Source: Arthrobacter humicola
GTDB taxonomy: Bacteria; Actinomycetota; Actinomycetes; Actinomycetales; Micrococcaceae
Direction: 5' to 3'
Assembly (NCBI RefSeq): GCF_022803015.1
Contig: NZ_JAFKON010000005.1
Location: 248,001-312,000, forward strand
DNA length: 64,000 nucleotides
Position 1 is the stretch's first letter. Every line of letters starts with the position of its first letter. Shown here piece after piece: positions 1 to 64,000 of this stretch. Made by a program: the position numbers and the translations under genes. The notes below the pieces were generated by a model. It was not told the DNA's origin. It worked only from the letters and a program-made list of their open reading frames with translations, and ran no database searches.

Positions 1-1744
1 GGTCGCACGATTGGGCCGAGTTGACGTCGTGGGTGATCGTGATGGAGGTCCGGCCCTCGGTGAGTGTGTCCAGGGCGCTGAGGACCGAATCCCGGGATGC
101 CGGATCGAGGCCGGCGGTCGCCTCGTCCAGGATCACGATCGGGGCCTTGCGGAGCATGGCACGGGCGACGGCCAGCCGTTGACGCTGGCCCCCGGAAAGA
201 TCGTTGGCCGCCTCGCCAAGGACGGTTTCATAGCCCTGGGGCAGTGCGCGGATGAAACCGTCGGCCTGGGCGAGGGCCGCCACGGCTTCGATCTCCTCAT
301 CGGTGGCATCGAGGCGGCCGAACCTGATGTTCTCCCGGACGGAGGTTCCGAACAGCACGGAGTCCTGGAGCAGGATTGAGACATGGGAACGCACGGAAGC
401 GATCTTCAGGGCCCGCAGGTCCTCGCCGCCGAGGCTGACACTTCCCTTCCACGGGTCCACCATCCGGAGGATCATGCTTGCCAGCGTGGACTTCCCGGCC
501 CCGGAAGGCCCCAGCACGGCGCAGTGCTGACCCGCCGGTATGGTCAGAGTGATTCCCTTGAGCACCGCGGTTTCCTCGAAGTGGCCGGCCCAGACGTCCT
601 CGAACACAATGTCCGGGTGCGGGTTCTTGAGGGCGACGGCGTGCGGTGACTCGGGCACGTCACTCTGGGCCTCAAGCAGGTCCGCAACCCGTTCCCCGGA
701 GGCCGTCGCGCGTGCGATACGGCTGGTGTACCTGGCCACGTCCTTGAGTGGCCTCAGCCCGGTTTTCAGGTAAGTCAGGAAAACGACCAGATCTCCGGGT
801 GTCATCGCGTGGTGCATCACCCTCCATCCACCGGCAGCCAGGACCACCGCCGTCGCGATTCCCGTCAGGACGTCGGTCTTCCGTTGCAGGCTGGCGGCCA
901 GCCGCAGCGTGACCACCCCTGAGCCAAGTGCCGACTGGTTGCTCTTGCTGAAGCCCGAGCTGAGGGTGTCTTCGAGTCCGTACGCCTGGACTTCGCGCAT
1001 TGCGCCCAACGTCTGGGCGGCGGTGGTGGCCAGGGCGCTTTCACCCTTGCGTGACTTGCGGGCCGCCGTAGTAATCGATCCCGAGTTCTTGCGGGACACC
1101 AACACGAATATCCCGATGGACACGAACGTCACCAGTGCGATCAAAGGATCGAGCCAGAGCATGATGATCATCATTGCTATCAGCGACACGAAATTGCCGA
1201 TGAGGGGGAGCCCCGCCGTGACGGCCACATCCTGCAGCCGGGACACGTCTCCGACGAGCCGCTGGACAGTGTCGCCGGTGGAGGCGCGGCTGTGGTGGCG
1301 CATCGACAGGCCCTGGAGGTGGCGGAAGGTTCGGGCGCGCAATTCGGAGGAAATCCGGGTACCCACCAGGGCAAACGAAATCGCGGACACGTAGCCGGCC
1401 ACGGCCCGGATCAGGCAGATGACAACCACCGCACCGGCGCAGAGGAGCAACACCTCCGCGCTCGCCTCCACGCTGAGCGGGGACCTGCGCAGAGTGGCGC
1501 CGAGTGAGTGTGAGACGGAGTCGAGGACGATTTTCACCGGCCACGGCTCAAGAAGCCGGAAGAGGATTTCCACGGCCATGGCAATGAATCCCCAAGTGAT
1601 GAGCAGCCTGTGCCCGCGCAAATGCGGGCGGACGCACCGCAAGGTCCGCCGCAGCGGTGAGAGTTCAGCCGGTGCGCTGGTGCGGGTCCGTCGCCACAAG
1701 GTCCGCCAGCTGCGGGGGTGCGAATGTCTGGCAGTGGTGGTCAT
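1..1744 (-). CDS. ABC exporter, fused permease/ATPase (3' end beyond window)
   Basis: Minus-strand reading from an ATG at 1744 gives about 581 residues and stays open to the window edge, so the C-terminus is missing. The N-terminal half is a six-helix ABC exporter membrane domain. The ATPase domain shows Walker A GPSGAGKST (about 445-453), a Q-loop, signature LSGGQRQRLAVARAM, Walker B IVILDEATAGLD and the switch histidine in ITITHD. The catalytic glutamate is present, so the half-transporter should hydrolyse ATP as a homodimer. The start overlaps the stop of the upstream glycosyltransferase by four bases (ATGA), so translation is coupled. Clustering with three glycosyltransferases suggests export of a glycolipid or glycan precursor; that substrate is inference. 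Confidence 0.9.
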   Translation of the reverse strand, partial: MTTTARHSHPRSWRTLWRRTRTSAPAELSPLRRTLRCVRPHLRGHRLLITWGFIAMAVEILFRLLEPWPVKIVLDSVSHSLGATLRRSPLSVEASAEVLLLCAGAVVVICLIRAVAGYVSAISFALVGTRISSELRARTFRHLQGLSMRHHSRASTGDTVQRLVGDVSRLQDVAVTAGLPLIGNFVSLIAMMIIMLWLDPLIALVTFVSIGIFVLVSRKNSGSITTAARKSRKGESALATTAAQTLGAMREVQAYGLEDTLSSGFSKSNQSALGSGVVTLRLAASLQRKTDVLTGIATAVVLAAGGWRVMHHAMTPGDLVVFLTYLKTGLRPLKDVARYTSRIARATASGERVADLLEAQSDVPESPHAVALKNPHPDIVFEDVWAGHFEETAVLKGITLTIPAGQHCAVLGPSGAGKSTLASMILRMVDPWKGSVSLGGEDLRALKIASVRSHVSILLQDSVLFGTSVRENIRFGRLDATDEEIEAVAALAQADGFIRALPQGYETVLGEAANDLSGGQRQRLAVARAMLRKAPIVILDEATAGLDPASRDSVLSALDTLTEGRTSITITHDVNSAQSCD

Positions 1745-2916
1745 TGCCTGGCCAGTCTGCGTGCAGGCGGCAGCGCCCCGGTGATCCGGGACAGCACCCC
1801 GCTCCAGCTGAACCGCTGCACGGCGTCGTTGCGGGCCTCGAGCCCCAGCCTTTCCCGCAAATTCGGGTCTTGGCCGAGCCGGAGGAGGGCGTCCGCGAGC
1901 GCGGCAGGGTCCCCCGGCGGGACGAGGATCCCGGTGCGGCCGTCCTGGATGATGGACGGAATCTGGCCCACGGCGCTCGCGATCACAGGCAACCCGGCCG
2001 CCATGTACTCAAAAACCTTCAGTGGCGAGAAGTAATCGTCCTGGCCAGGTCCGTCCGGGGGATAGGGAGCGGCGGCGGCGTCGAATTCTGCCAGGAGGCC
2101 GGGCACCGCAGCTGGCGCGACGGCGCCTGAGAATACCGTCGGCACGCCGAGGGATTCGGCGAGGCGTTCGAGGTCCTGCCGGCCGGGGCCGTCACCCACC
2201 ACATGGAGCTGCCAGCGCAGGCCCGGGTCGGCGGTCTGCTGGTTGGCCAGGGCGACACCGTGCAGCAGGCCGGGGACACCGTGCCAGGGCTTCAAGGTTC
2301 CGACGAACCCGACGGTGAGGTGGTCCGGATTCCGTCGGCCGGGGCGGCGGGCCGTGATCCGTTCGACGTTCACTCCGTTCGGCGCCAGCACAGTCCTGGC
2401 GGTCGGCACCCGCGCCCGCACCCAGCGGACCACGGGATCCGAGACGCAGGCCACGACGTCGGCCGTCGCGGCGTTGCGGCGGAACACCGTCTCAGCCTTC
2501 TTCACATCGAGCAGCTGGCGGTACCGCTGCTGCTCCTCGATCAGCGGAGCATTGACCTCAAGAACGGACGGCACGTCCAGGATGCGGGCCACCACCGACA
2601 GTGCCGGGCTAAACAGCGAATACCGCTCGTAGAACAGCCCGCAACCGTTGCGCAGGACCTCGTCCGCCAGGCCCAGCGCGGCGTCCTGGACCGCCCGTTC
2701 CCGCGCCGAGGCGGGGACGGATTCCGGCTTGACTTCGACGACGTCGAGATCGGCAAGATCGCTGGGCCGCTCCGTGCCGAGCAGGGTGCAGTAGACGGTG
2801 ACGACGGCGCCGGTGCCACGCCACGCCCGGACGATTTCCTGGACATGGACGGAGGAGCCCTTGGTGCCGAAGACAGGAACGCCGGGGTCGGCGCAGAGAT
2901 AGGCCACGCGGGTCAT
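1741..2916 (-). CDS. Glycosyltransferase family 4 (GT-B fold)
   Basis: 391 residues. The N-terminus has a nucleotide-sugar GT-B pattern (VAYLCADPGVPVFGTKGSS, with the glycine-rich acceptor loop). The C-terminal Rossmann half has VGFVGTLKPWHG and the donor-binding segment with LKVFEYMAAGLPVIASAVGQ followed by the NDP-sugar region around GRTGILVPPGD. This is a retaining GT4 enzyme that acts in the cytoplasm on a lipid or glycan acceptor. It overlaps the next gene (the ABC exporter) by 4 bp at its 3' end and the previous glycosyltransferase by 4 bp at its 5' end, so the genes form one translationally coupled operon. Donor and acceptor cannot be read from the sequence. Confidence 0.88.
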   Translation of the reverse strand: MTRVAYLCADPGVPVFGTKGSSVHVQEIVRAWRGTGAVVTVYCTLLGTERPSDLADLDVVEVKPESVPASARERAVQDAALGLADEVLRNGCGLFYERYSLFSPALSVVARILDVPSVLEVNAPLIEEQQRYRQLLDVKKAETVFRRNAATADVVACVSDPVVRWVRARVPTARTVLAPNGVNVERITARRPGRRNPDHLTVGFVGTLKPWHGVPGLLHGVALANQQTADPGLRWQLHVVGDGPGRQDLERLAESLGVPTVFSGAVAPAAVPGLLAEFDAAAAPYPPDGPGQDDYFSPLKVFEYMAAGLPVIASAVGQIPSIIQDGRTGILVPPGDPAALADALLRLGQDPNLRERLGLEARNDAVQRFSWSGVLSRITGALPPARRLARQ

Positions 2917-4133
2917 GCGACTCTCCTTTCAGAACGGGAGAGGGACCTCAGGAGCTCGGCCTGGCGGTGGACGTCGTAGTCCTCCTCGATCAGGGCGCGG
3001 GCGTTGCGGGACATGGCGAGCCTGTCCGTGGCAGGGGAGCCGAGCGTGCAGATGCCGCGGGCCAGGGCGTGCGGGTTGCCCGGCCGGACCAGGACCCCGG
3101 TGGAGCCGTTCCGGACTACTTCGGGGATCCCGGTGACGGACGTGCTGACGCAGGGGACGCCCGTGGCCATGGCCTCGAGCAAGACCGTGGGCATGCCGTC
3201 CGCGTTGCCGTCTGCGCCGACCACGCAGGGCGCCACGAAGACATCGGAGGAGTGGAGCAGTTCGTGGACCTGGTCCTGGGTCTGCGGGCCGAGGAGGCGG
3301 ACATGGCTGCCGAGTCGGAGCTGGCCGATGCCGGTCTCCAGTTCCTCGGCCATGAGCCCGGTACCGGCGATCCGGAGGTCCAGTTTGACCCCCTGGTCCA
3401 GCAGTTCGGCGGCCGCGGGCAACAGATACTGGAAGCCTTTTTTCTCCACCAGGCGCCCGACGGCGGCGATCCGGAGGGTGGCTTCGAGCGGCCGGGGTTC
3501 CCGGTACGGGAAGCGCTCGAGCTCCAGGCCGTTGCGCACCAGATGGAGCCGGGCGGTCGAGGACGGGAAGCGGCGGCGCAGGTAGCGCATGTTGTACCGG
3601 CTGATGGTCACGGCGTGATGGGCCTGCTCGAGCTTGAGCCGCAGGTCCTCGTCCTGGACCGATTCATGGAAGATGTCCACCGCGTGCGCGGTGAACGAGA
3701 ACGGGATGCCGGTGATGAGGGACGTCAGCCGGGCCACGGTGGTTGATCCCGAGGCGAAGTGGACGTGCATGTGCCGGATGTTGCGGTTCTGCAGCGCGGT
3801 GGCCAGGTTGATGGCCTGCACGGCGTCGTCTGCCGAGGCGGCGGCGAGTTCGCCCAAATTCCGGCCGACGGCGGCTGTGAGCCCGGCCGCGTCGGCCATC
3901 CGGAGGCTCTCCCACAGGGCCACAGTCTTGATGGGGCGGTCAATGTACGTCACCGGTGCCTGGACCCGGGCGAGCTCGGGGTGGAACCGGGGGTCGTCGG
4001 TGGGCCGGAGCGAGAAGATTTCGATCCGGTCCCCGGCGGCCTCGCGGGCCAGGATCTCCGAAACGATGAACGTTTCGGAGAACCGCGGGTACATCTTCAG
4101 GACGTACGCCGTCCCCGGTTCAAACGGCGACAC
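2913..4133 (-). CDS. Glycosyltransferase family 4, colanic-acid WcaL-like
   Basis: 406 residues from a GTG at 4133, which has AAAGG eight bases upstream. A second GTG at 4142 is in frame but overlaps that ribosome site. The N-terminal YVLKMYPRFSETFIVSEI is characteristic of WcaL/AmsK-like GT4 enzymes that sense the polyprenyl-linked acceptor. The C-terminal half has AAVGRLVEKKGFQYLL and the donor site with PTVLLEAMATGVPCVSTSV, then GIPEVV and GSTGVLVRPG. It is the second of three glycosyltransferases in the operon, with its 5' end overlapping the upstream gene by 14 bp. It probably adds a sugar to a membrane-linked saccharide later moved by the downstream ABC exporter (inference). Confidence 0.86.
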   Translation of the reverse strand: MSPFEPGTAYVLKMYPRFSETFIVSEILAREAAGDRIEIFSLRPTDDPRFHPELARVQAPVTYIDRPIKTVALWESLRMADAAGLTAAVGRNLGELAAASADDAVQAINLATALQNRNIRHMHVHFASGSTTVARLTSLITGIPFSFTAHAVDIFHESVQDEDLRLKLEQAHHAVTISRYNMRYLRRRFPSSTARLHLVRNGLELERFPYREPRPLEATLRIAAVGRLVEKKGFQYLLPAAAELLDQGVKLDLRIAGTGLMAEELETGIGQLRLGSHVRLLGPQTQDQVHELLHSSDVFVAPCVVGADGNADGMPTVLLEAMATGVPCVSTSVTGIPEVVRNGSTGVLVRPGNPHALARGICTLGSPATDRLAMSRNARALIEEDYDVHRQAELLRSLSRSERRVA

Positions 4134-5406
4134 GGCTGGCACCTTTCACGCTCACGGCGGCATCGCTTTCGTCCGCGTTGAATTGTTCGGCACTGGCCCG
4201 TTCGGCGGTGACCTGATCGGCACTGTCCCGCTCGGTATCGGCCAGCCCGGTGGTGGCCAGCGGCCGCAGCAGCTCGGCGGCCAGCTGCGGAACCCGGATC
4301 AGGCCGTCCAGCACGGCACGACGGCGGTCCACGGTGGTGCCGAACCGGGCGGCCAGCCAGGCCGCCAGGATCTCCGGCGTCAGCGTGCCAATCTCGTGTT
4401 GCTCCAGGTACCCGGCCGCGGCGAGGGAGGCGGCCCGGATCCGCTGCTCGGCGCGCGACTGCGTGCGGGGCACGATCAGGGCCGGGACAGGCGTGCTCAT
4501 GATTTCGCACACCGTGTTGTAGCCGCCCATGGCCACGACTGCGCCGGCGTGCCGGATGTGGAACACGATGTCATCGACTGCGGCGACCACTTTGACGCCG
4601 GGGCGGGCCCGCTGCCGGAGGTCGTTGAGCTGCTCGGCGGGCATCTGCGGCCCGGCGACCACGAGGTGTCCCAGCCCGTCCGGGATCGGCGTGGCGACGG
4701 CGACGCGGGCCAGGGCATAGCCGTCCGAACCGCCGCCGACCGTCGTCATGCAGTACCGCCCGGGCATGCAGCTGGTGCCGGAGGCCGAAGGGCGCCCCTC
4801 GGCGAGGTAGCCCGTGTACCGGATGAGCTTTCGGAGGGCGAACGGTATTTCGCCGGCTGCTACGGGATCATGGACCGCGGGATCGCCGTAGACCCAAATG
4901 GCGTCGAACAGGTCCTTCACCACGCGGGGACCGCCCACCCTGGCCCATTCGGCGAGGGCCGCGGCGGGCGAGTCAAGGACCTCTCGGAGGCCCAGCACCA
5001 CGCGCACGGGCCCGGCGGTGCGGGCGTGGCGCAAGGCTGTTTCGAGTTCGCCATGAACGCCCGTGGCGTGCCGGTCCACCACCACGAGGTGGGGGGAGAA
5101 ACCGGCCAGCGTTGCCTGCAGCAGCCTGGCCCGCAATGGCACGAGCTCCCCCATGGGCAACGTCAGATTCCGCGGCAGGTAGCCCGCGGAACCCTTCGCC
5201 ACACCGGGAAGGAGTACCCAGTCCCAGCCCTCGGGCAGCCGGAACGCCGGTGCGAGGGCTGTGCCGGTGATGAGGATTCCGGTGACGGGGCGGCCGATCA
5301 GGCCGGGAAGCTGATTGTTCAGCGCGTGGGCCAGTGCTAGATTCCGACGCACATGTCCCAGGCCCACTGAATCATGCGAGTACAGCACTATCCGCAATGG
5401 CTCCAC
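4120..5406 (-). CDS. Predicted glycosyltransferase (COG4671/MurG-like)
   Basis: 428 residues from a GTG at 5406, chosen because GGGGGAGG lies six bases upstream. A longer reading from 5490 adds an arginine-rich stretch with no domain character. The start IVLYSHDSVGLGHVRRNLAL matches the SHD-GxGHxRR signature of COG4671 predicted glycosyltransferases, a GT-B group related to MurG. A C-terminal GT28-like half contains VAMGGYNTVCEIMSTPVPAL, the usual NDP-sugar binding loop. The tail (about 390-428) is low-complexity, with repeated short E/D/A-rich blocks encoding TERDSADQVTAERASAEQ, and looks disordered. It is first in the four-gene glycosyltransferase/ABC operon. Confidence 0.82.
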   Translation of the reverse strand: MEPLRIVLYSHDSVGLGHVRRNLALAHALNNQLPGLIGRPVTGILITGTALAPAFRLPEGWDWVLLPGVAKGSAGYLPRNLTLPMGELVPLRARLLQATLAGFSPHLVVVDRHATGVHGELETALRHARTAGPVRVVLGLREVLDSPAAALAEWARVGGPRVVKDLFDAIWVYGDPAVHDPVAAGEIPFALRKLIRYTGYLAEGRPSASGTSCMPGRYCMTTVGGGSDGYALARVAVATPIPDGLGHLVVAGPQMPAEQLNDLRQRARPGVKVVAAVDDIVFHIRHAGAVVAMGGYNTVCEIMSTPVPALIVPRTQSRAEQRIRAASLAAAGYLEQHEIGTLTPEILAAWLAARFGTTVDRRRAVLDGLIRVPQLAAELLRPLATTGLADTERDSADQVTAERASAEQFNADESDAAVSVKGASRVAV

Positions 5407-5593
5407 AACAATCCTCCCCCGCCCCCGGTGCCCCCGGACACGGTCGCGAACGCGACTGTGTACGGGCAGGTGCTGTCTGATGTTATGCACCAGCGTGCGC
5501 CCCGAGAGTGAGGATGGGATGAGGGGATGATTAAGGATTCCTCATCCAAGGGCCCGCGTTTGCGGCGCCGCGCTTAGGCACGTACACCGGCAG

Positions 5594-5661
5594 GTGCGGG
5601 CCAGGCCAGACGGCGGGCAAGGTAAGGCGGCGGGCAAGGTAAGACGGCGGGCCAGGTCAGA
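5594..5661. repeat. 17-bp tandem repeat, about four units
   Basis: Units start at 5594 (degenerate), 5611, 5628 and 5645, with consensus CGGCGGGCAAGGTAAGA. The last unit runs over the stop codon of the histidine kinase gene (5657-5659). The rest of 5407-5593, between the divergently oriented sides of the glycosyltransferase operon promoter and this repeat, shows no gene; it presumably holds the promoter of the minus-strand glycosyltransferase operon. Confidence 0.8.
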
Positions 5662-7198
5662 CGCGGACGCCGGAGGACTGCAGGGGGATCCGGATCAGGA
5701 AAGTGGCCCCGTGGCCGAATTCGGATTCCACCGTGGCCACGCCCCCATGCGCCTGGGCGATGGCCGCGACAATGGCAAGGCCCAGTCCCGAGCCCTCCAC
5801 GCCGCGGCCCGTGTGCGCCCGGCCGAACCGTTCGAAGATCCGCCTCTGGTCCTCGGTGGCGATGCCGATCCCGTCATCGCGCACCCACAGCACGAGGGTG
5901 TCCTGCGGGGGCAGCGAGGTGCCGTCGTTCGCCGTCGGGCGCTCAATCCGGGAGCCGAGCGCGATGGTGGAGGACGGACCGGTGTACTTGACGGCGTTCG
6001 CGGCGAGCTGGACCAGTGCCTGGGTGAGGCGCTGCGGATCCGCCTCCACCACGTAGTCGGCTCTTTCATCGATCTGCCAGTGCCGGTCGGCCAGGACGTG
6101 CACTTTCTCCATGACCTGATCCAGGAGTTCCGGGACCCGGACGGGTTCACGCTGGATGAAGCCGATCTCGCCGGAGTTGGCGAGCAGCAGGAGGTCGTCC
6201 ACCAGGCGCTGCATCCGGTCCACCTCGTCCAGCAGCACGTCCCTGGTGGCAATGACATCGTCCGGATCATCGACCGTCACGAGCTCGAGGTGCCCGCGGA
6301 GGATGGTCAGCGGGGTCCGCAGTTCATGGCCGGCGTCGTCCAGGAACTGCTGCTGTTGCTGGGCGCCCTCATCGAGTCTTTCCAGCATGGTGTTGAAGGT
6401 CTTGGCAAGCAGGGTGACGTCGTCCTCGCCCTTGCGCACCTGGACCCGCTGCGTGAGGTCCTCCGGACCCACCGCCCGGGAAGTCTCGCGCATGCGGCGG
6501 AGCGGATCGAGCAGCCGGCCGGCAACCACGCTGCCAATCACCGCGGCAGCCAGGAGCATGCCGAGGGCCACCAGCGAATACGTCCGGACCGAGCTGGCGT
6601 TGTGCTCGCGCTGGTCGCCCGCGTCCCGGCCGACCAGGAAGAATGTCCCGGGGGCGCCTTTCATGGGCACCACCACTGTTCTGAGCGGACGGCCGTCCGA
6701 GTTCAGCTCGCCGAAGGACGCGCCGGCCTGGTTACTGAGCTGGGCGGCATCGGCCAACATGCTGTTGTTCAGGAGGTTGCTGTCCCCGTTGCCCTCAACG
6801 GTCCATGCCACATGCCCATCCACTATCCCTGCCATGACCTCGTTGCTGCGCGGCTCGATATCCTCCGCGGCCTCGTGAAGTGCGCTGATGTACTTCCTGT
6901 TGGCGTAGTCTCCGGACGTTTTTTTGTTGGTCTGGACGAGCTTGACCACGGCGTTGGCCTTGTCCAGAACCGCCTGGTCTGTCCTGGCGTCAGCCTCCTG
7001 GAACTGCACCACGAACGTGACCATCCCGGCCGTGACCACTCCGGCGAGCATCATGCCCAGCATGGCGGCCACCACCCGGAAACGCACCGAGTGGAACTTT
7101 GCGCCCCAGCCGGACGGGTCCTGGGTTTCCGCCTCAGGGAAGGCAACCGCCGGCGCGGCCTGGCCGACTTCACTGGGATGTTCATCCGAGGTGGCCAC
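5657..7198 (-). CDS. Sensor histidine kinase (HAMP, HisKA, HATPase)
   Basis: 513 residues from a GTG at 7198 with AGGAAGG upstream. One N-terminal helix (about 38-66) and a second (about 200-225) enclose an extracytoplasmic sensor region. The HAMP domain follows (LLDPLRRMRETSRAVG). The H-box DDAGHELRTPLTIL (His near 291), N-box LAANAVKYT, G1 DDGIGI and G2 GSGLGLAIV are all intact, so this is a functional kinase architecture. The partner response regulator lies 35 bp upstream in the same orientation. The layout resembles the actinobacterial TcrY/TrcS/CutS kinases. The signal sensed is unknown. Confidence 0.93.
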   Translation of the reverse strand: MATSDEHPSEVGQAAPAVAFPEAETQDPSGWGAKFHSVRFRVVAAMLGMMLAGVVTAGMVTFVVQFQEADARTDQAVLDKANAVVKLVQTNKKTSGDYANRKYISALHEAAEDIEPRSNEVMAGIVDGHVAWTVEGNGDSNLLNNSMLADAAQLSNQAGASFGELNSDGRPLRTVVVPMKGAPGTFFLVGRDAGDQREHNASSVRTYSLVALGMLLAAAVIGSVVAGRLLDPLRRMRETSRAVGPEDLTQRVQVRKGEDDVTLLAKTFNTMLERLDEGAQQQQQFLDDAGHELRTPLTILRGHLELVTVDDPDDVIATRDVLLDEVDRMQRLVDDLLLLANSGEIGFIQREPVRVPELLDQVMEKVHVLADRHWQIDERADYVVEADPQRLTQALVQLAANAVKYTGPSSTIALGSRIERPTANDGTSLPPQDTLVLWVRDDGIGIATEDQRRIFERFGRAHTGRGVEGSGLGLAIVAAIAQAHGGVATVESEFGHGATFLIRIPLQSSGVRV

Positions 7199-7233
7199 TC
7201 TGTTCCCTTCCTGCGCGGATCAGCTTGCTGTGC

Positions 7234-7899
7234 CTAGCTGAGGCGGTACCCGGCGCCGCGGGTGGTGAGGATTCGGTCCGCGCCGAGTTTCATCCGCAAC
7301 TGACGCACGTAAACATCCACCACGTTGGACGTGCCGTCGAAGTCGTAGCCCCAGACATGGCTGAGCAGTTGCTGCCGGCTCAGAACCTGCCCGGGGTGGA
7401 GCAGGAACATTTCCACCAACGCGAATTCGCGGGCGGAGAGTTCCACCATTCTGCCGTCGACGCTGACCGAGTGGGTGAGCAGGTTCAGTTCCAGGGGCCC
7501 GTAGCGCATGACGCTTCCCGCCAGCACGTCGCCGGTGTCCGACTTGCGGATCCGGGCCTTGATGCGGGCCACGAGTTCCTCGAAGTGGAAAGGCTTGACG
7601 ATGTAGTCGTCGGCGCCGCCCTCCAGCGCTGCGACGGTGTCGCTGGATGATCCGCGGGCCGTGAGGAAGATGACCGGGATGCCCACCTGGCCGCGGCGCA
7701 GTGCCGCGAGGACGGCGTACCCGTCCAGGCGGGGGAGCCCGATGTCCAAAAGCAGGAGATCGAATTCGCCGCTGGAGGCGTAGTCCACGGCCGTGACGCC
7801 GTCGGCGACCACTGTGGGCACGTAGCCAGCCGCGCGCAGGCCCTTTTCGATGAAGCGGGAGATGCGTTCTTCGTCTTCTGCAATAAGGATGCGGGTCAA
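7234..7899 (-). CDS. OmpR/PhoB-family response regulator
   Basis: 221 residues from a TTG at 7899 with AGGGAG a few bases upstream. An open frame continues to 8157, but the extra 86 residues are arginine/glycine-rich and match no domain. The receiver domain begins RILIAEDEERISRF with the acidic pocket, the phospho-acceptor Asp in LLLLDIGLP (about residue 52), the conserved Thr in VIFLTARG and Lys in YIVKPFHFEEL. The C-terminal winged helix has LSAREFALVEMFLLHPGQVLSR and the recognition segment NVVDVYVRQLRMKL. It is co-transcribed with the histidine kinase that follows. Confidence 0.93.
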   Translation of the reverse strand: MTRILIAEDEERISRFIEKGLRAAGYVPTVVADGVTAVDYASSGEFDLLLLDIGLPRLDGYAVLAALRRGQVGIPVIFLTARGSSSDTVAALEGGADDYIVKPFHFEELVARIKARIRKSDTGDVLAGSVMRYGPLELNLLTHSVSVDGRMVELSAREFALVEMFLLHPGQVLSRQQLLSHVWGYDFDGTSNVVDVYVRQLRMKLGADRILTTRGAGYRLS

Positions 7900-8362
7900 G
7901 GTGACTCCCTGGAAAAGCCCGGATCCGGAAGGCCCCCCTAGCCGCGCATCTGCACGGTCCTCTTCGCGGGATCCTAGGCCTGCTCCAATACTGCGGCGTC
8001 TCCTACATGTGACTGGGAGGAATTCCGGGGCCCCAGCAGCCTCGATCAGCCCGGAGTGCGGGCCGGACCCGTGCCCCGCTGTGTGGGGCCGGCGGTTGAG
8101 CTGGTGCGGACCCGTCAGGGCGGCGCGGCAGGACGTGCTGGACCGCGCGCTGGACAAGAGGCCCCTGCGTCGGGGCGACTGAACGTTCTTGATTCAGAAG
8201 GAATGGACATCTGGTGCTCCTCCAGAGGACGGCCCCACGGCGTGGGGTTCCATCGGGCAGCTGCGGCTGAGACTATTCCCGCTTCTTTCATCCTGCCCCC
8301 GTAATGGAGCCTGCGCCACCTTTGATCGGTTGATTTTCAGGCTATTAACAGGGACCTCACCA
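7900..8362. other. 463-bp intergenic stretch, no gene seen
   Basis: Lies between the response-regulator start and the 3' end of the serine hydrolase gene, both on the minus strand. Frames here are short and have no recognisable domain or ribosome site. It should hold the promoter of the two-component operon; I could not pick a convincing -35/-10 pair. No strong terminator hairpin was found. Confidence 0.5.
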
Positions 8363-9295
8363 TCACCGCCCAAAAAGCGCGCCGGTGAGCTGGCGGGTCA
8401 GGTCGTGGATGAGGTCCAGGCGGTCCGCACTGTCGGCGTCGTCCGGGCCCCACGTATAGATGACCACCGCGTAGGAGCGGTCCCCGGCGCTGAGCAGGGC
8501 GGCGTCGTGGACGTAGCCCTGCACCACGCCGTACTTGTGGTGGACCGTGATGCCGGGCGCAACGGCGGCCGGGACGAGGTCCTCGTCATTGGTGTGCTGC
8601 ATGTAGCCGAGCAGCTCCGCGGTGTGATCGGCGTTGAGCAGCTTGCCCGTGGTGAGCTGCGCCAGGAGCCGCGCCATGTCCGGCGGGGCCACCAGGTTTT
8701 GCTCGGGATCGTAGGTGATGCCGAGGGTGGCGGCGTAGGCGGTGAGGTTGGGGTAGCCGATGTCCCGCATCAGCAGGAGCCATGAGTCGTCGCTGCTGGT
8801 ATTGATCATGGCTTTGAGCTGGAACGCGGCATTAAACGCACCCAGGGGAGCATCGAGTGACTTATCGCCGGTTTCCACGAGGTGGTAGTAGGCGGCGGCC
8901 GTCAGGACCTTCGCGGTGCTCGCTGCGGTGTACGGTGCCACGTCGCCGTAGCTCTGCAGCTGGCCGTCGCGGGTGTCCAGCACGGCGACGCCGATCCGGT
9001 GATCGGGGTGCGCGCCGATGATCCGCTGCATCTCGGCGGGAAGGTCGACGGCGGCGGCGGGGGCTGCCGGTGCGGTCTCCGCCGGGCCCGGCTCCTGCTG
9101 CTGGGCGACGGTCAGGACGTCACCGGTCAGGAAGTCGCGGGTCAGGAAGTCACGGGTGTGGGAATCACTGCCGGGTGCGGTGCGGATCGCGCCGAGGACC
9201 ACGACGGCGGCCAGCACCAGCACGGCGGCGGCCCAGACGAGCACCACGTTCCTGCGGTGGGTGGGAGCGGCCGGCCGGGGGCCCGGATTCGTCAT
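8363..9295 (-). CDS. Membrane-anchored serine hydrolase, class A beta-lactamase-like
   Basis: 310 residues from ATG 9295 (GGAAAGG upstream). An N-terminal signal-anchor (VVLVWAAAVLVLAAVVVLGA) places the domain outside the cytoplasm. Active-site elements of the Beta-lactamase2 fold are visible: STAK (the S-x-x-K motif), SSDDSW in the place of S-D-N, and HHKYG in the place of K-T-G. The changed third motif means penicillin hydrolysis is not assured. Such proteins are often annotated as serine hydrolases acting on peptidoglycan-like or beta-lactam substrates. The gene is divergent from the dehydrogenase at 9432, with 136 bp of shared promoter space. Confidence 0.8.
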   Translation of the reverse strand: MTNPGPRPAAPTHRRNVVLVWAAAVLVLAAVVVLGAIRTAPGSDSHTRDFLTRDFLTGDVLTVAQQQEPGPAETAPAAPAAAVDLPAEMQRIIGAHPDHRIGVAVLDTRDGQLQSYGDVAPYTAASTAKVLTAAAYYHLVETGDKSLDAPLGAFNAAFQLKAMINTSSDDSWLLLMRDIGYPNLTAYAATLGITYDPEQNLVAPPDMARLLAQLTTGKLLNADHTAELLGYMQHTNDEDLVPAAVAPGITVHHKYGVVQGYVHDAALLSAGDRSYAVVIYTWGPDDADSADRLDLIHDLTRQLTGALFGR

Positions 9296-9431
9296 GTGCG
9301 TGGGCCTTTCCGGACTCGACTGGGTGGTGCCTCCGACGTTAGGCCGGGCCGGGGGTGAAGTCCACGGAGCGCGCGGGGCGCGGCCCAAGTGGGACAAAAA
9401 TCCCAGATGCGGTTCCACTACGCTGGCATTC

Positions 9432-10352
9432 ATGACCCGGAAAATTACTGTCAGCCTGCCGGACGCCGCGTTGCGTGAGTACCTTCAGCCGCACCCGGAC
9501 GTCACTGTCCTGGAGTGGGACCTCGCCGGTGAGCCGCCCCTGCCGCGGATCGACATCGTGGTCCCGCCGTACATGGGCGGGCCGGCGGTCCTGCGGAGCC
9601 TGGCAGCGGTGGACACGGCCCTGGTGCAGAGCCAATCGATCGGGTACGACGGCGTGGCGGAGTTCCTGCCGGCCGGGCGGGTCTTCGCCAACGCGTCCGG
9701 CGTGCACGAGACCTCCACCGCGGAGCTGGCGCTCGCCCTGATCCTCGCCAGCCAGCGCGAGCTGCCCCGCCTGATCCAGAACCAGCAGGACGGCCGGTGG
9801 GATGCCCGGCCCACGGCCAGCCTGGCCGACCGCCGTGTCCTGATTGTTGGCTACGGCGGGGTGGGCAAGGCGATCGAGGACCGGCTGCTTCCATTCGAGA
9901 CCACCGTGACCCGGGTGGCCAGCACCGAACGGACGGATGACCGCGGCCGGATCCACGGCATCGCGGAGCTGCACACGCTCCTGCCGGAGCACGACATCGT
10001 GGTGGTGGGGGTTCCGCTCAGCGACTCCACCCGGCACCTGATTGATGACGCCTTCCTCGCGGCCATGCCGGACGGCGCCCTGGTGGTGAACGTGGCCCGC
10101 GGCCCGGTGGCGGACACGGAGGCACTGGTCCGGCACACCGCCTCCGGCCGGATCCGCGCCGCGCTGGACGTCACTGATCCCGAACCCCTGCCGCAGGACC
10201 ACCCGCTCTGGCGGACCCCGGGCGTCATCATCAGCCCGCACGTGGGCGGCGCGAGCTCGGCGATGCGCCCGCGGATGGGCCGGCTGCTGCAGCGGCAGAT
10301 CGAGATCATGCTGGCGGGCGAGCCGCCGGTGAATGTGGTGTTGAACGGCTAG
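9432..10352 (+). CDS. D-isomer-specific 2-hydroxyacid dehydrogenase
   Basis: 306 residues from ATG 9432; the open frame extends upstream but that part overlaps the divergent gene and has no domain. The NAD-binding GYGGVGKAI motif lies near residue 138. The catalytic set is present: Arg in VNVARGPV, Glu in DVTDPEPLPQDHPLW and His in ISPHVGG. It reduces or oxidises 2-keto/2-hydroxy acids with NAD(P)(H) in the cytoplasm. The specific substrate (glyoxylate, hydroxypyruvate or other) cannot be told. The gene ends 36 bp from the convergent reductase gene, with a short GC-rich palindrome (CGGGCCCCGGCCCG) between them. Confidence 0.9.
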   Translation: MTRKITVSLPDAALREYLQPHPDVTVLEWDLAGEPPLPRIDIVVPPYMGGPAVLRSLAAVDTALVQSQSIGYDGVAEFLPAGRVFANASGVHETSTAELALALILASQRELPRLIQNQQDGRWDARPTASLADRRVLIVGYGGVGKAIEDRLLPFETTVTRVASTERTDDRGRIHGIAELHTLLPEHDIVVVGVPLSDSTRHLIDDAFLAAMPDGALVVNVARGPVADTEALVRHTASGRIRAALDVTDPEPLPQDHPLWRTPGVIISPHVGGASSAMRPRMGRLLQRQIEIMLAGEPPVNVVLNG

Positions 10353-10387
10353 TTGGGCGGCACGGGCCCCGGCCCGGGCGTGTCGCT

Positions 10388-11011
10388 TTAGCCCTCCTGG
10401 GTCACGGCCGACATATCGCCGACGCCAGGTGTGCCGTCGGCGAGCGCGTAGCGCTGCTGCACCGCGCCCTTCTGTGAGGCGACGACCGGCTCGATGAGCC
10501 TGAGGTTCGTCGGAACTACCCCGTCCGCGAAGACCTTCTTTCCACCGCCGAGGAGGATCGGATATACCCAGAGCGTAAGTCGGTCGAAGAGCCGCTCGGC
10601 AAACAGGGTCTGCACGAAGTCGAGGCTGCCGATCACGTGGATGTGCTCGTGCCGGTCGCGCAGTTCGCGTACGGCGGCGACGGTATCAGGACCGAGGAGC
10701 GTGGAGTCGGCCCATTCGAGGGCCGGCGACTGGCGCGAGGCCACATATTTCGGGATGCGGTTGAACAGCCGTGCGATGTCACCGTTGGCGTGCGGCCAGT
10801 AGGCGGCGAAAATGTCGTAGGTCCGGCGTCCGAGCAGAAGCGCGTCCATCCCTTCCATCCCGGAGACGACCTGCCCGCCGACGACCTCGTCGATGAGGGG
10901 TGCCTGCCAGCCGCCAAACGCGAAGCCGTCGGCAGGGTCCTCGTCGGGCCCGCCGGGCGCCTGCGCAACGCCGTCGAGAGTGGTGAACAGGTCGATATGG
11001 ATGAGTCCCAT
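10388..11011 (-). CDS. Dihydrofolate reductase / RibD C-terminal family protein
   Basis: 207 residues from ATG 11011, which has AAGGAG six bases upstream; the longer open frame to 11155 has no ribosome site. The N-terminus IHIDLFTTLDGVAQAPGG, the LLGRRTYDIFAAYWP segment and the GSLDFVQTLF / PILLGGGKKVF segments are typical of the RibD C-terminal/YyaP-like reductase family. This is an NAD(P)H-dependent reductase fold of uncertain substrate, common as a single gene in actinobacteria. It is not the housekeeping DHFR: length and motifs differ. Confidence 0.85.
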   Translation of the reverse strand: MGLIHIDLFTTLDGVAQAPGGPDEDPADGFAFGGWQAPLIDEVVGGQVVSGMEGMDALLLGRRTYDIFAAYWPHANGDIARLFNRIPKYVASRQSPALEWADSTLLGPDTVAAVRELRDRHEHIHVIGSLDFVQTLFAERLFDRLTLWVYPILLGGGKKVFADGVVPTNLRLIEPVVASQKGAVQQRYALADGTPGVGDMSAVTQEG

Positions 11012-11099
11012 GCCGTGCTCCTTCTCCGTCGCCCGTCGTCGCCGCGGCGACGGGATCACTTCGAGGCTGGCACACCGTTCCCCTGCGAAGCAACAGGTT

Positions 11100-11462
11100 T
11101 CAACGGCTCCCGGCGGTGTCCACCACGCAGAACCTGTTGCCCTCCGGATCGGCAAGGATCACGTAGTCGGCGTCCGAGGGCCGCTTGCTCCATTCGACCC
11201 GGGTGGCGCCCAGGGCCAGGAGGCGCTGCACCTCGGCATCCTGGGTGTCCGTGTAGAGGTCCAGGTGCAGGCGCGGGGGAATCTGGACGGCCGCGGGGAC
11301 CCGGTCCAGGGAGACGCAGGTGCCCACGCCGCCCGGCGGCTGCAGGATCACGAAGTCCCCGTCGGGCTCGTACCGGGGCTCGTAGCCCAGGGTTGCCTGC
11401 CAGAAACTCATCTGGCGTTCGAGGTTGTCCACCCGGATGACGATTGAGCCGATGCGCAGCAT
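11100..11462 (-). CDS. VOC-family (glyoxalase/bleomycin-resistance fold) protein
   Basis: 120 residues from ATG 11462 (GAGGCGG just upstream). The sequence follows the paired beta-alpha-beta-beta-beta pattern of VOC proteins: IGSIVIRVDNLERQMSFWQ at the start, then LHLDLYTDTQDAEVQRLLA and the closing VILADPEGNRFCVVD. Metal ligands typical of glyoxalases are only partly evident (His in LHLDLYT), so enzymatic activity is uncertain. It lies upstream of the DHFR-like gene on the same strand with an 88-bp gap. Confidence 0.83.
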   Translation of the reverse strand: MLRIGSIVIRVDNLERQMSFWQATLGYEPRYEPDGDFVILQPPGGVGTCVSLDRVPAAVQIPPRLHLDLYTDTQDAEVQRLLALGATRVEWSKRPSDADYVILADPEGNRFCVVDTAGSR

Positions 11463-11490
11463 CCGCCTCAAGCTACACCCGGGCCGCAGG

Positions 11491-11535
11491 CCCGGCAAGC
11501 AGTCCAGCCCGGCAAGCAGTCCAGCCCGGCAAGCA
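11491..11535. repeat. 17-bp tandem repeat, 2.6 units
   Basis: Units CCCGGCAAGCAGTCCAG at 11491 and 11508 are identical and a partial copy follows at 11525. The repeat lies in the upstream region of the VOC gene and before the ABC exporter gene pair. No function can be assigned. Confidence 0.85.
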
Positions 11536-11661
11536 AACCGCGCATTTGAACATCGCCGCAGGCCCGCCCCCGATTCGCCCTGAGAGGAACCCAGCTATCT
11601 CCCGGCGGCCGGACGTAGACTGACCCACATCAGTGCCTGTGACGCGTGAAGTGGAGACCGG

Positions 11662-13404
11662 ATGCTCTGGAAACTGCTCGTCGAATACCTGAGGCCGCAG
11701 CGGCGGCTGTTGCTCGCCGTCGTCGTCTTCCAGCTGGCGGCGTCCATTGCCTCGCTGTACCTGCCCACCTTGAACGCGGACATCATCGATCAGGGCGTGG
11801 CGACGGGGGACACGGACTACATCCTGCGCGTCGGCGGCCTGATGCTGGCGGTCACGCTGCTGCAGGTCATCTGCACCGTCGTGGCCGTGTACTTCGGGGC
11901 GAAGGCCGCGATGGCGCTGGGCCGGGACGTCCGGGGTGCTATCTTCAGCCGGGTCGCCGCGTTCTCCGAGCAGGAAGTCACCCGGTTCGGCCCGCCCAGC
12001 CTCATCACCCGCTCCACCAACGACGTCCAGCAGGTCCAGCAGCTGGTTCTGATGTCCGCCACGCTCATGGTTACGGCGCCCATGCTCTGCATCGGCGGGG
12101 TGATCATGGCCATCCGGCAGGACCTGCAGCTGTCCTGGCTGATCGCCGTCAGCGTCCCCGTGCTGCTGGCCGCGGTGGGTTCGATCATTTTGCGGATGGT
12201 GCCGCTGTTCCGGGTGATGCAGGCCCGGATCGACACCGTCAACCGGGTGCTGCGCGAACAGCTCACCGGCATCCGCGTGGTGCGGGCCTTCGTCCGGGAG
12301 AACGTGGAGACGGCCCGCTTTGCCCGCGCCAACGAGGACGTCACGGACACTGCGCTGCGCGCCGGCAGGCTCATGGCTCTCGCATTCCCCACCGTGATGC
12401 TGGTCCTCAACGTCTCCAGCACGGCCGTGATCTGGTTCGGCGCGTTCCGGATCGAGGACGGCTCCATGCAGGTGGGCACCATGATCGCGTTCCTGAGCTA
12501 CCTGATGCAGATCCTGATGTCCGTAATGATGGCCACGTTCATGGCGATCATGATCCCGCGCGCCGCCGTCTCGGGGGACCGGATCGGCGAGGTCCTCGGG
12601 ACCGAATCCAGCGTCCGGCCGCCGCTGCGCCCGGTGTCGCGCGCGGCCGGGCGGGCAGCCCGTGGCGAGCTGGAGATGCGCGACGTCGGGTTCGCCTACC
12701 CGGGTGCCGAGCAGCCGGTGCTGTCGGACGTGAACTTCACCGCCCGCGCGGGGCAGACGACGGCGATCATCGGCAGCACCGGTTCCGGCAAGACCACCCT
12801 GGTGAACCTGATGCCGCGGCTCTTCGACGCGACCTCCGGTTCAGTCCGGATTGACGGCGTGGACGTCCGTGAGCTGCACCCGGACCTGCTGTGGGGGCAC
12901 ATCGGCCTGGTCCCGCAAAAGCCCTACCTGTTCTCCGGCACGGTGCGCAGCAACCTGCTCTACGGCAAGCCGGACGCCACCGAGGACGAGCTCTGGCGGG
13001 CCCTGAGGATTGCCCAGGCGCAGGATTTTGTGGAGGATCTGGAGGGCGGGCTGGATGCACCGATCTCGCAGGGCGGCACCAACGTCTCCGGCGGCCAGCG
13101 GCAGCGGCTCGCGATCGCCCGGGCGCTGGTGAAACAGCCCGAGCTGTACATCTTTGACGACTCCTTCTCCTCGCTGGACACCGCCACGGACGCCCGGCTG
13201 CGGCAGGCACTCAAGCAGCACACCGCCGGCGCCACCATGGTGATCATCGCCCAGCGGGTCTCCAGCATTGTGGACGCGGACCAAATCCTGGTGCTCGAAC
13301 GCGGCAGGATCGTCGCGCAGGGCACGCACGAGGAGCTGCTGGAGGCGTCGGAGACGTACCAGGAGATTGTGAACTCCCAGCTCGCAGCGGAGGAGGCAGC
13401 ATGA
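11662..13404 (+). CDS. ABC exporter subunit A (heterodimeric, degenerate ATP site)
   Basis: 580 residues from ATG 11662 (GGAG upstream). Six membrane helices (about 1-310) precede a nucleotide-binding domain with Walker A GSTGSGKTTL and signature VSGGQRQRLAIARAL. Walker B reads LYIFDDSFSSLD, so the catalytic Glu is replaced by Asp; the switch position reads IIAQRVSS, with Gln instead of His. These are the known marks of the degenerate half of heterodimeric exporters of the TM287/288 and BmrCD type. The next gene, overlapping by 4 bp, supplies the canonical site. Substrate unknown; drug or lipid export is the usual role. Confidence 0.93.
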   Translation: MLWKLLVEYLRPQRRLLLAVVVFQLAASIASLYLPTLNADIIDQGVATGDTDYILRVGGLMLAVTLLQVICTVVAVYFGAKAAMALGRDVRGAIFSRVAAFSEQEVTRFGPPSLITRSTNDVQQVQQLVLMSATLMVTAPMLCIGGVIMAIRQDLQLSWLIAVSVPVLLAAVGSIILRMVPLFRVMQARIDTVNRVLREQLTGIRVVRAFVRENVETARFARANEDVTDTALRAGRLMALAFPTVMLVLNVSSTAVIWFGAFRIEDGSMQVGTMIAFLSYLMQILMSVMMATFMAIMIPRAAVSGDRIGEVLGTESSVRPPLRPVSRAAGRAARGELEMRDVGFAYPGAEQPVLSDVNFTARAGQTTAIIGSTGSGKTTLVNLMPRLFDATSGSVRIDGVDVRELHPDLLWGHIGLVPQKPYLFSGTVRSNLLYGKPDATEDELWRALRIAQAQDFVEDLEGGLDAPISQGGTNVSGGQRQRLAIARALVKQPELYIFDDSFSSLDTATDARLRQALKQHTAGATMVIIAQRVSSIVDADQILVLERGRIVAQGTHEELLEASETYQEIVNSQLAAEEAA

Positions 13405-15428
13405 GCCGCACCGACAAGGCGCCGACGCCGGCCCCCGCCGCCGCTCCTGCCGCCGGGGCCCCCGGGGCCCCCGCGGCTCCCGCGGCGAAAACCCCCATGC
13501 GGATTCCCCGTCCGGCGGGCGGTCCGTTTGCCGGGATGAACATCCCGGCCGAGAAGGCCATGAACTTCGGACCGTCTGCCCGGCGGCTGCTGGGGGAGCT
13601 GCGGCCCGAATGGCTGTGGCTGACGCTGGTCCTGGTGCTCGCCGTCGTCGGGGTGACGTTCTCGGTGATCGGACCCCGGCTGCTGGGCGAGGGCACCAAC
13701 CTGATCTTCGCCGGCGTCGTGTCCAAGCAGCTGCCGCCCGGGGAGACCCAGGACCAGGTGATCGCCCAAATGCGCGCCGCCGGGCAGACCCAGCAGGCGG
13801 ACATGCTCAGCGCCATGACGCTGACCCCCGGCGCCGGGATCGACTTCACCGCGCTGGCCACCGTGCTGCTGTGGGCGCTGGTGCTGTACGTGCTGGCGTC
13901 GGTGTTCGGCTGGATGCAGGCGTACATCCTCAACGGCGTCGTGCAGCGCACGGTCTTCCGGCTACGGGAACGGATAGAGGCGAAGATCAACCTGCTGCCG
14001 CTGCGCTACTTCGATTCCGTGCAGCGCGGCGAGCTGCTCAGCCGGGTGACCAACGACGTCGACAACATCTCCCAGAGCCTGCAGCAGTCCATCAGCCAGG
14101 CCGTGACCTCGGTGCTGACCGTGGCCGGGGTTCTGGTGATGATGGTCCTGCTCTCGCCCACGCTGGCGCTGATTGCGCTGGTGACCATTCCGCTGACGCT
14201 GGTGACGACGGCGGTGATCGCCAAGCGCTCCCAGAAGCTGTTCGTGGCGCAGTGGAGGCATACCGGGGAGCTGAACGGGCAGATTGAGGAGACCTACACG
14301 GGGCACGCCCTGGTGAAGGTGTTCGGCCGGCAGCGCGAGGTGGAGGAGCGGTTCCGGCAGAAGAACGCGGAGCTGTACCAGGCGAGCTTCGGCGCGCAGT
14401 TCATTTCCGGCCTGATCATGCCGGCCATGACGTTCATCGGGAACCTGGTCTACGTGGGGATCGCCGTGGTGGGCGGCCTGCAGGTGGCCTCCGGGGCGAT
14501 GCAGCTGGGCGATGTGCAGGCGTTCATCCAGTACTCACGGCAGTTCACCCAGCCGCTGGCCCAGTTGGGGTCCATGGCGAACCTGCTGCAGTCCGGCGTG
14601 GCCTCGGCCGAGCGGGTGTTCGAGCTGCTGGACACGGACGAGCAGTCGCCCGATCCTTCGCCGTCCGAGGCGCCTACTGGTGGCCGGGGGCGGCTGGTGT
14701 TCGAGGACGTGTCCTTCTCCTATTCGCCGGACAAGCCGCTGATTTCCTCCCTCAGCCTGGTGGCGGAGCCGGGGCAGACGGTGGCCATTGTGGGCCCGAC
14801 GGGTGCGGGCAAGACCACCCTGGTGAACCTGATGATGCGCTTCTACGAGCTCGACGCCGGCCGGATCACGCTGGACGGCGTGGACGTCACCGCGATGACC
14901 CGGGATGAGCTGCGCTCGCGGATGGGCATGGTGCTGCAGGACACCTGGCTGTTCGGCGGGACCATCCTGGACAACATCGCCTACGGCCGGCCCGGCGCTT
15001 CGGAGGACGAAATCCTGGAGGCCGCGAAGGCGACGTACGTGGACCGGTTCGTCCGGTCCCTACCTGAGGGCTACGACACCGTGCTCGACGACGAGGGTTC
15101 CAACGTCTCGGCCGGCGAGAAGCAGCTGCTGACGATCGCCCGGGCGTTCCTGGCTCGGCCGTCGGTGCTGATCCTGGACGAGGCCACCTCTTCCGTGGAT
15201 ACGCGGACCGAGGTGCTGGTGCAGAAGGCGATGAGTGCTTTGAGGAGCGACCGGACTTCGTTTGTCATTGCCCACCGGCTGTCCACCATCCGCGACGCCG
15301 ACCTCATCCTGGTGATGGAGGCGGGGCAGATCGTGGAGCAGGGCACGCATGCTTCGTTGCTGGAGGCGGGCGGGGCGTATGCCGCGCTGTACGCGGCGCA
15401 GTTCGCGGCGCCTGTGGCGGAGGTCTAG
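13401..15428 (+). CDS. ABC exporter subunit B (heterodimeric, canonical ATP site)
   Basis: 675 residues; start ATG overlaps the stop of subunit A (ATGA). The first 45 residues are Ala/Pro-rich and probably disordered. The membrane domain follows, with a long extracellular insertion between the first two helices (about 105-145), then an ATPase domain with Walker A GPTGAGKTTL, signature VSAGEKQLLTIARAF, intact Walker B VLILDEATSSVD and switch His in IAHRLSTIRD. It is therefore the catalytically competent partner of the preceding subunit. The GEK variation in the signature is common in this half of heterodimers. Confidence 0.93.
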   Translation: MSRTDKAPTPAPAAAPAAGAPGAPAAPAAKTPMRIPRPAGGPFAGMNIPAEKAMNFGPSARRLLGELRPEWLWLTLVLVLAVVGVTFSVIGPRLLGEGTNLIFAGVVSKQLPPGETQDQVIAQMRAAGQTQQADMLSAMTLTPGAGIDFTALATVLLWALVLYVLASVFGWMQAYILNGVVQRTVFRLRERIEAKINLLPLRYFDSVQRGELLSRVTNDVDNISQSLQQSISQAVTSVLTVAGVLVMMVLLSPTLALIALVTIPLTLVTTAVIAKRSQKLFVAQWRHTGELNGQIEETYTGHALVKVFGRQREVEERFRQKNAELYQASFGAQFISGLIMPAMTFIGNLVYVGIAVVGGLQVASGAMQLGDVQAFIQYSRQFTQPLAQLGSMANLLQSGVASAERVFELLDTDEQSPDPSPSEAPTGGRGRLVFEDVSFSYSPDKPLISSLSLVAEPGQTVAIVGPTGAGKTTLVNLMMRFYELDAGRITLDGVDVTAMTRDELRSRMGMVLQDTWLFGGTILDNIAYGRPGASEDEILEAAKATYVDRFVRSLPEGYDTVLDDEGSNVSAGEKQLLTIARAFLARPSVLILDEATSSVDTRTEVLVQKAMSALRSDRTSFVIAHRLSTIRDADLILVMEAGQIVEQGTHASLLEAGGAYAALYAAQFAAPVAEV

Positions 15429-15613
15429 AGAAAACAACAATTCGTCTGTCGGTCTCGAGACGGAGACGCTCAGCGTTTTTGCGCGCAATCAACTTTACGT
15501 AATATCCGCTATCGGCGGTGGCCCGCGGGACCTCAGGAGACAGTTAGGTGGCCCGACCAGGTCATCGTCTTGACAATCTGGGGATAGTCGGGCGGGACTC
15601 AGCGAGTCTTCAT
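15429..15613. other. Convergent intergenic region, no gene seen
   Basis: 185 bp between the 3' ends of the ABC exporter (plus) and gluconokinase (minus). It is less GC-rich than its neighbours. No perfect hairpin with a T-run was found, so the terminator is not identified. Confidence 0.5.
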
Positions 15614-16147
15614 TTAGTCCGCAGGTGAGACCTCCTTTGCGGAAGCCGCGGCGGTTGTTGGAAGTTGAGCGAGGATCCGGTTGGCCATTGCCTCGATGCC
15701 GTCGTGGGTGGGTACGGTAAGTCCGGCTTCGTCTGCTTGTAGGGGTTCCAGTGTTTCCAGCTGGGATTGGAGGAGGGAAGGCGGCATGAAGTGTCCGGGG
15801 CGTTGGGCCACTCGGTTCTGCAGGACGGGCAGCTCGACGCTGAGTTGAATGAACACGGTTCCGGGTGCTTTGGCCCTGATGGCGTCTCGGTAGGCTCGTT
15901 TTAGTGCCGAACACGCCACGATGATCCCCTCCGGGTGGATGGACGCCAGTTCGGCGCCTACAAGTCCAAGCCAAGGCCATCGGTCCTGGTCATCCAGGGG
16001 GTTGCCGGCGGCCATTTTCTGCACATTTTCCTGCGGGTGCAGGGAGTCGGAATCGACGAAAGTGGCGCCCGTGCGTTGGGCCAGCGCTGCCCCGACGGTG
16101 GATTTTCCTGCTCCTGACACGCCCATCACGACAAGGACGGGTTTCAT
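15614..16147 (-). CDS. gntK: Gluconokinase (GntK type)
   Basis: 177 residues, the usual length. P-loop VMGVSGAGKSTVGAAL at the N-terminus, followed by DSDSLHPQENVQKMAAGNPLDD (split here: DSDSLHPQ, then NVQKMAAG, then PLDDQDRWPWL) that binds gluconate, and the CSALKRAYRD and HFMPPSLLQSQLETLE segments of the GntK/ shikimate-kinase-like fold. It phosphorylates D-gluconate at C6 with ATP for the pentose-phosphate or Entner-Doudoroff route. The start overlaps the stop of the monooxygenase-like gene (TAATG). It is on the opposite strand to the TRAP operon but in the same LacI locus, which suggests an aldonate as substrate of the locus. Confidence 0.92.
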   Translation of the reverse strand: MKPVLVVMGVSGAGKSTVGAALAQRTGATFVDSDSLHPQENVQKMAAGNPLDDQDRWPWLGLVGAELASIHPEGIIVACSALKRAYRDAIRAKAPGTVFIQLSVELPVLQNRVAQRPGHFMPPSLLQSQLETLEPLQADEAGLTVPTHDGIEAMANRILAQLPTTAAASAKEVSPAD

Positions 16148-16458
16148 TACAGCGTCCCTTGGTGCTCGGTCCCCGCGGGAATCGGTGAGAGCCGGGTAAC
16201 TTCGACAGGTTCCTGAAGGAGGCCGTCGAGCGAGGCATTGAGGCGTTTGACGGCCTCTCCCTCACCGTGGGCGTCGAGCAGTTCTGCGGTTTCCCACTTT
16301 TCAATCATGACGATCTGGCCGTTAGGCGCTTCGTGGATGGAGTACAGCAGGCATCCAGGTTCCTGGTGCACTTCGGCGATTGCGGGGGAAAGGGCGGCAG
16401 CTACCGCGCTCAAGGCCCCTTCTTTGGGTGTGAAAACGGCGGTAACAATGACGGTCAT
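16147..16458 (-). CDS. Antibiotic biosynthesis monooxygenase (ABM) domain protein
   Basis: 103 residues with the ferredoxin-like ABM fold: VIVTAVFTPKEGALSAV, EPGCLLYSIHEAPNGQIVMIEKW and a final helix. AAGGA lies seven bases before the ATG at 16458. Proteins of this size (YgiN-like) are quinol or small-molecule monooxygenases, or have no known activity. It sits between the LacI gene and gntK in the same direction with a 9-bp gap to the LacI stop, so the three genes are likely co-transcribed. Confidence 0.85.
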   Translation of the reverse strand: MTVIVTAVFTPKEGALSAVAAALSPAIAEVHQEPGCLLYSIHEAPNGQIVMIEKWETAELLDAHGEGEAVKRLNASLDGLLQEPVEVTRLSPIPAGTEHQGTL

Positions 16459-16467
16459 GGGATTTCC

Positions 16468-17502
16468 TTAGCTGATGGGGGAGAGAGTGAGGGGTGAGCA
16501 GCTGCTGCGTGGGACGAAGTCGGCCTTAACTTCAATCGTTCGGGGGGCTGGAGGGAGCCGGCCCTGCATCCTTCCCAGGACCAGCTCCAGGGAGTGCACC
16601 GCGAGCATGTCGATCGGCTGACGGATTACGCTCAATGGCGGGCTGGTCAGTTCCGTCCAGGGATTGTCGTCAAAGACTATGACCGAGAGCTCGTCGGGTA
16701 TCCGCACGCCGATCTGGACGAGGCGTCGAACGGAGCTCTGAACCTGGGCGGTGTTGGCCACAATGAGCCCGGTCGGACGGTCTGGCAGAGCGAGAAGAGA
16801 CCCGGCTGCATCGCCCCCGCCGTCTCCCCGAAACGGTACATCCCGGATCAGCTGGGGGTCGACACTTATCGAAAAGTTGTTGTGCGCGCTCTTGTAGCCC
16901 TCGATCCTGGACCGACCCGTCGAGGTGCTGACGGGCCCAGAGATCAGGCCAATACGCGTGTGTCCGAGACCGAGCATGTGTTCGGTGGCGCGTCGGGCCG
17001 AATCTACGTTTTCGATGCTCACTAGGTCGACGTCCGCGAGTTCCGGAATGCTGCGGTCGACGAAGACTACATTCACACCCAGAGACTGGAGGCGCGCCCA
17101 CTTTTCAATGTTTGATCCGGTGGGCGTGGCAATGACGCCTCCCACGGAACGGTCGAGGAGTGTATCCAGGCTGTCGGCTTCGAGGTGGGGGTCTTCCTGG
17201 GTGGTCATCACCATCACTTGCACTCCGTGGCTACGGGCCTCCCAGACGACGCGGTCGGCTAGCTGCGCAAAAAAGGGGTTTGCCAGGTCTGCTACCACCA
17301 GGCCAATAGTGGGGGTATGGCCGATGCTGAGTTCACGGGCGGCGGCCCGGGGCCGGTACCCGAGTTCATCGATGACCCTCAACACGGTTTCGCGCTTGGC
17401 CGGCGCGACGGGGCCCGAGTCAGGGTTCAGGACCCGGGACACGACAGAGACTGAAACGCCGGCCGCGGACGCGACATCGCGAATAGTTGATGCCTTCTTC
17501 AC
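16468..17502 (-). CDS. LacI-family transcriptional repressor of the TRAP/gluconokinase locus
   Basis: 344 residues from a GTG at 17502 with GAGGAGG five bases upstream; an open frame continues to 17616 but has no ribosome site. The N-terminal HTH reads TIRDVASAAGVSVSVVSRVLN, with the LacI hinge region RPRAAARELS. The periplasmic-binding-protein-like sensor domain follows (TPTIGLVVADLANPFFAQLAD ... VFVDRSIPE ... GLIVANTAQVQSSVRRL). The gene is divergent from the dehydrogenase/TRAP operon, and a perfect 16-bp palindrome lies in the shared region at 17641, the probable binding site. The inducer is likely a sugar acid or phosphorylated sugar (inference). Confidence 0.92.
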   Translation of the reverse strand: MKKASTIRDVASAAGVSVSVVSRVLNPDSGPVAPAKRETVLRVIDELGYRPRAAARELSIGHTPTIGLVVADLANPFFAQLADRVVWEARSHGVQVMVMTTQEDPHLEADSLDTLLDRSVGGVIATPTGSNIEKWARLQSLGVNVVFVDRSIPELADVDLVSIENVDSARRATEHMLGLGHTRIGLISGPVSTSTGRSRIEGYKSAHNNFSISVDPQLIRDVPFRGDGGGDAAGSLLALPDRPTGLIVANTAQVQSSVRRLVQIGVRIPDELSVIVFDDNPWTELTSPPLSVIRQPIDMLAVHSLELVLGRMQGRLPPAPRTIEVKADFVPRSSCSPLTLSPIS

Positions 17503-17609
17503 TTCTCCTCCTCGTTGAGGGTCCTGTCTCGGCAGCTGATCACCACGAGCTGTTCGTCTGCCCTGGGATGCGTGCCTGAGGAACCTTCGATTGCGTTCCG
17601 GTGTGACCG

Positions 17610-17656
17610 TTGACACAGCCTAACACCAAATGGTACAAAAGTGGAACCGGTTCCAC
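17610..17656 (+). promoter_or_regulatory. Promoter plus LacI operator for the dehydrogenase/TRAP operon
   Basis: TTGACA at 17610-17615 is followed 18 bases later by TACAAA (17634-17639), a plausible sigma-70-type pair. Directly after it, at 17641-17656, lies the perfect palindrome GTGGAACCGGTTCCAC, covering the expected transcription start. The CG-centred palindrome is typical of LacI/GalR operators, and the LacI gene diverges from this point. Binding here would block the operon beginning at 17749. Confidence 0.8.
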
Positions 17657-17748
17657 TCCGGTCCCAAAAACTCCCGTTGTGACGAAGAAGTTGCTCGCCT
17701 CTAAGGTGGCGGCCTCTCCGACGCGATATGTCAACCAGAGAGATCCCC

Positions 17749-19101
17749 ATGAACCTGCACAAACTTCTTAGCGACCGCGAGCAAGAAGGCCGCCCCATCC
17801 GCGTTGGCCTCATCGGCGCGGGCCGCTACGGCACCATGTACCTGGCCCAGGCCAACAACATCCCCGGCATCCACGTCGTCGCCATCGCGGACATCAACGT
17901 CAAACGCGCGGAAGGCGCCTTCGCACTCGTCGGCTGGCCCACGGACCAGATCGCTCCGGACATCGCCACCGCCCTCAGGGAACGCTCCACGACGATCGTG
18001 GCCAACGCGGACGAGCTCTTTGATGTCGACATCGACGTCATCGTGGAAGCGACGGGCAACCCCATTGTGGGTGTGAAGCATGCACTGCGTGCCATTGAAA
18101 CGAAGAAGCACATCATCATGGTCACCGTTGAGGCCGACGCCCTGGCAGGTCCCGCCCTGGCCAAGCGTGCGGAAGCCGCCGGTGTTGTCTACTCGATGGC
18201 TTATGGCGACCAGCCGGCCCTCATCATGGAACTCGTGGACTGGGCACGCACCAGTGGTTTCGACGTTGTCTGTGCCGGCAAGGGCGCGAAGTACCTTGAG
18301 CACTATCACGAGATGAACCCGGACAACGTCTGGGAGAACTGGGAGTTCTCCAAGGAACTCACCGACTCGGGGCAGCTGAACCCCAACATGCACACCTCGT
18401 TCCGTGACGGCACGAAGGCTTCCATCGAGATGGCCGCCGTCGCCAACGGCGCCGGACTGGTACCTTCTGACGCCGGGCTGTCGTTCACACCGGGGGATGT
18501 CGAGGAAATCGCCACGATCTGCCGGCCCGCCGACGTCGGGGGAGCCCTCGCCCACGAAGGCACGGTCGACGTCATGTCCAGCGTCAACCGCGACGGTTCC
18601 TGGATCCCTCACAACACCCAGGAAGGCGTCTTCGTCGTCGTCAAGGCCACGAACGACTACGTTTCCGGCTGCTTCAACGAGTACCCGTGGCACCCGGACC
18701 CCACCGGCCAGTACGCCGCCCTGTACCGCCCGTACCACTACGTGGGCCTGGAGCTGAACGTCTCCATCGCCAACGCCGCCCTCCGGGGGATCTCCACCGG
18801 CTCGCCCGTCGGTTTCTTCGGTGACGTCGTCGCGACGGCCAAGAAGGACCTCAAAGCCGGTGAATTCCTCGACGGCGAAGGCGGATACACGGTCTGGGGC
18901 AAGCTCGTGTCGGCCAGGCACTCAGTCGCAACCGGGGCCCTCCCGGTGGCGCTGGCCCACCACGTGGAACTGCGCAACGACGTCGCCAAGGGCGAGATCG
19001 TCGGCTGGGACGACGTCATTATCGACGACTCCCTGGCCCAGGCCCTTGAACTGCGCCGCGAAACCGAAGCACTCGTGACGGAACCCGCCCTCAGCGCCTA
19101 A
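17749..19101 (+). CDS. COG4091 dehydrogenase with C-terminal SAF domain
   Basis: 450 residues from ATG 17749, which has AGAGAG six bases upstream; the in-frame ATG at 17728 lacks a site. The N-terminus is a Rossmann domain (VGLIGAGRYGTMYLAQ) related to homoserine dehydrogenase, with VEATGNPIVG in the nucleotide fold. The C-terminal part (about 350-440) is the SAF/antifreeze-like domain found in COG4091 proteins. It oxidises or reduces a polar hydroxy compound with NAD(P); members occur next to sugar-acid and polyol genes. First gene of the TRAP operon and directly under the LacI operator. Its exact substrate is not predictable. Confidence 0.8.
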   Translation: MNLHKLLSDREQEGRPIRVGLIGAGRYGTMYLAQANNIPGIHVVAIADINVKRAEGAFALVGWPTDQIAPDIATALRERSTTIVANADELFDVDIDVIVEATGNPIVGVKHALRAIETKKHIIMVTVEADALAGPALAKRAEAAGVVYSMAYGDQPALIMELVDWARTSGFDVVCAGKGAKYLEHYHEMNPDNVWENWEFSKELTDSGQLNPNMHTSFRDGTKASIEMAAVANGAGLVPSDAGLSFTPGDVEEIATICRPADVGGALAHEGTVDVMSSVNRDGSWIPHNTQEGVFVVVKATNDYVSGCFNEYPWHPDPTGQYAALYRPYHYVGLELNVSIANAALRGISTGSPVGFFGDVVATAKKDLKAGEFLDGEGGYTVWGKLVSARHSVATGALPVALAHHVELRNDVAKGEIVGWDDVIIDDSLAQALELRRETEALVTEPALSA

Positions 19102-19195
19102 CGCTCCCCGCACTAAACCGGGCGCGGCCATGAACTTCATTCGATGTCGTTCACGCCTCCGGAACCAGACTCCTTCCAACGAAGAAAGGCATCAC

Positions 19196-20227
19196 ATGAA
19201 ATCCAAAACCCGCGCCCTCACCGGTGTGCTGGCCTGCACCCTGGCCGCCACGCTCCTCGCCGGTTGCGCCTCCGGAGCGCCCGGCTCCTCCGGCGGCGCA
19301 CCGGCGAAAATCCAGCTTTCCATTCCGGATCCGCTCACCTCGTCCGTGGGCGTTTCCGCCCAACACTTCGCCGATGAAGTCAAGAAATCCTCCAACGGGT
19401 CGGTGATTGTCACGGTGGTTCCGAACGGAACGAGCTTCAGCGGGGACCAGAACGCCGCCGTCACCCGTCTGCAGGGCGGCTCACTCGATGCCCTCATCCT
19501 CTCGACCTCCGTGTACGCCTCCGTGGTGCCGGAAATGAACGGCATCAGCATCCCCTACCTCTTCAAGGACACCACCGAGGAAGCTGCGTTCCTGGCAGGA
19601 AAGCCGGGCCAGGTGCTGAAGGAAAAGCTCGCATCCAAGGACACCGTAGCGTTGTCCTTCCTCACCCGGACCGGCCGCGAGATCACCAACTCGGTGCGCC
19701 CCATAGAGGAGCCTGCGGACCTCAAGGGCCTCAAGATCCGTGTCCCCGGCAACCCGCTCTGGACCGACTTCTTCGGGAAGCTGGGAGCAAGCCCGACCAC
19801 CATGGCCTTCTCCGAGGTCTTCACGGGCCTGCAGACCGGAACGATTAACGGCCAGGAAAACCCGATCGAGGTGCCGTGGACCAATAAGTTCTCCGAGGTG
19901 CAGAAATATGTGTCACTGACCAACCACATCAACGACGCATGGGTGCTCGCCCTGTCGTCGAAGAAGTGGGAAGGACTTTCCGAGGCCCAGAAGAAAGCCC
20001 TCACCGACGCGTCGGCCGAAACGGCAACGTTCAAGACCGGCTACGACGAAGAGCAGTCCAAGAAGCAGCTGGATGAACTCGCTGCCAAGGGCATGGCGGT
20101 CAACGAGCTCAGCGCCGCCGGCCTGGAGGAATTCAAGGCCACGTCCAAGAGCCTCTACCCGCAGTTCTCCCAGCTGATTGGCAAGGAGTTCTTCGACGAG
20201 GCCATCGCTTTCACGGCCTCCAAGTAA
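19196..20227 (+). CDS. TRAP transporter solute-binding lipoprotein (DctP)
   Basis: 343 residues from ATG 19196 (GAAAGG upstream). A signal peptide with lipobox LLAGCAS anchors the protein outside the membrane. The DctP fold is shown by AQHFADEVKKSSNGSVIVTV, the middle segment LKGLKIRVPGNPLWTDFFG with the conserved Arg that clamps a substrate carboxylate, and FSEVFTGLQTGTINGQENP. Family members bind carboxylate-bearing sugars or organic acids. It pairs with the fused membrane component downstream; a strong hairpin between the two may raise binding-protein output. Confidence 0.93.
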   Translation: MKSKTRALTGVLACTLAATLLAGCASGAPGSSGGAPAKIQLSIPDPLTSSVGVSAQHFADEVKKSSNGSVIVTVVPNGTSFSGDQNAAVTRLQGGSLDALILSTSVYASVVPEMNGISIPYLFKDTTEEAAFLAGKPGQVLKEKLASKDTVALSFLTRTGREITNSVRPIEEPADLKGLKIRVPGNPLWTDFFGKLGASPTTMAFSEVFTGLQTGTINGQENPIEVPWTNKFSEVQKYVSLTNHINDAWVLALSSKKWEGLSEAQKKALTDASAETATFKTGYDEEQSKKQLDELAAKGMAVNELSAAGLEEFKATSKSLYPQFSQLIGKEFFDEAIAFTASK

Positions 20228-20236
20228 CCCCGCACG

Positions 20237-20265
20237 GGGCCGGGGCGCCAGCGGCGCCCCGGCCC
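20237..20265 (+). terminator. Intercistronic hairpin between dctP and dctQM
   Basis: Thirteen base pairs (GGGCCGGGGCGCC at 20237-20249 and its complement at 20253-20265) close a three-base loop. There is no T-run. Hairpins at this place in solute-binding-protein operons usually stabilise the upstream message and reduce read-through into the membrane-subunit gene. Confidence 0.7.
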
Positions 20266-20307
20266 TCCCACCACGTCCCGCTCTCAACGTCGACAGTCTG
20301 GAAGAAC

Positions 20308-22227
20308 ATGAAACACACGCTCGCTCCCGAGGAACTCGAGGAGGTCATTCCGTCCGACGCGGAAGAAATCCTGCACCACGGTCACGTCCCGCCAGGCTGG
20401 AGCGGCGCCGTCTGGCTCGACAAGGTCCTCGAATGGACCGTGGGCGCGGCGATCCTCGCCGAACTCGTCGTCATCCTGCTGAACATTGCGGTCAGGGTCG
20501 CCACGGGTGATTCAGTGCTCTGGACCCAGGAAGTGTCAGAAATCGCGCTCCTGACCATCGCCTTCATCGGCGGAGCCATCGCCTACCCCAAGGGTGCGCA
20601 CATGTCGGTCCAGGCCCTCATCATGCGCCTGCCCGCAACATGGAAGCCCTACCTGGCCGCCCTGGTCGACTGGCTCGTCTTTGTCATGAGCGCAGGCGCA
20701 TTTGCTCTCTTCGTGCCGACCCTGGCCCAGCAGATCGAAGAAAAGACGCCCATCCTGCAACTGCCCGTCTTCTGGGTCTCGATGCCATTCTCCGTCGGCA
20801 TGGTGCTCATCGCATGGTTCGCCCTCGTCAAACTCCGGCGGCAGGAACGCCGGCCCGTCCTGACCGCCGCCGGCATCGCCGCGGCGATGGTCGCCGTCGT
20901 CATGCTTGCCCCGCCCCTGTTCTACTACGCGTCCCCTAACGTCCTCCTGGGCGTGGTGCTCGCGGTGCTGTTCCTGTTGCTCTTCCTTGGCCTCCCCATC
21001 GCCTTCGTCCTGGCCCTGGCCTCGGGGATCTACCTCTACCTGGGCGGCATTTCCGATGTCAGCGCCATCCCGATCGGCATGGCCTCGGGCGCCAAGGGGT
21101 TCGTGCTCCTGGCCATCCCGTTCTTCATCCTCGCCGGCACGGTTATGAACTCTGCCGGCCTCACCCTGCCCCTGGCCAAGCTCGTCGACGCCCTCATCGG
21201 CCACCTGCGCGGCGGTCTTCTGCAGGTGGTGGTGGTCACCATGTACATCTTCTCCGGCATTTCCGGATCCAAGGTTGCCGACGTCGCGGCCGTGGGCACC
21301 ACCATGCGAGGCATGCTCGAAGAGCGCAAATACCCGCGCGGCGAGGTGGTGGCGGTCCTGTCGGCCTCGGCCATCATGGGTGAAACCATCCCGCCGAGCA
21401 TCGTGCTGCTGATCCTCGGCTCCATCACGACCATCTCGACCACCACCCTGTTCCTGGCCGGCTTCGTTCCGGCGGCGTTCCTAGCCCTTGTCGTCATGGC
21501 GCTCGTCTTCCTGAGGGCCCGCAAGCAGGGCGGTGTCGCCAGCCCCAAGGCCACCTGGCGGACCCGCGGTTCGGCAACCTTCTTCGCCCTGCCCACCCTC
21601 CTCCTGCCGGTCGGCATGGTGGTGGGCATCATGAGCGGCTTCGCGACCCCGACGGAAGTCTCCTCGGTGGCCGTCGCCTACGCGTTCGTGCTGGCCGCCG
21701 CCTACCGGCGGGGCAGCAAGAAACTCCTCGGTGACACCCTGCGCGAAACGACGACGACGGCGGGCATGGTGCTCTTCATCATCGCCGCAGCCTCGCCTCT
21801 GGCCCAGACCCTCGCCCTCGCCGGCGTCTCGCAGCAGATCCACGACCTGATGTCCGGACTCGGAGACTCCCCGATCCTGTTCATGCTCTTCACCATCGTC
21901 CTGCTCATCATCATGGGCCAGCTGCTCGAGGGCCTGCCCGCCGTGCTCATCTTCGCCCCGCTGCTGCTGCCGATCGCCACCGACTTCGGCGTCAACCCGG
22001 TGCAGTACGCCATGGTGCTCATCATCGCCATGGGTATCGGCTCCTTCGCACCCCCGGCCGGCGTCGGCTTCTACGTCGCCTGCGCCACCGCCCGCGAAAC
22101 CGTGGAAAACAGCCTGAAGCACTTCTGGCCGTACCTGATAGCAGTATTCATCGGGCTCCTCGTCCTGGCCGCGGTTCCCTGGTTCAGCACCTTCCTCCCC
22201 GCCCTGGCCGGGCTCATCCCCTTCTAA
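20308..22227 (+). CDS. TRAP transporter fused membrane protein (DctQ-DctM)
   Basis: 639 residues, matching a DctQ small subunit (about 30-180, four helices, with the EVSEIALLTIAFIGGAIAY segment) fused to a DctM large subunit (about 205-639). DctM features include GLPIAFVLALASG, FFILAGTVMNSAGLT, the GSKVADVAAVGTTM loop, GETIPPSIVLLILG and the repeated PPAGVGFYVAC near the C-terminus. It uses the sodium or proton gradient to import the solute delivered by the DctP lipoprotein. Fused QM proteins are known, so the fusion is not itself unusual. Confidence 0.93.
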   Translation: MKHTLAPEELEEVIPSDAEEILHHGHVPPGWSGAVWLDKVLEWTVGAAILAELVVILLNIAVRVATGDSVLWTQEVSEIALLTIAFIGGAIAYPKGAHMSVQALIMRLPATWKPYLAALVDWLVFVMSAGAFALFVPTLAQQIEEKTPILQLPVFWVSMPFSVGMVLIAWFALVKLRRQERRPVLTAAGIAAAMVAVVMLAPPLFYYASPNVLLGVVLAVLFLLLFLGLPIAFVLALASGIYLYLGGISDVSAIPIGMASGAKGFVLLAIPFFILAGTVMNSAGLTLPLAKLVDALIGHLRGGLLQVVVVTMYIFSGISGSKVADVAAVGTTMRGMLEERKYPRGEVVAVLSASAIMGETIPPSIVLLILGSITTISTTTLFLAGFVPAAFLALVVMALVFLRARKQGGVASPKATWRTRGSATFFALPTLLLPVGMVVGIMSGFATPTEVSSVAVAYAFVLAAAYRRGSKKLLGDTLRETTTTAGMVLFIIAAASPLAQTLALAGVSQQIHDLMSGLGDSPILFMLFTIVLLIIMGQLLEGLPAVLIFAPLLLPIATDFGVNPVQYAMVLIIAMGIGSFAPPAGVGFYVACATARETVENSLKHFWPYLIAVFIGLLVLAAVPWFSTFLPALAGLIPF

Positions 22228-22244
22228 CCAGGAGACAGCGAACA

Positions 22245-23135
22245 ATGGAAGCTTCTTACGACGGACTGCCCGTATCAGTGTCGTTGCTGGGGACAGGTCC
22301 CATGGGCGCCCCGATCGCCCGCAACATCATCGCCGGCGGCGTGCCCCTGACCCTGTGGAACCGCACGCCGGAAAAGGCCCACGCGGTTGGCGGCGGCACG
22401 GTCGTGGCCTCCGCGGCCGGTGCCGCCAGCGAGGTTGTGCTAACCGTGTTGCCCGACCTGCCTCAGGTTGCGGCCCTGCTTCCCGGTGAGGACGGCCTGC
22501 TGGCGGGATGGAAGGCCGCCGGCATAGAGCGTCCGATCCTCGTGATTCACGGGACGGTGTCACCGGTGGCGGTAGCGGAGTTCGCCGACGACTGCTTGCG
22601 GACCCACGGGGTGACCGTCATCGACGCGCCGCTCAGCGGCGGCACGATCGGTGCGGAGGAGGGTCGGCTGAGCATCATGGTGGGCGGCCCCCGCGGCGCA
22701 GTGGACCGCATCACGCCGGTGTTCGAACTGTACGCCTCGACGCTCGTGTGGTTCGGCGAGACCGGTGCGGGCTCGACCGTGAAGGCATGCAACCAGATCG
22801 TTGTGGCTGCCACTGTAACGGCCCTTGCCGAGGCGATGGCCCTAGCAAGCACCACCGGTTTGGACCTCGAGAAAGTGCAGTCCGTGCTTTCCGGCGGTCT
22901 CGCAAATTCGGAAGTGCTGGCGCAAAAGGGACAGAGATGGATTGACGCCGACTTTGAGGGAGGTGGATCAGCCAAGAACCAGCTCAAGGACCTCAGATTC
23001 ATCACCGAGACTGCCGGGCGTAAAGGACTGAAGCTTCCATTAGCCACGTGCCTCGAAGGCGCGTTCGAAAACATGATCGAAGCCGGCGACGGCGACATGG
23101 ACCATACGGGTATCTACCGGACCATCCTCACTTAG
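22245..23135 (+). CDS. Beta-hydroxyacid dehydrogenase (HIBADH/GarR/LtnD type)
   Basis: 296 residues. NAD(P) site VSLLGTGPMGAPIARNI at the N-terminus; substrate loop DAPLSGGTIGAEEGRLSIMV; catalytic-lysine helix GSTVKACNQIVVAATVTAL; and the C-terminal AKNQLKDLRFITE. The family covers 3-hydroxyisobutyrate, tartronate-semialdehyde and L-threonate dehydrogenases. As last gene of the LacI-controlled TRAP operon it most likely acts on a sugar acid (inference). RBS AGGAGA lies 11-13 bases before the ATG. Confidence 0.9.
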   Translation: MEASYDGLPVSVSLLGTGPMGAPIARNIIAGGVPLTLWNRTPEKAHAVGGGTVVASAAGAASEVVLTVLPDLPQVAALLPGEDGLLAGWKAAGIERPILVIHGTVSPVAVAEFADDCLRTHGVTVIDAPLSGGTIGAEEGRLSIMVGGPRGAVDRITPVFELYASTLVWFGETGAGSTVKACNQIVVAATVTALAEAMALASTTGLDLEKVQSVLSGGLANSEVLAQKGQRWIDADFEGGGSAKNQLKDLRFITETAGRKGLKLPLATCLEGAFENMIEAGDGDMDHTGIYRTILT

Positions 23136-23639
23136 CCTGCAAACCGGGAGCCCAGGCTATTCCCTTGATAAGCCTCTTGTTCAAGGGGCAGGCGGGGGCG
23201 TACCCATGGGGACGCTGGAGCCGACCAAATGGGTGTGCCCATGAGGCCAATGGTGCCGCTGAAGGCCATACGAAAGAATGGCAGGGCCAGCCCCCGACAT
23301 AAAGGGCAGCCGGTACCGGTCTCCCCAGGTGGCCGGGACTTTTGATCGTAGGACTGATTCTGGGCTTTCTCACCCGAGGAACCGAAATGCTTCGCCCCAG
23401 CTGTCCTGGAGCAGTTCGGACACACCGCAGCTGCAGCCGCAGCCATTACCGTCCAGCGCCCGGGAGCGAACCCCCCAACCCTGGAAGAATTCAATATGGC
23501 AATCGGAGCCCTCCCGGGCGTGTCCGTATAGCGGTGGGTCCGGAGCGGATCTTGACGTGTAGCGGACGATGAAGGCCACCGCAGAGCCCGCAGCCGGTGA
23601 TGCCACTCGGCCATCCCCCAATGACCTGGGAAGTCCGCT
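23136..23639. other. Decayed intergenic region without an intact gene
   Basis: About 500 bp with only short frames. One plus-strand frame ending near 23530 reads as a plausible protein tail (VQRPGANPPTLEEFN followed by MAIGALPG) but has no start and no family I recognise. A second short stretch near 23245-23340 (KAIRKNGRASPRHKGQPV) is equally isolated. Together with the transposase remnant that follows, this looks like accumulated debris. Confidence 0.45.
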
Positions 23640-23850
23640 AAATAGTGTCCTTTGATGGCCTGGGCCGAACACCTCAGCGAAGTGCGCCGCGATTTCCCGG
23701 CCGTGAGAGCCTTTCGGACTCAGCGACAATTGGGATCTCGCCCGGCCCGATATCAGTCATCACGGTTTTGGAGCGGTCGCGGTTGCCGGATTTTCCCGGC
23801 GCGGGCTGACACATCGTGTTTGCCGTAACCGATGTGCTCGTCCGTCACAG
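23640..23850 (-). pseudogene. IS256-family transposase remnant (frameshifted)
   Basis: Read on the minus strand, three frames together follow the N-terminal part of IS256/Mutator transposases: TDEHIGYGKHD (about 23809-23845), then GKSGNRDRSKTVMTDIGPGE in a second frame (about 23735-23795), then LSLSPKGSHGREIAAHFAEV in a third (about 23665-23729). No single frame links them and there is no catalytic region, so it is a fragment with at least two frameshifts. It directly abuts the 3' end of the broken aldo/keto reductase gene. Confidence 0.7.
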
Positions 23851-23862
23851 CTACCCGCGATG

Positions 23863-24860
23863 TCATGGGCGGGCCGGGAATGACTCCACTTTTGCGGGGT
23901 CACGTTCAATGACCGGGTCCAAGACTTCGTCGACCTGTGCCAGCAGGGCGGGGGCCAGTTTCACTCCGGCTGCGGTTGCGGTGTCTTTGAGCTGGTCCGG
24001 GCGTGAGGCTCCGACGATGGCTGCTGAGACGTTGGGGTTTTGCAGTACCCAGGCGACGGCGAGTGCGGGCATGGAAAGGCCGGCGTCAGCGGCGAGCGGT
24101 TTGAGCTGCTGGATGCGGCTGAGGATGTCTTCGGTCAGGTAGCGGTTGTCTGACTTGATCTTGCCGTTCTCGCCTGTGAAGCGGGATGCTGCCGGGGCCT
24201 CTTGGCCGGGAACGTATTTTCCGGTCAGGACGCCTTGGGCCATGGGTGACCAGCAGATCTGTCCCAGGCCCAGCTCCTCGCAGGTGGGGACGACTTTCTT
24301 TTCGATGACCCGCCAGAGCAGGGAGTACTGGGGCTGGTTGGAGATCAGGTGGATGCCCAGTTCCCGGGCGAGGGCGGCGCCGGCGCGGATTTCGTCCACA
24401 GTCCATTCGGAGACGCCGATATACAGGGCTTTTCCTTGCCTGACGACGTCGGCGAAGGCCTGCATCGTCTCTTCCAGCGGCGTCTCGTAGTCATAGCGAT
24501 GGGCCTGGTAGAGGTCCACGTAGTCGGTCTGCAGCCGCTTCAGGGAGCCGTTGATGGATTCCATGATGTGCTTGCGCGACAGCCCGCGGTCGTTCCGGCC
24601 CTCGCCGGTGGGGAAGTAGACCTTGGTGAAGATCTCGACGTTTTCGCGCCGCACACCGGCTAGCGCTTCACCGAGGGTGTGTTCCGCGCGGGTGCCGGCG
24701 TAGGCATCGGCGGTGTCGAACGTGGTAATGCCCAGGTCCAGCGCCTCCCGGACGCAGGCCGTGGCCTCGTCCTGGTCGATCTGCTCACCGTGGGTGACCC
24801 AGTTCCGTAGGCCAGTTCGCTGATGTACATCCCGGATGAACCAAGTTTGCGGTATTCCAT
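23863..24860 (-). pseudogene. Aldo/keto reductase (YghZ/Kv-beta-like) with N-terminal frameshift
   Basis: The first 19 residues (MEYRKLGSSGMYISELAYG) and the last 263 (from REN VEIFTKVYF onward) are clear aldo/keto reductase sequence but lie in different frames. One base is missing near 24804/24805; restoring it gives a normal protein of about 333 residues, including the DTADAYAG-type segment with the catalytic Asp and Tyr, FTKV and YQAHRYD with the catalytic Lys and His. The N-terminal part in the shifted frame reads into nonsense. Either a true null mutation or an assembly error. The downstream part could start at an ATG at 24654 but would lack the active-site Asp and Tyr. Confidence 0.82.
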
Positions 24861-24932
24861 GCTGGGGTGCCTTCCATATCTTGTTGCTAAGACCGTATTC
24901 CGGCGTGCGGCTGCGTCGTGTGGGATGCCGGC

Positions 24933-26438
24933 CTATACCAGGGGCGTGATCCTCAGGCTCTCGACTGTGGCCGAGCCGCCGCGGGCGTAAATGGAGACTC
25001 GGGTGCTTGTTTCGTCCGGGAAGATCAGGTCCGTAAGCACGAGTTCGCCGTGTTGGGCGAAGACCTCAACGGAGCAGTGGTCGACGTAGATCTTCAGGCC
25101 GTATCGGCCGTCCCGGGCGCTGATGGGGGCGGTATCGACGGAGGCGAATCCATCGTGGAAGCCGGTGTCGCCGGAGGCGGTCCGGTCGAGGATGAGTCGG
25201 CCCTGGGCGGGGTTGATGCTGATTCGGGTTCCTTCCGTGCCGCTCCCTCGAACGATGAGGCCGAATTCTTCGGCCGTCCCAGGCGTGAACTCGGCTTCGA
25301 TGAGCTGAACCGTGCCCGTGGCGGCTGGGAGCGGGCGCGTTTCCTCTGCCAGATGGATGGGGCCGTCCTGAACTGCCGGCGCCTGATTGGGGCATACGGC
25401 TTCCTCGACGACGTTCTGGATTAGTCTGGTGCGGCCGCCAACGGTGGCCAGGGAGAGTTCCCGGGGCAGAGACATGGGGCTCCGCCAGGGTGAAGTCGGG
25501 ATCTGATTGGCGTAGTCCCAGTTGTTCATCCAGCCGACCATGATCCGCCTGCCGTCGGGGGCGTCGCTGAAGGAGACGGCGGCATAATAGTCCCGTCCCC
25601 AGTCCAGCCAGTTGTACTCCTGTAGGCGGTCGGGGTCCTGCTCCCCGCTGGTGATGGTGGAGTCGGAGATGAATTGGACGCCATCGAAGTCTCCTGTGAA
25701 GTATTGCCCGGCTGAACCGCCGTTCGGGCCGCCGGGGTTCAGATTCACCGTCAGAACCCACTTCAGCTCCAGTGGATTGCCGTCCACCGGCAAAGCGAAC
25801 AGGTCCGGGCACTCCCAGATTCCGCCGGTGGCGTTGGCGGGGCCGAAATCACTGAGGTGTTCCCACGTTTTCAGGTCTTCGGACTTGTAGAGGACTACTT
25901 TGTAGTCGTGGGCTTCGACGGCCGCCATTACCCAGTAGGAGCCGGCCCCGCCGTCGTAGCGGAAAACCTTGGGGTCACGGAAGTTGGCCGAGTTGCGGCT
26001 GAGTACGGGATTGCCAGCGTATTTTTTCCAGGTGAAGCCGCCGTCCAGACTGTAGGCCAGTGATTGCGCCTGGACGCCGTGCAGCGGAGAAGGCGCCTTG
26101 TAGGCGCTGGTGTAAATGGCCACCAGCGGTGGCGCCAATTCGGTGCCGAGTCCGCTGCTGTTTTGGCTGTCGAATACGATGCTGCCGGAGAAGATGTCCT
26201 CCCGCTCGTCGCAGGCAATCGCGACAGGCTGTTCGGTCCAGTCGGTGAGGTTCTCCGACGTCGCGTGGCCCCAGGACATGTTTCCCCAGGTGTCTCCAAA
26301 CGGGTTGTTTTGGTAGTAGAGGTGGTAGAGGCCCTGATGGTAGATCAGTCCGTTGGGATCATTGAGCCAGGTGTTTCGGGCTGTGTAATGCAGGGCGGGC
26401 CGGAAGGCTTCCGGGTGTGTGGTGGTCACGGCCGTCAT
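24933..26438 (-). CDS. Glycoside hydrolase family 32 (levanase/invertase type)
   Basis: 501 residues from ATG 26438; a TTG at 26474 is a possible alternative and neither has a strong ribosome site. The GH32 hallmarks are intact: nucleophile Asp in TWLNDPNGLIYH, transition-state Asp in NFRDPKVF, acid/base Glu in WECPDLFAL, and a C-terminal beta-sandwich with LKIYVDHCSVEVFAQHGE. There is no signal peptide, so it acts in the cytoplasm on imported sucrose, fructo-oligosaccharide or levan fragments. It heads the 3' end of a minus-strand locus with a fructokinase-like kinase, an ABC importer and a LacI repressor. Confidence 0.93.
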   Translation of the reverse strand: MTAVTTTHPEAFRPALHYTARNTWLNDPNGLIYHQGLYHLYYQNNPFGDTWGNMSWGHATSENLTDWTEQPVAIACDEREDIFSGSIVFDSQNSSGLGTELAPPLVAIYTSAYKAPSPLHGVQAQSLAYSLDGGFTWKKYAGNPVLSRNSANFRDPKVFRYDGGAGSYWVMAAVEAHDYKVVLYKSEDLKTWEHLSDFGPANATGGIWECPDLFALPVDGNPLELKWVLTVNLNPGGPNGGSAGQYFTGDFDGVQFISDSTITSGEQDPDRLQEYNWLDWGRDYYAAVSFSDAPDGRRIMVGWMNNWDYANQIPTSPWRSPMSLPRELSLATVGGRTRLIQNVVEEAVCPNQAPAVQDGPIHLAEETRPLPAATGTVQLIEAEFTPGTAEEFGLIVRGSGTEGTRISINPAQGRLILDRTASGDTGFHDGFASVDTAPISARDGRYGLKIYVDHCSVEVFAQHGELVLTDLIFPDETSTRVSIYARGGSATVESLRITPLV

Positions 26439-26539
26439 GGGAGGTGCACTCGTTTCAGGTTCGGAATGGGGCAAGGAAAGGGCCAGGATCTGACGGTGAT
26501 CGTCAGATTGGCCGCGGTGTTGAAGACGGAAAGTGGTGG

Positions 26540-27460
26540 TCAGCTGACCAGGGCTTGCATTTCAGCCAAGGAGGGCAGGTCCGCCCCTGGACGGCCGACA
26601 GTTATGGCGGCTGCCATGGATGCCATGCGGGCGATCTTTTCAAGAACGGGCGGAGCCAGGCCCTCGCCTCCTCGGGTCAGCAGCCCCAGAATGAGGGCCG
26701 CCATGTAGGCATCTCCTGCCCCGATGGTGTCCGCGACAACGGTTTCCACGGAGGGGACACTGATTTCTGTGTCTGCGGTGAGCAGGAAGGATCCTTCTGA
26801 TCCGCGGGTGACCACGACCAGGTCCGTGCCCAGTCCGCGTATGTGGCGGGCAGCCTCCTCCGGCGAATTGCGCGGATACAGCCATGCTGCGTCCTCGTCG
26901 CTGAGTTTCACGACGTCCGTGAGGGGAACGAGCTCTTCGAAGATGGTTCTGGCTTCGTGGTGGCTGCCGAGCAGTTCGGGTCGGATGTTCGGGTCATAGG
27001 TGACGGTGCTGGTTCCTGCGCAGTCCTGCAGGAGGGATTTCACCCCTGAGGCCCCCGGGGCGAGGAAGCTGGCGATCGACCCGGTGTGCAGGAGCGTGGG
27101 GAGGTACGCCGGGGCAACCGGTGGGAGGTCCCAGGCGAGGTCGAAAGTGTAGGTTGCGGACCCGTCGGCGGCCAGTGTTGCCGTGGCGGTCGATGTAGAG
27201 GCCGTGGACTGGCAGCCCGGAAGGATATAGACGCCTGCGCCGCTGAGATGGCTGCTGATGGCAACTCCCCGGCTATCGGTACCGATTGAGGTCAGGAACC
27301 CGGTTGAAACATCGAGACGGGCGAGTCCGTAGGCCACGTTGGCGGGGGAGCCCCCCGGGTGCTCGGTGGCGCCGTTCCCCGTGTGGACCACATCGATAAG
27401 TGCTTCGCCGACAACGATCACCTCGGGTAGGACGGACAGTGTGGCAGGGGGGTTCATCAT
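26540..27460 (-). CDS. PfkB-family sugar kinase, probable fructokinase
   Basis: 306 residues. PfkB signature 1 region GGSPANVAYGLARL and signature 2 DTIGAGDAYMAALI with the catalytic Asp and anion hole are present, and VVTRGSEGSFLL lies before it. Next to a GH32 hydrolase the likely substrate is fructose released from sucrose or fructan, giving fructose 6-phosphate. Two consecutive ATG codons at 27460 and 27457 are both possible starts (AGAAAGAA upstream). Confidence 0.88.
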   Translation of the reverse strand: MMNPPATLSVLPEVIVVGEALIDVVHTGNGATEHPGGSPANVAYGLARLDVSTGFLTSIGTDSRGVAISSHLSGAGVYILPGCQSTASTSTATATLAADGSATYTFDLAWDLPPVAPAYLPTLLHTGSIASFLAPGASGVKSLLQDCAGTSTVTYDPNIRPELLGSHHEARTIFEELVPLTDVVKLSDEDAAWLYPRNSPEEAARHIRGLGTDLVVVTRGSEGSFLLTADTEISVPSVETVVADTIGAGDAYMAALILGLLTRGGEGLAPPVLEKIARMASMAAAITVGRPGADLPSLAEMQALVS

Positions 27461-27550
27461 GGATTCTTTCTGGGTTTTCGACAGCCAATGGAGCTGTGCG
27501 GGTCTGATTCCGCGGGGAAAGCGGCCTCTCGGACGGCGGATTTGGGGCCG

Positions 27551-28501
27551 TCAGTGGGCAGGGTCCGGTACTTTGAGCGCCCAATGGGATTTGCTCAGGG
27601 CGATCCGTTCGCCGGTGCCCCGGGGAGCGTTCCGCCCTGTGGCGTCCCTCTTCGGTGGGCGGACGGTCTGGGTTCTGCGGGCGTCGGGTACGGCGGAGAG
27701 CAGCAACTGTGTGTACGGGTGATGAGGGGCGGCCATCAGCTCGATGCTCTCGCCACCCTCGACCAGGTCCCCGGCGCACATCACCATGGTTGTGTCCGCG
27801 ATGTAGCGTGCGGAGGCGAGGTCGTGGGTGATGTAAAGCATGGACACGCCCCGTTCATCACGGAGTTTGCGCATCAGATTGAGAATTCCGATGCGGACCG
27901 AGACGTCGAGCATCGAGGTGGGTTCGTCGGCCAGTATGATTTCCGGTTCCACGGCCAGGGCTCTGGCGATGGCGACGCGCTGCCGCTGTCCGCCGGACAG
28001 CTGATGGGGGTATCGGTCCAGCATCTGCTCGCCCAGACCGACTGTTGCCATTAGTTCACACAGCTTGAGTTTGAGGGCACGCGGGCTGTCGTTTTCTCCG
28101 TGAAGCTGCAGGGGACGCGTCAGGAAGTGCTCGATGCGGTGTGCCGGGTTGAGGGATCCGAAGGGGTCCTGGAAGACCATCTGGACCTTGCTGCGGTATC
28201 TCATTGACGCCCGGCGGCGTTCGGTGGCAAATATGTCTTGTCCGTCGAGGATGAGCTGGCCGCCTGTGGGCTGCTCGAGGCGGGCGAGGATCCGGGCGAT
28301 GGTGCTCTTTCCGCTGCCGGATTCCCCGACGAGTGCCACAATCTCGCCGCGGTTGATGTCGAAGGAGACGTCGTTGACCGCACGTACGGTCGAACGGAAC
28401 GGGAAACTTCCAAGCTGATAGTCCTTGCTCAGGTTGCGTACCTGAACCAGGGGCGCGGTCGCCGCTCCTGGGAGGGATGAGGTGCTGTATGCGGGGCTCA
28501 T
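27551..28501 (-). CDS. Dpp/Opp-type ABC importer ATPase (DppF-like)
   Basis: 316 residues from ATG 28501 (AAAGG upstream); its ATG overlaps the preceding stop (ATGA), and a longer frame to 28642 only shadows the upstream gene. Walker A GESGSGKSTI, Q-loop MVFQDPFGSLNP, signature LSGGQRQRVAIARAL, Walker B IILADEPTSMLD and switch His in YITHD are intact. The C-terminal oligopeptide-transporter extension HPYTQLLLSAVPD is present. Although this subfamily usually moves peptides, its place with GH32 and a fructokinase suggests fructosides as cargo. Confidence 0.93.
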   Translation of the reverse strand: MSPAYSTSSLPGAATAPLVQVRNLSKDYQLGSFPFRSTVRAVNDVSFDINRGEIVALVGESGSGKSTIARILARLEQPTGGQLILDGQDIFATERRRASMRYRSKVQMVFQDPFGSLNPAHRIEHFLTRPLQLHGENDSPRALKLKLCELMATVGLGEQMLDRYPHQLSGGQRQRVAIARALAVEPEIILADEPTSMLDVSVRIGILNLMRKLRDERGVSMLYITHDLASARYIADTTMVMCAGDLVEGGESIELMAAPHHPYTQLLLSAVPDARRTQTVRPPKRDATGRNAPRGTGERIALSKSHWALKVPDPAH

Positions 28502-29535
28502 CGGCGTGACCTTTCGCGGGGGACGACATATCCGGGTACGAGCAGACAGGCTGCCTCGTGGTTTTCGGCTCCTGGAAGGAGCGGGGGTTCGATGGTGCGG
28601 CAGGAGTCGATAGCAAGCGGGCACCGGGGGTGGAAGCGGCACCCGGTGGGGGGATGGGCCATGTTCGGCGGGGCGTCCGGGATACCAATCAGCTCCACTC
28701 TCGGTCCGGTCAGCGGAGGGAACGCTCCCATCAGTGCGTTCGTGTAAGGGTGAAGCGGGTTGTCCAGCATCGTCTTGGAGGGAGCGACCTCGACCAGCTT
28801 TCCTGCATACATCACAGCCATGCGGTGGGAGAGTTCGACCATGAGTGAGATGTCGTGGGTGATGAACAGAATGGAAAAACCCAGCTGCTGCTGAAGTTCT
28901 TTGATCTGGTGCATGATTTCCTGCTGGACGACCACGTCCAGGGCAGTGGTGGGTTCGTCCATGATGAGGAGAGAGGGTTTAAGCGCCAGCGCTATCGCGA
29001 TCACTGCCCGCTGACGCATTCCGCCGGAGAGCTGGTGCGGGTAGGACTTGAGGCGGTCCGGGCTGATGTCGACAAGTTTCAGCAGCTCCACGGCGCGTTC
29101 GCGGGCGGCTTGCTTGGACATTTTTTCGTGCGTGGTGAAGACATCGACGATCTGATCTCCGATGGTCATGACGGGGTTCAGGGAGTTCATCGCGCTTTGG
29201 AAGACCATGGCCACGTCGCGCCAGCGGGTACGTCGCAGTTCTTCCTCGCCCAGGTCCAGGAGATTCCTTCCGGCGAGCTCGATGGAGCCCCCTGTGATTT
29301 TTGCCGGGGTCTGCAGGAGCCGCATGATCGCGTTTGCGATGGTCGACTTGCCGCAGCCTGATTCACCGGCGAGGCCGAACACTTCTCCGGCGCCGATGTC
29401 GAAGCTGACACCATCCACGGCGGTGACGTTTCCGCTTTCCGCCGTGTATTGGACCTGCAGGTTCTTCACGCTCAGCACGGGGCCGGCGGCGGCAGGACCG
29501 ATGTTTCCCCGTTCCAGTTCAGTCAGGGTTTCCAT
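28498..29535 (-). CDS. Dpp/Opp-type ABC importer ATPase (DppD-like)
   Basis: 345 residues. Walker A GESGCGKSTI, Q-loop MVFQSAMNSLNP, signature LSGGMRQRAVIAIAL, Walker B LLIMDEPTTALD, switch His in FITHD, and the C-terminal CxxxxxxxxxC-type segment TGCRFHPRCPLAIDSC that in this subfamily can carry an iron-sulfur cluster or structural cysteines. Forms the ATPase pair with the DppF-like subunit. It follows the permease gene with a 3-bp gap, so the operon is tight. Confidence 0.93.
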   Translation of the reverse strand: METLTELERGNIGPAAAGPVLSVKNLQVQYTAESGNVTAVDGVSFDIGAGEVFGLAGESGCGKSTIANAIMRLLQTPAKITGGSIELAGRNLLDLGEEELRRTRWRDVAMVFQSAMNSLNPVMTIGDQIVDVFTTHEKMSKQAARERAVELLKLVDISPDRLKSYPHQLSGGMRQRAVIAIALALKPSLLIMDEPTTALDVVVQQEIMHQIKELQQQLGFSILFITHDISLMVELSHRMAVMYAGKLVEVAPSKTMLDNPLHPYTNALMGAFPPLTGPRVELIGIPDAPPNMAHPPTGCRFHPRCPLAIDSCRTIEPPLLPGAENHEAACLLVPGYVVPRERSRR

Positions 29536-29538
29536 CTG

Positions 29539-30477
29539 TCAGCCTTTCTTTTCCACGCGCAGGCGAGGGTTGGTGATTTCATCAACGGCGTAGTTGATCA
29601 TGGCCAAGGCAAATGCGACGACGGCGATGGCGCCGCCGGAGGGCAGGAGCACCCACCAGTCGCCGGTCATGAGCGCGCCGTCGTTGTTTGCCCAATAGAG
29701 GTTGGTTCCCCAGCTGACGGACCCCGTGTCGCCGAGCCCCAGGAACTCCAGGCCTGCCTGGGCGCCGATGCCGTAGATGACGCAGCCCAGCAGGGTGCTC
29801 ATCACGATGGAGGCCATGTTGGGCAGGATCTCCCGGAACATGATGCGCCATGCTTTCTCGCCGGTCACGACGGCCGAAGCGACGAAGTCCTTGCTGCGCA
29901 GGGACAGGGCCTGGGAGCGGAGGACCCGGGCGCTGCCTGCCCAGCCCGTGATGATCAGGACGATGACGACGGTGACGGGCCCCGGCGGCAGGAATGCGGC
30001 GAGAACCACGAGGAGCGGAAGCCCGGGGATGAGCAGGAATATGTTGGTCAGCAGCGAGAGCAGTTCGTCGATGGCTTTGCCGAAGTACGCGGAGGCTATG
30101 CCGACGAGGCAGCCGATGAAGGTCGCCGCCAGACCTACGGTGAATCCGACGGCCAATGAGCTTCGCGATCCCCACAGGGTGAGGGCGAGCACGTCCTGGC
30201 CTTTGGAAGTGGTTCCGAGCAGGTGGTCCGCGGATGGTGCCAGGGATGCTTCGGGGCCGAAGTCGGAGGGGTTCCCCGGTGCCAGGAGAGGGGCCAGCAG
30301 CGCCAGGAGGGCAAATAGCACCAGGATGGCCAGTCCGAAGAGGGCCTTCTTGTTCGTGAGGATGCCGTGGACGAATCCTCCATGAACCAGGCGTCCGGGG
30401 GAAGGAGGTTCAGGTATCTGAACGGTGGGGTTGCCGGCCGCGGTGATTGTGGCGGGTGTTGAGTCTGTAAGTGACAT
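29539..30477 (-). CDS. Dpp/Opp-type ABC importer permease (DppC-like)
   Basis: 312 residues. An N-terminal cytoplasmic tail, a first helix (LFGLAILVLFALLALLAPLL), the extracytoplasmic loop HLLGTTSKGQDVLALTLWG typical of DppC, and the EAA loop GSARVLRSQALSLRSKDFVASA facing the ATPase. RBS upstream is weak. It is the second permease, after the DppB-like gene with a 13-bp gap. Confidence 0.92.
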   Translation of the reverse strand: MSLTDSTPATITAAGNPTVQIPEPPSPGRLVHGGFVHGILTNKKALFGLAILVLFALLALLAPLLAPGNPSDFGPEASLAPSADHLLGTTSKGQDVLALTLWGSRSSLAVGFTVGLAATFIGCLVGIASAYFGKAIDELLSLLTNIFLLIPGLPLLVVLAAFLPPGPVTVVIVLIITGWAGSARVLRSQALSLRSKDFVASAVVTGEKAWRIMFREILPNMASIVMSTLLGCVIYGIGAQAGLEFLGLGDTGSVSWGTNLYWANNDGALMTGDWWVLLPSGGAIAVVAFALAMINYAVDEITNPRLRVEKKG

Positions 30478-30490
30478 GGGGGACCTGTTT

Positions 30491-31468
30491 CTAGCTGACC
30501 CGGACCCGGGGGTCCAGCCGTACGTAAATGATGTCGACCAGGAAGTTAGCTGCCAGCACGGCGGCGGTAATGGTGAGGAAGATGCCTTGGGTCAGCGGGT
30601 AGTCCAGCGCCTGGACGGAGGTCAGAAGCTGGTAGCCGATGCCCGGGTACGCGAATACGGTTTCGGTGAGGAGAGCGCCGCCGACGACGAATCCAAGGGA
30701 CATGCCGAACGACGTCACGGAGGGCAGCATGGCGTTGCGGGCCGCGTACTGGAACATGATCCGTGCCGGACGGAGTCCCTTGGCCCGGGCCATCGTGATG
30801 TAGTCCTCAGCGGTGGTGGCGATCATCGTGTTGCGCATCCCCAGCATCCAGCCGCCGATGGAGACCAGGACGATGGTCAGGGCCGGAAGGATGAGGTGAG
30901 TGGCTACGTCGCTGATGTATTCGAGGGAGAACGAGGGGCTGAGGCCTGTGGAGAAGGCATGGCTCAGGGGCAGCCAGCCCAGGGTTATCCCGAACAGATA
31001 TAGAGCGGCCATGGCCAGCCAAAAATAGGGAAATGATCCGACAAAGATCAGCAACGGGGGAAAGACCGAATCCAGGAACTTTCCGCGACGCCACGCTGCC
31101 AGAATGCCGAGGAAATTGCCCAGAATGACGGCAATAACCAGGGAGGTGCCGCCCAGCAGGAGGGTCCACCCGATTTGTGATGCGATCACCTCCGAAACGG
31201 GGGAAGGGAACCGGGAGAGCGAGATGCCCATGTCCCCGCGGAAGATGTTGCCGATGTAGGCGAGGTACTGCTCCCACAGGGGCCGGTCGTCCAGGCCGAA
31301 GAGCCGCCGGAGCGCATCCACCTGGTCCGGGCGCATCTGAGACTGCACTTGGGAAAACATTCGGCTGACAGGGTCCCCGGGCATCAGCCTGGGGAGGAAG
31401 AAATTCAAGGTGATGCAGGCCCAGAAGGCGATGATGTAGAACCCCAGGCGGCGGAGGAGGAATACCAT
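30491..31468 (-). CDS. Dpp/Opp-type ABC importer permease (DppB-like)
   Basis: 325 residues from ATG 31468; an upstream in-frame extension to 31600 is proline-rich and lacks a domain. MVFLLRRLGFYIIAFWACI is the typical DppB first helix, followed by NFFLPRLMPGDP. The EAA loop MARAKGLRPARIMFQYAARN lies near the C-terminus. Pairs with the DppC-like subunit to form the channel. Confidence 0.92.
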   Translation of the reverse strand: MVFLLRRLGFYIIAFWACITLNFFLPRLMPGDPVSRMFSQVQSQMRPDQVDALRRLFGLDDRPLWEQYLAYIGNIFRGDMGISLSRFPSPVSEVIASQIGWTLLLGGTSLVIAVILGNFLGILAAWRRGKFLDSVFPPLLIFVGSFPYFWLAMAALYLFGITLGWLPLSHAFSTGLSPSFSLEYISDVATHLILPALTIVLVSIGGWMLGMRNTMIATTAEDYITMARAKGLRPARIMFQYAARNAMLPSVTSFGMSLGFVVGGALLTETVFAYPGIGYQLLTSVQALDYPLTQGIFLTITAAVLAANFLVDIIYVRLDPRVRVS

Positions 31469-31607
31469 GATTCCGCTTCTTTCTTGATGATTGTTGCGCC
31501 GCCCGGGGATCGGTCCGGGTCCGGCAGGTGGTAACGGTGCAGGTGCCGTGTGTGCGGCGGCCATGGTGGCTGTCCGGGGCCGGTTGCCCCGAACAGCCAC
31601 CAGATGG

Positions 31608-33284
31608 CTACTGCGCAGGCTTGAGTGAGGTCAGGACCAGCACTGTGGTGGCGGAGCGTGCCGAGAGAGTGGCATACGGGTTGTCGTTGCTCGGCCAGCC
31701 CGTGAATCGCTGATCGGTGTAGGCGCCCCACGCCGGGCCGGAGAACAGCGGGATCACCGGGGCTACGTCATTGAAGCGTGCCTCCAGGGAATTGACGAGG
31801 GTCTTCTGCGCTGCCGGCTCTGCCGTTGCCGCCAACTTGTCCAGGGTCGCGGTCGCTTCCGCGTCGCCAAAGCGGTGGTAGTTTTCATTGGCCTTTGCAC
31901 CGACCGGCACAACGACCTTCTGTGACATTACGCCGCGGTAGAATTCGTACGGCGTCGCGCCGGCGTTGCTCCAGACGATGCCGCTGTCGAAGGATCCGTC
32001 AGTGTAGCCGGACACGACCTGGGACCAGTCCGGGGAGTTGACCTCGACTTTCACGCCAAGTTTTTCCATGTTTTTAGAGATGATCTGGCCGACGGAAAGC
32101 CAGTCCGAAGATGCCGATCCTACAGAGAACTTAAACTGGAACGGTTTGCCGTCCTTGAGGGTGCGAATGCCGTCAGTTCCCTTCTTGTAGCCGGCGTCAT
32201 CGAGCATCTGGTTGGCTTTGTCGACATTCAGCTTGGTCCAGTCGCAATTCTCAACGATGCCCTGGTCGCGCCAGCTGGCGTAGGTGTCGCTGAGGCCGGT
32301 GCAGTCGGCCGGATGCGTGTAGCCTGACATGCCCAGGCTGTCGACCTGGTCGCGGTCCACGGCCATGCTGAGTGCTTTGCGGACGACCGGATCGTTAAAG
32401 GGAGCCTTCGTGGTGTTCAGCTGCCAGTTGATCGTGCCACCGGTGGTGGGGTACCAGAAGTGGCGGTGTGCCGGATCCTTGTCGATATAGGTTTTCTGGA
32501 TGTTGGGGATGAACTGGTCGCTCCAGTCCACGTCGCCGTTCTGCAGGGCGAGGTTGGCCCCGGAGTTGCCGGCGAAGGCCAGCATTCTGATGCCGGTGAG
32601 CTGCTGCTTTTCCGGCTGCCAGTAGTTGGGGTTCTTATCCAGTTCAAATGACTGTGTCTGGAAATGGGAGACCTGTGTGTAGGGGCCGGTGCCCACCGGG
32701 TTGTCGTTGGTGGCTTTTGCCGGGTCCGCGATCTTGGACCAGACATGCTTAGGGGCGATGACCTGCTGGCCGACTTCGTAAAGTCCGGGGGAGTAGGCCT
32801 TGTTGAAATCGAAGCGCACTGTGTGGGCATCTACGGCCGAGACTTTGGCCAGATAGTCGAGTCCTCCCTGGATCTTCTTCTGGAGGTCAAAGGTGTACAC
32901 GACGTCGTCGGCGGTCAGTGGCTGTCCGTCTGACCACTTAACGCCGTCGCGGAGCGTGAAGGTCACGCCCTTGCCGTCTTCGTCTGCTTTCCACGAAGCC
33001 CCGAGCCAGGGGACCGGTTCCCCCTTGACAGGGTTGACGATCAGCAGGGGTTCGAAGACCGACTGCTGCGTCATCGGCAGTGCGTTCGGGGAGAACGGAT
33101 TGAAGTTGCTGGTGAACGTTGCGGTGTCTTCCCGGGGGATTGTCAGGAGCCCGTTGGAGGCGCTCCCACCCTTTGCTGTGCTTCCAGATGTGTTTCCGGC
33201 GCCGCAGCCGGTGAGGGCCAGGGCGCCGATCGCCAGTGTGGCCGCAACAACGGTCAGTGACCTTTTGGGGTGGATTTTGGGCAT
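31608..33284 (-). CDS. Family 5 solute-binding lipoprotein of the GH32 locus
   Basis: 558 residues from ATG 33284. Lipobox ALTGCGAG ends the signal peptide; the mature protein follows the SBP_bac_5 pattern (WKADEDGKGVTFTLRDGVKW, DGQPLTADDVVYTFDL, DPVVRKALSMAVDRDQ). It is the ligand-binding part of the Dpp/Opp-type importer encoded by the following genes. Family 5 proteins usually bind peptides but several bind oligosaccharides, and the genes here point to a fructan ligand (inference). Confidence 0.92.
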   Translation of the reverse strand: MPKIHPKRSLTVVAATLAIGALALTGCGAGNTSGSTAKGGSASNGLLTIPREDTATFTSNFNPFSPNALPMTQQSVFEPLLIVNPVKGEPVPWLGASWKADEDGKGVTFTLRDGVKWSDGQPLTADDVVYTFDLQKKIQGGLDYLAKVSAVDAHTVRFDFNKAYSPGLYEVGQQVIAPKHVWSKIADPAKATNDNPVGTGPYTQVSHFQTQSFELDKNPNYWQPEKQQLTGIRMLAFAGNSGANLALQNGDVDWSDQFIPNIQKTYIDKDPAHRHFWYPTTGGTINWQLNTTKAPFNDPVVRKALSMAVDRDQVDSLGMSGYTHPADCTGLSDTYASWRDQGIVENCDWTKLNVDKANQMLDDAGYKKGTDGIRTLKDGKPFQFKFSVGSASSDWLSVGQIISKNMEKLGVKVEVNSPDWSQVVSGYTDGSFDSGIVWSNAGATPYEFYRGVMSQKVVVPVGAKANENYHRFGDAEATATLDKLAATAEPAAQKTLVNSLEARFNDVAPVIPLFSGPAWGAYTDQRFTGWPSNDNPYATLSARSATTVLVLTSLKPAQ

Positions 33285-33339
33285 GAGGGAGCTCGTTTCG
33301 TCAGTGAAATGGAGTGGGGAGGTTAGCGGGGAATGGAAG

Positions 33340-34380
33340 TCAGGACGCCGCGACCGGCAGGCGCACAGATGTACGCTCCACCAGAGGGCACTCGACAATG
33401 CGTTGGAGCGGGGCCAGATCACGGTTCGCTGCCAGTTTGGCCAGCATCGCGACGCCGGTTGCCCCCATTTGCTGGAACGGCAGTGCAACTGTCGTCAGGC
33501 TGGGCCGCAAATAGTTGGCGATGACTTCCTGGTTGTCGAAGCCAACCACGGAGATATCGTCACCAATACGGAGCCCTCGTTCTTTGATGGCGTCGTAAGC
33601 GCCCATGGCCATGCGGTCAGTGGCGCAAAAGATCGCGGTAGGTGGCCGGCTGCCATCCAGGAGGGCGACTGCCGCGCGGTAGCCCTGGTCTGCCTCGCCG
33701 TCTTCGTTGATCACCAAGCTCTCATCCAGGCCGATGCCTGCCTGTTCAAGTGCTCGGACATAACCAGCCCGGCGGCCGATGGCGGCCGGAATGACGGGAT
33801 CAAGGTTGATGAGCCCTATCCGGTCATGTCCGGCCCCGATAAGCCTCATCGTGGCAACATAGCCACCCTGAGCCTCATCCGGAATGACGGAATGCAGTTT
33901 TGTTGCTTCGTCAAAGCAGTGAACCAAGACCGTCGGCACCTCCTCCGCAACAGCAGGCAACCGCACACCCCTATGCCAGCTTGTGGCGTAGATCAGACCC
34001 TCGACACGGTGCTCGAGCATCGTCTCGATGGCCCGCCGGTCGGCGTCACTGCTGCCGTCGGTGCTGGCTATAAGAAGCGTCTTACCCTCCCGCGCGGCCT
34101 GTTCCTCGGCGCCGCGGACAATGTTGGCGGCATAAGGAGCGATCACGATTTCCGTGATCAGCCCGTAGAGCTTGGTCTGCTTGGAAGCCAACGCGCGGGC
34201 TCCCGCATTCGGGCGGTAGCCCAGTTCGCTCACAGCCTGGTGGACGCGGTCACGGGTTTCTTCTGGAATTCCGTTCCCCGTTCCACCATTAAGGACAAAG
34301 GAAACAGTCGTCCGGGAAACTCCGACATGGTTCGCGACATCCTGCATCGTCACTTTGGCCTGCCGTGGGTTCGTCTCCAT
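33340..34380 (-). CDS. LacI-family repressor of the GH32/ABC locus
   Basis: 346 residues. HTH TMQDVANHVGVSRTTVSFVLN, hinge with RPNAGARALASKQ, and sensor domain (LYGLITEIVIAPYAANIVRG, EGLIYATSWHRG, AIFCATDRMAMGAYDAIKE). First gene of the minus-strand locus, 55 bp ahead of the binding-protein gene. A 16-bp palindrome 71 bp before its start codon is the likely operator, so the repressor probably controls itself and the whole locus. Confidence 0.92.
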   Translation of the reverse strand: METNPRQAKVTMQDVANHVGVSRTTVSFVLNGGTGNGIPEETRDRVHQAVSELGYRPNAGARALASKQTKLYGLITEIVIAPYAANIVRGAEEQAAREGKTLLIASTDGSSDADRRAIETMLEHRVEGLIYATSWHRGVRLPAVAEEVPTVLVHCFDEATKLHSVIPDEAQGGYVATMRLIGAGHDRIGLINLDPVIPAAIGRRAGYVRALEQAGIGLDESLVINEDGEADQGYRAAVALLDGSRPPTAIFCATDRMAMGAYDAIKERGLRIGDDISVVGFDNQEVIANYLRPSLTTVALPFQQMGATGVAMLAKLAANRDLAPLQRIVECPLVERTSVRLPVAAS

Positions 34381-34450
34381 TGACCGTCCGATGTCTAGTA
34401 ATAGGGGTGAATATTGGATGAGAGTCTAGCCGCACCTACTGATGCGCGTT

Positions 34451-34466
34451 ACTAACGCGCGTTAGT
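34451..34466 (-). promoter_or_regulatory. Palindromic operator upstream of the LacI gene
   Basis: ACTAACGCGCGTTAGT is a perfect 16-bp palindrome with a CG centre, in the form expected for a LacI-family operator. An overlapping half copy (GCGCGTTA at 34444) is repeated just before it. It lies in an otherwise gene-free stretch upstream of the repressor. Confidence 0.75.
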
Positions 34467-34873
34467 GGATGTGAGATAGAACATATCCCGCATTGGGTTG
34501 GGGTGTCAAGGAGCGTATGAACGGCCGACTTGTAACGCGTCAGCCTGGAGTGGCTGCAGATAACCGCACCGTGATCGCGCCCGCGAGCCGGCGGGGCGAT
34601 CCGGCCGCCTGGCTCTGGAACGGGGCTGGAGGGAGGTCTTTGCAGCTCATCCCACGCGCCAGCTTGAGGTAACGTCGATTATCGTAACGATTGGCAAGGG
34701 AATTTGGCCGGGCGTGCGGCGTCGTGCGCAGGAACGGCGAAGCAGCCAGCGCCGCGGTTAGCGGGACTCAGTCATCGCCCCAAGCAGTCCGCTCATTCTG
34801 ATCGTATGTGCGAATGCCGCCGTTTCAGCGGTCCGACGTTTAGCTTGGCGCCGCCCGAGGGAAAGGGACGACG
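34467..34873. other. Intergenic stretch, no gene seen
   Basis: About 400 bp between the operator of the GH32 locus and the broken small gene at 34874. Frames are short and carry no domain. The plus-strand frame entering from 34704 only becomes protein-like after 34985, where it belongs to the broken gene. Confidence 0.5.
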
Positions 34874-35171
34874 ATGTTCACCCTGCAGATTAGCTATCTG
34901 GTCCGGGAAAACGAGGCTTTCAAGAAAGTCTTCGACCCGCAGCCCGCGCAGCCTCGGGCCCCCGGTCTGTTCGCTTGTTCGGGGTACCGAGGACCAGGAC
35001 AGCGTGGCCGTGCTCCTTGACTTCGACACCAAGGACGCCGCGACGGTCTTTATGGAAAAGCTGCGCAGCCAGGTGTGGAACAAACCCGAGGTGATCGGGC
35101 AGCTGATGATGGCAGCGCCGACAGCCAGGATTCTGGAGGAGGTGGCCCGCGAGGAACAGGGCGCGGGCTGA
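34874..35171 (+). pseudogene. Small ABM-like protein broken by a frameshift
   Basis: ATG 34874 has a good ribosome site (GGGAAAGGGACG region) and starts MFTLQISYLVRENEAFKKVF, typical of small actinobacterial ferredoxin-fold proteins of about 99 residues. After about 34965 the homologous sequence continues in another frame (RGTEDQDSVAVLLDFDTKD, then EKLRSQVWNKPEVIG and PTARILEEVA). A one-base deletion in the run around 34961-34966 explains it. The original frame ends soon after. Function of the family is unknown. Confidence 0.75.
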
Positions 35172-35370
35172 CCGCTGAGAATCCGGTGGTCCAGGCTGGG
35201 ATGAGTTTCACGCAGCTTCATGCCGTCCCAGGAAGACGGCGGGACATCCCGCCGTCGTCCGATTCCATGTCCTCGTTCCGCGCCCCGTCCGCTCTTGGGG
35301 GTCTTGAACTATATGCGGACAAGGGAATGGACCGGACTGCATAACAGGCGCAAGGAAGGCGGATTTCTGA

Positions 35371-36273
35371 ATGGCTCGAATGCCGCCAGCCACGGTGGAC
35401 GTGAGTGACAGCGTTGTCCAGCGCCTCGTCCGGGACCAGCGGCCCGACCTTGGCGACTGTCGGATAGCGCGGGTTGCGAACGGCTGGGACAACGCGACCT
35501 TCCGGCTCGGTGACGATCTGGCCGTCCGGCTGCCCCGCAGGGCGGAGGCCGTTCCGCTGATACTGCATGAGCAGCGCTACCTTCCCGACATTGCTCGCCG
35601 CTCCCCGGTTGCCGTTCCTGTCCCCGTCCATGCCGGCAGGCCGACGTCGGACTTTCCATGGCCGTGGAGCATCGTGCGGTGGGTCCCCGGAGCCGCTGCG
35701 GCCGACGTCGGGCCGGCAGGCCGCGGGCCGGCGGCTAAGGGCCTGGCGGATTTCCTGCTGTCCCTTCACGTGCCCGCCGAAACGGGAGTCCCGGTCAACC
35801 CTTTCCGAGGCGTGCCGCTGACGGACCGTGACGCTGTGCTGGTGGAACGGCTCGGGGACCGCGAACGCTACCCCCAGGCGGCAGCGCTGAGAGCAGTGTG
35901 GGCGCAGGCCTGCGCCGCCAAAGCCTGGGATGGTCCGGCGATGATGCTCCACGGGGACCTCCACCCTGGCAACATCCTGCTGGCGGACAACGGCTCCCTG
36001 GCCGGCGTCATCGATTTCGGCGACGTCGGGGCAGGGGACCCGGCTGTCGATCTTGCGGTGGGGTGGCTGATGTTCGACGCCGGCACCCGCCACCGCTTCA
36101 TGGGCGCCTTCGGCTCCGCAGTAGATGGAGACACCAGGATGAGGGCCCGCGGTTGGGCCCTCATCCTGTCCACCGCCATGCTGAGCAACTCCGACGATAA
36201 TCCGCGGATGTTCGCCGTAGGAAAGTTTGGGATCAGGCAGATCCTGGATGACGGGCTTCGCCTGCAACTCTGA
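35371..36273 (+). CDS. APH-family phosphotransferase
   Basis: 300 residues with the aminoglycoside-phosphotransferase/choline-kinase fold: N-terminal nucleotide-binding lobe (ARVANGWDNATFRLGDDLAVRLPRR, given in two parts: NGWDNATFRLGDD and LAVRLPRR), Brenner motif MLHGDLHPGNILL with the catalytic Asp, and VIDFGDVGAGDPAVDLA with the metal-binding Asp. Many such chromosomal proteins phosphorylate small molecules other than antibiotics. The start ATG at 35371 has a weak upstream site. The 199 bp before it hold no gene that I could recognise. Confidence 0.87.
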   Translation: MARMPPATVDVSDSVVQRLVRDQRPDLGDCRIARVANGWDNATFRLGDDLAVRLPRRAEAVPLILHEQRYLPDIARRSPVAVPVPVHAGRPTSDFPWPWSIVRWVPGAAAADVGPAGRGPAAKGLADFLLSLHVPAETGVPVNPFRGVPLTDRDAVLVERLGDRERYPQAAALRAVWAQACAAKAWDGPAMMLHGDLHPGNILLADNGSLAGVIDFGDVGAGDPAVDLAVGWLMFDAGTRHRFMGAFGSAVDGDTRMRARGWALILSTAMLSNSDDNPRMFAVGKFGIRQILDDGLRLQL

Positions 36274-36314
36274 CGCCAGCGTTAAATGTCAGTGGCGCCT
36301 CATATGCTGGGAGT

Positions 36315-37811
36315 GTGGAAGGCAAAGCAGCTGCGGAGACGTTGGAGGCCATGGAGGCCTCCCTTGCCAGGTTGTCTGCATTTGCCGGTCGCGGAGCCGG
36401 GAACGCGGCCTCGACTGGCGCCGACCCTGTTCGGGACGAAGCGGACGCGTGCCTGGACGGTATGGCTGAGGTCGCCAGCATGGAAGCCAGGCTGGCCGCC
36501 CTGAAAGTGCACTTCGCCGCCGGATATGCCCGCGCTGCCGTCGCCATGGCGGGCCCAGCCGTTTCCCCGCAGGAGCGCACCGCCCAGGAAATGGCCGTGA
36601 CAGCAGAGGTGGCCTGTGTCCTGACCGTGAGTGAAAGATCGGCGGCGGCGCTCCTGGCAGAGTCGGCCACCCTGACCACTAAGTTGCCCCTGACGCTGTC
36701 TGCGCTGCAAGCAGGGAGCATTTCATGGCAACACGCGCGGGTGATGTGTGATGAAACGTCCGGTCTGGACCTCGCCGCGGCGGCTGCTTTGGAGGCGCAT
36801 TTCCTGGACCCCGAAGCTCCCTTTGCCGCGCGTGGCTGCCCCGCGGGGGAGCTGGCGCCGGGCAGGTTCCGGGCCAAGGCGCGCAGATGGCGTGAGCTGC
36901 ACCATCCCGTAAGCATCGAAGCCCGCCACCGCAAGGGTGTGGAGGACCGTCGGCTGGAATATGTGCCGGACCGGGACGGCATGGCCTGGCTCTCGGCCTA
37001 TCTGACTGCGGATGTGGCGGTGGCTGCATGGTCCCGTGCCACGGAAGCGGCCCGTGCCCTGCAGGAGCCGAATGAATCCCGGACCCTGACCCAGCTCCGT
37101 GCGGACGTCGCCGCCGACTGGCTGCTGGCGGGGGTGGCGGAAGGAACTCCGTCACCCAAGGCGCAGGTCCTGGTGACCGTGCCGGTGCTGTCTCTTTTGG
37201 GCACCGAGTCGGAACCGGCCACGCTGGACGGGTATGGTCCCGTTCCGCCGAGCATGGCCCGCCGGCTTGTAGGGGATGGCGCCGGATCGTTCCTGCGTGT
37301 GCTGACCGATCCGCGCAACGGAGCGCCGCTGGAGATCGGACGGACCAGCTACCGGGTTCCGAAGGCGATGCGCCAATGGTTGCGGCTTCGGGACGGCCGG
37401 TGCCCTTTTCCGGGCTGCAACAACCATTCCCTGGATAACGAAGCGGATCATCTGTTGGCTTGGTCCGAGGGAGGCGGCACCGGCGTCACCAACCTGGGCC
37501 AGCCATGCCGGCGGCACCACCGGCTCAGACACACCACAGCATGGAGGCCGGTTGACGCGACCCGGGACCAGCCACCCGGCTGGATCTCACCTGCGGGACG
37601 CTCCTATCCAAGCGAACAACAAGACTGGGAACCACCACACTGGCCGCAGCACCTCGGCCACGCGGGTGAAGGCCGGGAGTTGGAACCGCCCGGCTGGCCG
37701 GACGTACTTGCCGGCGCCGTCGGACCCGGAGAGACCGTCGGACCCGGAGAGACCGGGCCGCCATTACCCGTGGATCCCTTTCCTGACTGGGCGCTGTTCA
37801 TCGCGGCGTAG
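36315..37811 (+). CDS. DUF222 / HNH endonuclease (13E12-repeat family) protein
   Basis: 498 residues from a GTG at 36315. The N-terminal two-thirds are the DUF222 helical region common in high-GC actinobacteria. The HNH motif is intact: CPFPGCNNHSLDNEADHLLA with the zinc cysteines and catalytic His, then GGGTGVTNLGQPCRRHH. Members occur in many copies per genome; their role is unknown, with a nuclease or selfish-element role suspected. An 18-bp direct repeat (37719 and 37737) encodes a doubled GPGETV near the C-terminus. Confidence 0.88.
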   Translation: MEGKAAAETLEAMEASLARLSAFAGRGAGNAASTGADPVRDEADACLDGMAEVASMEARLAALKVHFAAGYARAAVAMAGPAVSPQERTAQEMAVTAEVACVLTVSERSAAALLAESATLTTKLPLTLSALQAGSISWQHARVMCDETSGLDLAAAAALEAHFLDPEAPFAARGCPAGELAPGRFRAKARRWRELHHPVSIEARHRKGVEDRRLEYVPDRDGMAWLSAYLTADVAVAAWSRATEAARALQEPNESRTLTQLRADVAADWLLAGVAEGTPSPKAQVLVTVPVLSLLGTESEPATLDGYGPVPPSMARRLVGDGAGSFLRVLTDPRNGAPLEIGRTSYRVPKAMRQWLRLRDGRCPFPGCNNHSLDNEADHLLAWSEGGGTGVTNLGQPCRRHHRLRHTTAWRPVDATRDQPPGWISPAGRSYPSEQQDWEPPHWPQHLGHAGEGRELEPPGWPDVLAGAVGPGETVGPGETGPPLPVDPFPDWALFIAA

Positions 37812-38305
37812 GATCGGCGCTCCACTTTCCCTCCCCGTCCAATTAAGGGTTCGAAGGATGTTCCGGCTATTGGCCTGCCCCCCTGCCTCCGCCGTGACCC
37901 TGAGCCGCGACCCTCCGCCGTGACCCTGAAAGGCCGGACCGGCCAGGACCAGCGCGATTCAGGCCACTGTCCCCATGCCCATCACGGTCCGGGTCAATCT
38001 CGACTCACCGGACGAGTTCGTCGGGTCTGCTTGCTACGGCGATCATGCGACGCATGACGCCGAATGGACGGGGAAGAAGGCCTTGATGAAAGTTTCTTCA
38101 TGACCGTTTCATCCCTGCCTCATTGTTGAAGTTCACGCTGGACACACGAACGGCCTGCGCCGGAAGAGCCTGCGTATGGGGAACGGGGGGAATGGTGGAC
38201 GGAGCATGGCTGTCTATTGTTAATGGGCACGGGACGCCTGGAACGCGTCACCCTACTGCGTCGCACCACTCGCTGGTATCTCCGCCGGTACATGGAATTG
38301 ATTCC
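37812..38305. other. Intergenic region with an 18-bp direct repeat
   Basis: About 490 bp without a convincing gene. CCTCCGCCGTGACCCTGA occurs at 37886 and again at 37912. A 42-codon frame at 37975-38103 (MPITVRVNLDSPDEFVGSAC onward) is protein-like but has no recognised family or clear ribosome site. CATGGAATTGATTCCATG at 38291-38308 is a near-perfect palindrome that overlaps the chosen start of the next gene. Confidence 0.5.
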
Positions 38306-39391
38306 ATGGATTGGCCCTCCGCCATTCCGGCGTCTGCCGACGACGATACCGGCACATCCTGGCTGGTTCAGCGGGCGTGGCCAGAGAAGACACCAGGAGA
38401 ATTTGTACTGGAGGTCCGGACGCCGGGAGTGCCCGGCGTCCGGGGAGCTTATTTGCGTCGCGGGCAGTTCGAACTAATCCCTTTGGACGATCCGGGACTT
38501 CCCGCCTTACGGGGGGAAGCGCAGCAGGGGGAATTGATTTCGTATTGGCCGTACCACCAGGCTGTCGTCCGGGCGGAGGGCCGCTATATAAAGATCTTCG
38601 GACCCGGGGGCGCCGTCGTACCGGCCGAGCGCTGCGCGCAAATGGACGTCCTGCTGGACGCCGGCAACTTCACAACGCCCAGAATCCTTCGTCAGAGTTC
38701 CCAATCGGACGTCATCGTTTTCAGCGCCATGCCGGGACCGACTCTGAACGAGCTGGGCCGGGTGGAAGCGGCCGTCTGCGATGAAGCGTTCGCCAGGGCA
38801 TGGGAGAAATGGTCGCGCGCCTGGGTCGCGGAACTGAACGGCTCCCATGGCCCAGCAGCACGAGGCGTTCTCGACAGCCTTCCGCTCCGTTCAGCAGAGT
38901 GGGAAGCCGCGAAGGTGTGTCGACGGGTGGACGACTGGTTGCAGCACAATGAAAACGTCCCCGAGTTGTCGTCTCAGCGCGCTGTCTTGCGCGCCGCTGT
39001 AGAGCACGTGGCCATGAACCTGATACGGACGGCACCGGATCCGGTGGTATGGGCCCACGGAGACCTCTACGACAAGCAAATCATCGTTCCTGACGGCGAC
39101 ATCCCGCCCGGACTGCTGGACTTCGACAGTACGGCCCGGCACGAGGCCGCCCGGGATCTGGCCGGCTTGGACGTCCATCTGGAGCTTCATCTACGAAATA
39201 ACCGCATGACGCCCGCGCGATATCTGACCGCTCACACGCAGGTGCTGGCCGTGGCCGAGGAACTGCGCGTCAGTCCAGTCCGGTTCGATGCGTACTCGGA
39301 CGCCATCTGGCTCCGTCTGGCACTTTCTCCGTTACCTGGCCGCTTCTCTCTGGCCATCGGCGTCCTCGCGGAACGGGCCGAAAGGAGCTGA
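38306..39391 (+). CDS. APH-fold phosphotransferase-like protein
   Basis: 361 residues from ATG 38306 (GGAAT upstream, inside a palindrome). An open frame to a TTG at 38123 adds 61 residues without domain character. The C-terminal kinase-like lobe has VWAHGDLYDKQIIVPDG (Brenner-type HGDL with an added Tyr) and LLDFDSTARHEAARDLAG with the metal-binding Asp. The N-lobe around VVRAEGRYIKIFGPGG suggests the nucleotide lysine. Probably phosphorylates a small molecule; identity unknown. It lies on the plus strand just before the C-glycoside locus but has no clear link to it. Confidence 0.7.
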   Translation: MDWPSAIPASADDDTGTSWLVQRAWPEKTPGEFVLEVRTPGVPGVRGAYLRRGQFELIPLDDPGLPALRGEAQQGELISYWPYHQAVVRAEGRYIKIFGPGGAVVPAERCAQMDVLLDAGNFTTPRILRQSSQSDVIVFSAMPGPTLNELGRVEAAVCDEAFARAWEKWSRAWVAELNGSHGPAARGVLDSLPLRSAEWEAAKVCRRVDDWLQHNENVPELSSQRAVLRAAVEHVAMNLIRTAPDPVVWAHGDLYDKQIIVPDGDIPPGLLDFDSTARHEAARDLAGLDVHLELHLRNNRMTPARYLTAHTQVLAVAEELRVSPVRFDAYSDAIWLRLALSPLPGRFSLAIGVLAERAERS

Positions 39392-39511
39392 GGCCCTCGA
39401 AGCGGCCAGCCCGGCGAGCCCCTGGCATGTTTTGCCGGTTAGGCGCTCACTTAGGTTCAAAAGCGACGGAATGATTGCTACTCTGGATTCTGCACCTAGA
39501 GAGAGTGAGCA

Positions 39512-40807
39512 ATGATGCTTCTCGAAAGAGACCTCATCCAGTCCGTCGGCTTCCGCAACGTAACGGACGGCGGACGTGTAACCGGCTTTCAGTTCCGGGT
39601 CCGGATGCCTTCCTACCGGGGCATGGCCGCGTCCCTCATCGATGGCATCGCCGTTCGCGTTGGCGGCATCGTCGACGTCGGACCTGACGTTCCGCTGTGG
39701 ACCTTCGGCGGGCGGACCTACACCCTGCAGCAGCTCTGGGAAAGTGATGGCGTGCGCTGGCCCCTTGAGGAAGCGGCAGTGGTCACCGTTCCCCTCGACG
39801 GCGGCCTGCCGCAGGGCGTCCACGAGCTCTCCATAGAGCTGCGGCTGCGGATGTCCTACATACCAGTCGAGCACCAGCCCACCACTCACCGGACCAGCCG
39901 CAAGGTGACGCTCGCGCCGGAAGGCGGCGAAGGTACCTTCCGCTACGGCGTTTCCCTCTACAGCTTTATGGGCGATTACGGCACGGTGATGGACCTTGAG
40001 ACGGCGCTGGCCGCCGTCGCTGACGTGGGCGCCACCGGCGTCGAGATCCTCGGCGAGGGCCACGTTCCCAACTATCCGGAACCGTCCCCGGCCTGGATCG
40101 ATAACTGGTTCGGCCTGCTGGAGAAGTATTCGCTGGAGCCGACGAACTACGGTTCCTGGATAGACACCCGTCTTCATTCGGGCCGCACCATGACGGTCGC
40201 CGAGGGTGCGGAGGCCCTGCAGCGGGACCTGCGGCTTGCCAACCAATTGGGTTTCGGCTTCGTGCGCCCCAAGATCGGCGTGGTGTCCAGCGATCTGGTC
40301 CCAGCCCCCATCTGGACCGAGTCCGTGGAACGCTCGCTTGATCTGGCCCACGAGCTGGGGATCATCATCTGCCCGGAGATTCATTCGCCGACGCCCATCA
40401 GGCACCCCGTCGTCGAGGACTACATCGGCCTCATCGAACGGACCGGAACCAAGAACTTCGGCCTGCTCATCGACACCGGAATCTTCCAGGACCGGCCCAT
40501 TCCGCTGCGCGCAGGTGAGACCCGCGAGACCCGGCCCGCCTTCCTCGACGGCATCGGCGTCGACCCCGCCGACTTCGCCGATATCGCCCAGTATGTGGTG
40601 TTCGTCCAGGCGAAGTTCCACGACATCAACGAGCAGCTGGAAGACCAGCAGATTCCCTGGCTGCCCGTGCTCAAGGCCCTCAAGGACTCCGGCTACACCG
40701 GTTATCTCTCCAGTGAATACGAAGGCGAACGCACGCCATGGCGTGCCATTGAGCAAGTGCGGCGCCAACACGCCCTGATCCGCCGCATCACCGGCGAACT
40801 TACCTGA
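39512..40807 (+). CDS. Fused C-glycoside deglycosidase, beta (DUF6379) plus alpha (TIM barrel)
   Basis: 431 residues. Residues 1-135 match the beta subunit of C-glycoside deglycosidase (DUF6379): TGFQFRVRMPSYRGMAAS, then the FGGRTYTLQQL and LSIELRLRMSYIPVEHQP segments. Residues 145-431 are the xylose-isomerase-like alpha subunit: GVSLYSFMGDYG, VEILGEGHVPNYPEP, PEIHSPTP (about 288), LLIDTG (about 318), VQAKFHDIN (about 365) and SSEYEGER (about 400). Known enzymes use separate alpha and beta chains that cleave the C-C bond of 3-keto C-glycosides with a divalent metal. Here both are one chain with a short linker. At the ligand position where the other copies have His (HVHAKF), this one has Gln, although a His follows three residues later. 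First gene of the plus-strand locus; RBS GAGAG. Confidence 0.8.
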   Translation: MMLLERDLIQSVGFRNVTDGGRVTGFQFRVRMPSYRGMAASLIDGIAVRVGGIVDVGPDVPLWTFGGRTYTLQQLWESDGVRWPLEEAAVVTVPLDGGLPQGVHELSIELRLRMSYIPVEHQPTTHRTSRKVTLAPEGGEGTFRYGVSLYSFMGDYGTVMDLETALAAVADVGATGVEILGEGHVPNYPEPSPAWIDNWFGLLEKYSLEPTNYGSWIDTRLHSGRTMTVAEGAEALQRDLRLANQLGFGFVRPKIGVVSSDLVPAPIWTESVERSLDLAHELGIIICPEIHSPTPIRHPVVEDYIGLIERTGTKNFGLLIDTGIFQDRPIPLRAGETRETRPAFLDGIGVDPADFADIAQYVVFVQAKFHDINEQLEDQQIPWLPVLKALKDSGYTGYLSSEYEGERTPWRAIEQVRRQHALIRRITGELT

Positions 40808-40838
40808 CCCATCCCATTTCCCAGTAAAGAGAGCAACA

Positions 40839-42317
40839 ATGCCAAACGGACTTCTTGACGATGCAAGCCTCCGCACCCATCCCGACGGTCTCGCGCTGGC
40901 CTTGACCCTGCCGTGGTACCGGAGTCTGTGGCTCTCCTCGGTCTCCAGCCTGCGGCTCACCGTCGACGGCCAGGATATCCCCGCCGGGAACCTGTCCCTG
41001 GAACTGGGTGGTGTCCGCTATGCGCTCCCGGACCTGCCCGCTCAAAGCGAAACTCTCTGGTACCTCCAGGAACATCCCTTGCTTATCGCCACAACGGAGA
41101 CCCCTGTTGCCCTGGGCGAGCAGCACACCGTCCGGCTCATCGGTGAGCTGCGCCTGCCGTACATGCAGATTGCTCCCGGCCAGGACGGCGGTCCCGGCAT
41201 GTACGTTCCCAACTTCGTGAACCAGACGATGGAGCTGACCGTCACGGACAGGGCTGCGGGGGCACCGGAACTGACGACGGCGGTCACGCCGCCCCCACCG
41301 AAAGCGGAGGATGATCCGTTCTCGCTGGGGCTCACCCTGTACTCGGCAAGCGCCGAATTCCGGGCCGGCTGGTACGACTTCGACGGTCTGCTGAACCGCG
41401 TGGCCGAGCTCGGCATCGGCCCCGGGATCGAAATTGTGGCATCGCAGGTCCTGCCTACCTATCCCAACGTGACTGACGACTTCGTGCGCTCGTGGCAGCG
41501 CGCCTTCGACAAGCACGGCTTCACCGCCAGCTCCTTCGGCGCCAATCTGGACATGGGACGCCGCCGTGACCGCGACATGACCCCGGACGAGGAGTACGAG
41601 TTCACGCAGACACTCTTCCACGGCGCCAAGAAGCTCGGTTTCCCGCTCGTCCGCATCCAGAGCGCGAAGCCGGAGCTGCTTCGCCGGCTGCTGCCGCTCG
41701 CCGAGGACCTCGAACTCAAACTTGCCTACGAGATCCATGCACCGCTGGGACCCAACTCGCCCGAGATCATGAAGGTCCGCGACGTCTACGCCGAGCTTGA
41801 TTCACCGCTGCTGGGCTTCGTGGCTGACTTCTCCTCCACCATGCACAGCATGTCTCCCACGCTCCTGCGCGCGGTTCGCCGTGCCGGGCTGGACGATGAC
41901 GCTGTGGAAAGGCTGCAGGCTATCTGGGGCACTGAGGCACCGATACGGGTGCGGCAGGAGGAGTTCATTGCGTACCTGCGGGGACGTGACTTCGATCCTG
42001 CCCGGCTTGGATCCTTCGCCCACCTGGCGTTCAACATGCACGGCCACGTCAGCCCGAAGGAGTGGGCTGACATCATGCCGCAAATCATGCACGTCCACGC
42101 GAAGTTCTACGACATTGATGAGCAGGGCAACGAGCCGGCCATCGACTATCCGGAACTGGTCCGCGTATTCGTCGAAGGCGGCTACCGCGGTTACTGGTCC
42201 AGCGAATGGGAAGGTCATGCCTTCGCCGAGCTCGGTGAGGTGGATCCGCTGCTGCTGGTGCGGAAGCAGCATGACCTTATCCGCAAGAGCATGCGGACGG
42301 CCCTGGCATCAGCCTGA
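40839..42317 (+). CDS. Second fused C-glycoside deglycosidase, beta plus alpha
   Basis: 492 residues. The beta part (1-135) has LPWYRSLWLSSV and LRLPYMQIAPGQ. A Pro/Ala linker (around 140-160, TAVTPPPPKAEDD) leads into the alpha TIM barrel: GLTLYSASAEF, IEIVASQVLPTYPN, DMGRRRDRDMTPDEEY, YEIHAPLGPN (about 297), ADFSSTMHS (about 329), HVHAKFYDID (about 417) and SSEWEGHAF (about 453). All putative metal ligands (Glu, Asp, His, Glu) are present. The alpha part is closest within the window to the split alpha gene at 51029 (shared DMGRRKDRDMTPDEEY, ADFSSTMHS). Probably cleaves a 3-keto C-glycoside. Follows the first fusion by 31 bp with an AGAGAG ribosome site. Confidence 0.85.
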   Translation: MPNGLLDDASLRTHPDGLALALTLPWYRSLWLSSVSSLRLTVDGQDIPAGNLSLELGGVRYALPDLPAQSETLWYLQEHPLLIATTETPVALGEQHTVRLIGELRLPYMQIAPGQDGGPGMYVPNFVNQTMELTVTDRAAGAPELTTAVTPPPPKAEDDPFSLGLTLYSASAEFRAGWYDFDGLLNRVAELGIGPGIEIVASQVLPTYPNVTDDFVRSWQRAFDKHGFTASSFGANLDMGRRRDRDMTPDEEYEFTQTLFHGAKKLGFPLVRIQSAKPELLRRLLPLAEDLELKLAYEIHAPLGPNSPEIMKVRDVYAELDSPLLGFVADFSSTMHSMSPTLLRAVRRAGLDDDAVERLQAIWGTEAPIRVRQEEFIAYLRGRDFDPARLGSFAHLAFNMHGHVSPKEWADIMPQIMHVHAKFYDIDEQGNEPAIDYPELVRVFVEGGYRGYWSSEWEGHAFAELGEVDPLLLVRKQHDLIRKSMRTALASA

Positions 42318-42339
42318 CCTGAAAGACCGACGTCCCATA

Positions 42340-42379
42340 GCCTCGATGCCCGTCCGTTTAGCCGGCCGGGCATCGAGGC
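42340..42379. terminator. Bidirectional terminator between fused CGD and LysR genes
   Basis: GCCTCGATGCCCG (42340-42352) pairs perfectly with 42367-42379 around a 14-base loop. It lies between convergent 3' ends (42317 plus, 42382 minus). Confidence 0.8.
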
Positions 42380-42381
42380 GT

Positions 42382-43326
42382 TTAAGGGGCTTCCTTGGTT
42401 GCGGCGGCTGCCACGATGTCGGCAGCCTCTTTGAAGAGGCCCCGCATCCACTCATGCTCGGAGTCGCGGTTGTGCACGGGGTGCCACCACAAGGCATTAA
42501 CCAGCGGCGTGGCATCGAAGGGCAGCGGCAGGATCCGAATCCCGCCCACGCGCAGGGCGAACGGCACCAGGGCCGCCTGGATGAGCGCGATCCGGTTGGT
42601 CCCAACCACAAAGTGCGGCAAGGACTGGAAACTTTCAACAACCACGTCCACGCGGGGCTCAACGCCCAGCTGCTGGATCTGCCGTTCCGCCGAGGTTGAG
42701 GCTGAGCGCGTCTGATAGGTCATCACCCAGGGAAGTTCAGCGATGTTTTCCATGGTGATTTGCTCGCCGACGGCTTCATTGGACGTGGAGACCACGGCCA
42801 CCCACCCGTCCCTCCACAGGTCCAGGTAGGGCAGCCCGGTGAGGAATCCGTGGGGAATCACCATGCCGTCCACCGACCGAAGGCGGTTGGCTGCATCCTC
42901 CACCACCATCGGATTGTGGAGCATAAACCGGAACCGGACAGCTGGGGCGCGCTCGGCTGCAAGCTCGGAAACAACCCGGCCAATGGTCGTGAAGCCGTAA
43001 TCCGAGCCGTAGATGGAGAACTCGCGCTCGGATTCTGTGGGCTCCCAGGTGGCCTGGCTTTCGAAGACGCGGCGTGCGGCCTCCAGTGCGGTGGTGGTGT
43101 GCTCCGCGAGCCGGAGGGCGAAGGGGGTGAGCTCGTAAGCATTGCCGCGGCGGGCCAGGATCGGGTCACCGAAGTGGGATCGGAGCCGGGCGAGCGAGGC
43201 GCTGAGCGCCGGCTGGCTGAGGTGGAGCCGCTCGGCCGCCCTGGTAACGCTTCGCTCGGTAATGAGGGCATCCAGCGAGATCAGCAGGTTGAGGTCGAGA
43301 CGGGAAAGCAGGACATGTTTCGTCAC
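42382..43326 (-). CDS. LysR-family regulator
   Basis: 314 residues from a GTG at 43326 (AAAGGA upstream); an open frame continues to 43401. N-terminal HTH: DLNLLISLDALITERSVTRA then LHLSQPALSASLARLRSHFG. The effector domain follows (REFSIYGSDYGFTTIGRVV; GLPYLDLWRDGWVAVVS). It is divergent from the ABC importer operon at 43555. A palindrome-like TGGAACCGTTTCA lies at 43348-43360, just before the start. Probably senses an aromatic or sugar-related metabolite of this locus (inference). Confidence 0.92.
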   Translation of the reverse strand: MTKHVLLSRLDLNLLISLDALITERSVTRAAERLHLSQPALSASLARLRSHFGDPILARRGNAYELTPFALRLAEHTTTALEAARRVFESQATWEPTESEREFSIYGSDYGFTTIGRVVSELAAERAPAVRFRFMLHNPMVVEDAANRLRSVDGMVIPHGFLTGLPYLDLWRDGWVAVVSTSNEAVGEQITMENIAELPWVMTYQTRSASTSAERQIQQLGVEPRVDVVVESFQSLPHFVVGTNRIALIQAALVPFALRVGGIRILPLPFDATPLVNALWWHPVHNRDSEHEWMRGLFKEAADIVAAAATKEAP

Positions 43327-43438
43327 GGCGCAGCGATCCTTTGGAAGTGGAACCGTTTCAAGGGAGTTTATCAGCGGGATCAATAACGTAGGCGAAGCCA
43401 TCAGGGATCTGGATGGACCTTCCGCGGACCCCCGTTAA

Positions 43439-43478
43439 ACTTATGTCCGTCATAGCAAAGACTTATGTGTCTTTTAGG
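43439..43478 (+). promoter_or_regulatory. Two ACTTATG elements upstream of the sugar ABC importer
   Basis: ACTTATGTCC at 43439 and ACTTATGTGTCTTTTAGG at 43461 are direct copies 22 bp apart. The second matches the element before the beta gene at 55889 in 16 of 18 bases. The repeated element upstream of several units of this locus is a candidate operator of the ROK repressor encoded at 56369. Confidence 0.65.
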
Positions 43479-43554
43479 CACATCTCCTGCATACTTGTGA
43501 GTGACCGGGGTCACGACACCCGGATTTTGGACAATGAAGTCAGAAAGGCTGGAC

Positions 43555-44844
43555 ATGACACAGCACCGTCGCTATTCAGGCCTGAAGGTCGGCGCCCTCG
43601 CCGTCCCCACCGTCGCAGCACTCATTCTTACCGGTTGCTCGGCCTCCACCGGCAGCAGCTCCTCTTCGGGTGGTTCCCAGGAATTTTCACTGTCCTTCGC
43701 GACATCCAACACCATCGAGAGCCCCTTCCAGGTGTTGGCAGAAAATTACATGAAGTCACACCCGAACGTGAAAATCACCTTCAATCCTCAGCCGAACGAC
43801 TCCTACGACCAGACCCTGCGCACACAGCTCCAGGCCGGAAACGCCTCAGACGTCGTAGTGACCTCACCCGGCTCCGGCACCGGCCGCAGCATCCTGCCGC
43901 TCGTCCAGGCAGGTTTCCTTGAACCGCTTGACGATGCCGCGAAGCAACTGCTCCCCGAGGGAAGCGCCAGCACCTTTGGAACCGACGGCAAGGTGTACGG
44001 CCAGGCCACGGAAATTACGATCTCTGCCTTGGTGAGTAATGAGACGGCTGCAACTGCAGCCGGTGGCTTCCCTGCCGACTTTTCCTCCCTCCAGCAGCAG
44101 TGCAAGGCTCTGGAGTCCTCCGGTAAATCCCTCTTTGCCCTTGCCGGATCAGCCCCTCCCAACACAGGGCTGATGGCGATGTCCCTGGCAGCCTCGCGCG
44201 TCTACGCGGAAGACCCGAAATGGAACGATAAGCGCGCTGCGAAGGAAGCCACCTTCGCGGGCTCGGACGGTTGGAAGTCAGCCCTCGAAGCAGTTAATAC
44301 CTTGAAGGACGCGGGCTGCTTCCAGAAGGGTGCTGCCGGCGGCGGCTTCGATGCCATCACCAAGGGGCTTGCCAGCGGAACGTCCGTGAGCGGCTTCATC
44401 CCGGCTCCAAGCTGGAAGCAGCTGCAGTCCGCCGCTGGGGGCTCCCAGTTCGCCGTTCGGCCGTTCCCGGCGGAACAGGGCTCAGGTAATAGCTACGTAT
44501 TTGCCAGCGCAAACTACGCCTTCTCCATCAACGCGGCCTCCAAGAACAAGGACGCTGCCAAGGCCTTCCTCGACTGGGCCGCCCAGCCTGAGCAGACCAA
44601 GGCATTCGCAGAAATCGACGGTGCCCTGCCGGTCAGCGGACTCGACAAGTACGATTTCGACGGCGGCGCCTATAAGAACGTCGGCGGCCTGATGAAGGAC
44701 GGCAAATACGGCCCCCTGCCCAACATCCAGTGGCCGAATTCCGCCGTCTACGACGCACTGGCCACGGGGGTCCAGGGCATCATCACCGGCCAGAAGAGCC
44801 CTGACCAGGTCCTGCAGGCCATGGACGCGGCCTGGGATCAGTAG
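43555..44844 (+). CDS. Sugar ABC importer solute-binding lipoprotein
   Basis: 429 residues from ATG 43555 (AGAAAGG upstream); the longer frame to 43501 has no ribosome site. The signal peptide ends at lipobox LTGCSAS. The mature protein follows the MalE/UgpB-like family 1 pattern (PFQVLAENYMKSHPNVKITF, SKNKDAAKAFLDWAAQPEQT). It delivers a glycoside to the two permeases that follow; no ATPase gene is in this operon, so a shared MsiK-type ATPase elsewhere is likely, as is usual in actinobacteria. The ligand is probably a C- or O-glycoside of the CGD locus. Confidence 0.92.
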   Translation: MTQHRRYSGLKVGALAVPTVAALILTGCSASTGSSSSSGGSQEFSLSFATSNTIESPFQVLAENYMKSHPNVKITFNPQPNDSYDQTLRTQLQAGNASDVVVTSPGSGTGRSILPLVQAGFLEPLDDAAKQLLPEGSASTFGTDGKVYGQATEITISALVSNETAATAAGGFPADFSSLQQQCKALESSGKSLFALAGSAPPNTGLMAMSLAASRVYAEDPKWNDKRAAKEATFAGSDGWKSALEAVNTLKDAGCFQKGAAGGGFDAITKGLASGTSVSGFIPAPSWKQLQSAAGGSQFAVRPFPAEQGSGNSYVFASANYAFSINAASKNKDAAKAFLDWAAQPEQTKAFAEIDGALPVSGLDKYDFDGGAYKNVGGLMKDGKYGPLPNIQWPNSAVYDALATGVQGIITGQKSPDQVLQAMDAAWDQ

Positions 44845-44898
44845 CAGTTCTTGACCATCAACGTTCCGACGACTCAAAGGGACAAGCAAGGAATACCA

Positions 44899-45858
44899 AT
44901 GACTGCGACGATGCAACCGAAAAGCGAAGCAGCTGAAGCACCCCGGCGAGGCAAGCGGACGCCGGGGGCGGGTGAGAACACCCGTCCCCGGCGCGGGCCC
45001 ATGCAGTTCGGACACTGGTGGTGGGCGCTGCCCGGGATCGCCCTGGTGTTTGCCATCCACTACGTGGCAACTGGAATCGGCGGATTCTTCGCCTTTACCA
45101 ACTGGACGGGCATCGGCTCGTTCAAAATCACGGGCTGGACAAACTTTGAGGCCATCTTCAAGGACCCCACGAAACTCGGAGCCCTCTCCAATACCCTCTT
45201 TCTGGCCTTTGGCTCGGTTCTCCTGGGCAACATCGCCGGGTTGGTTATTGCGCTGGGCCTGAACCGCGTCGTCAAGACGCGCTACATCCTCCGGACCCTC
45301 TTCTTCATGCCGGTGGTGCTCAGCCCGCTGGCCACGGCCTACATCTGGAAATACATCTTCGACTTCGACGGTCCGCTCAATGCCTTCCTTACGGCAATAG
45401 GCGCCGGCGACCAGGCCAAGCCGTGGCTGGCCGACCCGCAGTGGGCCATCTGGACCGTGCTTGTGGTGCTGGTCTGGTCTTCCACCGGCTTTGCCATGGT
45501 GATTTTTATGGCCGGCCTGGCCGGTGTCCCCGTGGAAGTGGAGGAGGCGGCGGCCATTGACGGTGCCAATCTGTGGCAGCGGTTCCGCAACGTTACCCTG
45601 CCCGCCATCCGCCCCGCCGTCGCCATCGCCACCACGCTGGGAATCGTCCAGGGGCTGCGCGTCTTCGATCCCATCATGGCGCTCACCGGCGGCGGACCGG
45701 CCGGAGCGACGGAAACGCTGGCCACGCTGGTTTACAAGCAGGCCTTTGCGCTCGGGAACTTCGGGGGCGGTGCCGCCCTGGCCCTGGTGCTCGCCGCCAT
45801 CATCCTGATCTTCGCCGTTCTCCAGCAGCGGCTGACGCGTTCGAACCCTGAGGACTAA
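44899..45858 (+). CDS. Sugar ABC importer permease (MalF/UgpA-like)
   Basis: 319 residues from ATG 44899 (CAAGGA upstream); the open frame extends to 44851 without a site. A basic N-terminal tail precedes six helices (WWWALPGIALVFAIHYVATG onward). The EAA loop reads EVEEAAAIDGANLWQRFRNV near residue 220, the usual ATPase contact. Pairs with the next gene (3-bp gap). Confidence 0.93.
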   Translation: MTATMQPKSEAAEAPRRGKRTPGAGENTRPRRGPMQFGHWWWALPGIALVFAIHYVATGIGGFFAFTNWTGIGSFKITGWTNFEAIFKDPTKLGALSNTLFLAFGSVLLGNIAGLVIALGLNRVVKTRYILRTLFFMPVVLSPLATAYIWKYIFDFDGPLNAFLTAIGAGDQAKPWLADPQWAIWTVLVVLVWSSTGFAMVIFMAGLAGVPVEVEEAAAIDGANLWQRFRNVTLPAIRPAVAIATTLGIVQGLRVFDPIMALTGGGPAGATETLATLVYKQAFALGNFGGGAALALVLAAIILIFAVLQQRLTRSNPED

Positions 45859-45861
45859 GCC

Positions 45862-46698
45862 ATGTTCCGCTACACCAAACTCACCCTGCTCCGCGAAGTC
45901 GGCCTATGGGCGCTCGCCCTGGTGTTCCTCGCGCCGTTCTACTTCCTGGTGACAACTGCCCTGAAGCCGGACAGCGAGTTGTTCACCACCTCGGCCCTGG
46001 CTCCGCCAACAAACCCCGACTTCAGCAACTTTATCGACGTCCTCACTGCCACCGGCAACTCCAACGTGGTGATGGGCCTGGTCAACAGCGCCATCATCAC
46101 CGCAGGCAGCATCGTGGGGCTGATCGCACTCGGCTCCATCACCGGATATGTCATCACCCGCAGCACCCGACGCTGGAGCAAGGGCGCGTATTACCTCTTC
46201 CTGATCGCCATCATCCTCCCCGGCCAGCTCGGCGCCGTCCCTCTCTACATGGGTGCACGGGCCCTTGGACTCACCGGATCCGCTTGGGGCCTGATCATCC
46301 TCTACACGGGCATGCTCCTGCCGTTGTCGATCTTCCTCTACGCAAACTTCTTCCGCGGCCTCGGCACGGACTACGAAGAAGCGGCCACCATCGACGGCGC
46401 CAGCAAATCCCAGATTTTCTCCAAGGTGGTGTTCCCCATGATGGCCCCAGCCACGGGAACGGTCACCATCTTCGCCGGGCTCATCGTGTGGAACGACTTC
46501 TTCACGTCGCTGATCTTCCTGGGCGGCTCCGCCAACCAGACGCTGCCGGTGGCCATGTACTACTACATCGGCTCCCTGGTTTCCCAGTGGAACTCGATCT
46601 TCGCGATAGTGATCGTTTCCATGATTCCCATCCTGGCGCTGTTCCTGTTCGCGCAGAAACGGTTCATCCAGGGCTTCTCCGGCGGCCTGAAGGGCTGA
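45862..46698 (+). CDS. Sugar ABC importer permease (MalG/UgpE-like)
   Basis: 278 residues. Helical membrane protein with FLAPFYFLVTTALKPDSELF at the N-terminus and the EAA loop DYEEAATIDGASKSQIFSKV, then the C-terminal QKRFIQGFSGGLKG that is highly typical of MalG-type proteins. Completes the importer. No ATPase gene follows. Confidence 0.94.
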   Translation: MFRYTKLTLLREVGLWALALVFLAPFYFLVTTALKPDSELFTTSALAPPTNPDFSNFIDVLTATGNSNVVMGLVNSAIITAGSIVGLIALGSITGYVITRSTRRWSKGAYYLFLIAIILPGQLGAVPLYMGARALGLTGSAWGLIILYTGMLLPLSIFLYANFFRGLGTDYEEAATIDGASKSQIFSKVVFPMMAPATGTVTIFAGLIVWNDFFTSLIFLGGSANQTLPVAMYYYIGSLVSQWNSIFAIVIVSMIPILALFLFAQKRFIQGFSGGLKG

Positions 46699-46704
46699 CC
46701 CGCG

Positions 46705-47076
46705 ATGGTTGACAACCGCGCAGCGTTCGAGCGCTTCGTGGAGATCTTCTACACCCAAAAACGGGTGCGTGAAGCCTTCGACTTCCTTGTGGCCGGCGAC
46801 TACCGGCAGCACAACCCGGCCATTCCTGACGGGCCGGAGGCGGCAGTAAGTATGCTGACGCCGAAGTTCGACGGATCGCCAGACTCCCGGTTCGAGGTTC
46901 AGCGCATCCTGGTGGACGGTGACCTGGCGTTGGTGCATGTACGCGCTTCAGGTCCCGGGCGTCCCGACGCCGCCGTCGCAGACATTTACCGCTTTGAAAA
47001 CGGGCGGATTGTTGAGCATTGGGACGTGCTTCAGACGGTTCCCGAGGACCCGGTCCACGACCACCCCATGTTTTAA
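46705..47076 (+). CDS. NTF2-like (SnoaL family) protein
   Basis: 123 residues. The pattern FVEIFYTQKRVREAFDFLVA then DYRQHNPAIPDGPEAAVSML and ADIYRFENGRIVEHWDVLQ is the classic SnoaL-like NTF2 fold, with the His and Asp of DYRQHNP in the cavity. These proteins are small isomerases, cyclases, or stress proteins. It lies between the ABC permease and a TIM-barrel isomerase gene, so a role in rearranging the imported glycoside or its aglycone is possible. Ribosome site is weak; translation may be coupled to the permease (6-bp gap). Confidence 0.85.
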   Translation: MVDNRAAFERFVEIFYTQKRVREAFDFLVAGDYRQHNPAIPDGPEAAVSMLTPKFDGSPDSRFEVQRILVDGDLALVHVRASGPGRPDAAVADIYRFENGRIVEHWDVLQTVPEDPVHDHPMF

Positions 47077-47106
47077 ACCACTACTTCAATTCTCTAGGAG
47101 ACATCC

Positions 47107-47883
47107 ATGTTCCAACTTTCGCCCAATATCGACCTTTTGTTCGCCGAAGCAGGCGAAAGTGCTGCTGACCGGGTTCGCGCGGCGGCAGCAGCCGGCTTCG
47201 ACGCCGTCGAAATGTGGGGCCCGACGGGCAAAGACATTCCGGCCCTGAAGCACGCACTCGAGGAAACCGGAGTCCAGCTCACCTCCCAACTGGCGGAACC
47301 GCGTATGCAGTTCATGATCCCGCCCCGCAACCACGATGCTTTCTACACCGGGCTGGACGCCGGCGTCGAAGTGGCACAGCAGCTCGGCTGCCCCCGGTTG
47401 GTAGTGGGCAGCGGTACCGGATTCGGCGGGCGCAAGCGGCAGGACCAGCTGGACGAACTGATTGAGATCTTCACCCGAGGCGTCGCGCACATCGAGGGTT
47501 CCGGCATCACCCTGGTTCTCGAACCGGTCAACGTCAGGGTTGACCACCCGGGAGCCCTGCTGGACCGGACCTCGGAAGCCGTCTATGTCGCCAAGGGCGT
47601 CAACTCGCCCAACTTCGGCGTTCTCTACGACCTCTACCACTCCACGGTCGAGGGCGAGGACGTGGCCGCCGAGCTCGCCAACGCCGGCGACCTCATCAAG
47701 TATGTTCAGATCGCAGATGTGCCGGGGCGCGGCGAACCCGGTTCCGGTTCCATCGACTGGCACGCCCGGCTCACGGACCTGGGGAACAGCGGATATGCCG
47801 GCCCCATCGGGCTCGAGTACTACCCGACGATCGACTCGGCGAAGTCCGTCCGGCGCATCCAGGAACTGGTGGCGGGATGGTGA
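47107..47883 (+). CDS. Hydroxypyruvate-isomerase-like TIM-barrel protein
   Basis: 258 residues. LSPNIDLLFAEAG and AAGFDAVEMWGPTG at the N-terminus, metal-site segments LVLEPVNVRVDHPG, FGVLYDLYHSTV, QIADVPGRGEPGSGSIDW and IGLEYYPTI. The sequence belongs to the Hyi/xylose-isomerase-like family but differs from the CGD alpha proteins of this locus (no EIH or SSEWEG). Likely isomerises the small keto-sugar released by the locus (inference). AGGAG lies six bases before the ATG; 3' end overlaps the GMC oxidase start. Confidence 0.88.
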   Translation: MFQLSPNIDLLFAEAGESAADRVRAAAAAGFDAVEMWGPTGKDIPALKHALEETGVQLTSQLAEPRMQFMIPPRNHDAFYTGLDAGVEVAQQLGCPRLVVGSGTGFGGRKRQDQLDELIEIFTRGVAHIEGSGITLVLEPVNVRVDHPGALLDRTSEAVYVAKGVNSPNFGVLYDLYHSTVEGEDVAAELANAGDLIKYVQIADVPGRGEPGSGSIDWHARLTDLGNSGYAGPIGLEYYPTIDSAKSVRRIQELVAGW

Positions 47884-49439
47884 GCGGTAACCGGTATCCC
47901 GTTGCGGTCGACGTCGCCATCGTCGGCAGCGGCCCCACGGCAGCGGCATACGCACGGATCCTCAGCGAGGAAGCCCCTGGTGCCACCATCGCCATGTTCG
48001 AGGTGGGCCCCACGGTCAGCAGTCCACCCGGGGCGCACGTCAAGAACATTGAGGATCCTGAACGCCGCAGCCTCGCGCAGCGGGCATCGGAAGGCCCCGG
48101 CGCAGGTGCCGAAACGGTGAACTCACCCGGCGCGGTCAAGAGCGGGGAGCGACGGGCCAGGCCCGGAACCTACCTGCTGCAGGACGGCTACGCCTTCCCC
48201 GGCGAGGACGGGATGCCCGTCGCCGCCATGTCCAGCAACGTGGGCGGCATGGCCGCCCACTGGACCGCTGCCTGCCCCCGCCCGGGCGGCAAAGAGCGCA
48301 TTCCGTTCCTGCCGGACCTTGAAGAGCTTCTTGACGACGCCGACCGACTGCTGGGGGTGACCACCCGCGCCTTCGACGGGGCTCCGTTCTCTGACCTCGT
48401 CCGGGAACGACTCGCCGCCGCCGTGGACGCGGGCCGTGACACCGCCTACCGCGTCCAGCCCATGCCTCTTGCTGTGCACCGGCGGGAGGACGGCGGCCTG
48501 GTCTGGTCAGGTTCCGACGTCGTGATGGGGGATGCGACCCGGGAAAATCCGCAGTTTGAACTCTATGATGAGTCGCTGGTAACGCGTGTGCTCCTGGAGG
48601 ATGGCGCTGCTGCCGGCATCGAAGTCCAGGACCGCCGCAGCGGCGAAACCCATCAGGTGGCGGCCCGCTACGTTGTGGTGGGTGCAGATGCCCTGCGCAC
48701 GCCGCAGCTGCTGTGGGCTTCCGGGATCCGGCCCGACGCCCTGGGCCGCTACCTCAACGACCAGGCGCAGGTAGTGTTCGCGAGCCGGCTGCGCGATGTC
48801 ACCGCTCCGCAGGGCCGGGCAGCCGCCAGCGGCGCGCTCAGTGAGCAGAGCGGAGTTGCCTGGGTTCCCTACACGGACGGGGCGCCCTTCCACGGCCAGA
48901 TCATGCAACTGGATGCGTCACCGGTTCCCTTGGCCGACGATGACCCCGTTGTCCCGGGCTCTATCGTGGGGCTTGGGCTGTTCTGCGCCAAGGATCTGCA
49001 GCGCGAGGACCGGGTGGCGTTCGACGACGGTGTCCGCGACTCGTACGGGATGCCCGCCATGCGCATCCACTACCGCCTCACGCGGCGGGATCACGAGGTA
49101 CTGGACCGCGCCAAGCAGGAAATTGTCCGCCTGGGCAAGGCGGTGGGTGAGCCGCTCGACGAGCGTCCGTTCGTCATGCCGCCCGGCGCATCGCTTCACT
49201 ACCAGGGCACAACCAGGATGGGCGCAAGGGACGACGGCCAGAGCGTGTGTTCGCCCGACAGCCAGGTGTGGCAGGTCCCCGGCCTCTTCGTGGCTGGCAA
49301 CGGCGTCATTCCCACCGCCACGGCATGCAATCCCACGCTGACCGCTGTAGCGCTCGCAGTGCGCGGGGCCCGGAAACTCAAAGAAGAACTCAACAGCTCT
49401 TTACTTATGTCTGAATCAGACAATAGACTGACTAAATAA
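47877..49439 (+). CDS. GMC-family FAD oxidase, CarA-type C-glycoside 3-oxidase candidate
   Basis: 520 residues. FAD site DVAIVGSGPTAAAYARIL; later AMSSNVGGMAAHWTAACPRP shields the flavin; catalytic His in SLHYQGTTRMG; and NPTLTAVALAVRGA near the C-terminus with the conserved Asn. No signal peptide. The family includes pyranose 2-oxidases and the CarA-type enzymes of Microbacterium and Arthrobacter that oxidise C-glycosides at C3 before CGD cleavage. The surrounding CGD genes make 3-oxidation of a C-glycoside the best guess. The start overlaps the isomerase gene by 7 bp. Confidence 0.85.
   Translation: MVSGNRYPVAVDVAIVGSGPTAAAYARILSEEAPGATIAMFEVGPTVSSPPGAHVKNIEDPERRSLAQRASEGPGAGAETVNSPGAVKSGERRARPGTYLLQDGYAFPGEDGMPVAAMSSNVGGMAAHWTAACPRPGGKERIPFLPDLEELLDDADRLLGVTTRAFDGAPFSDLVRERLAAAVDAGRDTAYRVQPMPLAVHRREDGGLVWSGSDVVMGDATRENPQFELYDESLVTRVLLEDGAAAGIEVQDRRSGETHQVAARYVVVGADALRTPQLLWASGIRPDALGRYLNDQAQVVFASRLRDVTAPQGRAAASGALSEQSGVAWVPYTDGAPFHGQIMQLDASPVPLADDDPVVPGSIVGLGLFCAKDLQREDRVAFDDGVRDSYGMPAMRIHYRLTRRDHEVLDRAKQEIVRLGKAVGEPLDERPFVMPPGASLHYQGTTRMGARDDGQSVCSPDSQVWQVPGLFVAGNGVIPTATACNPTLTAVALAVRGARKLKEELNSSLLMSESDNRLTK
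49403..49421 (+). promoter_or_regulatory. ACTTATG element with inverted repeat near 3' end of the oxidase gene
   Basis: ACTTATGTCTGAATCAGAC lies within the last codons of the oxidase gene. GTCTGA and TCAGAC form an inverted repeat (49409-49421). AT-rich sequence (ACTAAATAATGAATAAG) follows, as expected for a promoter of the beta/alpha genes at 49513. Confidence 0.5.
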
Positions 49440-49512
49440 TGAATAAGTGGTGCGATGCCGCTGCTATTTCGTTCAATCACAGGCAACGCATGCCGCAGAC
49501 AAGGAGGTCTCG

Positions 49513-49908
49513 ATGATCGCCGACCGCATAATCGAGCAGGGAACACTGATCACCCAAGACGGCCGTACCGCCGTCGAAGTCCGCATCCCCTGGTACCGGG
49601 CCCTGCCGGGTTCCTGCATCGCTGGAGCTGCATTGACAGTGGACGGCGTCAGCGCCCCCGAGGGCTCACTGCGCTGGACCATGAACAACCGCACTTTCAG
49701 CTTCGAGGAACTCGTGGACGAGACCGGCGAATGGTGGTTCCCGCTGGACTCGGCAGTCCTTTCGGGCGACCTTCCCGTCCCGGACAGCCGGACCGAGCAC
49801 GAGGTCAGGGTGGACCTGAAGCTCTACATCCCCTACATCATCACCGACCACGGCGTGCTGCACATCGAAGAGCACGACACCAAGACCATGAAGGTGGCAC
49901 AGCGATGA
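49513..49908 (+). CDS. C-glycoside deglycosidase beta subunit (DUF6379)
   Basis: 131 residues from ATG 49513 with AAGGAGG five bases upstream. Core motif VRIPWYRALPGSCIAGAALT, FSFEELVDETGEWWFPLD and LKLYIPYIITDHG match the DUF6379 beta subunit. The stop overlaps the alpha gene start by 4 bp (ATGA). In characterised enzymes the beta chain supports the alpha active site; it has no enzymatic residues of its own that I can point to. Opposite gene order to the second split pair (51029-52500). Confidence 0.85.
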   Translation: MIADRIIEQGTLITQDGRTAVEVRIPWYRALPGSCIAGAALTVDGVSAPEGSLRWTMNNRTFSFEELVDETGEWWFPLDSAVLSGDLPVPDSRTEHEVRVDLKLYIPYIITDHGVLHIEEHDTKTMKVAQR

Positions 49909-51008
49909 CCAGCCTCGGCACGCCGATCCAGGGCGTCACCCTTTACAGCTTCACCCGGGCCGTCCACGCCCGGCAGTACGACCTCGATGGCCTGATCCGC
50001 AAAGTGGCGGCCGAAGGCTTCGGCCCGGGGCTCGAAGTCATCGGATTCTCCAGCCTGCGCGGCTTCCCGGACCGGATCGATGACAACTTCGTTGGCCAGT
50101 TCCGTGATCTTGTGGCCGAGGTTGACCTGGTCCCCACCTCCCTCGCAGTCAACGTTGACACCGGTATCCGCCGCGACCGGCTCATGAACCATGACGAGCT
50201 TGTCGAATACATGCGCAAGCAGATCGACGTAGCCGCCAGGCTCGGCTTCCCGATCGCCCGGGTGCAGATATCGCTGACTCCGGACGCCATGGAAAGCCTG
50301 CTGCCCGTGGCCGAGAAGTACGGCGTCACCCTGGCCCTCGAAGTCCACGCGGACCAGCACGGCGCCCACGAACGTGTCCTGGCCCTTCGCGACCGCTACG
50401 AGAAACTCGATTCCCCCTTGCTCGGCTTCACCGCGGACTGGGGTGCCACCGTTACCGGCTTTGCGCCCTCCCTGCTGGAGGCCTACCGCCGCCGTGGGGC
50501 TTCGGAGGCACTTCTCGGACAGGTGGTTGACCTGTGGAATGGGTTCTACGCCGACGGACCGCCAAACACGCAAAAGGTTCACGGTGAACGCTTCGGCGCC
50601 TTCATCGGCCTGGCGGCCCGCAACGGCCGGCCCGACCTTGGCATTGACTTCGCCATCAACGGAACAGGGCTTTTCGGTCCTGCACCGCTGGACACCTGGC
50701 TGGAGATCATGCCTTGGGTCCGCCACGTGCACGGCAAGTTCTTCGGCATCGACGAGACCGGCGAAGAGCCCTCGGTGCCGGTCCGGAGCCTTGTCCGGCA
50801 ACTGGTTGAGAACGGCTACTCCGGCGCAATCTCCAGCGAATACGAAGGCTGGCACTGGAACAACTGGCAGGACCCGTTCGACATCATCCGCGGCGAGCAG
50901 GCCGTCCAGCGCTCAGCGGCCGCCAACGCCGGTTCGGCCATGATCACCGACGCTTCAGAAGCCCGCCGCATCCTCAACAGCCATCTCGCCCAGCCCGTCC
51001 GCGGCTGA
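49905..51008 (+). CDS. C-glycoside deglycosidase alpha subunit (TIM barrel)
   Basis: 367 residues from ATG 49905, translationally coupled to the beta gene. VTLYSFTRAVHARQYD, LEVIGFSSLRGFPDR, RVQISLTPDAMESLLPVAEK, LEVHADQHG (Glu and His), FTADWGATVTG (Asp), HVHGKFFGID (His) and SSEYEGWHW (Glu) form the xylose-isomerase-like metal site. Cleaves a 3-keto C-glycoside together with the beta subunit if the family prediction holds. It is the most distinct alpha of the locus; the DMGRRRDRD segment shared by two other copies is replaced by NVDTGIRRDRLMNHDE. Confidence 0.85.
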   Translation: MTSLGTPIQGVTLYSFTRAVHARQYDLDGLIRKVAAEGFGPGLEVIGFSSLRGFPDRIDDNFVGQFRDLVAEVDLVPTSLAVNVDTGIRRDRLMNHDELVEYMRKQIDVAARLGFPIARVQISLTPDAMESLLPVAEKYGVTLALEVHADQHGAHERVLALRDRYEKLDSPLLGFTADWGATVTGFAPSLLEAYRRRGASEALLGQVVDLWNGFYADGPPNTQKVHGERFGAFIGLAARNGRPDLGIDFAINGTGLFGPAPLDTWLEIMPWVRHVHGKFFGIDETGEEPSVPVRSLVRQLVENGYSGAISSEYEGWHWNNWQDPFDIIRGEQAVQRSAAANAGSAMITDASEARRILNSHLAQPVRG

Positions 51009-51028
51009 CAACGAAGGAACCAGAAATT

Positions 51029-52093
51029 ATGTCAGAAGGCATCGCAGGCTCGGGCATCGAGCTTGGCATCACCCTCTATTCGCTCACCTCCGAGTTCGCC
51101 GCCGGGCTCTACACCCCTGAGACGCTGATCAAAGCTGTTGCAGATGAAGGCCTCGGCCCGGGGGTTGAGTTCAACATCGCCCAGATGCTGCGCACCTACC
51201 CGGACGTCGACGACGACTTCGTCCGCCTGTGGCGCGACAGCATGGACCGCTACGGCCTGACCCCCAGCGCAGTGGGCACCAACCTGGACATGGGCCGCCG
51301 CAAGGACCGGGACATGACACCCGATGAGGAGTACGACTTCTTCGCCGCGCAGCTGCACACGGCCAACAAGCTTGGTTTCCACCGCGTGGTGATCCGCTCC
51401 GCGGGCAAGGAATTGCTCCGCCGGCTGCTTCCCCTGGCCGAGAAGTACGACCAGAAGCTCGGCTACGAAATTCACGCGCCGCAGGGCCCGAACGATCCCA
51501 AGATCCTGCAGATCCGAGAAATGTACGAGGAACTGGGAAGCGACCGGCTCGGTTTCACCGCAGACTTCAGCTCGACGATGCACAGCCTTTCCCCGACCCT
51601 CTTCCGCACGTTGACGCAAATGGGGCTGCCCGAGGAGCACTTCGCCGTCATGCAGGAGATCTGGCGCAAACCGTCGCCCATGCATGAGCGCAACCAGGAG
51701 TTCGAGGACTACCTCAGTGCCAACAACTTTGATCCTGCCCGCCTGGGCCCGTTCACCCGGCTGGCATTCAACATGCATGGACTGGTTCCGCCGGAGGAGT
51801 GGCTGGATATCATGCCGCAGATCTTCCATGTCCACGCGAAGTTCTACGACATCGACGAACACGGCAATGAACCCGCGATGGACATTCCCCGCATTGTGCG
51901 CCAGTTCGTCAAGGGCGGCTACCAGGGCTACCTGTCCAGCGAGTGGGAGGGCCACGCGTTCGCCGACCTGGGCGAATCCGATCCGATCGACCTCGTCAAG
52001 AAGCAGCACACGCTGATGCGGCATGCCATCGAAGAGGCCGTTGATCCAAATGCATCCGACTCCCACGCGACCCTGGTCGAGACTGTTAAGTAA
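51029..52093 (+). CDS. C-glycoside deglycosidase alpha subunit, second split copy
   Basis: 354 residues. ITLYSLTSEFAAGLYTPE, DMGRRKDRDMTPDEEYDF, LRRLLPLAEKYDQKLGYEIH, FTADFSSTMHSLSP, HVHAKFYDIDEHGNEP and LSSEWEGHAFADLGE align along their whole length with the alpha part of the fusion at 40839. All ligand residues are present. The beta gene follows by 8 bp. RBS GAAGGA lies 10 bases before the ATG, a little far. Confidence 0.86.
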   Translation: MSEGIAGSGIELGITLYSLTSEFAAGLYTPETLIKAVADEGLGPGVEFNIAQMLRTYPDVDDDFVRLWRDSMDRYGLTPSAVGTNLDMGRRKDRDMTPDEEYDFFAAQLHTANKLGFHRVVIRSAGKELLRRLLPLAEKYDQKLGYEIHAPQGPNDPKILQIREMYEELGSDRLGFTADFSSTMHSLSPTLFRTLTQMGLPEEHFAVMQEIWRKPSPMHERNQEFEDYLSANNFDPARLGPFTRLAFNMHGLVPPEEWLDIMPQIFHVHAKFYDIDEHGNEPAMDIPRIVRQFVKGGYQGYLSSEWEGHAFADLGESDPIDLVKKQHTLMRHAIEEAVDPNASDSHATLVETVK

Positions 52094-52101
52094 GGAAAGC
52101 C

Positions 52102-52500
52102 ATGGCAACTCACAATTCCCTGTTCCAGGACACCGACGTCCGCAGGCACCCCGAGGGGATTGCCGTATCGGTGCAGCTGCCCTGGTACCGCAGCCTCTGG
52201 CTGTCCGCCGTTGACGACGTCGTTGCAACGGTCAACGGCGTGGAGATTCCCAAGGAGTCTCTCCGCTTCGAACTGCAGGACAAGTCCTACTCCATAGCTG
52301 AACTCCCGGAGCAATGGGAAACCCTGTGGTTCGTCGCAGACAAGCCCGACGTGATCATCCCGCTGGACCGCGTCCCCGACGCCGGCGAGGAGATCGACGT
52401 CGAGGTCATCCTCACCCTGCGCCTGCTGTATATGCAGATTGCGCCGATGCGTTACGTGGGCAACCGCGTCGCGGTTGACCGGACGGTGGTGCTCGCATGA
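52102..52500 (+). CDS. C-glycoside deglycosidase beta subunit, second split copy
   Basis: 132 residues. SVQLPWYRSLWLSAVDDVVA, AELPEQWETLWFVADK and LTLRLLYMQIAPMRYVGN are closely related to the beta part of the second fusion (LPWYRSLWLSSV; LPYMQIAPG). AAGGA before the ATG; ATGA overlap with the next gene. Together with the alpha gene at 51029 it forms an alpha-beta pair. Confidence 0.85.
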   Translation: MATHNSLFQDTDVRRHPEGIAVSVQLPWYRSLWLSAVDDVVATVNGVEIPKESLRFELQDKSYSIAELPEQWETLWFVADKPDVIIPLDRVPDAGEEIDVEVILTLRLLYMQIAPMRYVGNRVAVDRTVVLA

Positions 52501-53720
52501 AAACCCTGCGCGTGGCCATGATCGGTTATGGCTTCATGGGTGCTGCCCACTCCCAAGGCTGGCGGACGGCGCCGCGGGTATTCGACCTGCCTGCCGAGCC
52601 GGAAATGGCGGTTATTGTCGGCCGTAACGCTGAAGCGGTCGCCGCCGCTGCCAGCAAGTGGGGCTGGGCCGAGTCAGCAACAGACTGGCGGGACGTGATC
52701 GCCCGCGACGATATCGACGTCGTCGATATCGTCACCCCCGGCGACTCCCACGCCGAAATCGCGATCGCCGCGCTGGAGGCCGGGAAGCACGTTTTGTGCG
52801 AAAAACCACTCGCCAACACGGTGGCGGAAGCCGAAGCGATGGCCGAAGCCGCCGAACGGGCGGCTGCCCGGGGCATCCAGGCAATGGTCGGTTTCACCTA
52901 CCGCCGCGTTCCGGCTGTCACCTTCCTCCGCAACCTCATCGCCGAAGGCGCCGTCGGCACGATCAACCAGGTGCGTGCCTCGTACCGGCAGGACTGGCTG
53001 GTGGACCCGGAGATGCCGCTGGCCTGGCGCCTGCAGAAGGAACACGCCGGCTCGGGGGCCCTGGGGGACATCGGCGCCCACGCCATCGACCTGGCCCAGT
53101 TCGTCACCGGCCTGAACCTGGAGAAGGTGTCCGGCGTTATCGACACCATCGTGAAGGAGCGGCCTCTTTTGAAGGGCTCCACTTCAGGCTCCGGACCTTC
53201 CGATACCGGGCTTTCCGGCGCTGCCGGTGTCGGCTCCGGCGTCGGCTCCGGCCAGGTGACGGTGGACGATATCGCCATCTTCACGGGCCGCTTCGAATCC
53301 GGCGCGCTGGCGTCGTTCGAGGCCACCCGGTTTGCCACCGGCCGGAAGAACGCGCTCCAGATTGAGGTTTCCGGGGACAAGGGCGCCCTGGCCTTCGACC
53401 TCGAGGACCTCAACAGCGTCCAGTTCTACGACCGCACGGCACCTGCGGACCGCCAGGGCTTCCGGAAGGTCCTGGTCACGGAAGCGGAGCATCCCTACGT
53501 TTCGGCGTGGTGGCCGGCAGGCCACATGCTCGGTTACGAGCACGGGTTCTCCCACCAGGTCAAGGACCTCGTGGAGGGCATCGTGGGCGGCTCCGCCCCG
53601 CATTCGTCGTTCGCCGACGGGCTGAGGGTGCAGCGGGTGCTCGACGCTGTCGAGCGCAGTTCCGAAAATGATTCCGCCTGGACACGTGTCGCTGCCGGCG
53701 TTCCCGTGCCGGCCAGTTGA
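52497..53720 (+). CDS. Gfo/Idh/MocA-family oxidoreductase
   Basis: 407 residues. NAD(P) site [17 protein letters not shown], the EKP motif in [18 protein letters not shown], and the substrate-domain [14 protein letters not shown] with [21 protein letters not shown] Gly/Ser-rich insert (about 220-248, [15 protein letters not shown]) interrupts the substrate domain. Likely reduces or oxidises the keto-sugar in this locus. Overlaps the beta gene by 4 bp. Confidence 0.88.
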
Positions 53721-53733
53721 GGAGGGGAAGCAC

Positions 53734-54738
53734 GTGGCACGACCAATTACCTTGTTCACCGGCCAGTGGGCCGACCTGCCGTTCGAGGAGGTGGCCCGGC
53801 TCGCCGGCGAATGGGGCTACGACGGGCTGGAGATCGCCTGCTGGGGTGACCACCTGGACCCCTGGCGCTGGGACGACGACGCCTATGTGCAGGGCAAGCT
53901 GGACATTCTTGACCGCCACGGCCTCAAAGTGTGGACCATCTCCAACCACCTCAAGGGCCAGGCCGTCTGCGACGACCCGATCGACGAACGGCACCGCGGC
54001 ATCCTGCCGGACGTCGTATGGGGCGACGGCGATCCTGAAGGGGTCCGCCGTCGTGCCGCCGAGGAACTGAAGAACACTGCACGGCTCGCCGCCAAGCTGG
54101 GGGTGAAAACAGTGACCGGCTTTACGGGATCGTCCATCTGGAAGTACGTGGCGATGTTCCCGCCCGCCTCCGAAAAGATGGTCGACGCCGGCTACCAGGA
54201 CTTTGCCGACCGGTGGAACCCCATCCTCGATGTCTTTGACGAGGTGGGCGTCCGGTTCGCCCATGAGGTGCACCCATCAGAGATCGCCTACGACTACTGG
54301 ACAACGCAGCGCGCCCTCGAGGCGATCGGGCACCGCGAGGCCTTTGGCCTGAACTGGGACCCGAGCCACATGGTGTGGCAGGACATCGACCCTGTGGGGT
54401 TCCTGTGGGACTTCAAGGACCGGATCTACCATGTGCACTGCAAGGACACGAAGAAGCGCCTGTCCAACGGGCGCAACGGCCGGCTCTCCTCCCATTTGCC
54501 CTGGGCTGATCCGCGCCGCGGCTGGGACTTCATCTCCACCGGCCACGGCGACGTGCCGTGGGAGGATGCGTTCCGGATGCTGAACGCCATCGACTACCGC
54601 GGGCCGCTGTCCGTGGAGTGGGAGGACGCCGGAATGGACCGGCTGGATGGCGCCCCCGAGGCGCTGGCCTTCGTGCGCCGGCTCTCCGCCTATGAACCCT
54701 CCGCCGCAGCTTTCGACGCCGCATTCAGCACGAAGTAA
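53734..54738 (+). CDS. Sugar phosphate isomerase/epimerase-like TIM-barrel protein
   Basis: 334 residues from a GTG at 53734 with GAGGAGG upstream; the longer frame to 53668 overlaps the previous gene. [75 protein letters not shown] and [14 protein letters not shown] carry the Glu/Asp/His/Glu metal site. It is the IolE-like, not the CGD, group. Probably isomerises the sugar product. A strong bidirectional terminator follows at 54743. Confidence 0.88.
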
Positions 54739-54742
54739 TTCG

Positions 54743-54786
54743 CAAACAAGTGAGGCCGGCCCCGCGGGGCCGGCCTCACTTGTTTG
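54743..54786. terminator. 44-bp perfect palindromic terminator between convergent genes
   Basis: CAAACAAGTGAGGCCGGCCCC (54743-54763, given in two halves in practice: CAAACAAGTGAGG then CCGGCCCC) pairs perfectly with 54766-54786 across a two-base centre, so the whole 44 bp is self-complementary. It lies between the plus-strand isomerase and the minus-strand TIM-barrel gene, both ending here. Confidence 0.93.
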
Positions 54787-54810
54787 TATGCCATTAGCTT
54801 CTGTATCCGG

Positions 54811-55854
54811 TCAGAGGGCAGCCCGGGCCGCTGGTGCCGGCTCCACCGCTGCCGACTCCACCGCTGCTGGCTCCGCGAGGGCTGCCCCCGCCAGGGCCAG
54901 GTGACTCCGCGTCATCTCCGTTGGGTCGTCCTGCAGCCACTCGTGGCCGCCCCATTCGCTGGTCAGCGTGCCCGTGAAGCCGGTCCCGCGCAGCAGGCTG
55001 CCAAGGTCATGCAGCGGCTGGGAAACCCGGCCGCCGTCGTCGTCCAGATCCCAGAACTTCAGATGGAAGGCGCCCACCAGGGGGAGGATGCCCTGCAGGT
55101 CTGCGGCGTCGCTGCGGCCGAAGCGGATGAGCAGGTTCATGAAGAGGGTGTGGATGCGCGGCGGAACCTTCCCTGCGCGGAGCAGGGCGATGACGGCATC
55201 GAGGGTGGCGGGATCGCGCCAGTCATTCTCCAGGCGCGCCAGAAGATCGGAAGGAACGCCGCCCTGCCGCAACTCATGAAGGTAGGTGACGGGAAGGGCC
55301 GGCATGAGCATGCTGATGTCGACGAGTACCCGCACGTGCTCGTCTGCCAGCCCGGCTATCGCATCCAGTGCTGGTGCCACAGAAGGGTTGTTTGGAGTCT
55401 GCTGCCCTTGGATTTCTTCGTACAGCACCAGATCGAGTTCATGCAGCAGCGGCTGCAGCAGCGTGAGCAGTTCCGTTCCCGCCTGTCCGATCGGTAGCCG
55501 GATCCCGCGGGCACCCACTCGGCTGGCGGCGCTGAGCTGGGGGACCAGGAAGTCCAAGCGCTCCTGCAACGAGCGGCGGTCGGTTGGGGACGTGAAGTCG
55601 TCGAGGCTGGCGCCAACGATGCTGACGCGGCCCCCTCTTGCCGCCAGCGAATCCCGCAGTTCGTCTACCTCGGCGTCCTGCGGAGCGGGGAAGGACCGCC
55701 ACAGCAGCCCAGGTTCGAGCTCTATTGTCTTCGCCACGGAATCCGCGATGCCAATCACAACGTCAGTGGCTGTCCGCCGGGCTGCCGTGATCTCCGGAAT
55801 CCAGTTGAACGAGCTGGCGCAGAGGGTCCAGTTGTCAGGAAGTGCGGGGGCCAT
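54811..55854 (-). CDS. Diverged CGD-alpha-like TIM-barrel protein
   Basis: 347 residues from ATG 55854 (GGAAGG upstream); an in-frame ATG at 55869 overlaps that site. CASSFNWIPEITAARRTATD, LVLYEEIQGQQTPNNPS (Glu but Gln in place of His), VRVLVDISMLMP (Asp), AFHLKFWDLDDDGG (His) and TSEWGGHEWLQDDP (Glu) follow the CGD alpha site, but the EIH histidine is changed and overall similarity is lower. Ala-rich C-terminal tail. Divergent from a beta gene with about 70 bp between them, suggesting a working pair. Activity uncertain. Confidence 0.72.
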   Translation of the reverse strand: MAPALPDNWTLCASSFNWIPEITAARRTATDVVIGIADSVAKTIELEPGLLWRSFPAPQDAEVDELRDSLAARGGRVSIVGASLDDFTSPTDRRSLQERLDFLVPQLSAASRVGARGIRLPIGQAGTELLTLLQPLLHELDLVLYEEIQGQQTPNNPSVAPALDAIAGLADEHVRVLVDISMLMPALPVTYLHELRQGGVPSDLLARLENDWRDPATLDAVIALLRAGKVPPRIHTLFMNLLIRFGRSDAADLQGILPLVGAFHLKFWDLDDDGGRVSQPLHDLGSLLRGTGFTGTLTSEWGGHEWLQDDPTEMTRSHLALAGAALAEPAAVESAAVEPAPAARAAL

Positions 55855-55867
55855 GTGATGCCTTCCC

Positions 55868-55908
55868 ATTTATGCTTGTTAATGACAAACTTATGTCACT
55901 TTTAGGAT
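55868..55908 (+). promoter_or_regulatory. ACTTATG element in the divergent alpha-like/beta region
   Basis: ATTTATGC at 55868 and ACTTATGTCACTTTTAGG at 55889 lie 21 bp apart, the same arrangement as before the ABC importer (43439/43461). Candidate ROK operator; the last bases, TAGGAT, could also form a -10 box for the beta gene at 55923. Confidence 0.6.
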
Positions 55909-55922
55909 AAAGGATGGAAGCC

Positions 55923-56339
55923 ATGTTGCAAACCGCTTTGCGCGAAGATGCGCTGACGGCCACGCCGGAAGGCTTTGAACTCCGGCTCGGCCTGTCATGG
56001 ATCCGCTCCATGCCCCTTTCCACCGTGGCTGAGCTCGCAGTTGAGGTCGACGGCATCCCGGTGGCACCAGGGGAGTTGACGGTGGTGCTGGGGGCCCGGC
56101 GCGTGCGTGCGGACGCATTGCAGGCGGAGCCCGGGTGGTGGTTCGTGCAGGACAGGGTGGTCCTGGCCGGCCGGCGCGAGCTTTCCCGCGGGGTGCACGC
56201 CATCGCCGTCGACTTCCAGCTGCTGGTGCCCTACCTTCAGGCGCGTCCCGGTTCTCCGCTGGTCCTGCCGTTCCATCTGGAGGCCCGGCTGGAGCTTGAC
56301 CGGGAACCGGTGCCCAGCGTCTCCCGCGATGTGGCCTGA
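55923..56339 (+). CDS. Diverged C-glycoside deglycosidase beta subunit (DUF6379)
   Basis: 138 residues from ATG 55923 (AAAGGA eight bases before); ATG 55914 overlaps the site. LRLGLSWIRSMPLSTVAELA replaces the PWYRSL core of the other copies, and FQLLVPYLQARPGSPLV keeps the beta-family pattern. It likely pairs with the divergent alpha-like gene. Convergent with the ROK repressor (stop at 56369). Confidence 0.75.
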   Translation: MLQTALREDALTATPEGFELRLGLSWIRSMPLSTVAELAVEVDGIPVAPGELTVVLGARRVRADALQAEPGWWFVQDRVVLAGRRELSRGVHAIAVDFQLLVPYLQARPGSPLVLPFHLEARLELDREPVPSVSRDVA

Positions 56340-56368
56340 GCGGCTCTGCCCAGGCCGTGCAGTGGACC

Positions 56369-57631
56369 CTATGCGGGGACAGCGGCCCGTTCCGGTGAGG
56401 GCCTGCCGTCAGCAAACCAGCGCGGGAAGGTGACATCGAACAGCTGCTCGCGCGCCAGCTCAGCTCCTCCGCGCAGGGGTTCGCGCTCATCGTTGACGGA
56501 CAAGGTGATGGTGAGGTCGCGGGTGGCGAGCGGCAGGGACAGTTCGTAGACCCGCTGGCGCACTTCGGCCAGGAATACTTCGCCGGCCGATCCCATGGCC
56601 CCGCCGATGACGATGATTCCGGGGTTGAACATGTTCACCAGGGCTGCAATGGTCTCACCCGCTACCCGGGCCGACTTTTGAATCAGTGTGATGGCCAGCG
56701 GGTCCCCGGCCTGGGCCGCGAGGGTGATCTCCTCGAGGGTCAGTGTCCCCTTTTTTGCCAGCGGGGCCAGGGAGCTCCGGGTGCCTCCCTTGACAGCCTC
56801 TTCCGCGTCCCTGACCAGGGCCCAACCGCTGGCCACCGCTTCGAGACAGCCGATCTTGCCGCAGCGGCATTGGGCATGGGAGTCGGAAACCCGGACATGG
56901 CCGATGTCGCCGGCCGCGCCGTTGGCACCGCGGTGGATCCTGCCCTGGGACAGCAGGCCGGCACCGATTCCCGAACCGATCTTGCAATAGATGAGGTTCG
57001 CAAGGGATTCGCGACGCCGGGCGCGCTCACCAAGGGCCAGCAGGTTGACGTCGTTATCCACCCACACCGGTGCGTTGAAGCGGTCCTCGAAGGGCGTACG
57101 GACATCGAATCCATTCCACCCGGGCATGATCGGAGGTGCCACCGGTTGTCCCGTGGCGAAGTCAACCGGGCCGGGGAGGCCCACCACCACACCCCAGACG
57201 GGCACTTGGTGATCCTTTTTCAGCACGTCGTCAACGAGGGCCATCACGGCGTCAATGGTCTTCTCGGGGCCCTGGGCGATATCCCAGGTGCGGTGCGTGT
57301 GTGCCAGGATGTCGCCGTCAAGGGCAGTGACGCCAACCCTTATATGAGCGGCTCCGAGGGCACATATGACAATCCTTCCCTGCTCCGCGCGGAAGCGAAG
57401 GGTCCGGGGCGCGCGGCCACCGGAGGAGGCGCCGAATTCTCCATCCCCGAGAAAGCCGATCTCAATGGCCTGGTCCACACGCTGGCTGACAACGCCCCTG
57501 CCCAGCCCGGTGACCTTGCCGATTTCAGGGCGCGTTGTTGCCTCGCCCGTTCGCACCAGGTTGACGATCCTCAGCAGGCTCGTCACTTCATCCGTTTGTG
57601 CTCCAAAGCGGAGCGTGGACTCTGTCGTCAT
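56369..57631 (-). CDS. ROK-family transcriptional repressor
   Basis: 420 residues from ATG 57631; the open frame to 57835 is unlikely. N-terminal HTH: LLRIVNLVRTGEATTRPEIG then GLGRGVVSQRVDQAIEIGFL. The ROK domain shows VGLPGPVDFATGQP, VWVDNDVNLLALGE, HVRVSDSHAQCRCGKIGCLE with the zinc CxCG motif, and GGAMGSAGEVF. XylR/NagC-type sensors bind a sugar and regulate neighbouring genes. Divergent from the Gfo/Idh gene with a CTTATG motif on each side of the shared region; probably the central repressor of the locus. Confidence 0.9.
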   Translation of the reverse strand: MTTESTLRFGAQTDEVTSLLRIVNLVRTGEATTRPEIGKVTGLGRGVVSQRVDQAIEIGFLGDGEFGASSGGRAPRTLRFRAEQGRIVICALGAAHIRVGVTALDGDILAHTHRTWDIAQGPEKTIDAVMALVDDVLKKDHQVPVWGVVVGLPGPVDFATGQPVAPPIMPGWNGFDVRTPFEDRFNAPVWVDNDVNLLALGERARRRESLANLIYCKIGSGIGAGLLSQGRIHRGANGAAGDIGHVRVSDSHAQCRCGKIGCLEAVASGWALVRDAEEAVKGGTRSSLAPLAKKGTLTLEEITLAAQAGDPLAITLIQKSARVAGETIAALVNMFNPGIIVIGGAMGSAGEVFLAEVRQRVYELSLPLATRDLTITLSVNDEREPLRGGAELAREQLFDVTFPRWFADGRPSPERAAVPA

Positions 57632-57736
57632 GATCACAATTCTCACACATAAGAGGGAACTAAGGTGGGGTTGAACGCGACTATAGCCGGATATTTCCGT
57701 ACTTATGAATAATATGGACAAAAGAGGGAGGCGACG
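57632..57736. promoter_or_regulatory. Divergent promoter region with CTTATG elements
   Basis: The minus-strand copy CTTATGT (57653-57647) faces the ROK start; the plus-strand copy ACTTATGAATAATATGG at 57701 precedes the oxidoreductase gene. This is consistent with autoregulation by the ROK repressor. Confidence 0.6.
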
Positions 57737-58777
57737 ATGCCTTGGAATATAGGAGTTCTTGGGGCCGGGCCGGGCGTCGCGGCCCTGCTTCTGCCGGTGC
57801 TGGGGCGCCTGGCGGAGCTGTTCAAGGTGGTGCACATTGCCGATGCGGGAAGTGGGCGCGCCCAGGGCCTGGCCGAAAGGCTTGGTGCCCGGTGGTCAGT
57901 GGGGGAGGCGGACCTGCTTGCGGACCCGGCAGTCCACCTGGTGGCCATCTGCAGCCCGCCCGCTGAACATGCCCGCCAAATCCTGGCGGCTGTAGCCGCG
58001 GGGAAGCCTGCCATCTTTTGCGAGAAGCCATTGGCCACCAGCAGGGAGGAAGCCGACGAAGTCATCTCTGCCTGCCGGCTCGCGGGAACGGTCCTTCTGG
58101 TGGGGACGAACCACCTGTTTGACGCCGCGTGGGGGCGGGCCAGGCATCATCTCGTTGCCCTCGCGGGCCGGGTGCAGGCGATCTCCGTGACGCTGGCGCT
58201 TCCGCCGAATGACAGGTACCACCGGCTGGTCGCCGAGGGCGCCCCTTTCCAGGCCGCCCGGCGGGAACGCCTGGACCTCGACAGTCCCGCGGTTGCGGCC
58301 GGCGTTCTGCGGCAGCTGCTGACCGGTCTCGCGATCCATGATCTTCCGGCCGTGAGGGACATCGCGCCAGGCATCGACGAGGTTGTTTACGCCAGGGTCG
58401 CCCCGCCAGTCGGCTACCTTGTGGGGTATCGGGCCGGCGGAATCCTGGTCCAGTTGGCGCTTACCATGCTTCCGGAAGGACCGGATGCCCTCTGGAGGAT
58501 GAATATCGCCACCTCCCACGACCGCATCGAGGTGAATTTCCCGCCCGCCTTTGTCCATGCCGGAAGCGCGGCCACCCGAGTGCGAAGCGCGGACGGGCAG
58601 TGGACGGAGTACAGGCGGGATCCGGAAGACGGCTATATGGCGCAGTGGCGCCTGCTTGCCTCACTCCTTGAAGGCGGGGTCCCAGTCGAGTACGACGAAC
58701 TGCTGGCTGACTCGCACTTTGCAATCGACCTGGTCGATGCTGCCGCAGCGAAGGTTCTTGAAGGGGTGCCGCAATGA
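57737..58777 (+). CDS. Gfo/Idh/MocA-family oxidoreductase
   Basis: 346 residues. NAD(P) site NIGVLGAGPGVAALLLPVLG, the EKP motif in IFCEKPLATSREEADEVI, and a substrate-domain GLAIHDLPAVRDIAPG. GGGAGG before the ATG. Second member of the family in the locus and only distantly related to the one at 52497. Coupled to the unrecognised gene that follows (ATGA overlap). Likely sugar redox step; direction unknown. Confidence 0.85.
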   Translation: MPWNIGVLGAGPGVAALLLPVLGRLAELFKVVHIADAGSGRAQGLAERLGARWSVGEADLLADPAVHLVAICSPPAEHARQILAAVAAGKPAIFCEKPLATSREEADEVISACRLAGTVLLVGTNHLFDAAWGRARHHLVALAGRVQAISVTLALPPNDRYHRLVAEGAPFQAARRERLDLDSPAVAAGVLRQLLTGLAIHDLPAVRDIAPGIDEVVYARVAPPVGYLVGYRAGGILVQLALTMLPEGPDALWRMNIATSHDRIEVNFPPAFVHAGSAATRVRSADGQWTEYRRDPEDGYMAQWRLLASLLEGGVPVEYDELLADSHFAIDLVDAAAAKVLEGVPQ

Positions 58778-59571
58778 GTTCAGCAAGTCCAGGGATCGGC
58801 ATCTTCACCGTGTTGCCTTCCTATCTCGCGGCTGTCGCCGAGCTTGCCGTCAGTGCTGCACTCACCAGAGACGTCAGTGGGGCGGTGGCTGTGGTGCCTG
58901 GATCCGGCGATTGGTGGCAGGGCATGCTGGACACCCGGGCCAGGGGAGCGGCAGCGGTGGTGATTGCGGACCCTGCTGCGCTCCCGCAGAAAGGACTCGG
59001 AGCCTACCCATGGCCCGGTGACATCCCGGTCATCGTTGAGCGTCCCCGGCTGCGCCCGGATGTGGTTGCCGACGCGGTCCGGGCAGGACGAGGCAGGCCG
59101 GCCCGGATCGTCACCGTTGAGTGCGCCGCCCCCGCGACAGGTCTTGAAGCGGTAATCCGCGACGGCTTGGGCTGGGCGCGGTCACTGGTCCGGGGCCCGT
59201 TGACGCTCCAGGTGTGCAGTGCGACGGCGCACGCCAGGATTGCTCTGCTGGATTCAGGGGGATCCGCGGGCGGGGCAATACCCGTCACCCTGGGGGCGAC
59301 GGCGGCAGCGGGCCTTCACGCCGACGGCCTGCTCCAGGTGCTGGCCCTCGGCGAGGTGCGAACCGAAGTCACCGTGGACCAGCAGGCCGGGCTGACGCGG
59401 CTGGAGACGTCCACCGAGGACGGGACACTAAGGGCTCCGGAGCGCTATGAATCATCAGCCCGTCTGGCGCTGCGCCGGGCCATCGAGGCGCAGTCTTCGG
59501 GTCAGCCCGGAACGGACCTGGATGAGCTGCTCGAGGACATGTCCCTCACGCGCGCCGTGCTTGCTACATAA
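58774..59571 (+). CDS. Unrecognised protein coupled to an oxidoreductase
   Basis: 265 residues, overlapping the preceding gene (ATGA). I do not recognise a family. Alternating hydrophobic and small-residue stretches (AVAVVPGSGDWWQGMLDTRA, AAAVVIADPAALPQKGLG, RIVTVECAAPATGLEAVI) suggest an alpha/beta, possibly Rossmann-like fold without a clear glycine motif. The central GPLTLQVCSATAHARIALLD resembles the beta-sheet of a sugar oxidoreductase. No signal peptide or membrane helix. Its strict coupling to the Gfo/Idh gene suggests a partner subunit or the next enzyme. Confidence 0.65.
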   Translation: MSSASPGIGIFTVLPSYLAAVAELAVSAALTRDVSGAVAVVPGSGDWWQGMLDTRARGAAAVVIADPAALPQKGLGAYPWPGDIPVIVERPRLRPDVVADAVRAGRGRPARIVTVECAAPATGLEAVIRDGLGWARSLVRGPLTLQVCSATAHARIALLDSGGSAGGAIPVTLGATAAAGLHADGLLQVLALGEVRTEVTVDQQAGLTRLETSTEDGTLRAPERYESSARLALRRAIEAQSSGQPGTDLDELLEDMSLTRAVLAT

Positions 59572-59637
59572 GGGATGGCCGCCACAGGTGTCTAATTCAC
59601 GCATTCTTTTGTTGCTTTCAAACTAAAGTGAGGTAGC

Positions 59638-59736
59638 ATGAGTAACGGCGCCGGGGTTCCTTCCGAACCCGTTCTCCGTCGTGATGGTGCGCCGGAGGCA
59701 CAACACGTCGCGTCGACGGCCCGATCGTTCGGGTAG
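59638..59736 (+). other. Short frame before the MFS gene, in the same frame
   Basis: ATG 59638 (GAGG four bases upstream) opens 32 codons, MSNGAGVPSEPVLRRDGAPE onward, ending at TAG 59734. The MFS gene starts at 59743 in the same frame. The peptide looks like the hydrophilic N-terminal tail of a DHA2 transporter, so the TAG may be a premature stop followed by reinitiation; a leader peptide is the alternative. Confidence 0.5.
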
Positions 59737-59742
59737 ATCACT

Positions 59743-61239
59743 ATGCCACTTACACCTTTGAGACTCCGTCTCCTTGTTATCTCCCTGCTCACGGTTTCGT
59801 TCCTCGGGGCCCTGGACCACACCGTGGTGTCCACATCCCTGGCCACGGTTGCGGGTGAGCTGGGCGCGCTGAAGCTCATGAGCTGGGTTGTTGTGGGATA
59901 CACCCTCGCGAGCACAGTGCTGCTGCCGGTGCTCGGCAAACTAGGCGATGTCCTGGGAGCCCGCCGGATCTTCCTCAGTTCGCTAGTAATGTTCCTGGCG
60001 GCCTCCCTGGCCTGCGGCTTTTCGCAGGACATGGCATGGCTTATCGCCGCGCGCGTCCTGCAGGGGATGAGCTCCGCGGGCCTGCAGCTGATGTCGCAGA
60101 CCATCATCGCCAGGGTCACCTCGCAGCGGGAACGTCCGCGCCACATGGCCATCATTGGCGCAGCTTTCCCCATCGCGGTCCTGGTTGGCCCCGTTCTCGG
60201 CGGCGCCATCACCGATTACTGGGGCTGGCAGTGGGTTTTCTGGATCAACATCCCGGTGGGCGCTGCAGCCCTGGCCCTTGCCCTGGTTGCCGTTCCCCAC
60301 CTGGGGCCCGGCCCCATGCCCCGCCACTTCGATGTTGCCGGGGCGGCTGTATTTACCGCTGCACTGGTGGCCCTTGTCCTCGCCGCCACCTGGGCCGCAG
60401 AACGCAGCGCGGGCCCCGCCACCGCTGCCGCGCTCGCGGTCAGCATGCTGGGCTTCGTTGCCTTCTACTTTGTTGAGCGCCACGCACCCGAACCCATCGT
60501 CCCCCTGCATTTCTTCGCCAACCGGACCATCGCGGCAGGCACCGCACTCTCGGCGATTATCGGCGTCGGCCTCTTCTCCATCACCGCCTATTTGCCGACG
60601 TACGTCCAAATGGCGTACCAGACCACCGCCACCGTGTCCGGGCTCGTGCCCATCGCAACCGTGTTCGGCATGCTGACCAGCAACCTGCTCACCGGATGGC
60701 TGGCCAGCAGGACGGGGCGGTACCGGATCTTCCCCATCCTGGGAACATCATTGGGGGCCGCCGGACTATTTGTGATGGCGGTGCTGCCCGCCGGGCTTCC
60801 GCTGTGGGTTCCCATGATCGTTATGGCCGTTGTTGGGATGGGCACCGGCGCGTTCATGAGCCTGATCGTCACTGTGGTCCAGGGAGCTGCTCCGGCCAGC
60901 CAGACCGGCACCATCACCGCGACGATCAACCTGGTGCGGCAGGTGGGGTCAACAGTGGCGACGGCGATTATCGGCGGGGTGATCGGCTTCGGCGTGGCGG
61001 CCCTTTTGCCGGCGGGCCTGGACGCTTCCACCCTGACCCCGCAACTGGTCAAAGGGGCCGCCCCGGCAGTACAGGCCAGCGTGGCTCAGATCTACGCCTC
61101 AGTCTTCACCCCCATCTTTATTGCCTTGGCGGCCACGTACGCAGTGGGAATAGTCGCGGCGGTCCTGCTTCCGCACGGGCGCCTCTCCGACGAACCCGTT
61201 CCCGCCCCCCAAACAACTTCCGAATCCCTTTCGGCCTGA
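59743..61239 (+). CDS. MFS transporter (DHA2/EmrB-QacA type)
   Basis: 498 residues, fourteen-helix type. LLTVSFLGALDHTVVSTSLA with the conserved Asp and DHxVV motif of DHA2 proteins, GKLGDVLGARRIFLSSLVMF (motif A), ARVLQGMSSAGLQLMSQTII and WGWQWVFWINIPVGAAALAL. It lacks a ribosome site and may depend on translation of the upstream short frame. In this locus it may export aglycones or import glycosides. Confidence 0.88.
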   Translation: MPLTPLRLRLLVISLLTVSFLGALDHTVVSTSLATVAGELGALKLMSWVVVGYTLASTVLLPVLGKLGDVLGARRIFLSSLVMFLAASLACGFSQDMAWLIAARVLQGMSSAGLQLMSQTIIARVTSQRERPRHMAIIGAAFPIAVLVGPVLGGAITDYWGWQWVFWINIPVGAAALALALVAVPHLGPGPMPRHFDVAGAAVFTAALVALVLAATWAAERSAGPATAAALAVSMLGFVAFYFVERHAPEPIVPLHFFANRTIAAGTALSAIIGVGLFSITAYLPTYVQMAYQTTATVSGLVPIATVFGMLTSNLLTGWLASRTGRYRIFPILGTSLGAAGLFVMAVLPAGLPLWVPMIVMAVVGMGTGAFMSLIVTVVQGAAPASQTGTITATINLVRQVGSTVATAIIGGVIGFGVAALLPAGLDASTLTPQLVKGAAPAVQASVAQIYASVFTPIFIALAATYAVGIVAAVLLPHGRLSDEPVPAPQTTSESLSA

Positions 61240-61255
61240 TTTCAAAGGAGACATC

Positions 61256-62833
61256 ATGTCCAACCCAACCATCGCCATCGTCGGCAGCGGGCCAATCGGC
61301 TCCACCTATGCGCGGGTGCTCCTCGAGCAGGTCCCGAACGCGCGGGTGGTGATGTTCGAAGCCGGCCCGCAGGTGACGGAGGTTCCCGGCGCAAGCGTCC
61401 GCAACATCGCCGACCCTGGCGAAAAGGCTCGTGCCCGCGAAATGTCGCAGGGGCCGCAGGCCGGCGCCTACCGTGAGTCGCTCGGCATCCCGGCAGCCAC
61501 AGTCACCGAGGGAATGTTCACCGCCCGCCAGGGCACCCACCTTCTCGACTTCGGCGGCGCGGGCTCCGCCCACGCCTCGAGTTTTCCCGCGGCGGCTGCG
61601 GCCACCAACATCGGCGGCCAGGGTGCGCACTGGACCTGCGCGACGCCGTCGCCCGCCTTCAGTGAAAAAATCCCCTTCATAGCGGACGACGAATGGGACG
61701 GGCTGATTGAGGACGCGAAGCAGCTGCTGCACGTCCACAGCGCAGCGTTTGCCGACTCCGCCGTTGGTGAGGCCATTCGGACCCTCCTCGATGAAGAGTT
61801 CGGCGCGGAGCTGCCGGATGGGTACGGCGTGGGCACCCTTCCGGTTGCCGGGGACCCGCAGCCCGACGGCTCCGTGCGCTGGGCGGGGGCCGACGTCGTC
61901 CTCGGCCCGCTCGTCGACAAGGACAGCCCGCTCTCGAAGCAGTTCGAACTCCGTGACCTCACCCTGGTCCGCCGCGTGGAACTGGACGGACACCGGGTCA
62001 CCGGTGTCACCGTCGAGGACCTCCGCACCGGGGAGAAGTCATTCGTGGCAGCGGACATCGTGGTGGTGGCCGCCGATGCCTTCCGCTCCCCGCAGCTCCT
62101 CTGGGCATCCGGTGTGCGGCCGCAGGCCCTCGGCCACTACCTGACCGAGCATCCCGTGGTCATCTCCACGGTGGCGCTGGACGCCGAAAGGATGGGGCGG
62201 TACGCCACCGAAGAGGACCTTAAGGCCGAGCTGGCCCGGCGCGCACTGAACCCGGCAGACCCCGTCGCGGCGGTCAACCGCATCCCGTTCTCAGAGCCGG
62301 AACACCCCTTCTCCGTCCAGGTGATGTACACCGAGACCACGCCGTTCCCGATGGAGCCGGGAACCCCCTACTCCGAGAACCGCTGGGGCTACGTCAACAT
62401 GGGCTACGGCATGCGCAAGCACCCGCGCTACGAGGATGCCGTCACGTTCGACGACAATGAGCCGGACTACCGGGGATTCCCCAACATGAGAATCGAGTAC
62501 GCGCTCACAGAACGGGAAAACGCGGAAATCGCCGAGGCAACCGAGCGGCTGCGGCGTGCCGGCAAGGCCCTTGGCGCCTTCGTGGCCGAGCCCAGGCTCA
62601 TGCCGAACGGCTCGAGCCTGCACTACCAGGGCACCATGCGCATGGGTGAAACCGACGACGGCACCTCGGTGGCGGATCCGTGGTCACGCGTGTGGGGCTA
62701 CAACAACCTGGTGGTGGGCGGAAATGCGCTCATTCCGACGGCAACGGCCATGAATCCCACGCTGATGAGCGTGGCCATCGCTGTCCGCGGCGCCCGGAAG
62801 GTTGCTGAGGAGCTTAGTTCGCAGAGTGCCTAG
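61256..62833 (+). CDS. GMC-family FAD oxidase, second CarA-type candidate
   Basis: 525 residues. FAD site IAIVGSGPIGSTYARVLLEQ; TNIGGQGAHWTCATPSPAFS; catalytic His in SLHYQGTMRMGETDDG; and NPTLMSVAIAVRGA. Overall organisation as for the oxidase at 47877, with IPTATAMNPT replacing IPTATACNPT. AAAGGAG lies five bases before the ATG. A second, differently specific sugar 3-oxidase is the likely role; the LysR gene follows. Confidence 0.86.
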   Translation: MSNPTIAIVGSGPIGSTYARVLLEQVPNARVVMFEAGPQVTEVPGASVRNIADPGEKARAREMSQGPQAGAYRESLGIPAATVTEGMFTARQGTHLLDFGGAGSAHASSFPAAAAATNIGGQGAHWTCATPSPAFSEKIPFIADDEWDGLIEDAKQLLHVHSAAFADSAVGEAIRTLLDEEFGAELPDGYGVGTLPVAGDPQPDGSVRWAGADVVLGPLVDKDSPLSKQFELRDLTLVRRVELDGHRVTGVTVEDLRTGEKSFVAADIVVVAADAFRSPQLLWASGVRPQALGHYLTEHPVVISTVALDAERMGRYATEEDLKAELARRALNPADPVAAVNRIPFSEPEHPFSVQVMYTETTPFPMEPGTPYSENRWGYVNMGYGMRKHPRYEDAVTFDDNEPDYRGFPNMRIEYALTERENAEIAEATERLRRAGKALGAFVAEPRLMPNGSSLHYQGTMRMGETDDGTSVADPWSRVWGYNNLVVGGNALIPTATAMNPTLMSVAIAVRGARKVAEELSSQSA

Positions 62834-62908
62834 GTCAACTGTTCATAGGGGCGCAGACGCCCGCCAGCTGTGGCTGGGCTGACGTCGAGGCACGGATAAC
62901 CTGTGGGT

Positions 62909-63871
62909 ATGAAGAACCTGGACCTCAACCTGCTGCCCCAGCTGCAGGTCCTGTTGGAACTGCGCAACATCTCCCGGGCAGCCGAGAGGCTCCAGCTCAG
63001 CCAGCCGGCCACCAGCGCCGCAATGGCCAGGCTCCGGCGCCATTTCGACGACGAACTCCTGGTGCGGAACGGGCGCACCTATGACCTCACGCCGTTCGCA
63101 CAGTCCCTGGTCCCGCTGGTTGATGAAGCCATGCTTCACATCCAGCGGGCCACGCGCGTGCGGTCCGGCTTCGACGCCGCCACGAGCGAGCGGGAGTTCA
63201 TTATCGCCGCCTCGGACTACGCGGCGGCCCTGATCGTGGGGCCGCTACGGGGGATCCTGCGCGAGGAGGCCCCCGGAGTGTCGGTGGATTTCGTTCCCAC
63301 AGCCAAGTCCGGGATCCAGGGCCAGATGGCCGACTACTCAAAAATCGACCTGCTCGTCGGGCCCACGGGGTACCAGATGCAGGGAGCCAGCAAGCAGCTG
63401 TTCCGGGACAGCTTTGTTGCTGTGGCTGACACCGGAAATCCCCTGCTCCAACAGCCCCGGCTCACTGTGGAGGACCTGGCCACTGTTCCCCACGCCGTCG
63501 GCTATTTCGGTGAGGGGATCAGCACCCCGGCGGACAAGCTGTTCGAATCGCGAGGTATTCAGCGCCGCGTGGCGGCTGTGGTGGCCGGGTTCCTGTCCCT
63601 GCCGCTCCTGGTGGAAGGGACAGACCTCGTGGCGCTCGTCCCCGGGATGCTGGCAGCACGGGCCCAGCGCGGCGCGGATATCGTTGTGCTGGCGTTCTCC
63701 GAAGACGCTGAAGCGTCCCTCGTGGAAGCGATGTACTGGCACCCGTCCCAGGCGGAGGACCCCGCCAGCGTCTGGCTGCGTTCCGTGGTCCAGCGGGCCT
63801 GTTCGCGGCTGCACGAACTCTTCCCCATCACCGCCCACCCGGTAACTATCCACGCGGCAGATACCACCTAG
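62909..63871 (+). CDS. LysR-family regulator
   Basis: 320 residues from ATG 62909; a GTG at 62903 is in frame, and neither has a clear ribosome site. HTH: LNLLPQLQVLLELRNISRAA then LQLSQPATSAAMARLRRHF. The effector domain follows (EREFIIAASDYAAALIVG, LLVGPTGYQMQGASKQLF). It is transcribed in the same direction as the oxidase, and could control it and the short-chain dehydrogenase that follows. Confidence 0.92.
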   Translation: MKNLDLNLLPQLQVLLELRNISRAAERLQLSQPATSAAMARLRRHFDDELLVRNGRTYDLTPFAQSLVPLVDEAMLHIQRATRVRSGFDAATSEREFIIAASDYAAALIVGPLRGILREEAPGVSVDFVPTAKSGIQGQMADYSKIDLLVGPTGYQMQGASKQLFRDSFVAVADTGNPLLQQPRLTVEDLATVPHAVGYFGEGISTPADKLFESRGIQRRVAAVVAGFLSLPLLVEGTDLVALVPGMLAARAQRGADIVVLAFSEDAEASLVEAMYWHPSQAEDPASVWLRSVVQRACSRLHELFPITAHPVTIHAADTT

Positions 63872-63943
63872 AACCAAAGCGCCGTTCCCGATCCGGACCA
63901 TCCCTGCGAAAGTCGAAGAAACGCACTTCGAAAGGGATCCCCC

Positions 63944-64000
63944 ATGCCTGTCTCCAGCCTGCGCCTGGCCGGCAAAACCGCCGTCATCACCGGAACGGCC
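63944..64000 (+). CDS. Short-chain dehydrogenase, 5' end only
   Basis: ATG 63944 with GAAAGGG upstream opens MPVSSLRLAGKTAVITGTA and is cut by the window edge. LxGKxAVITG is the start of the SDR nucleotide-binding fold, whose TGxxxGxG motif begins at the last residues seen. Too short to name a substrate. Confidence 0.7.
   Translation, partial: MPVSSLRLAGKTAVITGTA

Follow-up and report, generated by a model that had tools for sequence, protein, structure and literature searches.

Two fused beta-alpha proteins of the C-glycoside deglycosidase family, likely of separate origin, at one locus of Arthrobacter humicola

Gene content of the locus

The window analysed here, a stretch of 64,000 nucleotides of the A. 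humicola genome, contains two adjacent forward-strand genes, f1 (39512-40807, 431 aa) and f2 (40839-42317, 492 aa), separated by a spacer of 31 bases. Each product carries two Pfam domains in the same order, CGDB (PF19906) and then AP_endonuc_2 (PF01261), at residues 4-116 (E 3.5e-32, 111 bits) and 166-418 (E 6.5e-17) in f1, and at residues 15-108 (E 2.7e-10, 40.5 bits) and 187-478 (E 9.7e-9) in f2. All four matches lie above the Pfam cut-offs, which for PF19906 is 27.6 bits. The initial annotation, which described both proteins as a DUF6379 beta domain joined to a barrel alpha domain, is thus borne out by the domain search, DUF6379 being the label on solved chains that bear a first domain of this type. 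The barrels, C-terminal to CGDB, are xylose-isomerase-like, with chains of C-glycoside deglycosidases (CGDs) as their closest fold matches. In NCBIfam, no family is assigned to f1 or f2. The segment joining the two domains is less conserved than the domains themselves in both proteins. In f1 it has the same length in 51/51 long rows of its alignment, three of which are f2-type and fit that alignment poorly, with an identity of 0.46 against 0.74-0.77 in the domains; in f2 it has the same length in 43 of 49 fused rows (21-30 residues in the remainder), with an identity of 0.49 against 0.70-0.84.

Table 1. Features of the CGD locus, in window coordinates.
Feature	Position	Strand	Basis
f1 beta (CGDB/DUF6379) domain, residues 1-134	39512..39913	+	PF19906; boundary set by hand
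f1 linker, 9 residues (135-143)	39914..39940	+	linker alignment of long rows
f1 alpha domain (xylose-isomerase-like barrel), residues 144-431, with stop	39941..40807	+	PF01261; model match to 8QRZ
f2 beta domain, residues 1-136	40839..41246	+	PF19906, 42% to AgCGD2 beta; boundary set by hand
f2 linker, 22 residues (137-158)	41247..41312	+	alignment of fused rows
f2 alpha domain, residues 159-492, with stop	41313..42317	+	PF01261; 60% to AgCGD2 alpha
GMC oxidase, presumed glycoside 3-oxidase of the pathway	47877..49439	+	full-length match to 7QF8, 1056 bits
Split beta1	49513..49908	+	PF19906 E 3.5e-13
Split alpha1, start overlapping beta1 stop by 4 bases (49905-49908)	49905..51008	+	PF01261 E 7.3e-8
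Split alpha2, AgCGD2 alpha orthologue	51029..52093	+	96% to AgCGD2 alpha gene of L013; PF01261
Split beta2, AgCGD2 beta orthologue	52102..52500	+	91% to L013 counterpart; PF19906
Barrel protein, presumed 2-hydroxy-3-keto-glucal hydratase	53668..54738	+	8RO4 E 2.6e-37
alpha3, CGD alpha-like, without catalytic His and Glu	54811..55869	-	L005_368 (same gene) has Q and G there; PF01261 below cut-off
beta3, divergently transcribed from alpha3	55914..56339	+	PF19906 E 1e-7

The genome has five CGDB matches, all within the window. Besides f1 and f2 these are beta1, beta2 and beta3, separate chains each with a separate alpha partner, so that split pairs (beta1/alpha1, alpha2/beta2 and alpha3/beta3) do share the locus with the fused genes, as had been noted at the outset. 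Entry 7QF8, matched by the GMC oxidase, is one that we take to be the glycoside 3-oxidase of P. siccitolerans. The presumed hydratase is nearer to 2ZDS (E 7.5e-170), an entry without assigned function, than to 8RO4. Further neighbours are a second GMC oxidase, two Gfo/Idh/MocA proteins, a sugar-binding-type ABC importer, an MFS protein and regulators of the LysR and ROK types. This neighbourhood fits a putative pathway of plant-glycoside oxidation, elimination, hydration and reduction; a route with these four steps has been proposed for A. tumefaciens (PMC10628242).

Relatives and distribution

Relatives of f2 were classified at the best 80 of 93 confirmed loci, a locus counting as "fused" when f2 forms a single open frame whose start codon precedes the beta domain. 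The set was chosen by likeness to f2, and its counts are not population frequencies: 68 loci are fused, 10 split and two frame-broken (L068, L082). A chance or frame artefact as the source of the fusions is ruled out by the intact single frame of f2 in those 68 of 80 loci. Fused loci belong to Microbacteriaceae, Micrococcaceae and one unclassified record, and split loci to Geodermatophilaceae, Streptosporangiaceae, Sinomonas and one unclassified record. The closest relatives of f2 that carry a name come from Arthrobacter (L006 and L007, 97%). Eight loci of the set received a "split" label for f1. Two of these, L023 and L025, fall with the alpha3 type, and another two, L071 and L084, are located in a different part of the locus; at L020, L027, L035 and L075 a split pair, with alphas 53-54% identical to f1, stands immediately upstream of fused f2.

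In the genus of the window, CGDB is matched in 29 of 121 genomes. Frames of f1 size (432-435 codons) and of f2 size (502-561 codons) each occur in 16 of the 121, the genomes being the same in both cases and the window's genome among them. CGDB is rare beyond the genus (12/297 genomes of the order and 5/396 of the phylum, the window's genome counted in both). Both fused genes occur in A. globiformis NBRC 12137 (L013), the strain that supplied the split enzyme AgCGD2 and whose alpha2 is identical to the printed residues of 7DNM_A. They also occur in P. siccitolerans 4J27 (L009), for which PMC10646112 names four CGD proteins close to the 3-oxidase, two of them C and two B.

The CGDs described in PMC8563793, PMC12724307 and PMC12141560 consist of two chains, as the initial annotation had it. 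Its further suggestion that fused CGDs are undescribed does not hold for f1. PDB entries 8QRZ and 8UN2, titled Microbacterium testaceum C-glucosyl deglycosidase and released 2025-04-23, contain a single fused chain of 435 aa that f1 matches over residues 2-430 (E 1.8e-225) with 75.5% identity along the chain; two separate chains are thus not required for a CGD. A gene of Microbacterium testaceum NS220 (L039) shows 100% identity to the printed 8QRZ chain. This chain starts at a Met corresponding to the second ATG of f1 (39515), which is perhaps the start of f1 as well. A template-free model of f1 (pLDDT 92.6, pTM 0.90) superposes on 8QRZ/8UN2 with both domains at 1.3-1.4 Å over 429 residues (Z 53.4, TM 0.97). 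f1 adds a member to a kind of fused CGD that the PDB already contains. For f2 the suggestion stands within the PDB and the literature searched: the PDB yielded no close fused relative, the only fused chain matched there being 8QRZ/8UN2 at about 25% identity, and among the matches listed in the open-licence literature we found no paper on a fused CGD. The f2-type fusion looks undescribed in these sources. Among the same matches there was also no paper on 8QRZ/8UN2, for which a subscription paper may exist; the MtCGD treated in PMC8563793 is another protein, from M. trichothecenolyticum.

Origin of the fusions

The main tree was built from beta plus alpha sequences (54 rows, 484 columns). It drops nine rows of a 63-row tree, namely L037 (truncated at a contig end), L068 (with a broken frame), a duplicate of the window's alpha3, three chains from the PDB and three rows that lack a beta partner. 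The larger tree has eight fused/split changes, with L037 and L068 mislabelled, and the 54-row tree has six, five of them forced by supported branches. f2 groups with the P. siccitolerans sequence (L009) and a Curtobacterium fusion (98/94), within a clade supported at 100/100 in which the remaining four rows are split. f1 joins five fused rows (100/100) within a Dfg-type clade that comprises nine fused rows and six split ones; DfgA adjoins this clade in the 63-row tree. Placing the f1 and f2 types in one fused clade is rejected at a cost of 389 log units (p-AU 9.7e-56), so that two fusion events are the simplest reading. Further fused lineages are formed by L021 with L139 (alpha3 type) and by L128, with two tandem fusions in one genome. 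Fused forms thus occur in at least four CGD lineages: the Dfg type with f1, the f2 type, the alpha3 type and the L128 type.

Seventeen split junctions were examined, all with the beta gene first. In 11 of them the start of alpha and the stop of beta overlap by 4 bases, in four the alpha start lies 11-17 bases past the stop, and in the other two it was not found. Most simply, each fusion grew from a beta-then-alpha gene pair with overlapping ends. The opposite course, with fused ancestral CGDs from which fission repeatedly produced split pairs, would agree with the existence of four separate fused lineages and with change counts that carry no direction. We consider it quite improbable, given that split rows make up 38 of the 54 rows and are spread over nearly all parts of the tree, and that a gene pair with overlapping beta and alpha is a ready precursor of a fused gene. 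Of the two courses, fusion is the simpler reading.

Active site and proposed function

Carbon-carbon glycosidic bonds are hard to break. In AgCGD2 numbering, CGDs have the metal ligands E147, D179, H269, K271 and E305 and the catalytic residues H149 and E307 (PMC8563793). Active-site alignments included the window's genome and its near-copies and excluded rows with fewer than 270 aligned residues. Among the f2 rows, Y17, E147, H149, D179, N248, H269, K271, E305 and E307 are all kept in 71 of 71. The same residues are kept in 76 of 76 f1 rows except N248, an aglycone contact that falls in a gap, and H269, replaced by Gln in all 76. Both catalytic residues, His149 and Glu307, are hence present in every row (71/71 and 76/76), and the result is unchanged without the window's genome, with 68 (f2) and 66 (f1) distinct sequences. 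The metal-ligand set of one His, two Glu, one Asp and one Lys is complete in f2; f1 keeps four and has His269 changed to Gln, the residue also found in 8QRZ, an entry titled CGD. Change of the His ligand to Ala led to a dramatic drop in activity in PuCGD and MiCGD (PMC8563793). That the substitution resulted from fusion is ruled out by its presence in split relatives too, and Gln at 269 thus predates the fusion. In the beta domain, the Tyr at the column of PuCGE Tyr39, which PuCGE requires for C-glycosides (PMC10628242), is present in 76/76 f1 and 70/70 f2 rows; the beta subunit is what enables PuCGE to cleave C-glycosides at all (PMC10628242).

On this evidence, the best reading of f1 and f2 is as putative 3-keto-glycoside beta-eliminases. 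The barrel would hold a divalent metal and the catalytic His, the beta domain would form the aglycone pocket, the neighbouring GMC oxidase would supply 3-keto-glycosides, and these would be cleaved by beta-elimination. The enzymes might instead act mainly on 3-keto O-glycosides, with fusion unrelated to C-C cleavage. PuCGE cleaves both O- and C-glucosides in their 3-keto form (PMC10628242), and the altered metal ligand of f1 points the same way; we nevertheless hold this to be unlikely, as the beta Tyr needed for C-glycosides is conserved throughout both sets of rows and 8QRZ carries the title of a C-glucosyl deglycosidase. That the fused proteins are non-catalytic relics or regulators, as the missing His269 of f1 might suggest, seems very improbable indeed: every active-site residue checked in f2 is kept in all rows, f1 lacks only His269 and N248, and the frames are conserved across genera. 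Taken as a whole, with beta-eliminase activity and the assembly discussed below included, we consider it likely that f1 and f2 are separately fused single-chain members of the CGD family in beta-alpha order.

Assembly of the fused chains

The f2 model (pLDDT 93.7, pTM 0.91) matches known CGDs domain by domain. When both of its domains are aligned with 8QRZ/8UN2, it deviates by 16.4 Å over 382 residues, or by 17.9 Å over 508-510 columns (TM ~0.5); the beta domain is placed differently in the predicted chains of f1 and f2. Solved CGD heterodimers differ by 2.2-3.5 Å (PMC8563793). Provided that this range applies to the dimer as a whole and that the f2 model is correct, a deviation of 16-18 Å means that at most one of the two fused chains can have the common heterodimer arrangement within itself. 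Of the split enzymes, EuCGD is an alpha4-beta4 assembly and AgCGD2 an alpha-beta heterodimer (PMC8563793). Domain placement, linkers of 9 and 22 residues and the oligomers of these kin together lead us to infer a swapped arrangement for f1 and a cis arrangement for f2, and the two proteins probably assemble differently. f2, with its long linker and AgCGD2 as kin, would cap its own barrel. f1, with its short linker, its DfgA/DfgB kin and the chain arrangement of 8QRZ, would cap the barrel of a neighbour, if the usual alpha-beta interface is kept.

It is tempting to extend this into a fuller, tentative proposal: that one operon encodes two single-chain CGDs from separate fusions with opposite solutions, the active site of f2 being completed within the chain and that of f1 by exchange of beta domains in a homo-oligomer; that joining of subunits is a recurring move, the type of joint in f1 and f2 tracking the assembly of their split kin; and that fusion stops mispairing among five alpha-beta units. 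If true, the joint of f1 and f2 would follow their split kin, short in the alpha4-beta4 lineage and long in the alpha-beta lineage. Profile matches are separated by gaps of -5 to 12 in the Dfg-type fusions and of 17-21 in f2. A clean division of lineages by joint length fails, as the alpha3-type L139 and L021 have gaps of 8 and 26, the profile ends being soft, and this makes the fuller proposal slightly less probable. We regard it as somewhat doubtful that both fused enzymes cap their own barrels, the difference in placement between f2 and 8QRZ being an error of the f2 model. Such an error would be favoured by an f2 alignment with depth in only one fused lineage and by a placement without solved counterpart; against it, the same method reproduced the 8QRZ/8UN2 placement in f1 to 1.3-1.4 Å, and the pTM of the f2 model is 0.91.

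The benefit initially suggested, that a single chain would fix a 1:1 stoichiometry, carries little weight, the split enzymes being already alpha-beta or alpha4-beta4 (PMC8563793). Fusion may instead secure partner identity and correct pairing among the five CGD units of a cell; the subunits of PuCGD and EuCGD do not exchange (PMC8563793). Natural single-chain forms of two lineages, beside split ones in one cell, let cis, swapped and two-chain assembly be compared cleanly, and fused CGDs provide a one-gene format for biocatalysis.

Comparison with known systems

f1 resembles 8QRZ/8UN2 in its beta-alpha single chain, chain order, sequence, domain placement and Gln at position 269. f2 is set apart from these entries by its low identity (about 25%), longer linker, other predicted domain placement and His at 269. 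The nearest split solved relative of f1 is EuCGD (DfgA/DfgB of Eubacterium cellulosolvens, 7BVS/7DRE; alpha 37% and beta 40% over the printed segments), which differs from it in its two chains, its alpha4-beta4 assembly and a His where f1 has Gln. PuCGD/PuCGE (DgpB/DgpC, 7BVR) shares with f1 and f2 both domain types, the metal ligands (in f1 with Gln replacing His269) and the beta Tyr, and differs in having two chains, an alpha4-beta4 assembly and a gut bacterium as its source. For f2, the best match in the PDB is the split AgCGD2 (AgCarB2-C2 of Arthrobacter globiformis, 7DNM/7DNN; alpha 60%, beta 42%). The active-site residues of the two are the same, but AgCGD2 consists of two chains with the alpha gene before the beta gene, whereas f2 is one chain with the beta domain first and a 22-residue linker, and the orthologue of AgCGD2 in the window is alpha2/beta2, not f2.

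Fused and split CGD forms in related loci

The two single-chain beta-alpha fusions of C-glycoside deglycosidase (CGD), f1 and f2, occur in relatives alongside split forms of the enzyme. At four loci, from Leifsonia and others (L020, L027, L035 and L075), a split beta-alpha pair lies immediately upstream of fused f2, in the place that f1 takes at other loci, and the alpha chains of these pairs share 53–54% identity with f1. A further tandem of two beta-alpha fusions, found in a genome of the window's order (G354), forms a lineage separate from f1 and f2 in the tree. Split CGD genes lie about 7 kb downstream of f1/f2 in both Arthrobacter globiformis and Pseudarthrobacter siccitolerans. Strain NBRC 12137 of the former is the source of the split enzyme AgCGD2, and has f1 and f2 as well. 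In genome G582, of the window's phylum, four split beta genes (L141, L144–L146) with interspersed alphas are packed into about 4 kb.

The f2 frame is interrupted in Microbacterium elymi KUDC0405, through either decay or sequencing error, and also in L068, recorded as Planococcus sp. APC 4015, whose f1 is 84.5% identical to the solved fused enzyme 8QRZ. The L068 locus is Microbacteriaceae-like despite its record name, and is perhaps a contaminating contig.

Coordinates of CGD-related features in the window and in related loci
Feature	Location	Strand
f1 + f2, A. globiformis NBRC 12137	L013:2318-5126	
f1 + f2, P. siccitolerans 4J27	L009:8670-11476	
Interrupted f2, M. elymi KUDC0405	L082:9938-11475	
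Tandem CGD fusions	L128:100-1563 and 1575-3005	-
Barrel protein	window, 53668-54738	
alpha3	window, 54811-55869	-
beta3	window, 55914-56339	+

A third CGD pair and a barrel protein

The genes of a third pair, alpha3/beta3, are divergently transcribed in the window; in L021 and L139 a pair of this type is one fused chain. Alignment of the L005 copy of the same gene shows that alpha3 retains the metal ligands, with the catalytic His and Glu replaced by Gln and Gly, respectively. Inspection of beta3 revealed Ile at the expected beta Tyr position, a residue also found there in four split relatives in the beta alignment. The pair may perform different chemistry, or none.

The nearest match of the window's barrel protein is 2ZDS, the structure of SCO6571, which its depositors labelled a putative DNA-binding protein. 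Because the barrel protein also matches 8RO4, a 2-hydroxy-3-keto-glucal hydratase, this similarity hints at a possible function for SCO6571.
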